NCBI GenBank assembly: GCA_017962285.1
Contig: JAGCVR010000096.1
Span: 1-24,866, forward strand
From: Muribaculaceae bacterium
GTDB taxonomy: Bacteria; Bacteroidota; Bacteroidia; Bacteroidales; Muribaculaceae
DNA length: 24,866 bases
Direction of reading: 5' to 3'
In this document: positions 1 to 24,866 of the stretch, piece after piece
Numbering within the stretch: the first letter of the stretch is position 1
Layout: each line of letters begins with the position of its first letter
Notes under the pieces: generated by a model
What the model saw: the letters and a program-made list of their open reading frames with translations, nothing else
Databases searched by the model: none
What the model was told of the DNA's origin: nothing
Translations under genes and position numbers: made by a program

Positions 1-182
1 CTGTCGCCGGCTACCTCGACGGCAACGGGCTCCTTGAAGTGAACGACGTGGTGATCCTCGCTGGCCTCGCTATGGGAGGTGGCGCCACCGCCGAACAACT
101 TTTGATTGGCGACTTGGACGGCAGCGGCTCGATCGACGTGAACGACGTGGTGATCCTAGCCGGAAGGGTTATGGGCTCGTAA
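1..182 (+). CDS. C-terminal end of a dockerin-like protein (partial)
   Basis: The gene enters from the left edge; the reading frame starts at base 3 and stops with TAA at 180-182, leaving 59 residues. These hold two copies of a calcium-loop plus helix unit. Both contain the core VNDVVILAG. The second loop reads GDLDGSGSIDVND, with acidic or polar residues at EF-hand positions 1, 3, 5, 9 and 12. The first loop has Tyr in place of the first Asp. Paired loops of this kind are typical of dockerin type I domains, which sit at the C-termini of secreted enzymes or surface proteins. The main domain is outside the window, so the function of the whole protein cannot be stated. No cohesin partner is seen here. 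Confidence 0.75.
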   Translation, partial: VAGYLDGNGLLEVNDVVILAGLAMGGGATAEQLLIGDLDGSGSIDVNDVVILAGRVMGS

Positions 183-185
183 ATC

Positions 186-246
186 AGTTGACAAGTTAAC
201 GAGTTGACAAGCAATTATATTTTAGACTTTAGAAGTTAGATATGAG
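186..246. repeat. Composite intergenic repeat: 8-mer array plus 18-bp companion
   Basis: Bases 187-211 are three 8-base units related to GTTGACAA. After a short AT-rich stretch, 229-246 reads TTAGAAGTTAGATATGAG. Both parts recur at 3588-3729, with the 8-mers there in the opposite orientation. The element directly follows a stop codon, so it is probably in the 3' untranslated part of the dockerin gene. Confidence 0.7.
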
Positions 247-280
247 GGCGTTCCCATGGCGGGAGCGCCCTTATTCTTTT
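245..280 (+). terminator. Rho-independent terminator of the dockerin gene
   Basis: Arm 245-255 (AGGGCGTTCCC) pairs with 261-271 (GGGAGCGCCCT), giving 11 base pairs with one G-U wobble and a five-base loop. A T-rich tail follows to 280. It lies 63 bases after the stop codon. Confidence 0.8.
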
Positions 281-299
281 GCTGTGTGTGGTTCTGTAC

Positions 300-318
300 T
301 ACGGGCTGCCAGCCCGTA
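300..318. repeat. Short palindrome (8-bp stem, 3-base loop)
   Basis: TACGGGCT and AGCCCGTA (300-307 and 311-318) flank the loop GCC. There is no T tract, so it is a poor terminator. It has the same plan as the palindromes at 5438-5452 and 7132-7146: a short GC-rich stem and a three-base loop. A small cUUCGg-type hairpin follows near 327-336. Confidence 0.5.
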
Positions 319-399
319 ATATCTGAGCTTCGGCTTTCATACGCTTCATCGCAAATATGTTTTCCAAAAGGACAGAAAAAACTTTTTTTCAAAAAAGAG

Positions 400-429
400 T
401 TGTTTATCGGAAAAAAAGAATTAACTTTG
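400..429 (+). promoter_or_regulatory. Bacteroidetes-type promoter of a short RNA unit
   Basis: TTG at 400-402 and TAACTTTG at 422-429 are separated by 19 bases and match the TTG / TAnnTTTG consensus. Transcription should begin near 436. No open reading frame with a plausible product starts before the terminator at 471-500. Confidence 0.65.
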
Positions 430-435
430 CAACGT

Positions 436-500
436 GTTTTTCATGGTATTAGATTTAAGGTTAATTAAGGATTGATTGTCGGGAGACAATCAATTTTTTT
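436..500 (+). ncRNA. Candidate short RNA or attenuated leader (about 65 nt)
   Basis: The interval lies between a good promoter (400-429) and a strong terminator (471-500). It begins with a pyrimidine-rich stretch followed by an AT-rich single-stranded segment (TTAGATTTAAGGTTAA, 449-464). No start codon gives a convincing peptide. It may be a small RNA in its own right, or a leader that usually terminates and occasionally reads through into the next unit. I cannot assign it to a named family. Its limits are inferred from the promoter and terminator only. Confidence 0.4.
471..500 (+). terminator. Rho-independent terminator
   Basis: ATTGATTGTC (471-480) and GACAATCAAT (485-494) form a perfect 10-bp stem with loop GGGA, followed by a run of seven T (494-500). 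It closes the short cassette that starts near 436. Confidence 0.85.
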
Positions 501-530
501 ATTCATACCAAAAGTTTTTTCTTGAAAGTA

Positions 531-561
531 TTTGATAGTTCTAAATTATTGCTTATCTTTG
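531..561 (+). promoter_or_regulatory. Bacteroidetes-type promoter of the 200-nt RNA unit
   Basis: TTTG at 531-534 and TATCTTTG at 554-561 have 19 bases between them, a close match to the consensus. Predicted transcription start is near 568. The promoter begins 30 bases after the preceding terminator, so this is a separate transcription unit. Confidence 0.65.
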
Positions 562-567
562 CGACAG

Positions 568-773
568 AAAAAGTGTGTGAACTCTTTCATAATATTCGAG
601 CAACGTTTATCTCATATTGATAATTATAGTTTAGGTTTGTTGCGTTGCCGAATAGATTTAGTCTAAATTTCCCTATGCCGCGAGTCCTCGATGACGTATG
701 TGAATATTTTAGTTGAGCGTCAATAAACGGCAAATGAAAGCATTTAATTCATCGTTAAATGCTTTCATTTTTT
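568..773 (+). ncRNA. Candidate standalone structured RNA, about 200 nt
   Basis: This interval starts at a consensus promoter and ends at a strong terminator, and no reading frame in it looks like a protein. Several pairings are visible. AUAAUAUUC near 590 can pair with GAAUAUUUU near 700 (8 of 9 pairs). GCAACG near 600 can pair with CGUUGC near 642. Smaller hairpins include UUAUC/GAUAA and AUUUA/UAAAU. Long-range pairing of both ends around inner hairpins gives a rod-like shape. Size and shape would suit 6S RNA (ssrS) or a Bacteroidales-specific RNA such as the Bacteroidales-1 motif, but I cannot confirm either by eye. A 5' leader of the downstream glycosyltransferase is less likely, because the terminator intervenes and that gene has its own promoter. 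Confidence 0.5.
732..773 (+). terminator. Rho-independent terminator with 16-bp perfect arms
   Basis: AAATGAAAGCATTTAA (732-747) and TTAAATGCTTTCATTT (755-770) are exact reverse complements around a seven-base loop. A T run (768-773) follows. The T run overlaps the upstream element of the next promoter (771-802), so one unit ends where the next begins. Confidence 0.8.
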
Positions 774-802
774 GTACAGATAAAGAAAAAAGCGTAAATT
801 TG
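771..802 (+). promoter_or_regulatory. Promoter of the glycosyltransferase / GH78-like pair
   Basis: TTTG at 771-774 and TAAATTTG at 795-802 are 20 bases apart and match the Bacteroidetes consensus. The start would be near 809, leaving a leader of about 65 bases before the ATG at 874. Confidence 0.65.
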
Positions 803-873
803 CTTATTGAGAGATTTATGCCCGAATCGGTAATTGAGACACACCGATTCCGGACAACAGGAACAGATTTTTA

Positions 874-1836
874 ATGAACGAGGACAAGAAACAACCAATA
901 GTTGCCGTGGTGCTGCCGTGCTACGATGAAGCGCTTGTGCTTGACAGCAGCGCACACAGGATACTGGACCTGCTCCGCGAAATGACCTGCGAGGGACTCG
1001 TCTCCGCCGAAAGCGTTCTGCTGATGGTGGACGACGGCTCACGCGACAACACATGGGACACCATAAAACAGATAAGCGCTCAGAACGTCCATTCACACGG
1101 AGTGAAGCTCTCTTCGAACCGCGGCCATCAGAACGCACTGCTTGCCGGAATGGAACGTGCTCTCGACCGCTTCGGAGCCGACGCGATGATAACCATCGAT
1201 GCCGACCTGCAAGACGACCCCAACGTGATGAAACAGATGATACGCCTGATGAACGAAGGCAATGACGTGGTGCTGGGAGTGCGGAAAAGCCGCACAAGCG
1301 ACTCATTTTTCAAGCGCACCACATCCCACATGTTCTATCGGTTCATGTCGTGGCTCGGCGCGGATGTGGTATATAACCATGCCGATTACAGGCTGTTGAG
1401 TCGCAGGGCGGTGGAAGCTGTGCTGCAGTATGGCGAGCGCAACATGTTCCTTCGCGGGATTGTGAACCAAATGGGATTCAGGCAGGCAAAGGTCTATTAC
1501 GACCGCACGGCGCGCACAGCGGGAGAGACCAAGTATCCGTTCAAGAAGATGGTGAACTTCGCCATCGACGGCATCACGTCGTTCAGCGTGAAACCGGTAA
1601 GAATGGTACTCGGATTAGGGCTTCTGTTCATCCTCATGGCAGTGTTCCAGCTTGTGTATGTGCTTTACAGCTATTTCAGCAATGTGGCTGTGAGCGGATG
1701 GTCTTCGCTCATGCTGTCGCTATGGTTCGTGGGTGGGTGCATATTGCTCTCACTTGGAGTGATAGGGGAGTATGTGGCAAAAATATATATCGAGACCAAG
1801 CAGCGTCCGCGGTTTCACATAGAGGATGAGGTTTAA
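874..1836 (+). CDS. Membrane glycosyltransferase, family 2 (GtrB/DPM1-like)
   Basis: This 320-residue protein probably moves a sugar from a nucleotide donor to undecaprenyl phosphate at the inner face of the inner membrane. The GT-A fold starts with VVLPCYDE, followed by DDGS (53-56) and the metal-binding DAD at 109-111 followed by LQDD. GETKYPFKKM near 217-226 is the signature of the GtrB/ArnC/dolichyl-phosphate-mannose-synthase-like branch. Two hydrophobic segments follow, near 240-262 and 275-297, as in GtrB. The length is normal for the family. The ATG at 874 fits the promoter at 771-802. The GH78-like gene starts 29 bases later on the same strand, so the two are probably cotranscribed. 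The sugar and final acceptor cannot be told from sequence; modification of surface polysaccharide or lipid is the usual role. Confidence 0.88.
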   Translation: MNEDKKQPIVAVVLPCYDEALVLDSSAHRILDLLREMTCEGLVSAESVLLMVDDGSRDNTWDTIKQISAQNVHSHGVKLSSNRGHQNALLAGMERALDRFGADAMITIDADLQDDPNVMKQMIRLMNEGNDVVLGVRKSRTSDSFFKRTTSHMFYRFMSWLGADVVYNHADYRLLSRRAVEAVLQYGERNMFLRGIVNQMGFRQAKVYYDRTARTAGETKYPFKKMVNFAIDGITSFSVKPVRMVLGLGLLFILMAVFQLVYVLYSYFSNVAVSGWSSLMLSLWFVGGCILLSLGVIGEYVAKIYIETKQRPRFHIEDEV

Positions 1837-1865
1837 GTGAGTATAATATCACAAAATATAAGGTT

Positions 1866-3587
1866 ATGAGATTGAGGTTCTGGATAAGTTTGTCGCTGAT
1901 GACACTGATTGCGCTGCACTCTATGTGCGACGTGCCAATCACGGAAAGCATTGTATTGCCCCAGAAAGTGATGTGGACAAGTGGCTCGGTGAGCGACAGC
2001 GAAAACCTGCTGGAGCCTTTTTCCGGACAGGTGGCAGTGAGCGACACGCGCTTCACCGTGATGCGGAGCCTTAATGCCGCCACGGCAAGCATTCTGCTTG
2101 ATTTTGGCAAAGAATACCATGGGGCACTGAAGATTTTTGCCGGAATACGCTCCTCAAAAAAAGCGGCACGTCTGCGCATAACACTCGGGGAGAGTGTGAC
2201 GGAGGCTATGAGCCGCATTGACAGGGATACGGAAAAGAACCCCACCAACGACCATGCCGTGCGCGAGATGGTGGTGGAAGTTCCGTGGCTTGGAGCCGTT
2301 AACACCGGCAACTCGGGCTTTCGCTTTGCCCGCCTTGACCTGCTCGACACTGATATTGATTTCAAGCTGAAAGCCATTCAGCTCTTGGCGCGCGAACGCC
2401 ATTACGATTACCTGGGTACCTTCAGTTGCAGCGACCCTGTTTTGAACGATATCTGGCAAACCTCGGCACGCACGGTGCAGCTTAATATGCAGGAATATAT
2501 CTGGGACGGCATCAAGCGCGACCGGCTGGTGTGGCTCGGTGACCTGAATCCGGAGATTCTAGTGGCATGCAACGTGTTCGGCGGTCAATCGTGGGAACTG
2601 ATACACCGCAGCCTTGACTTCGGGTGCGATGCCTATCCGCTGCCGAAGTTCATAAACGACATGAGTTCCTATTCGCTGTGGTGGATAATCAATCAGCACG
2701 ATCTCTACCTCTACGAGGGCAACAAGGATTATCTGAGCAAGCAGTTGCCTTACCTGCGGGGACTGGTGAACCTGTTCTCCACTCTGATTGACCACGAAAC
2801 CGGCGAAGAACGGATTCCTGGCGGATTCCTTGACTGGCCCACCTCGCAAATGCCGGAAGTGATTCACGCCGGCATGCAGTCGCTCGCCCTCATTGCCATG
2901 GACGATGCCGAAAGAATTGCCGGCTGGCTGGGCAACAAGGACCTGGCGAAGCAGAGTGCCGATCTTGCATCAATTCTGCGCCGCCACCATCCAAACTGCC
3001 TCGACAACACACAGGCGCTGAGCCTCAATATTCTATCGGGATTGACAACGGACGCCAAAACCGATGCCGGCATAATTCTGCAAAATGGACTTGAACAGTA
3101 CTCCACCTTTTTCGGTTACTATACCAGCGAGGCATTGGCTGCAGGAGGACACACAACAGAAGCACTGCGCAACATCAAAGACTACTGGGGTGGTATGCTC
3201 GCCTTGGGCGCCACCTCATTCTGGGAAGACTTCTCCTTTGCCGATGCACAGGGCTGCGGCAGAATCGACGGTTTCGTTCCCGAGGGCATGCGCGACATCC
3301 ATTCGCAAGGCGGCGATTACTGCTACAAAGGGCTGCGTCTGAGCATGTGCCACGGATGGGCTGGCGGTCCTGCGGCTTGGCTCATTGGACATATTCTGGG
3401 CGTCAGCCCGGCAGAACCCGGCTGCAAAACAGTGTATTTCGAGCCTAATCTGGGCGACCTTGACCATGCCGAAGGAAGTTTCCCCACACCGCACGGCATA
3501 ATAAAGGTGAAACTTACAAAGCGCCCCGACGGCACCGTAAATAAAAAAATCACTCTCCCTAAAGGAGTGAAGATAGTCAAACGTTAG
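1866..3587 (+). CDS. Secreted GH78-like alpha-L-rhamnosidase family protein
   Basis: The 573-residue protein begins with a hydrophobic signal peptide (about residues 1-21). A beta-sandwich region (roughly 30-190) is followed by an (alpha/alpha)6 barrel (roughly 195-500) and a short C-terminal beta domain. The barrel holds DGIKRDRLVWLGD (214-226), the counterpart of the GH78 motif DCPxRERLGWxGD that carries three active-site residues and the stacking Trp. Here the acidic position normally occupied by Glu is Asp219; Asp214, Trp223 and Asp226 are kept. SFWEDF supplies the second catalytic Glu (E454). GH78 enzymes remove terminal rhamnose from plant or bacterial glycans. With the Glu-to-Asp change and no neighbouring SusC/SusD genes, the exact substrate is uncertain. 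It is probably cotranscribed with the upstream glycosyltransferase. Confidence 0.8.
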   Translation: MRLRFWISLSLMTLIALHSMCDVPITESIVLPQKVMWTSGSVSDSENLLEPFSGQVAVSDTRFTVMRSLNAATASILLDFGKEYHGALKIFAGIRSSKKAARLRITLGESVTEAMSRIDRDTEKNPTNDHAVREMVVEVPWLGAVNTGNSGFRFARLDLLDTDIDFKLKAIQLLARERHYDYLGTFSCSDPVLNDIWQTSARTVQLNMQEYIWDGIKRDRLVWLGDLNPEILVACNVFGGQSWELIHRSLDFGCDAYPLPKFINDMSSYSLWWIINQHDLYLYEGNKDYLSKQLPYLRGLVNLFSTLIDHETGEERIPGGFLDWPTSQMPEVIHAGMQSLALIAMDDAERIAGWLGNKDLAKQSADLASILRRHHPNCLDNTQALSLNILSGLTTDAKTDAGIILQNGLEQYSTFFGYYTSEALAAGGHTTEALRNIKDYWGGMLALGATSFWEDFSFADAQGCGRIDGFVPEGMRDIHSQGGDYCYKGLRLSMCHGWAGGPAAWLIGHILGVSPAEPGCKTVYFEPNLGDLDHAEGSFPTPHGIIKVKLTKRPDGTVNKKITLPKGVKIVKR

Positions 3588-3729
3588 AAATTAGAAGTTA
3601 GATATCAGACGTTAGAAATTAGATAAAAATTAGTAACCGCTTGTCAACTTGTTTTCTCGTTAACTTGTCAACTAAAAAAGAATAGTAACTGCTTGTTAAC
3701 TTGTTTACTCGTTAACTCGTCAACTAAAA
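3588..3729. repeat. Composite intergenic repeat: TTAGAAA-type array plus two 47-bp 8-mer arrays
   Basis: After the stop codon come several TTAGAAA-like units, including TTAGAAGTTAGATATCAG at 3591-3608, which differs by one base from 229-246. Then two 47-base copies (3631-3677 and 3683-3729) follow with four mismatches between them. Each is built from four 8-base units related to TTGTCAAC. These 8-mers are the reverse complement of those at 187-211. No protein gene is evident in 3588-3747. Confidence 0.75.
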
Positions 3730-3747
3730 TAAAAAGAAATGTAAGAT

Positions 3748-3843
3748 ATAAAGATTTTTTGCAAGAACAGCAACGAATACATTGACGTTGAAGGTGGAGA
3801 ATCGCTTCTTCAGATTTTCGGCACCATAAAGAACAGGCTTCAC
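3748..3843 (+). other. Likely N-terminal extension of the nucleoside kinase, with ATA in start position
   Basis: The frame of the kinase stays open upstream of its first ATG back to a TAA at 3742-3744. The 32 codons from 3748 read like protein (KIFCKNSNEY, then VEGGESLLQIF) and match the expected N-terminal beta-hairpin and helix of TGS-containing nucleoside kinases. No ATG, GTG, TTG or CTG lies in frame here. ATA at 3748-3750 stands where the initiator is expected, and an ATG at 3739 is followed at once by the TAA. Either a rare ATA start is used, the start codon is mutated, or there is a sequence error. Confidence 0.65.
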
Positions 3844-5409
3844 ATGAATGCCATTTGCGCCAAAGTGAACAACAAAATCGAGGATCTGCGCTACCGCGTC
3901 TATGGACCGAAGCATGTGGAGTACCTTGGAATCGACAGCAGTGAGGGCTACCGCACCTATATCAACTCACTGTGCATGATACTCTACAAAGCCATAACCG
4001 ATTTGTTCCCCGGGAAACGCCTCATTCTCAACCACCCAATCTCCAACGGATATTTCTGCACATTTAAGCACGAAAAAGCAAACATCCCTACCGCAGATAT
4101 CAGCGCAATTAAGAAGCGTATGCAGGAGATTGTGGACCAGAATCTGGCGTTTGTCCGCCAGGAACGGCTCACCGAGGACGTGATAGAGATGCTCAAGGAA
4201 CAAGGGCTGCCCGACAAGGTCAGGGTGCTGTCCACTTCTCACCACCTATATACCGTTTACTACAAACTTGGCGGTGTAATCGACAGTTACTGCACACCAT
4301 TGGCACCTTCCACCGGCCATATCTCCGTTTTCGACCTTATTCCCTATAATGGCGGAATGCTGCTGATCGGCCCCAACCCAAGCAATCTCAGCGAGCCAAA
4401 CAAACCCGTGAAAATGAGGAAAATGTTCAAGGCCTTCATGGACCATGTGGACTTCAACTGCGTTGTAAACATTACCGATGTGGGCGAACTGAATCAGGCA
4501 ATACACAGTCATCACACCCCGCTGCTTATCCACGTTGCCGAGGCTCTGCACAACAAGATGTTTGCCAATATTGCCAACGACATTGCCACACGTTACCGGC
4601 GAGGCGGTGCCCGCGTGGTGCTCATCGCCGGTCCATCGTCGAGCGGAAAGACCACCAGCGCAAAGAGGCTGTCGATTTACCTCGCAACAAACTATATTAT
4701 TCCCAAAATAATCTCTCTCGATAATTATTTTGTAAACCGCGAGAACAATCCCCGAGATGAAAGCGGAGATTATGACTATGAGTCGCTCTATGCCCTCGAT
4801 CTTGAACAACTGAACCACGACCTGCAAGACCTTATCGCCGGACGCGAAGTGAAAATGCCAACCTATAACTTTGCCACAGGACAAAGAGAATACCTGGGCA
4901 ACACACTCCAACTTAACGATGGGGAGGTGCTGCTCCTTGAAGGCATCCACGGACTCAATCCCGACCTGACCCCACTTATACCCGAAGAGCAGAAATATCG
5001 CGTGTATGTGTCGGCACTGACCACACTGCACATCGACGACCACAACTGGATTTCCACAAGCGACAACAGATTGCTGCGCCGCATAGTCCGCGACAGCAAA
5101 TATCGCGGTGTGTCGGCTACGGACACCATAGCACGGTGGAAAAGCGTGCGACGCGGCGAAGAGAAATGGATATTCCCATATCAGGAAAATGCCGATGCCA
5201 TGTTCAACTCGTCGCTTATCTTCGAACTTGCCGTGATGAAAGAGCAAGCCGAACGGGTCCTGAAACAGGTACCAAGAAATGTTCCCGAATATTCCGAAGC
5301 ACACCGCCTGCTCCGCTTCCTGGAATTCTTCGAGCCCATCAGCGAGGCTGAAATTCCCAGCACAAGCCTGCTCCGTGAGTTCCTGGGAGGAAGCACCTTC
5401 CATTATTAA
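3844..5409 (+). CDS. ThrRS-like N-domain / uridine kinase fusion (nucleoside kinase)
   Basis: From the first ATG the protein has 521 residues; with the open frame back to 3748 it would have 553. The first 230 residues resemble the TGS and second-additional-domain region of threonyl-tRNA synthetase (HPISNGYFC near 57-65). The second half is a uridine-kinase-like P-loop domain: Walker A GPSSSGKTT at 263-271, then SLDNYF, and LLEGIHGLN for the nucleoside site. Such fusions are a recognised family, usually annotated as nucleoside or uridine kinase, and would phosphorylate uridine/cytidine or a related nucleoside in the cytoplasm. The role of the synthetase-like half is not established. I report the ATG at 3844 as the safe start, but the conserved N-terminus argues that translation begins upstream. 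No convincing promoter was found; the repeat array sits just before it. Confidence 0.85.
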   Translation: MNAICAKVNNKIEDLRYRVYGPKHVEYLGIDSSEGYRTYINSLCMILYKAITDLFPGKRLILNHPISNGYFCTFKHEKANIPTADISAIKKRMQEIVDQNLAFVRQERLTEDVIEMLKEQGLPDKVRVLSTSHHLYTVYYKLGGVIDSYCTPLAPSTGHISVFDLIPYNGGMLLIGPNPSNLSEPNKPVKMRKMFKAFMDHVDFNCVVNITDVGELNQAIHSHHTPLLIHVAEALHNKMFANIANDIATRYRRGGARVVLIAGPSSSGKTTSAKRLSIYLATNYIIPKIISLDNYFVNRENNPRDESGDYDYESLYALDLEQLNHDLQDLIAGREVKMPTYNFATGQREYLGNTLQLNDGEVLLLEGIHGLNPDLTPLIPEEQKYRVYVSALTTLHIDDHNWISTSDNRLLRRIVRDSKYRGVSATDTIARWKSVRRGEEKWIFPYQENADAMFNSSLIFELAVMKEQAERVLKQVPRNVPEYSEAHRLLRFLEFFEPISEAEIPSTSLLREFLGGSTFHY

Positions 5410-5416
5410 TAGAAGC

Positions 5417-5487
5417 GGAAGTGAAATAATGAAGTAATGCGCCGATGGCGCAGGAAGTGAAAGAATGAAGTAAAAATGGAAGTAAAA
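5417..5487. repeat. GAAGTGAA-type intergenic repeat with central hairpin, copy A
   Basis: Purine-rich units (GGAAGTGAAA, AATGAAGTAA) flank a palindrome, TGCGCC (5438-5443) / GGCGCA (5447-5452), with loop GAT. The same arrangement occurs at 7112-7181 with a different stem. It lies between the nucleoside kinase and the polyferredoxin gene. Confidence 0.7.
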
Positions 5488-5521
5488 GAGGAAAAAAGAG
5501 AAAATAATGGCTCCAAAGGGG

Positions 5522-5610
5522 ACTCCACCTTTAACTCCAATGAGCGAAGAGAATTAACTCCACCTTTAACTTCAATGAGCGAAGCGAATTAACTCCACCT
5601 TTAACTCCCA
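5522..5610. repeat. 35-bp tandem repeat, about 2.5 copies
   Basis: Units start at 5522, 5557 and 5592. Each begins ACTCCACCTTTAACT; the first two continue to AATTA with two differences, and the third is cut short at 5610. The array ends 14 bases before the polyferredoxin ATG, so any transcript from upstream carries it next to the ribosome-binding region. Confidence 0.8.
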
Positions 5611-5624
5611 CTTATTAAAAAGAT

Positions 5625-7109
5625 ATGCTACGAAAAATACGAATAACACTCGCGACTGTGGTGATGGTGCTGATAACCCTACTGCTTCTTGACTTCAGCG
5701 GCACACTGCATCACTATCTTGGCTGGCTTTCTGAAATCCAGCTCATTCCGGCACTGCTCTCCCTCAATCTGGTGATTGTCGCCGCACTGGTGATATTGAC
5801 CCTTGTGTTCGGCAGAATCTACTGCTCGGTAATCTGCCCTCTGGGCATAATGCAGGACCTGTTCTCTTGGGTTGCCGGCAAACGAAAAAAGAACAGGTTC
5901 ACTTACTCACCTGAACGGCGAGTGCTTCGCCTGATTCTGCTCGGAGCATTCATTGGAGCACTTGCGGCAGGCATCCATCTTGTTGTGGCCCTGCTGGCGC
6001 CATACAGTAGTTATGGGCGCATCGTAACCAACCTCTTCCAGCCACTTTACATCTGGGGAAACAACGTGTTGGCAAAGATTGCCGAGCACTACGAGAGCTA
6101 TGCCTTCTACAGCGTGGATGTGTGGATGAAGAGTATCATCACATTCGTGGTGGCTTCGCTGACATTTATCATCCTCGGTGTGCTCGCATGGCGTAACGGC
6201 CGCACCTACTGCAACACCATTTGCCCCGTTGGCACTGTTCTGGGCTATCTGGCTAAGTTTTCACTGCTGAAGGTCAACATTGATGAAAATCGATGCACTT
6301 CATGTGGTCTCTGCGCCAGAAACTGCAAGGCGTCGTGCATTGATTCCAAGAACCACAAGGTGGACTACAGCCGGTGCGTGACGTGTGGAAACTGCATCAG
6401 CCGCTGCAATACAGGCGCTTTGAAATATGGCATTTCCCGAAAGAAAAGCGAGGACAAAGCCTCACCAACCACCGAGCCTGACACAGTTCGCAGGGCTGTG
6501 ATGATTGGCGGAGCAATAGCTGTGGCGGACGCAGCATTGGCTCAAGTGAACAAGAAAGTGGATGGCGGACTGGCAAAAATCAAGGATAAGGTTGCTCCGG
6601 AACGCAAAACGCCATTGACACCTCCTGGCTCGAAAAGCGCGCGGAATATGGCTAATCTCTGCACCGCATGCCAGCTGTGCGTGGCGCAGTGTCCCAATGG
6701 TGTGCTACGTCCAAGCAACAATCCGAGCACGCTCATGCAACCCGTAATGAGTTATGAACGAGGCTATTGCCGTCCTGAATGTAACCGTTGTTCGCAAATT
6801 TGCCCCACCGATGCCATCCGCAGGATTAAGCACAGCGAGAAATCGTCGATTCAGATAGGCCACGCCGTGTGGATAAAGAAAAACTGCCTCCCTGTGGTGT
6901 TCGGCACGTCGTGCGGCAACTGCGCACGTCATTGCCCCAGCGGTGCCATTCAGATGGTGCCGCTCGACGAAACCGACGATAATTCGCCATTCGTTCCAGC
7001 CGTAAACACAGAAAAGTGCATCGGTTGCGGTGCATGTGAGTATGTGTGTCCTTCCCGCCCGTTCTCGGCAATCTACGTCGAAGGGCATGAACAGCATAAG
7101 ACTATTTAA
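5625..7109 (+). CDS. NapH/NosR-like membrane polyferredoxin
   Basis: This 494-residue protein should pass electrons through or along the inner membrane. It has four hydrophobic segments (about 5-22, 40-63, 103-128 and 170-189). Two CxxxCP motifs follow membrane segments (C67/C71 and C196/C200), as in NapH, NosR and YccM. A pair of 4Fe-4S sites follows (C224-C227-C230-C234 and C251-C254-C257-C261). After a linker with Arg289-Arg290 and a hydrophobic stretch (RRAVMIGGAIAVADAALA) come four further cysteine clusters, starting at C346, C382, C421 and C465. The spacing of the C421 group is unusual (C421, C430, C433, C437). The gene is followed 77 bases later by an iron-sulphur aldo/keto reductase, its likely partner. 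The donor and final acceptor are not evident. Confidence 0.85.
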   Translation: MLRKIRITLATVVMVLITLLLLDFSGTLHHYLGWLSEIQLIPALLSLNLVIVAALVILTLVFGRIYCSVICPLGIMQDLFSWVAGKRKKNRFTYSPERRVLRLILLGAFIGALAAGIHLVVALLAPYSSYGRIVTNLFQPLYIWGNNVLAKIAEHYESYAFYSVDVWMKSIITFVVASLTFIILGVLAWRNGRTYCNTICPVGTVLGYLAKFSLLKVNIDENRCTSCGLCARNCKASCIDSKNHKVDYSRCVTCGNCISRCNTGALKYGISRKKSEDKASPTTEPDTVRRAVMIGGAIAVADAALAQVNKKVDGGLAKIKDKVAPERKTPLTPPGSKSARNMANLCTACQLCVAQCPNGVLRPSNNPSTLMQPVMSYERGYCRPECNRCSQICPTDAIRRIKHSEKSSIQIGHAVWIKKNCLPVVFGTSCGNCARHCPSGAIQMVPLDETDDNSPFVPAVNTEKCIGCGACEYVCPSRPFSAIYVEGHEQHKTI

Positions 7110-7111
7110 GT

Positions 7112-7181
7112 GGAAGTGAAAAATGAAGTAATCGGGCTATGCCCGAGGAAGTGAAAGGTGAAGTAAAAGAATGAAATAAAA
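7112..7181. repeat. GAAGTGAA-type intergenic repeat with central hairpin, copy B
   Basis: It has the same flanking purine-rich units as 5417-5487, around a palindrome TCGGGC (7132-7137) / GCCCGA (7141-7146) with loop TAT. The stem differs from copy A on both sides yet still pairs perfectly. It fills the spacer between the polyferredoxin and the aldo/keto reductase. Confidence 0.7.
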
Positions 7182-7186
7182 CAGAT

Positions 7187-8593
7187 ATGACTGAAGACAC
7201 ACATAATGATATCAGCCGCAGGGCGTTTTTGAAGTCGCTTGGCGCCGGTGTCGCCGCGGCAACGGTTCCGCTGGTTGCCGGATGCGACCAAACGGAAAGT
7301 GAGGCATCAACCGAGCCTGCCGTGGGCAAAATGACCTATAGGAAAAACCCGAAAACCGGTGAAATGGTTTCGCTGCTGGGCTACGGCATGATGCGCCTGC
7401 CCACCAAAGACAGTAACGCCAGCGCACGTGAAGACGGCGATGCCGAGATTGACCAGGACATGGTGAACCGTCAGGTGGACTATGCCATTGAGCACGGTGT
7501 GAATTATTTCGACACTTCTCCAGCCTACTGCAAAGGGCGCTCGGAACACTGCACCGGCATTGCGTTGAGCCGCCACAAACGCGAAGAGTTCTTCATAGCG
7601 ACAAAACTCTCGAATTTCAGCCCCGACACATGGAGCCACGAAGCAGGAGTGGAAATGTTCCAGAACTCACTTCGCGAGCTTCAGGTGGATTACATTGACT
7701 ACATGCTGCTACACGGCATAGGGATGGGCGACGACGGTATGGCGACATATCGCTCACGATACGTGGACAACGGCATCCTCGACTATCTGCTTGAACAACG
7801 CGAGAAAGGAACAATAAGAAACCTTGGTTTCTCTTATCATGGCGACATCGCCGTGTTCGACTATCTGCTGTCAAAACACGACCAGTATCACTGGGACTTT
7901 GTTCAGATAGAACTCAACTATCTCGACTGGCAGCACGCAAAGGAAATCAACGAACGCAACACCAATGCCGAATATCTCTATGGCGAACTGGTCAAACGCA
8001 ACATTCCGGCAGTGATAATGGAACCGCTCCTCGGCGGACGGCTGAGCAACCTGCCCGACCCACTGGTTAAACGCCTCAAGAGCCGCGACAACGAACACAG
8101 TGTGGCTTCGTGGGCTTTCCGGTATGCCGGCACATTCCCCAACGTGCTCACCGTGCTCAGCGGAATGACGTTCATGGAACACCTGAAGGACAATCTGTGT
8201 ACCTATTGCCCGCTGGTACCGCTCAGCGACGAGGAAATGCATTTCCTGGAGGGAATCGCCACCGACCTCGTGAGCTACGACACCATTCCCTGCAACGACT
8301 GCAAATACTGCATGCCGTGCCCCTATGGCATCGACATCCCAGCCATCTTTGTCCACTTCAACAAGTGCCTGAGTGAAGGAAATGTGTCGCAAAACTACGG
8401 CAGCGATGAGTATCGCCGCCAGCGGAGGGCGTTCCTTGTGGGTTATGACCGCAGCGTGCCGCGTCTTCGCCAGGCCGACCACTGCATCGGATGCGGACAC
8501 TGCGAGCCGCACTGCCCTCAACGGATAAGGATTCCGCAGGAGTTGTTCCGAATAAGCCAGTATGTGGAAGACATAAAGCAGCATAAACACTGA
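7187..8593 (+). CDS. Tat-exported aldo/keto reductase with C-terminal 4Fe-4S domain
   Basis: The 468-residue protein starts with a twin-arginine signal (SRRAFLK, Arg11-Arg12), and a lipobox-like LVAGC ends at Cys33, so it is probably a folded, Tat-exported lipoprotein. The aldo/keto reductase barrel follows (about 50-350), with the usual Asp/Tyr/Lys/His set visible in FDTSPAY, IATKLS and MLLHG. The C-terminal part adds cysteines C369-C372-C375-C378 and C433-C436-C439-C443 for iron-sulphur clusters. The family is known in anaerobes, but the substrate is generally unknown. Tight linkage to the membrane polyferredoxin upstream suggests that electrons reach the barrel through the clusters. The next gene starts 13 bases downstream, so it is likely in the same transcript. 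Confidence 0.88.
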   Translation: MTEDTHNDISRRAFLKSLGAGVAAATVPLVAGCDQTESEASTEPAVGKMTYRKNPKTGEMVSLLGYGMMRLPTKDSNASAREDGDAEIDQDMVNRQVDYAIEHGVNYFDTSPAYCKGRSEHCTGIALSRHKREEFFIATKLSNFSPDTWSHEAGVEMFQNSLRELQVDYIDYMLLHGIGMGDDGMATYRSRYVDNGILDYLLEQREKGTIRNLGFSYHGDIAVFDYLLSKHDQYHWDFVQIELNYLDWQHAKEINERNTNAEYLYGELVKRNIPAVIMEPLLGGRLSNLPDPLVKRLKSRDNEHSVASWAFRYAGTFPNVLTVLSGMTFMEHLKDNLCTYCPLVPLSDEEMHFLEGIATDLVSYDTIPCNDCKYCMPCPYGIDIPAIFVHFNKCLSEGNVSQNYGSDEYRRQRRAFLVGYDRSVPRLRQADHCIGCGHCEPHCPQRIRIPQELFRISQYVEDIKQHKH

Positions 8594-8606
8594 TGCTTAA
8601 CAGATT

Positions 8607-10568
8607 ATGACTGATAAGCGAAATAAACTTCTGAAAGGATGGCTCTCGCCGCTTACTTCGGTGGTGGTGAACCTGCTGATTGTGTATCTGGTTTATTTCG
8701 TCGCGCGACTCGAATATCTGTTCCTGAACTGGGACCTGCTCGGAAACGGGCAACAGGCAGGACACCTCATTCATCTGCTGTGGTCGGGATTGATATTCGA
8801 CACTTCGGCAATAGTTTACACCAATGCGCTGTGGATTCTGATGGTGCTGTTTCCCCTGCATTGGAAAGAAACCGCCGCTTATCACCATGTGTGCAAGTGG
8901 CTGTGGACAATAGTCAACAGCATCGCACTGATTATAAATCTTGCCGACTCGGTATATTTCCCCTTCACGATGCGCCGCACCACAAGCACCGTTACCACCG
9001 AATTTGCACGGGAGCAGAACTTGGTCTCGATAATCGGCACAGAGGTGATGAATCACTGGTATCTGGTGATACTGGCGGCTCTTCTGATCTGGGCGATGTG
9101 GAAGCTTTACCTGCCTGTTTCTGTGGGAAAGAATGAGTCGCCGAGATGGAGATATTACGCGGTTCAGGCCGCTTCCATCCTCGTGGCGGTTCCGCTGTGC
9201 GTGGCAGGAATGCGAGGTGGTTTTACCACCGCCGTGCGCCCCATCACTGTGAGTAATGCCAACCAGTATGTGGACCGTCCGGCAGAAGCGGCACTGGTGC
9301 TCAACACTCCATTTTCACTTATCCGCACAGTGGGCAAGAACGTGTTTGCCGACCCGCATTACTATGCCACCGAGGATGAACTGGATGCCGTATTCACCCC
9401 CGTTCACACACCGCAATCCACAGACGCGATGAAGCGCAGGAATGTGGTGGTGTTTATCGTTGAAAGTTTCGGGCGCGAATACATCGGAGCCTACAACAAA
9501 GATCTTGAAGGTGGAAAATATCACGGCTACACGCCGTTTCTGGATTCCCTAATTGAAAAAAGCCTCACGTTCCGATACAGTTTCAGCAACGGCCGCAAGA
9601 GCATCGACGGAATGCCGTCGATTCTTTCCGGCATTCCCATGTTTGTGGAGCCGTTCTTCCTCACGCCGTCGTCGATGAATCATGTGGGAGGAATAGCACG
9701 CGCCCTGGGCGGTGAAGGCTATGAGACCGCCTTTTTCCACGGAGCGCAGAACGGAAGCATGGGCTTTCAGGCTTTTGCCAAGAGCACCGGATTCGGGGCT
9801 TACTACGGACGTACTGAATTCAATCAGGACAAGCGATTTGGCGGCGACAACGATTTCGACGGCACATGGGCAATATGGGACGAGCCATTTTTCCAGTTCT
9901 TCTGCGCAAAGATAGGCGAAATGCATGAATCGTTCATGACGGCAATTTTCACCGCATCGTCGCACCATCCGTTTGTGGTTCCACGCCAGTATGCCGACTC
10001 CCTTGTGGAAGAAGCCCTTCCCATACACAAGTGTGTGCGCTACACCGACATGGCGCTGCGGCGCTTCTTCTGCAATGCCGAGAAACAGCCTTGGTTCAAG
10101 AACACCATTTTTGTCATCACGAACGACCATACCAACATGAGCAACCACGCCGAGTATCAGACCGATTTGGGCGGATTCTGCTCACCGGTCATCATCTTTG
10201 ACCCAAGCGGAGAGATTGAACCGGGCTGGAGCGACAAGATTGCCCAGCAGACCGACATCATGCCCACCGTGCTTGGTGCACTTAATTACGACAAGCCATT
10301 CCTGGCTTTCGGATGCGACCTGCTCACTACTCCAGCCGAAGACACCTGGGCGCTGAACTACCTTAACGGCATCTATCAGTATGTGAAACACGGATATGTA
10401 CTCCAGTGGGACGGCGAGAAAACACGAGCCGTGTACGCACTGTCCGACCGCCTGATGAAGCACAACCTCGCAAGTACCGTGCCACAGCAGGCACAGATGG
10501 AGCGCGAAATCAAGGCAATCATCCAGCAGTACATGATGCGCATGACGCAAGACCGCCTGCTCCCTTAA
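8607..10568 (+). CDS. LTA synthase-like sulfatase-fold membrane enzyme
   Basis: The 653-residue protein has several N-terminal membrane segments (about 10-35, 50-75, 80-95, 105-125 and 150-165, plus one near 190) and a large periplasmic alkaline-phosphatase/sulfatase domain from about residue 275. Active-site features are VESFGRE with Glu286 as a metal ligand, NGRKSIDGMP with Ser332 as the probable nucleophile, and TNDH with Asp507-His508. The 46-residue spacing between Glu286 and Ser332 is close to that of LtaS (Glu255, Thr300). LtaS-family members transfer phosphoglycerol or phosphoethanolamine from phospholipid head groups to glycans or lipids. In a Gram-negative the likely acceptor is a periplasmic glucan, lipid A or surface glycan; the sequence does not decide. 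It ends the run that began at 5625. Confidence 0.85.
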   Translation: MTDKRNKLLKGWLSPLTSVVVNLLIVYLVYFVARLEYLFLNWDLLGNGQQAGHLIHLLWSGLIFDTSAIVYTNALWILMVLFPLHWKETAAYHHVCKWLWTIVNSIALIINLADSVYFPFTMRRTTSTVTTEFAREQNLVSIIGTEVMNHWYLVILAALLIWAMWKLYLPVSVGKNESPRWRYYAVQAASILVAVPLCVAGMRGGFTTAVRPITVSNANQYVDRPAEAALVLNTPFSLIRTVGKNVFADPHYYATEDELDAVFTPVHTPQSTDAMKRRNVVVFIVESFGREYIGAYNKDLEGGKYHGYTPFLDSLIEKSLTFRYSFSNGRKSIDGMPSILSGIPMFVEPFFLTPSSMNHVGGIARALGGEGYETAFFHGAQNGSMGFQAFAKSTGFGAYYGRTEFNQDKRFGGDNDFDGTWAIWDEPFFQFFCAKIGEMHESFMTAIFTASSHHPFVVPRQYADSLVEEALPIHKCVRYTDMALRRFFCNAEKQPWFKNTIFVITNDHTNMSNHAEYQTDLGGFCSPVIIFDPSGEIEPGWSDKIAQQTDIMPTVLGALNYDKPFLAFGCDLLTTPAEDTWALNYLNGIYQYVKHGYVLQWDGEKTRAVYALSDRLMKHNLASTVPQQAQMEREIKAIIQQYMMRMTQDRLLP

Positions 10569-10574
10569 TCAATA

Positions 10575-10606
10575 TTTGGTAAAGTGGAATATATTTGCTA
10601 AATTTG
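10575..10606 (+). promoter_or_regulatory. Promoter of the rubrerythrin gene
   Basis: TTTG at 10575-10578 and TAAATTTG at 10599-10606 are 20 bases apart. A second -7-like word, TATATTTG, lies at 10590-10597 but lacks a matching upstream element. The leader to the ATG is about 44 bases and A-rich. Confidence 0.65.
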
Positions 10607-10656
10607 CTAAGAGAATATTTCAATCAAAACAATAACACATTAAATTCATTACTATT

Positions 10657-11208
10657 ATGGCAAAGAAATGGGTATGCACAGTATGCGGTTACGTTCACGA
10701 AGGCGACACTCCTCCTGAGAGATGTCCACAGTGCAAGCAACCTGCAGAGAAATTCAAAGAACTTAAAGAGGAAGAAGGTCTGCAATTTGTAGCCACACAC
10801 GAACTGGGTGTTGCAAAGGGCGTTGACCCCGTGATCCTTGAAGGATTAAATGCTCACTTTTTGGGCGAATGTTCCGAGGTGGGTATGTATCTGGCTATGT
10901 CGCGCCAGGCCGACCGCGAGGGTTATCCCGAGGTAGCCGAGGCTTTCAAGCGTTACGCTTGGGAAGAGGCAGAGCACGCAGCAAAGTTTGCCGAACTGCT
11001 CGGAGAAGTGGTTTGGGACACTAAGACCAACCTTGAAAAACGCATGGTGGCAGAAGCCGGAGCATGCGAAGACAAGTTCCGCATCGCCAAATTGGCAAAA
11101 GCCCAAAACCTCGACGCCATCCACGACACCGTTCACGAGATGGCACGCGACGAGGCCCGTCACGGCAAAGGCTTCGAAGGCTTGCTCAACCGCTACTTCA
11201 AGAAATAA
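10657..11208 (+). CDS. Reverse rubrerythrin (peroxide/oxygen reductase)
   Basis: The 183-residue protein has a rubredoxin-type iron site at the N-terminus (C7, C10, C23, C26) and a four-helix ferritin-like di-iron domain from about residue 55. This order is the opposite of classical rubrerythrin and defines reverse rubrerythrin. Di-iron ligands are visible as ECSE near 71-74, ExxH at Glu104-His107, and Glu161 with ExxH at Glu166-His169. In anaerobes such proteins take electrons from NADH through a reductase and reduce hydrogen peroxide and oxygen to water in the cytoplasm. The gene has its own promoter and terminator, so it is a single-gene unit. A PerR- or OxyR-type operator was not recognised. 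Confidence 0.93.
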
Positions 11209-11230
11209 TCACACATGGTTATAAACAAAC

Positions 11231-11267
11231 GACCTCGGAGACCACAGTCTCCGAGGTCTTGTCTTTT
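11231..11267. terminator. Strong terminator between rubrerythrin and dnaX
   Basis: GACCTCGGAGAC (11231-11242) and GTCTCCGAGGTC (11247-11258) pair perfectly over 12 bases with loop CACA, followed by TTGTCTTTT. It lies 22 bases after the rubrerythrin stop and 15 bases from the end of convergent dnaX. The plus-strand T tail is good; the minus-strand side has few T, so it mainly serves rubrerythrin. Confidence 0.9.
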
Positions 11268-11281
11268 ATTCGTATTGGAAT

Positions 11282-13051
11282 TTATGCGAGAGCGAGTTTG
11301 AAATCGGTGATGAGCTGCTTCAGGTTTTGATTGCGGTTGGCAAAGTCATTCACCAGTTCCCGCTTGGTCATTGTGGCGGCTTTCGGTCCTGCCTGCGACA
11401 CCACTACGTTGAGCGCAAAGAAATCGTTTTTCAGCGCTTTACGCAAGAATTTCAATATCTTGCTTTTGCTGTTTTCAATGAAATTCACCTGCACTTCGCT
11501 CTCCACCACAATTTGATAAGTATCGTCGTCGATTCGCTGCGGCAGGGAAGTGCGCATGGTGTTGATTACCACTTTCTCGTGCGAATTCTTTGCTATATAG
11601 TCGTTCCAAGCGGCAATCAGTTCTTCTGCCGTAAACGGTGAGTGATTCGTCGTGCCATCGCCACCGGTTGCCATCGCCACTGCCGGTTCGTTAACCACCG
11701 GAGCCACCTCGCTTATCATGACACGTTGGGGTTCCGGAGCATTTCTGCTCATCGAGGGGATGTAAGATGTAACCGGTTTGTGCGATGTGGATGCGGTCTT
11801 CTGCTCGGGTGCTGCATTTGGGGCGGGTGCTGCGGTTGCCTGCGGTGCAGGCGCAGAGGATGATGCCTGCGGTGCGGAGGCGGGAGCTGCCGGAGCCGCG
11901 GTTTTAATGGATTTCACCGGAGAAGATGAGCCGTTGCCCGTTTGCTGACCGTCGGGCGAAAGAATCTGGCATATCTTTATGAGCGTTAGCTCCACAAGGA
12001 ATTGCTTGTTTGATGTGGTGCGGTAGTTGATGTCGCATTCGTTGCACAGATCCATGGCACGATAGAAGAATCGCGGCGAGAATTTAGCCGCCTGCTTCAC
12101 GTAACGCTGGGCCACATCCTGGTTCATCTCGAGCAGTGATGCCGTTGCCGGAGAGCCAGCCACCATCAGGTCGCGCATGTGATTTGCCAACCCGTTGATG
12201 AAAAAGAGCGAGTCGAAGCCTTTGTCGCGGATTTCCTTATAGATAAGCAGCGACTGGTTCACGTCACCGGCGAGGAACGCCTCATCGAGGCGGAAATAAT
12301 AGTCATAGTCAAGCACGTTAAGGTTGTCGATGGTGCTCTGATATGTGATGTTTCCCTGACTCGACGCCGCCACCTGGTCGAAGATGGAAAGAGCGTCGCG
12401 CATGGCGCCGTCGGCCTTCTGCGCAATCACGTTCAGGGCAGCCGGTTCGGCCGTGATGCCTTCCTGCGCGCCGATATACTGCAACTGCGCCACAATGTCG
12501 GGCACGGTGATGCGCGCAAAGTCATAAATCTGGCATCGCGAAAGGATGGTGGGAATCACCTTTTGCTTCTCCGTTGTGGCAAGGATGAAGATGGCATACT
12601 CGGGCGGTTCCTCCAAAGTTTTCAGAAAAGCGTTGAATGCCGCCGTGGAAAGCATGTGCACCTCGTCGATGATAAACACCTTGTAACGCCCCACCTGCGG
12701 CGGGATTCTCACCTGGTCGGTGAGGTTGCGGATGTCCTCCACTGAGTTGTTGCTTGCGGCGTCGAGCTCCACGATATTATAGGAACGCTGCTCATTGAAC
12801 GACTGGCACGATTCACACTGATTGCACGCCTCACCGTCGGGGGTGCGGTGCTGGCAGTTGATGGTTTTGGCAAAGATGCGGGCACACGATGTCTTGCCCA
12901 CTCCGCGCGGTCCGCAGAAGAGATAGGCATGTGCGAGCCTGTCGCTCATGATGGCAGTCTTCAGTGTGTGCGTCAGTGCCTTCTGTCCCACCACGGTGGC
13001 AAACGTGGCTGGGCGGTATTTTCTTGCTGATACTATATAGTTTTCGCTCAT
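11282..13051 (-). CDS. dnaX: DNA polymerase III subunit gamma/tau
   Basis: This 589-residue AAA+ protein is the clamp-loader subunit of the replicative polymerase. Visible features are Walker A GPRGVGKT (47-54), a zinc module (C66, C76, C79, C82), Walker B IIDEVH (127-132), sensor 1 ATTEK and the arginine-finger motif SRC (171-173). The lid and collar regions run to about 370. A low-complexity Ala/Pro/Ser linker (about 385-455) leads to a C-terminal domain that probably binds the polymerase. I saw no run of A or T in the coding strand suited to the programmed frameshift that makes a short gamma form in E. coli. A minus-strand promoter lies just upstream at 13087-13117. Confidence 0.96.
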   Translation of the reverse strand: MSENYIVSARKYRPATFATVVGQKALTHTLKTAIMSDRLAHAYLFCGPRGVGKTSCARIFAKTINCQHRTPDGEACNQCESCQSFNEQRSYNIVELDAASNNSVEDIRNLTDQVRIPPQVGRYKVFIIDEVHMLSTAAFNAFLKTLEEPPEYAIFILATTEKQKVIPTILSRCQIYDFARITVPDIVAQLQYIGAQEGITAEPAALNVIAQKADGAMRDALSIFDQVAASSQGNITYQSTIDNLNVLDYDYYFRLDEAFLAGDVNQSLLIYKEIRDKGFDSLFFINGLANHMRDLMVAGSPATASLLEMNQDVAQRYVKQAAKFSPRFFYRAMDLCNECDINYRTTSNKQFLVELTLIKICQILSPDGQQTGNGSSSPVKSIKTAAPAAPASAPQASSSAPAPQATAAPAPNAAPEQKTASTSHKPVTSYIPSMSRNAPEPQRVMISEVAPVVNEPAVAMATGGDGTTNHSPFTAEELIAAWNDYIAKNSHEKVVINTMRTSLPQRIDDDTYQIVVESEVQVNFIENSKSKILKFLRKALKNDFFALNVVVSQAGPKAATMTKRELVNDFANRNQNLKQLITDFKLALA

Positions 13052-13086
13052 AATGTCGTAAAAATATATGCTGTCTTGCTAACATA

Positions 13087-13117
13087 CAAAGGTAATGCTT
13101 TTTTAGCAAAATAGCAA
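13087..13117 (-). promoter_or_regulatory. Promoter of dnaX
   Basis: On the minus strand, TTG (complement of 13115-13117) and TACCTTTG (complement of 13087-13094) are 20 bases apart. Transcription would start near 13080, about 29 bases before the start codon. Confidence 0.6.
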
Positions 13118-13192
13118 TTAGAATTATCAATCCTTTTTACCCTAATATGGTCATTAGGGGTTACCGAATGTGGTCAGATTCCGCTCCCTGCG

Positions 13193-14089
13193 TCAGAAGT
13201 CGCTGAAGAATTGCGGCCGGATTAGAATTCCCACTCTCAGCCGCGAATGGTATCTGTTGTAGTCGAGCAGACTCTCTCCGTAGCCGTTGAAGTATTCGGC
13301 AAAAAGGAACTGGTTGGCGTCGCGGTGCAGACGGAATCCGAACTGAATCATGGTGTTGGCGTTGAGATTCCATCCTTTACGCTTAGTTACAAGGGCGGAG
13401 AACACCCATCGCTTGTTGGGCGAGACAAACTGTACTCCTGTCTGGAAAATACCATAGTAATCCAGGATGTCGCTATTGTTTTTGCCGTCGATGATGGGAA
13501 TCCAGAACTTACCATGCACCATTATGCTCGGCGTGATATAGAGGTTTCCCCCGAGCGATATCTTATTCCATGAGCGGGAGAAGATGCTGTCGCGACCGTT
13601 GGATTCGTGCTCAAGCATAAGGGTTACGTTGCCCACAACGCGGTCTTTGTCAACTATCGGACGCGTGAAACCTATTCCTGGGTTGAAGTTCAAGTCGTGA
13701 ACGGGGTTGGGGTCATCAAATACATACCAAAGGCACTTTTGAGAGTAGGACAGAAACAGATATGTGTGAAAAGGCAAGACCGTTCTTGTGAGTCGCTGGC
13801 GGAAACTTACCTGAAATTTCAAGTCAGTGTTCTTTGCGGTTGGCCGGGAACCCAGTTCCGAACCTACGGCTATATAGTTGTCTTTGAAAAGAGAGAAATA
13901 GGGTCGTTTGTCAAATTCCCGAATCACACTGTCGGCATCATAGTACCGTTCGCCGGGAATCACGGTTATCTGTCCCGACGACAGTTGCGGCAACAATGCT
14001 GCAACCACAATGAATAAGATTTTCAGAAAATTCCTTGACACTTCTGCTGCTTTCTTGACTTTTGGCGCGACAAAGTTACGAATAAGCAA
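13193..14089 (-). CDS. pldA: Outer-membrane phospholipase A (PldA/OMPLA)
   Basis: The protein is an outer-membrane beta-barrel lipase that cleaves acyl chains from phospholipids misplaced in the outer leaflet. The active site is plain: His161 and Ser163 in HESNG, and Asn175 in SRSWNK. The Ser-to-Asn spacing of 12 equals that of E. coli OMPLA (His142, Ser144, Asn156). GYGESLLDYN near the C-terminus is also a family signature. The outer start at 14089 gives 298 residues with a charged 16-residue extension. A GTG at 14039-14041 gives a compact signal peptide (starting SRNFLKILF and ending SSGQ) and lies downstream of a -7-like TAACTTTG at 14071-14078. I think the GTG is the true start, but I report the outer limit. 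It is followed by the dnaX promoter. Confidence 0.92.
   Translation of the reverse strand: MLIRNFVAPKVKKAAEVSRNFLKILFIVVAALLPQLSSGQITVIPGERYYDADSVIREFDKRPYFSLFKDNYIAVGSELGSRPTAKNTDLKFQVSFRQRLTRTVLPFHTYLFLSYSQKCLWYVFDDPNPVHDLNFNPGIGFTRPIVDKDRVVGNVTLMLEHESNGRDSIFSRSWNKISLGGNLYITPSIMVHGKFWIPIIDGKNNSDILDYYGIFQTGVQFVSPNKRWVFSALVTKRKGWNLNANTMIQFGFRLHRDANQFLFAEYFNGYGESLLDYNRYHSRLRVGILIRPQFFSDF
14071..14078 (-). promoter_or_regulatory. Possible -7 element for the phospholipase gene
   Basis: TAACTTTG on the minus strand fits TAnnTTTG, but no TTG is found 18-21 bases upstream of it. It lies inside the longest version of the reading frame, which supports the shorter GTG start at 14041. Confidence 0.35.
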
Positions 14090-14163
14090 GCGAAAAAGGG
14101 AATAAAAATTACATTCTTTCCTCTTCCCGGCCGCTTCGCGCCAAAGTGGGGTTCTTGTTACGC

Positions 14164-14210
14164 GAACGCCCCTCGGCGTTCCGTGGACGATTTCATAATT
14201 TTTGTCGTCC
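14164..14210. repeat. Two adjacent hairpins in a 157-base spacer
   Basis: GAACGCC (14164-14170) pairs with GGCGTTC (14175-14181) around loop CCTC. GGACGA (14185-14190) pairs with TCGTCC (14205-14210) around a 14-base AT-rich loop. They separate guanine deaminase from the phospholipase gene, both on the minus strand. On that strand there is no clear T tract after either stem, so termination is uncertain. Confidence 0.45.
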
Positions 14211-14246
14211 TTTCATGGCTTCGCTCGCTTGACGGCGACATCACGG

Positions 14247-15515
14247 TCACACTTCCGGTTCGCTGATTTCCTGTCCGCGGCAGAATCTGCGAACAATATG
14301 CCTGTCATCGCCAAGATAGATGAAGCGTTCCAGGCGGTGAAGCAGCGAATAGTTGTCGTGGTTCAGTGCGCTGTCGTCTATCACGAGGGCATCGAATTCG
14401 TAACCAGGCTCGAAACTTCCCACTTTACCGAAGAACTGCCCAGCCGACTTCGTTGCCAGCCAGAATGCTTCAGGCAGGGTAAGGAACGGTTTTGTCCTGT
14501 CTTTCTGATAGTGCATCTTGCTCACCTGGATTGCATAGACAATCATTCGGAAGATGCTCAGGTCATGGCCTCCGCTGATGTCGCTGCCCAATCCCACCCA
14601 CATTCCTTCGTCGAGGAACCGGCGCACGGGAGCCATGCCCGAAGCGAGGTTGAGGTTTGAAGTGGGACAGTGTGCCACCATCACATGGTTCTGTTTCATC
14701 AGTTCCAGTTCTTCTCCGTCGGTCCACACGCAATGCGCCATGATAGTGGGAGTTTGACCGAAGAGGCCATATCTGTTGTAGGCATCGCCATAGTTCTTGC
14801 TCTGCGGTTCCAGTTCTCTCACCCAGGCAATCTCTCCTGTGTTTTCGGACAGATGCGACTGCACAGGCAGATTGTAGCGCTTTGCCAACTCACCGCAAGC
14901 CTTGAGCATTTGCGGTGTGCAGGACGGAATAAACCTCGGGGTGATGATTGGGCGCACAAGGTCATCGGGCCGGTTAAATTCAGCAATCAGAGCCTCGTTG
15001 GCACGCACAGCCGATTCCACATCCTGTACCAGCGAATCAGGGCAGTTGCGGTCCATGTCGACCTTGCCCACAAATGCACCCATGCCGGCCTGACGGAAAA
15101 GGTTCATCAGCAGACGGGTGCCTTGCTCATGAATTGTGGCAAAAGCCACGGTTCTCATTGTTCCGAAGCGCCACAAGTCACGCACAAAACGGCGGTACAT
15201 GCGCTCGGCATATTCTTCGTTGCAATACTTTGCTTCTTCGGGGAACGTGTAATTGTTCAACCAGGGTATCAATTCCAGATCCATGGCTATGCCCTGGTTG
15301 CGATATTGTGGAGCATGGACGTGCATGTCGTTCATTGCCGGAATAAGCAGACTGTCGCCAAAGTCAACAACTTCTGCATCACCCACATTCAACTCTGCGA
15401 GACTTTGACCCACACGCACAACGCGACCGTCCTCCACGGCCACATATCCATTTTCTATAACCTCAAATTGATTCTTCTCTTTTGTAAAGAGAATGTTGGC
15501 TTTATAAATTTTCAT
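14247..15515 (-). CDS. guaD: Guanine deaminase
   Basis: This 422-residue amidohydrolase should convert guanine to xanthine and ammonia in the cytoplasm as part of purine salvage or breakdown. It shows the metal-binding HVH (65-67) within MNDMHVHAPQYRNQG, then YTFPEE, the family-specific VDMDRNCPD, TPRFIPSCT, the zinc ligand in QSHLSEN, AHC, and GSDISGG for the catalytic Asp. The words HAPQY and TPRFIPSCT separate it from chlorohydrolases and related deaminases. Length is normal. The start at 15515 has a promoter-like sequence upstream (15568-15600). It is not adjacent to other purine genes. Confidence 0.93.
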   Translation of the reverse strand: MKIYKANILFTKEKNQFEVIENGYVAVEDGRVVRVGQSLAELNVGDAEVVDFGDSLLIPAMNDMHVHAPQYRNQGIAMDLELIPWLNNYTFPEEAKYCNEEYAERMYRRFVRDLWRFGTMRTVAFATIHEQGTRLLMNLFRQAGMGAFVGKVDMDRNCPDSLVQDVESAVRANEALIAEFNRPDDLVRPIITPRFIPSCTPQMLKACGELAKRYNLPVQSHLSENTGEIAWVRELEPQSKNYGDAYNRYGLFGQTPTIMAHCVWTDGEELELMKQNHVMVAHCPTSNLNLASGMAPVRRFLDEGMWVGLGSDISGGHDLSIFRMIVYAIQVSKMHYQKDRTKPFLTLPEAFWLATKSAGQFFGKVGSFEPGYEFDALVIDDSALNHDNYSLLHRLERFIYLGDDRHIVRRFCRGQEISEPEV

Positions 15516-15567
15516 AGACTATTAGTCGGTAAAGTTTCGGAAACTGTCTCGGTTATCAATACTAAAG

Positions 15568-15600
15568 CAAAGATAACTATTTCTCTCTGTCTTTACCAAA
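15568..15600 (-). promoter_or_regulatory. Promoter of guanine deaminase
   Basis: On the minus strand TTTG (complement of 15597-15600) and TATCTTTG (complement of 15568-15575) are 21 bases apart, slightly longer than the other promoters here. The leader to the start codon would be about 45 bases. Confidence 0.5.
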
Positions 15601-15626
15601 TAAAAAGGGAAAAATCTGCCAGAATG

Positions 15627-15893
15627 CTATTTTGACAAGAACTTTGAGGTGATGTAGGCATTAAGCGATTCTTTATACAACTCACCTATGGGAAGAGTTG
15701 TGTCGGCATCAAGAATCACATGGTTCTTGCTGATTTCCCTGATTTTCCTCAAGTTGACAATAAAACTGCGGTGAATTCTCATAAACTTGTTCGGGCGCAG
15801 ATATTCCTCCATTTTTTTCATGCTAAGGAGGGCGATAATCGCCTTGGGGCTGTATTCCACATATATGCGCAGATACTCGCTCATTGCCTCCAC
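15627..15893 (-). pseudogene. LytTR DNA-binding half of an interrupted response regulator
   Basis: The 88 codons from a GTG at 15893 encode a LytTR domain: EAMSEYLRIY, then FMRIHRSFIVNL and LPIGELYKE, as in LytR/AlgR-type regulators. The domain itself has no frameshift or gap. It is in the same frame as the receiver domain upstream (15912-16349) and is separated from it only by a TAA at 15912-15914 and six sense codons (IANIRY). The whole stretch 15627-16349 is 241 codons including that TAA, the normal size of a complete regulator. If the TAA is real, this half is made only by reinitiation at GTG 15893 or ATG 15884, or by stop readthrough; otherwise DNA binding is lost. Confidence 0.85.
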
Positions 15894-15911
15894 ATAGCGG
15901 ATATTAGCGAT

Positions 15912-16349
15912 TTAGATACGCACCACCTTGTAGTCGGTTTTTATGAAAATGGCATTGTCATCGTCCACACCACTCACCACAGCTCCGCTTATCAACTCCA
16001 TGTGTTTCCTCAGTTTCTCCACCGTGCGCTTGAAGTCGTCAAGGCCAAAAGGCTTCAGGAGATAATCGAGAGCATTGACCTTAAATCCCTCCACTGCATA
16101 CTCCGCATATGCGGTGGTGAAAATCACAATAGGGTGATTTTCGAGCGAACGGACAAAATCCATTCCATTGAGATCGGGCATATTGATGTCAACAAACATG
16201 GCATCCACATTGGTTTCCGACAGTTTCCTCTGTGCTTCCTCTGCACTGTTGAAAGCGCCCACAAGTTCCAGTCCTCCAACCTGCTTGATGTAGGATGTAA
16301 TCTGTTTGAGTGCCAGAGGCTCGTCGTCGATAGCAATGCAACGTATCAT
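15912..16349 (-). CDS. Receiver domain of an interrupted LytTR response regulator
   Basis: This 145-residue product is a complete receiver domain: acidic pocket Asp8-Asp9, phosphorylation site Asp54 in FVDINMP, Thr79 and Lys99 in LLKPF. It then runs through a linker into the first strand before the LytTR domain (FIKTDYKVVRI), where a TAA at 15912-15914 stops it. Translation beyond the stop continues at once into a normal LytTR domain in the same frame, so this is the front part of a single gene broken by one nonsense codon. The kinase gene ends seven bases upstream, and the two form an operon. As it stands the product could be phosphorylated but could not bind DNA. Confidence 0.88.
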   Translation of the reverse strand: MIRCIAIDDEPLALKQITSYIKQVGGLELVGAFNSAEEAQRKLSETNVDAMFVDINMPDLNGMDFVRSLENHPIVIFTTAYAEYAVEGFKVNALDYLLKPFGLDDFKRTVEKLRKHMELISGAVVSGVDDDNAIFIKTDYKVVRI

Positions 16350-16356
16350 AACTCTA

Positions 16357-17520
16357 TTATTTTGATTTGTTTTCTATATTTGATGCTTCTTTTAAAAATG
16401 GGACAGAAAGATTAACCCGATAATCTTCTTCCGTATCGGTGATATTGAGCGAATAGTTCTTACCATAGATTATGTCGAGCCGCTTGAGTGTATTCTCAAT
16501 TCCAATGCCGCCTTTTTCGGGAGCATCGGATGCTGTCACCTTATTGTTGGCGCAGGAAAACGCCACTTCCTCGTCGGAAACAGTAATCGCTATGTCGATT
16601 TTTGATTCCTGTTTATAGCTCACACCGTGTTTGAATGCGTTCTCGGCGAATGAGATGAAAATCAATGGTGGCACCTGCTGGTCGGGAATAGATGACGGAA
16701 TATTCAGGTTAATCGCCACCTTTTCGGGATAACGCATACGCATCAGCTCCACATAATTCTGCAGAAATTCCACTTCGCGGGCAAGTGGCACGATGTGTTT
16801 GTTGCTTTCGTAAAGAAGATACCGCATGAGTTTTGATAGTTCCAGAATGGAATTCTTGGCATTCTCAGGGTCAATATCCACCAGGGCATGAATATTGTTG
16901 AGCGTATTCATGAAAAAATGTGGATTAATCTGATATTTAAGATATTCAAGTCGTTGTTCAAGCGACTCTTTCTCCAATTCTTCCAGTTTTCGTGTCTTCT
17001 CTATGGAATAGAAGAAATACTTCACGCCCACATTAACGCCAAGTATCAGAAGCATTATGGTGAATGCCATGATATCGTGAATGTCAATTGGTGGTCTTGG
17101 CGGACGATCATCTGGCATTGGCCGAGGATTGACAGTGCCGTGACTGCCTTCCATGCCCTGATTTGTGGAGCCTGAAGCCTTCATCTGCTCCACAAATTCC
17201 GGCGGAGGAACATCTTCTGGATGATATGTGCACTGATATGTCTGAAATGAGATAATAAGCAGAAACGAGGCTGCGAGATAGGCGCTGATGCTACGTTTCC
17301 GGAAAAGCAGCGGCGCAATGAGGAAGTTATGAATGAGGAACACCACAAACAGGACAAAAATCGGTCGCCAAATATTATACACCGCTTGCCAGTGAAATGT
17401 GAAACTGCTGTCGATTGATGCACGCGCCGATATGCTCACCATCGGTGATGCGAACATAACAAACCAAAGCACAAAATATGTCCAAAATTCACCATATTTT
17501 ACGTTTTGTAATTTTTTCAT
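16357..17520 (-). CDS. LytS/YehU-type membrane sensor histidine kinase
   Basis: The 387-residue protein has four membrane segments (about 12-30, 50-72, 78-95 and 150-172), with a proline-rich loop (about 100-147) between the third and fourth. A short coiled linker (about 175-193) leads to the His_kinase domain. The phospho-acceptor is His201 in QINPHFFMNTL, the hallmark of this family, and the ATPase domain shows SFAENAFKHG (N box) and GGIGIENTLKRL (G box). Its partner should be the LytTR regulator directly downstream. That regulator carries an in-frame stop, so the signalling output may be lost or altered. No periplasmic ligand-binding domain is visible beyond the short loop, and the signal is unknown. 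Confidence 0.92.
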   Translation of the reverse strand: MKKLQNVKYGEFWTYFVLWFVMFASPMVSISARASIDSSFTFHWQAVYNIWRPIFVLFVVFLIHNFLIAPLLFRKRSISAYLAASFLLIISFQTYQCTYHPEDVPPPEFVEQMKASGSTNQGMEGSHGTVNPRPMPDDRPPRPPIDIHDIMAFTIMLLILGVNVGVKYFFYSIEKTRKLEELEKESLEQRLEYLKYQINPHFFMNTLNNIHALVDIDPENAKNSILELSKLMRYLLYESNKHIVPLAREVEFLQNYVELMRMRYPEKVAINLNIPSSIPDQQVPPLIFISFAENAFKHGVSYKQESKIDIAITVSDEEVAFSCANNKVTASDAPEKGGIGIENTLKRLDIIYGKNYSLNITDTEEDYRVNLSVPFLKEASNIENKSK

Positions 17521-17540
17521 CGTAACATTTTTTGATATTA

Positions 17541-17571
17541 CAAAAATAAAAAACTTTTTGTTTTTTCACAA
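17541..17571 (-). promoter_or_regulatory. Promoter of the histidine kinase operon
   Basis: On the minus strand TTG (complement of 17569-17571) and TATTTTTG (complement of 17541-17548) are 20 bases apart. The leader would be only about 14 bases. It stands back to back with the plus-strand promoter at 17623-17651. Confidence 0.55.
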
Positions 17572-17622
17572 TTATAATCAACGAGACTGGGTTTATCTTA
17601 GGCAAAAGCTGATTTTATTCGG

Positions 17623-17651
17623 TTGTGTTACATAATTTCTTTGTAACTTTG
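17623..17651 (+). promoter_or_regulatory. Promoter of the tandem serine hydrolases
   Basis: TTG at 17623-17625 and TAACTTTG at 17644-17651 are 18 bases apart. The transcript would begin near 17658, which excludes a GTG start at 17625 and supports the ATG at 17676. Confidence 0.55.
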
Positions 17652-17675
17652 TGGACTGAAAGGAAGAAAAACATT

Positions 17676-19289
17676 ATGCGACGGTTTTGGGGATTGCTTT
17701 TGACTTTGTTAATGTGCGTCAACATCGCATCATTGGCAAACGACCGGCTGGAACGCGCATCGGTGGCTTCGCAGGGCATCGACGAACGTGGGCTTATGAA
17801 CTTTATCGACACCCTTTGCTCGCTGAAAAACAGTGAAATCCACCACATAATGGTGGTTCGCGGAGGCAAAGTGGTGGCGGAAGCGCACTTCAGCCCCTTT
17901 GGTGCCGATGACGTTCACCACTTGTACTCGTGCAGCAAGACGGTTACGGCTCTTGCCGTGGGGATTGCCGCCGACAAGGGTTTGCTTTCTCTCTCCGACC
18001 GCGTGGTGGACTTCTTCCCCGATAAAATACCACAGGATGCCGACTCACTGCTGCACGAAATCACCATTCAGCATCTGCTCACAATGACCAGCGGAATAAG
18101 AAAAGACTCCCTGACGATGCAACGCTACTCCGACTGGGTGCTGGGATGGATGGAACAGGGCATGACTGCAACACCCGGGACAAAATGGGACTATGACACC
18201 ATGAGCACTTTCATGCTGAGCGCCATTATTCAAAAGGTAACAGGCATGAGATTGCTCGATTTCCTGAACGAGAACCTGTTCCACCCAATGGGAATTATTG
18301 AAGCCGACTGGGAAGAAAGCCCTGGCGGCATCAACACCGGCGGATGGGGATTACGGCTCAACACAGAGTCGCAGGCCAAGCTTGGCTTGCTCATGCTCAA
18401 TTACGGACAATGGAAAGGGCGAAACCTTGTGAGCCGGAAATGGGTGGATGACATGACACGCTGCCATAAGCGCTTCAACGAGAAAAAGGCACGTCCGCCA
18501 AAGTCGCTTCTTAGTAAAATCAAGTATTATCTGCGCTTGGTCTTTCTCACTATAAAAGGTTGGTTTACAGGAGAGGAACCAATAGAGAATGTCTTCTGGG
18601 ACGGTTATGGCTACCAGACAAAAATCCTTCATCATCCGTCGTTTGAATCGTTTTTCGCAATAGGGCTTTACGGACAGACTATTTTCGTGGACCGAAAACG
18701 CGACCTGGTAGTGGTGGTGAACGGTGCCGCCGCCGGATATGGAAACTTCATAAAAGCAATCTGGAACGTACTCTATCCAGCGTGTCTGCCTAAACCTCGA
18801 GGCGAAAGCGGATTGCAGCCCGATGTGGAAAAGAAATTGAATTCACTTGAAATAAGTCCTGTTAAAGGTGAATTAAACAACACCAACACGGCCGGTTATG
18901 CCAGCGGCAAAGAGCACCGTCTGGCGGGAAACGAACTGGGATGGCGCAAGTTCTCGGTCGCTATCAGCGACAGTGTGTGTACGCTGAAGGTGACACAGGA
19001 CGACAATACTACGATGACCGTAGCGTGCGGATACAACCGCTGGAACCATAACACTGTTACCGTTACTCCTCCAAGCGACCTGAAAGCGAAGAACGCCTTC
19101 GGCGGGCTGAAAGGCGACTGGGACATTGCGGGCAGCTTTGCCTGGACCGGACCGCACATGCTCGACATACATCTGCTTTACACCAACTGGGTTACAAGCC
19201 GACACATCGTGGTGGACTTCTGGCACGATGAAATCAGCGTTACCGACAATTTCATGACTGAAAACAAACAGACCGTAATGTTCAATTAA
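17676..19289 (+). CDS. Secreted class C beta-lactamase-fold serine hydrolase, copy 1
   Basis: From the ATG at 17676 the protein has 537 residues and begins with a clear signal peptide ending near IASLAND. I rejected the GTG at 17625 because it adds residues before the signal peptide and lies within the promoter. The beta-lactamase/penicillin-binding-protein fold (about 30-375) shows SCSK (Ser85, Lys88) as the SxxK motif. YDT at 173-175 stands where YxN is usual, and GQT in GLYGQTIFV stands where the third motif lies. Relative to copy 2 it has an insertion of about 40 residues (around 273-305), basic and partly hydrophobic. A C-terminal beta-rich domain follows. The substrate is unknown; peptidoglycan peptides, D-amino-acid peptides or esters are possible. 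It is divergent from the sensor kinase. Confidence 0.85.
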   Translation: MRRFWGLLLTLLMCVNIASLANDRLERASVASQGIDERGLMNFIDTLCSLKNSEIHHIMVVRGGKVVAEAHFSPFGADDVHHLYSCSKTVTALAVGIAADKGLLSLSDRVVDFFPDKIPQDADSLLHEITIQHLLTMTSGIRKDSLTMQRYSDWVLGWMEQGMTATPGTKWDYDTMSTFMLSAIIQKVTGMRLLDFLNENLFHPMGIIEADWEESPGGINTGGWGLRLNTESQAKLGLLMLNYGQWKGRNLVSRKWVDDMTRCHKRFNEKKARPPKSLLSKIKYYLRLVFLTIKGWFTGEEPIENVFWDGYGYQTKILHHPSFESFFAIGLYGQTIFVDRKRDLVVVVNGAAAGYGNFIKAIWNVLYPACLPKPRGESGLQPDVEKKLNSLEISPVKGELNNTNTAGYASGKEHRLAGNELGWRKFSVAISDSVCTLKVTQDDNTTMTVACGYNRWNHNTVTVTPPSDLKAKNAFGGLKGDWDIAGSFAWTGPHMLDIHLLYTNWVTSRHIVVDFWHDEISVTDNFMTENKQTVMFN

Positions 19290-19349
19290 ATGAAACGAAT
19301 ATAGAACTGTATTTTTTAACTTCAGATAATTGCTTTAATTCCAAGATCT

Positions 19350-20882
19350 ATGATACAGAAAAAACACATACTCAGCATCCTTGCTGTTTTGTTTCTGCCT
19401 CTTTTCGCAGTGGCACAGACAGGTGTGCTGCCTCGTTCACAAGCATGGGAACAGAACGTTGACCCGCAAGCGCTTCTCGAATTTGTGAAAGCGGTGACCG
19501 AAACAAAAGACACCGAACTTCACCATCTTATGGTGGTGCGCGGTGGAGCGGTATTAGCGGAAATTCATCCTGAGCCGTTCCGCGCCGAAGACCGGCACAC
19601 GCTGTATTCGGCAAGCAAGACTTTCACTGCTCTCGCTGCCGGACTCGCCTACGACGACAACCTTCTGCGCATCAACGACCGTGTGGCAAGTTTCTTCCCC
19701 GAATTTCTCCCCGACAGCGTGAGCGAGAAACTGGCGGAAATGACCGTGAAAGACTTGCTCACCATGAGCAGCGGAATAGTTCCCGACTGGGAAATGCGAA
19801 GCAACACCACCAAATGGATACAGACCTGGCTGGCTAAAAATGTGATTGACCCGGGCAAACAACTGCGCTACGACTCCATGACAACATATATGCTCAGCGC
19901 CGTGGTGCAGAAAGTGACCGGAAAAACAATCATGGACCTGCTCCGGGAGCGCATTTTCACCCCCATGGGAATAAGCGAAGTGGAGTGGGAAGAAAGCCCC
20001 GAAGGTATCAATACTGGCGGATGGGGACTACACATCCAGACCGAAAGTGAGGCAAAAATCGGAATGCTTCTCTGCCACAAGGGCGAATGGGAAGGCAAAC
20101 AGCTCGTTTCCCGCGAATGGATTGAACAAATGACATCCAAACAGATTCCTACCGGCAACCCCAACGATCCTCCTGCCGACAACAATCAGGGCTATGGCTA
20201 CGAGCCGTGGATGAGCATGGATCCTGGCGCTTTCTGTGCAAACGGGGCATTTGGGCAGTATATCGCCATGGTGCCTCAAAAAGATGTGGTGGTGGTGATA
20301 AGCGAACGCAGCGGACAGGGCGCTCAACAACTTAAACACATCTGGAACATCCTCATGCCTGGTGTAAAGGACGAACCCGTTGAGCCCGACGAAGCAGCCG
20401 AAAAGGCTATCGCTGATTTCTGCAACAAACAGAAGTTGCCAGTGGATAAAGGGAAAAAGAGCGTGATGATGAGCAAACCTGTGGAAAAGACCATGGGCGC
20501 ATTCACTATAAAACTCCAGGGCGCACCCACCATGACGATTGAACCTCGCGGTGGGGTGTATCAACTGACATGGGCCTTGAAAGAGGGTCCCATGAAATCG
20601 GTACCGCTGGCTTTCGACCAGTGGAGCTACCGCACCAACAGCGACCAGCCACCTTATTCCATCACTCCGCGCGGTCGTTTCACCGGACTTGGCAGGCAAT
20701 GGACCACGGCCGGACGCTACTGCTGGACAAACGGTCAGACCCTGAAGATGCAAGTGCAGTGGGTGAACTGGATTAGCGCACGCTACATCACCGTCGACTT
20801 CAAAGAGATGAAGGTTACGGTAAGAGACAATTTCACCGGCAAGACCATTGCCTACAATATTCAGAGCTATCAGGGTTCATAA
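19350..20882 (+). CDS. Secreted class C beta-lactamase-fold serine hydrolase, copy 2
   Basis: This 510-residue paralog of the preceding gene has a signal peptide ending near AVAQ. Motifs are SASK (Ser87, Lys90), YDS at 174-176 in place of YxN, and GAFGQYIAMV as the third motif. Blocks shared with copy 1 include HHLMVVRGG, WEESPEGINTGGWGL, and the C-terminal ARYITVDF followed by VTVRDNF. It lacks copy 1's basic insertion and so resembles the plain family form. A beta-rich C-terminal domain (about 380-505) is present in both. The gap between the genes is 60 bases with no clear promoter, which suggests one transcript and an old tandem duplication. Confidence 0.87.
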   Translation: MIQKKHILSILAVLFLPLFAVAQTGVLPRSQAWEQNVDPQALLEFVKAVTETKDTELHHLMVVRGGAVLAEIHPEPFRAEDRHTLYSASKTFTALAAGLAYDDNLLRINDRVASFFPEFLPDSVSEKLAEMTVKDLLTMSSGIVPDWEMRSNTTKWIQTWLAKNVIDPGKQLRYDSMTTYMLSAVVQKVTGKTIMDLLRERIFTPMGISEVEWEESPEGINTGGWGLHIQTESEAKIGMLLCHKGEWEGKQLVSREWIEQMTSKQIPTGNPNDPPADNNQGYGYEPWMSMDPGAFCANGAFGQYIAMVPQKDVVVVISERSGQGAQQLKHIWNILMPGVKDEPVEPDEAAEKAIADFCNKQKLPVDKGKKSVMMSKPVEKTMGAFTIKLQGAPTMTIEPRGGVYQLTWALKEGPMKSVPLAFDQWSYRTNSDQPPYSITPRGRFTGLGRQWTTAGRYCWTNGQTLKMQVQWVNWISARYITVDFKEMKVTVRDNFTGKTIAYNIQSYQGS

Positions 20883-20948
20883 TGAATTATTCGGGCTTTA
20901 ATGCTAAAGAAAAACGCCGCTAACCAATAAAAACTCACAACTTATTAT

Positions 20949-20956
20949 TAACTTTG
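20949..20956 (+). promoter_or_regulatory. Possible -7 element for the SIS gene cluster
   Basis: TAACTTTG at 20949-20956 lies 38 bases before the next ATG, a usual distance. No TTG is found 18-21 bases upstream of it, so only half of the consensus is present. Confidence 0.4.
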
Positions 20957-20994
20957 CTTTCAGAAAATCTAATTGTTTATTTCATACAGAGAAA

Positions 20995-21630
20995 ATGAAC
21001 GTTCGCGACACGATGAAACAAATATTGGAAGCCGAGAGCCGGGCTATTGCCAATATACCTGTTACCGACGACTATGAACGTGCGGTGAAACTGATTGTAA
21101 CCCAAGGAAAGGAAAGGGGCGGACAGCTTGGCACCAGTGGTAGGGGAAAGTGCGGACAGATAGCCCAGAACATCGCCACCACATTCTCGTCAACGGGAAT
21201 ACCGGCAGTGTTTCTGCATCCGAGCGAAGCACAGCACGGCGACCTCGGCATACTTCAAACCAACGATGTGATGCTGCTGCTTTCCAATTCAGGAAAAACC
21301 AGGGAAATCGTGGAACTTGTGAGCCTCGTTCACTCGTTCTCCGCTGAAATGAAATTCATAGTAGTTACCGGGAATCCCGAAAGTGAACTTGCCCACCATG
21401 CCGACATCTGCCTCTGGACTGGAGGTGCTCCGGAAGTATGTCCGCTGGGACTCACACCCACCACTTCCACCACAATAATGACAGTGATAGGCGACATACT
21501 TGTGGTGAATGTGATGAAGGAAACCGGATTCACAAAACAAGACTATGCCCTTCGCCATCACGGTGGCTATCTGGGCATTAAAAGCCGGCAAGGAGAAGAT
21601 CCTGCGTTCATCAACAACCGGCATAAATAA
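20995..21630 (+). CDS. SIS-domain sugar isomerase (KdsD/GutQ-like, no CBS domains)
   Basis: The 211-residue protein resembles the isomerase half of arabinose-5-phosphate isomerases. GTSGRGKCGQIAQNIATTF corresponds to the sugar-phosphate loop, FLHPSEAQHGDLG carries the family His, SNSGKTREI follows, and CPLGLTPTTSTTIMTVIGD is a strong KdsD/GutQ signature. HHGGYLG near the C-terminus matches the HPGGSLG of that family. KdsD proteins usually have about 320 residues with two CBS domains; here the chain ends after the SIS domain, with no remnant downstream. It may make arabinose 5-phosphate for KDO, or act on another ketose phosphate. The PfkB-fold gene begins 10 bases downstream, so the two are probably one operon. 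Confidence 0.85.
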   Translation: MNVRDTMKQILEAESRAIANIPVTDDYERAVKLIVTQGKERGGQLGTSGRGKCGQIAQNIATTFSSTGIPAVFLHPSEAQHGDLGILQTNDVMLLLSNSGKTREIVELVSLVHSFSAEMKFIVVTGNPESELAHHADICLWTGGAPEVCPLGLTPTTSTTIMTVIGDILVVNVMKETGFTKQDYALRHHGGYLGIKSRQGEDPAFINNRHK

Positions 21631-21639
21631 TTACTTGAT

Positions 21640-22590
21640 ATGAGACGGAAAATTATAATGATTGGCGAGTGTGTGCTCGATGTGCTCTTTGAAGGCAACC
21701 AGCCCCAGAGGTCATTCGTAGGGGGCAGAATCGCCAATGCGGGAGCATCGCTGGCACAAACCGGACTTGACGTGGCAATGGTGAGCGAATGTGCCACCGA
21801 CCGCGTGGGAGACATAATAATCGACTTTCTTCAAAAGAAATGTGTGGACACACATTCTGTGGACCGCTTCGCCGATGGAAAAACCGCTTTGTCGGCAATA
21901 TTCAGCGGTGGCAGTGAGACAATGTCGCGCATTGTGAACTATGGCGTTTATCCCGACGAGAGATTCGACGTGGTGTGGCCGAGAATCGACCAGGACGACA
22001 TCGTAATTTTCGGCTCGCTCTATGGGGTGGAGAATTCGTTGCGTGAACGACTGATGGATCTGCTCACTCACTGCGTGGAGCGGCACGCAATAATAATCTA
22101 TCTGCCGGGATTTCAGCACGGACTGAATGTCCGCATCACCCATGTAATGCCCGCAATACTGGAAAATCTGGAAATAAGCGACTTTGTCATTACTCACCAA
22201 AACGATGTGAACCAGATTTTCCCAGGTGAGAGCGGAGAAGAAGCTTATCACAATCACATTGAATTCTATTGCCACAACCATCTGCACATTTCTCAGGATT
22301 TCAGCACAACGCTTTATTACAAGGGGGCTTATCAGAATTCTCCCGCTCCTGCCCGTGAAGTGCGCAACAGCCTCGGTTGGCAGGCGGGAATTATTGCCGG
22401 ACTGGCTTTCGCCATTATCAGCAACGGATTCACAAAAACCGACATATCAGCATTGAGTAATGCTCAGTGGCAGAATGTTCTGAATGAGGCCATAACGTGG
22501 GCAAAAGAAGGCGAATCGCACGACGACAACTGCGTGGGAGCAGATTTCGCAAAAGAAAAGAAAGTACAATTACTTACCGACATTCAATGA
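21640..22590 (+). CDS. PfkB-fold carbohydrate kinase homolog lacking the catalytic motif
   Basis: The 316-residue protein has the ribokinase/PfkB fold: IIMIGECVLDVLF at the start, the GGRIANAGASLAQTG substrate loop, and ITWAKE near the end. The second signature, normally (D/S)T(I/T)GAGDxFxxG, reads NSLGWQAGIIAGL (from Asn243). It aligns as a four-residue loss that removes the anion hole and the catalytic Asp. The usual DPNFR strand also reads LPGFQ (155-159). The rest of the frame is intact. Kinase activity is therefore doubtful; a regulatory, binding or structural role is more likely. It sits between a SIS isomerase and a helical-repeat protein. Its stop overlaps the next start (ATGA at 22587-22590), so the two are translationally coupled. 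Confidence 0.85.
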   Translation: MRRKIIMIGECVLDVLFEGNQPQRSFVGGRIANAGASLAQTGLDVAMVSECATDRVGDIIIDFLQKKCVDTHSVDRFADGKTALSAIFSGGSETMSRIVNYGVYPDERFDVVWPRIDQDDIVIFGSLYGVENSLRERLMDLLTHCVERHAIIIYLPGFQHGLNVRITHVMPAILENLEISDFVITHQNDVNQIFPGESGEEAYHNHIEFYCHNHLHISQDFSTTLYYKGAYQNSPAPAREVRNSLGWQAGIIAGLAFAIISNGFTKTDISALSNAQWQNVLNEAITWAKEGESHDDNCVGADFAKEKKVQLLTDIQ

Positions 22591-24356
22591 CAAGACTTCT
22601 GCTTGAAACATCTTTCCCATCATCGGTAACCGACGAAAAACTGATTGCCGAACAGATAGAAACCACCGGCAAGATGCCTGTGGAGGAAAGTGCTGAAGCA
22701 CAAGACAATGCAAAATTGTGCTATGTCTTATATCTCGTCAGGAATGAAGAACGGACTCTTGCACTGGATTTCATCAATTCGGTTTTGGAGAGCGAAAGGC
22801 ACCAGTTGATGCCTCCGCTGCATCACGCATGGCTAAGACTGGCCCGGATGACCCTTCTGATTGATATTGAGGACTTCAGTGCCGCACTTAACGAAGCCGA
22901 AAACACGCTGGTGATTCTCTCGGGTATGATTGGGCGGAAGAACGACACTTTTCTGGCGATTGTGGCCTCAATTCTGTTCAATTTATCCCGACTTCACCAT
23001 GCCACCGGTGAAAGCGGACGTGCCACTAAGGAACTGCTGAAATCGCAACAACTCTTTGAACGCCTCGCTAAAAAAGACGAAGCAAAGTATTCGGCAATGC
23101 TCTTTCATGCTGTGAAAGCTTCAACGAGCATCATAAAATCCCGCCAGAGGCAGATGCAGATTTTTGCTCATTATCAGGACATTACAGAACAGAACACTCT
23201 TCTTCTAAACGATGACAGTGATGCCACGATTGCTCTTGGCAATCTGGTGGATTCGCTGGCTCACGAAGGCGAAATAATGCTTGAACTCGGCAACGGACGT
23301 AATGCCGTGAAATACTATACAAGAGCTCTCCGATACCAGAAACGTCTTTCGGACGGCATGGGGATGCGTGAGCTGGAACTGTCGCTGGGGCTGGCACGCG
23401 GACTGATGCGTGTAACCAACCGGCGTGCAGCGGCAGAGCAGCTCCTGTCTTCTCTTCTGCCTCTGGCTCAGCGTTTAGGAGCTCAGAAAGAAGAAAGTGA
23501 AATTACGGATTTACTCAATAGCAAAAATAAAAACTTCAATATCATGAATCTCTTGAAGACTATTTTCACGTGTGTGGTTTTAACTCTTTGCGCCGCCACA
23601 AGTGCCGACGCACAACTCATAGTGGGACACCGCGGCTCGGTATGGGGGGTGGAAAACACCAAGGCTGCTTTCGTAAACGGTGCCAGAGCCGGTGCCTGGG
23701 GACTTGAGTGCGACATTCATCTCACTGCCGACGGTGCTTTCGTGGTGTGCCACGATGCCACCACCAAGCGAATTGGAGGCACTGAAGAGCGTCTGGGATC
23801 AATTAATCTGAATAGAGCCATGGCGATTGAACTGTCGCAGACGCGTCGCGGCATATACTACGCAGGGCATCTCATTTCGCTGGGTGAATATCTTGATATC
23901 TGCAAGGAGGAAAATGTGGTTCCCGTGATTGAGGTGAAATACACCGACTGCGCCACCGTACACAGCGAAGAGAAAAACCCCGAAAACAACAATTTCACCG
24001 GCGTACCGGCGCTGCTGAGCCTCGTGGAAAGCAAAGGCTTGCTCGACAAGGCTGTGATTATCTCATTCATGCCCGGGGTGATTGAATATATAAAGACAAA
24101 CCATCCGAATGTCCAGGTTCAGGTGCTTGCCGGTGATGGCGACATCAACAACTGGGTAACATGGTGCAAGGAGCGCAAAATCGACCTGGATGCCTCATGG
24201 GGCCTGATTACAAAAGAAGCCGTGGACGAACTGCATAAAGCGGGTCTGAAAGTGAACGTATGGACGGTGGACGACCCCGAGGTATTTGCCCGACTGCAGG
24301 AATGGGGGGTGGACTACATCACCACTAATGCGCTGTTTCCCCAAAAGTCAAACTGA
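22587..24356 (+). CDS. Helical-repeat (TPR-like) protein fused in frame to a GDPD enzyme
   Basis: The reading frame is open for 589 residues. I chose the ATG at 22587 because it overlaps the previous stop; the frame upstream of it is a shadow of the PfkB gene. Residues 1-318 are alpha-helical and hydrophilic, with TPR-like repeats (for example NGRNAVKYYTRALRYQKRL) and no signal peptide. At residue 320 a Met begins a typical signal sequence (NLLKTIFTCVVLTLCAA), followed by a complete glycerophosphodiester phosphodiesterase domain. The junction (about 312-319, SKNKNFNI) is A-rich at DNA level and looks like a former intergenic spacer whose stop was lost. If made as one chain, the helical part would be cytoplasmic and the enzyme periplasmic. 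If the inner ATG is used, there are two products. Confidence 0.75.
   Translation: MTRLLLETSFPSSVTDEKLIAEQIETTGKMPVEESAEAQDNAKLCYVLYLVRNEERTLALDFINSVLESERHQLMPPLHHAWLRLARMTLLIDIEDFSAALNEAENTLVILSGMIGRKNDTFLAIVASILFNLSRLHHATGESGRATKELLKSQQLFERLAKKDEAKYSAMLFHAVKASTSIIKSRQRQMQIFAHYQDITEQNTLLLNDDSDATIALGNLVDSLAHEGEIMLELGNGRNAVKYYTRALRYQKRLSDGMGMRELELSLGLARGLMRVTNRRAAAEQLLSSLLPLAQRLGAQKEESEITDLLNSKNKNFNIMNLLKTIFTCVVLTLCAATSADAQLIVGHRGSVWGVENTKAAFVNGARAGAWGLECDIHLTADGAFVVCHDATTKRIGGTEERLGSINLNRAMAIELSQTRRGIYYAGHLISLGEYLDICKEENVVPVIEVKYTDCATVHSEEKNPENNNFTGVPALLSLVESKGLLDKAVIISFMPGVIEYIKTNHPNVQVQVLAGDGDINNWVTWCKERKIDLDASWGLITKEAVDELHKAGLKVNVWTVDDPEVFARLQEWGVDYITTNALFPQKSN
23544..24356 (+). CDS. Glycerophosphodiester phosphodiesterase (alternative inner start)
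   Basis: From the inner ATG at 23544 the product is 270 residues with its own signal peptide, cleaved near ADAQ. The TIM-barrel active site is complete: His29-Arg30 in VGHRG, Glu55 and Asp57 in GLECDIHLTADG, and His70 in VVCHD. It should hydrolyse glycerophosphodiesters (deacylated phospholipids) to glycerol 3-phosphate and an alcohol in the periplasm. An A-rich stretch at 23522-23533 would serve as a Bacteroidetes-type ribosome-binding region. Full length and normal signal peptide suggest that this start is used, with or without the longer fused form. A substrate link to the phospholipase A and LTA-synthase-like genes in this window is possible but unproven. Confidence 0.8.
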   Translation: MNLLKTIFTCVVLTLCAATSADAQLIVGHRGSVWGVENTKAAFVNGARAGAWGLECDIHLTADGAFVVCHDATTKRIGGTEERLGSINLNRAMAIELSQTRRGIYYAGHLISLGEYLDICKEENVVPVIEVKYTDCATVHSEEKNPENNNFTGVPALLSLVESKGLLDKAVIISFMPGVIEYIKTNHPNVQVQVLAGDGDINNWVTWCKERKIDLDASWGLITKEAVDELHKAGLKVNVWTVDDPEVFARLQEWGVDYITTNALFPQKSN

Positions 24357-24371
24357 TAATTTCCGTGAATC

Positions 24372-24866
24372 ATGTCAACCAACTTTTCATTTGCAGAAGA
24401 TTTGAAATTCATCTCCGGTGCCCGCATCGCCATTGTGGCTGCTGAGTGGAACAGCCACATTACCGATGCGCTCCTGAATGGCGCAGTTGGCTTCCTCAAG
24501 GAGCATGGCTACAGCACCGAGAATTACGGCGTGTTCCGCGTACCAGGCACGGTGGAACTGACCTATGCAGCCGCACAACTGGCTAAGCTGCAGGAGTTTG
24601 ATGCCATTATCATGATAGGCTGTGTGATTCGCGGCGACACCTCGCACTTCGACTATGTGTGCCAGAGCGTCACTCAGGGATGCACCATACTCAATGCCAC
24701 ACAGGACAAACCGGTGATTTTCTGTGTGCTTACGGTGGACAATGAGCAGCAGGCGCTTGACCGCGCCGGAGGACGACTCGGGAACAAGGGAGCAGAAGCC
24801 GCCGAGACCGCCATCAAGATGCTCCTCTTCCGCCAGAGCATTAAGCGCAAGACTGATGATATCTAA
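24372..24866 (+). CDS. ribH: 6,7-dimethyl-8-ribityllumazine synthase
   Basis: The 164-residue enzyme performs the penultimate step of riboflavin synthesis, joining 5-amino-6-ribitylaminouracil and 3,4-dihydroxy-2-butanone 4-phosphate. Visible active-site features are Trp26-Asn27, VPGTVEL (58-64), [15 protein letters not shown] with the proton-transferring His92, and [18 protein letters not shown] with Arg131, then GNKGAEAA. The protein normally assembles into pentamers or 60-subunit shells. The gene follows the GDPD frame by 15 bases and is probably cotranscribed with it; no FMN riboswitch precedes it. The TAA is the last codon of the window, so the gene is complete. Confidence 0.95.

Follow-up and report, generated by a model that had tools for sequence, protein, structure and literature searches.

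A response-regulator gene on the minus strand of the window (the whole 24,866-nucleotide stretch of DNA analysed here) is interrupted by a single premature TAA at 15912-15914. The likeliest explanation is a recent mutation of an ordinary sort or an error in the sequence, not a new kind of regulator. We see about an even chance that the stop is a very recent, private nonsense allele in an ordinary LytTR regulator.

The regulator frame, as read from the open reading frames, opens at ATG 16349 and closes at TAG 15627-15629, and the TAA is the sole break in its 240 codons of receiver and LytTR sequence, occupying residue 146 of 240 with 145 codons before it and 94 after. The receiver part (15912..16349, minus strand, 145 aa, ending at the stop) was matched by Response_reg (PF00072) over residues 6-110 at 73.8 bits, against a Pfam cut-off of 30.2, and the remainder of the frame (15627..15911, minus strand, 94 codons and its own TAG) by LytTR (PF04397) at 63.8 bits, well over the Pfam cut-off. 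With the stop replaced by X, the whole frame gave a LytTR match of 64.5 bits that spanned the stop (residues 141-232; 15654..15929, minus strand, coordinates calculated from the residue numbers). Residues D9, E10, D54, T78, T79 and K99, the key active-site residues of such receivers, are all present in the window copy, and each of these columns is kept by 173-174 of 174 catalogue relatives (173 for the phosphoacceptor D54). Single-base shuffling of the 94 codons after the stop left 41 of 20,000 shuffles open, so this part of the frame is coding and unlikely to be open by chance. The initial annotation had described a receiver and a LytTR domain in one frame, split only by the TAA and with their key residues kept, and that description is borne out by the Pfam matches to both halves and, as to key residues, for the receiver.

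What the initial annotation observed is correct save for its claim that the TAA falls at a normal domain junction. Nearly all of the 60 matches listed in a PDB sequence search with the catalogue protein P0001 cover the receiver only, and an AlphaFold model was used to place the stop; it was built on P0001, which is near-identical to the window regulator and intact, from a 37-sequence alignment (mean pLDDT 83.6, pTM 0.50). In this model the low-confidence linker comprises residues 122-130, followed by strands at 133-137, 142-146 and 150-155. The Pfam LytTR match starts at residue 141 (profile position 2), five residues ahead of the stop, which on the predicted structure sits inside the output domain, where its second predicted strand ends. 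As encoded, the LytTR domain is not carried in the same polypeptide as the receiver, the stop lying within the match, and neither piece holds the whole DNA-binding domain.

It had been proposed that receiver and LytTR domain now work as separate proteins, the second translated from GTG 15893 or ATG 15884. We regard this as quite improbable because the cut lies within the DNA-binding domain. The first two in-frame ATG or GTG codons after the stop, both hypothetical starts (GTG 15893-15891 and ATG 15884-15882; 15882..15893, minus strand), lie within 10 codons of it, and LytTR-only catalogue proteins of other species have their first residue at the matching Met (P0176, P0177) or slightly before it (P0179, P0181, P0189). 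Both codons, however, are past two output-domain strands predicted in the P0001 model, so that restart products would be without two strands of the LytTR fold, and the listed LytTR reading frame, which begins at GTG 15893, is without the LytTR portion around the stop. The checked relatives have one fused gene, and near-identical versions of either piece were not among the catalogue matches listed: no near-identical receiver-only protein was found among the best 120 of 7,999 matches to the receiver piece, and the 17 LytTR-only proteins listed for the LytTR piece reach no more than 68% identity, none being near-identical, in a catalogue clustered at 90% identity in which a truncated copy could hide in another cluster. 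Fourteen of these 17 are on contigs of 0.57-1.51 kb, and many may therefore be fragments.

Some catalogue entries do speak against this view. P0176 and P0177, each of 84 aa, come from contigs of 1.1 and 1.2 kb; the contigs of P0182 and P0189, likewise LytTR-only and from other species, are long (10 kb and 36 kb). Two receiver-only catalogue proteins (P0130, P0167) end near the position of the window stop, at different points. Such pieces occur occasionally, and the receiver-only and LytTR-only proteins alike may be disrupted genes, fragments or errors.

The two best catalogue matches to the regulator, P0001 and P0002, each have 240 aa, share 99% and 98% identity with it, and run uninterrupted across the stop site. 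P0001 differs from the window copy at the stop and at one residue, and P0002 at the stop and at three residues. All 145 residues before the stop equal those of P0001, as do 93 of the 94 after it; the part after the stop is thus not visibly decayed, and the lesion, if real, is young. A second sequence bearing the stop was not found in the catalogue searches with the receiver and LytTR pieces.

Comparison of the same locus in relatives, as had been proposed initially, gave no checked orthologue holding the stop. A match at 54-67% identity, taken as the orthologue, was listed in 33 of 36 same-genus genomes (G004, G022 and G031 gave more distant matches only), and an internal stop was present in none of the 33. 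A wider set of 99 relative loci was assembled from 19 same-genus loci and 80 others (the best 80 of at least 572). All but one span residues 5-225 in one piece, L068 being cut by a contig end, and no internal stop was found in the 98 fully covered loci, the last 8 aligned columns being left uncounted. These 98 are 48-66% identical to the window regulator and, with four identical pairs, comprise 94 distinct sequences. Residue 146 is variable among relatives (N, D, S, E, L, A and others). Separate receiver and LytTR genes in all relatives had been named in advance as the finding that would speak against a split, and the checked relatives carry a single fused receiver-LytTR gene. From these comparisons the stop appears private to this one assembly; it is not conserved among orthologues, and intact near-identical copies together with relatives free of the stop are as expected of an ordinary nonsense allele.

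A stop recurring in the family was also considered. Six more distant LytTR regulators of relatives, flagged for stops, and one split match were fetched and aligned as a paralogue check, and recurrence was rejected: the flagged stops of L021, L022, L023, L025 and L026 are at the C-terminal end of the match or within a few residues of it. L024 (G001:C142), a 38% paralogue, has a TAG inside its LytTR domain, and the paralogue L027 (G036:C64) has a frame change and a gap between its domains, before LytTR. Because the paralogue lesions fall at other places, there is no shared stop at the regulator site.

Stop readthrough, in which the TAA would be read through often enough to give full-length regulator, had been offered as a further explanation and is hardly credible here. 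In its favour, conserved coding sequence lies in one frame on both sides of the stop, but the stop is missing from all checked orthologues, and TAA serves as the terminator of 10 of the 17 window frames checked. A suppressor tRNA is unsupported: no UAA-reading anticodon occurs among the 21 tRNAs found in the assembled part of the organism's own, incomplete genome. A tRNA-SeC (anticodon tca) was called by ARAGORN at L120 1500-1593 (minus strand) on contig C146 of this genome, about 1.2 kb from a tRNA-Gln.

Of the explanations first put forward, a very recent nonsense mutation is supported by the intact near-identical versions and by the checked orthologues, none of which has the stop. A sequencing or assembly error is supported as well, the same evidence fitting both. 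That the stop is an error of consensus or assembly, in an organism whose regulator is intact like P0001 and P0002, is a sizeable possibility, if short of an even one. The stop is seen in this one draft genome only, which is 61% complete and in 224 contigs, and the near-identical catalogue versions are intact. Among the window copy, P0001 and P0002, every difference is private to one of the three, and P0002 departs from the conserved residues R144 (165 of 174 relatives) and Y152 (162 of 174); private differences of this kind, some of them at conserved residues of P0002, are a pattern also expected from such errors. Against an error, no second split gene was seen by eye in the list of window reading frames, and none of 43 domain matches in the organism's own genome holds a stop (20 ABC_tran, 5 Response_reg, 6 HATPase_c and 12 GT2, including weak matches, several matches per gene and the window regulator's own receiver). 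Generally poor frames in this genome were rejected as an explanation on the same count. Of the 2,151 possible single substitutions in the regulator gene, 82 would create a stop, a proportion that cannot separate mutation from error because it holds for both alike.

The nonsense-allele reading places the stop in an otherwise familiar pair of genes. A sensor histidine kinase frame (16357..17520, minus strand, 387 aa) is open throughout, ends 7 bases before the regulator start and matches PF06580 at 90 bits. It has three hydrophobic stretches and motifs resembling NPHF, the N box and the G box, and the kinase of a relative can be aligned with it over the full length (L010, L015). The kinase had been called intact, and the open frame, the PF06580 match and the end-to-end alignment agree with this; no HATPase_c match was listed for it by Pfam. 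Of the 51 loci shown, 49 have a relative of the kinase next to the regulator (all 19 of L002-L020 and 30 of the 32 of L028-L059); the exceptions are L033, which starts at the regulator, and L052. To judge by gene order, the kinase-regulator pairing is widely kept, and an adjacent PF06580-type kinase is usual, if not strictly defining, for LytTR response regulators. With such regulators and their PF06580 kinases the window pair shares the two domains in the same order, the adjacent kinase and the conserved receiver residues, but in the window copy a stop breaks off the LytTR match after five residues. LytTR-type regulators are of the AgrA, AlgR and VirR kind, and PF06580 kinases are LytS- and YehU-like.

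The plus strand encodes, at 17625-19289 and 19350-20882, two serine hydrolases in tandem that belong to the Pfam family Beta-lactamase (PF00144). It had been suggested that these divergent genes may be controlled by the pair, a link that is unsupported by gene order, the genes not being beside the pair in the relatives' loci, though it might still hold for this species. Neither the window serine hydrolases nor the amidohydrolase turned up in any of the 51 relative loci, of which L002-L020 cover about 1.5 kb on each side, or in any of seven same-genus loci (L134-L140) covering about 6-9 kb on each side, two of which overlap loci of the 51-locus set.

Elsewhere in the window, at 22575-24356 (plus strand), a protein judged TPR-like by eye runs in frame and stop-free into a GDPD-type phosphodiesterase (PF03009). 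The TPR-like part has no Pfam match, and a signal-peptide-like stretch was noted by eye at the join. An open frame of at least 590 aa is present in 21 of 37 genus genomes searched, the window genome included, and the corresponding frame is 330-392 aa in the remaining 16. The join was read in the window genome and seven others (L141-L148). In 5 of 7 short-frame genomes (L149-L155) the TPR-like protein ends in NIM-x-L/M-LK-x-I/L-F/S and is followed by a stop, the pattern being unmatched in L152 and L154; in the fused genomes nearly the same tail makes up what is presumed to be the beginning of the signal peptide. The join has the look of a conserved fusion by stop loss, a protein tail having been turned into a signal peptide. 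A stop lost by error was rejected for the long fused frame (22497-24356): because the join recurs in seven other genomes, it does not point to an error here.

Were the regulator stop a nonsense allele, the cell would make from this gene, by kind a common LytTR response regulator partnered by the histidine kinase encoded directly ahead of it, a 145-aa product in which the first two output-domain strands follow the receiver and linker. This truncated receiver would probably still be phosphorylated by the kinase, because the active-site residues are kept. The product would be unable to bind DNA through LytTR, and the downstream LytTR piece would be either unmade or made without part of its fold and inactive. 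With no complete DNA-binding domain on the phosphorylated piece, the output of the pathway would be lost. It is very improbable that the stop is genuine and maintained in a fraction of the population, where the regulator, reduced to a stand-alone receiver, would take phosphate from its kinase and silence the pathway, this loss-of-output state coexisting with the intact one. Ordinary nonsense pseudogenes are a general class, and the window regulator resembles them in its isolated stop, intact flanking code and near-identical intact copies elsewhere; a consensus error, however, would look identical.

The case serves mainly as a caution: a lone in-frame stop in one draft genome calls first for comparison with near-identical copies, and only then for proposals of readthrough or split genes. 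If the stop is real, the window regulator would be a further example of a two-component pathway that has lost its output by a single change while its kinase frame stays open.
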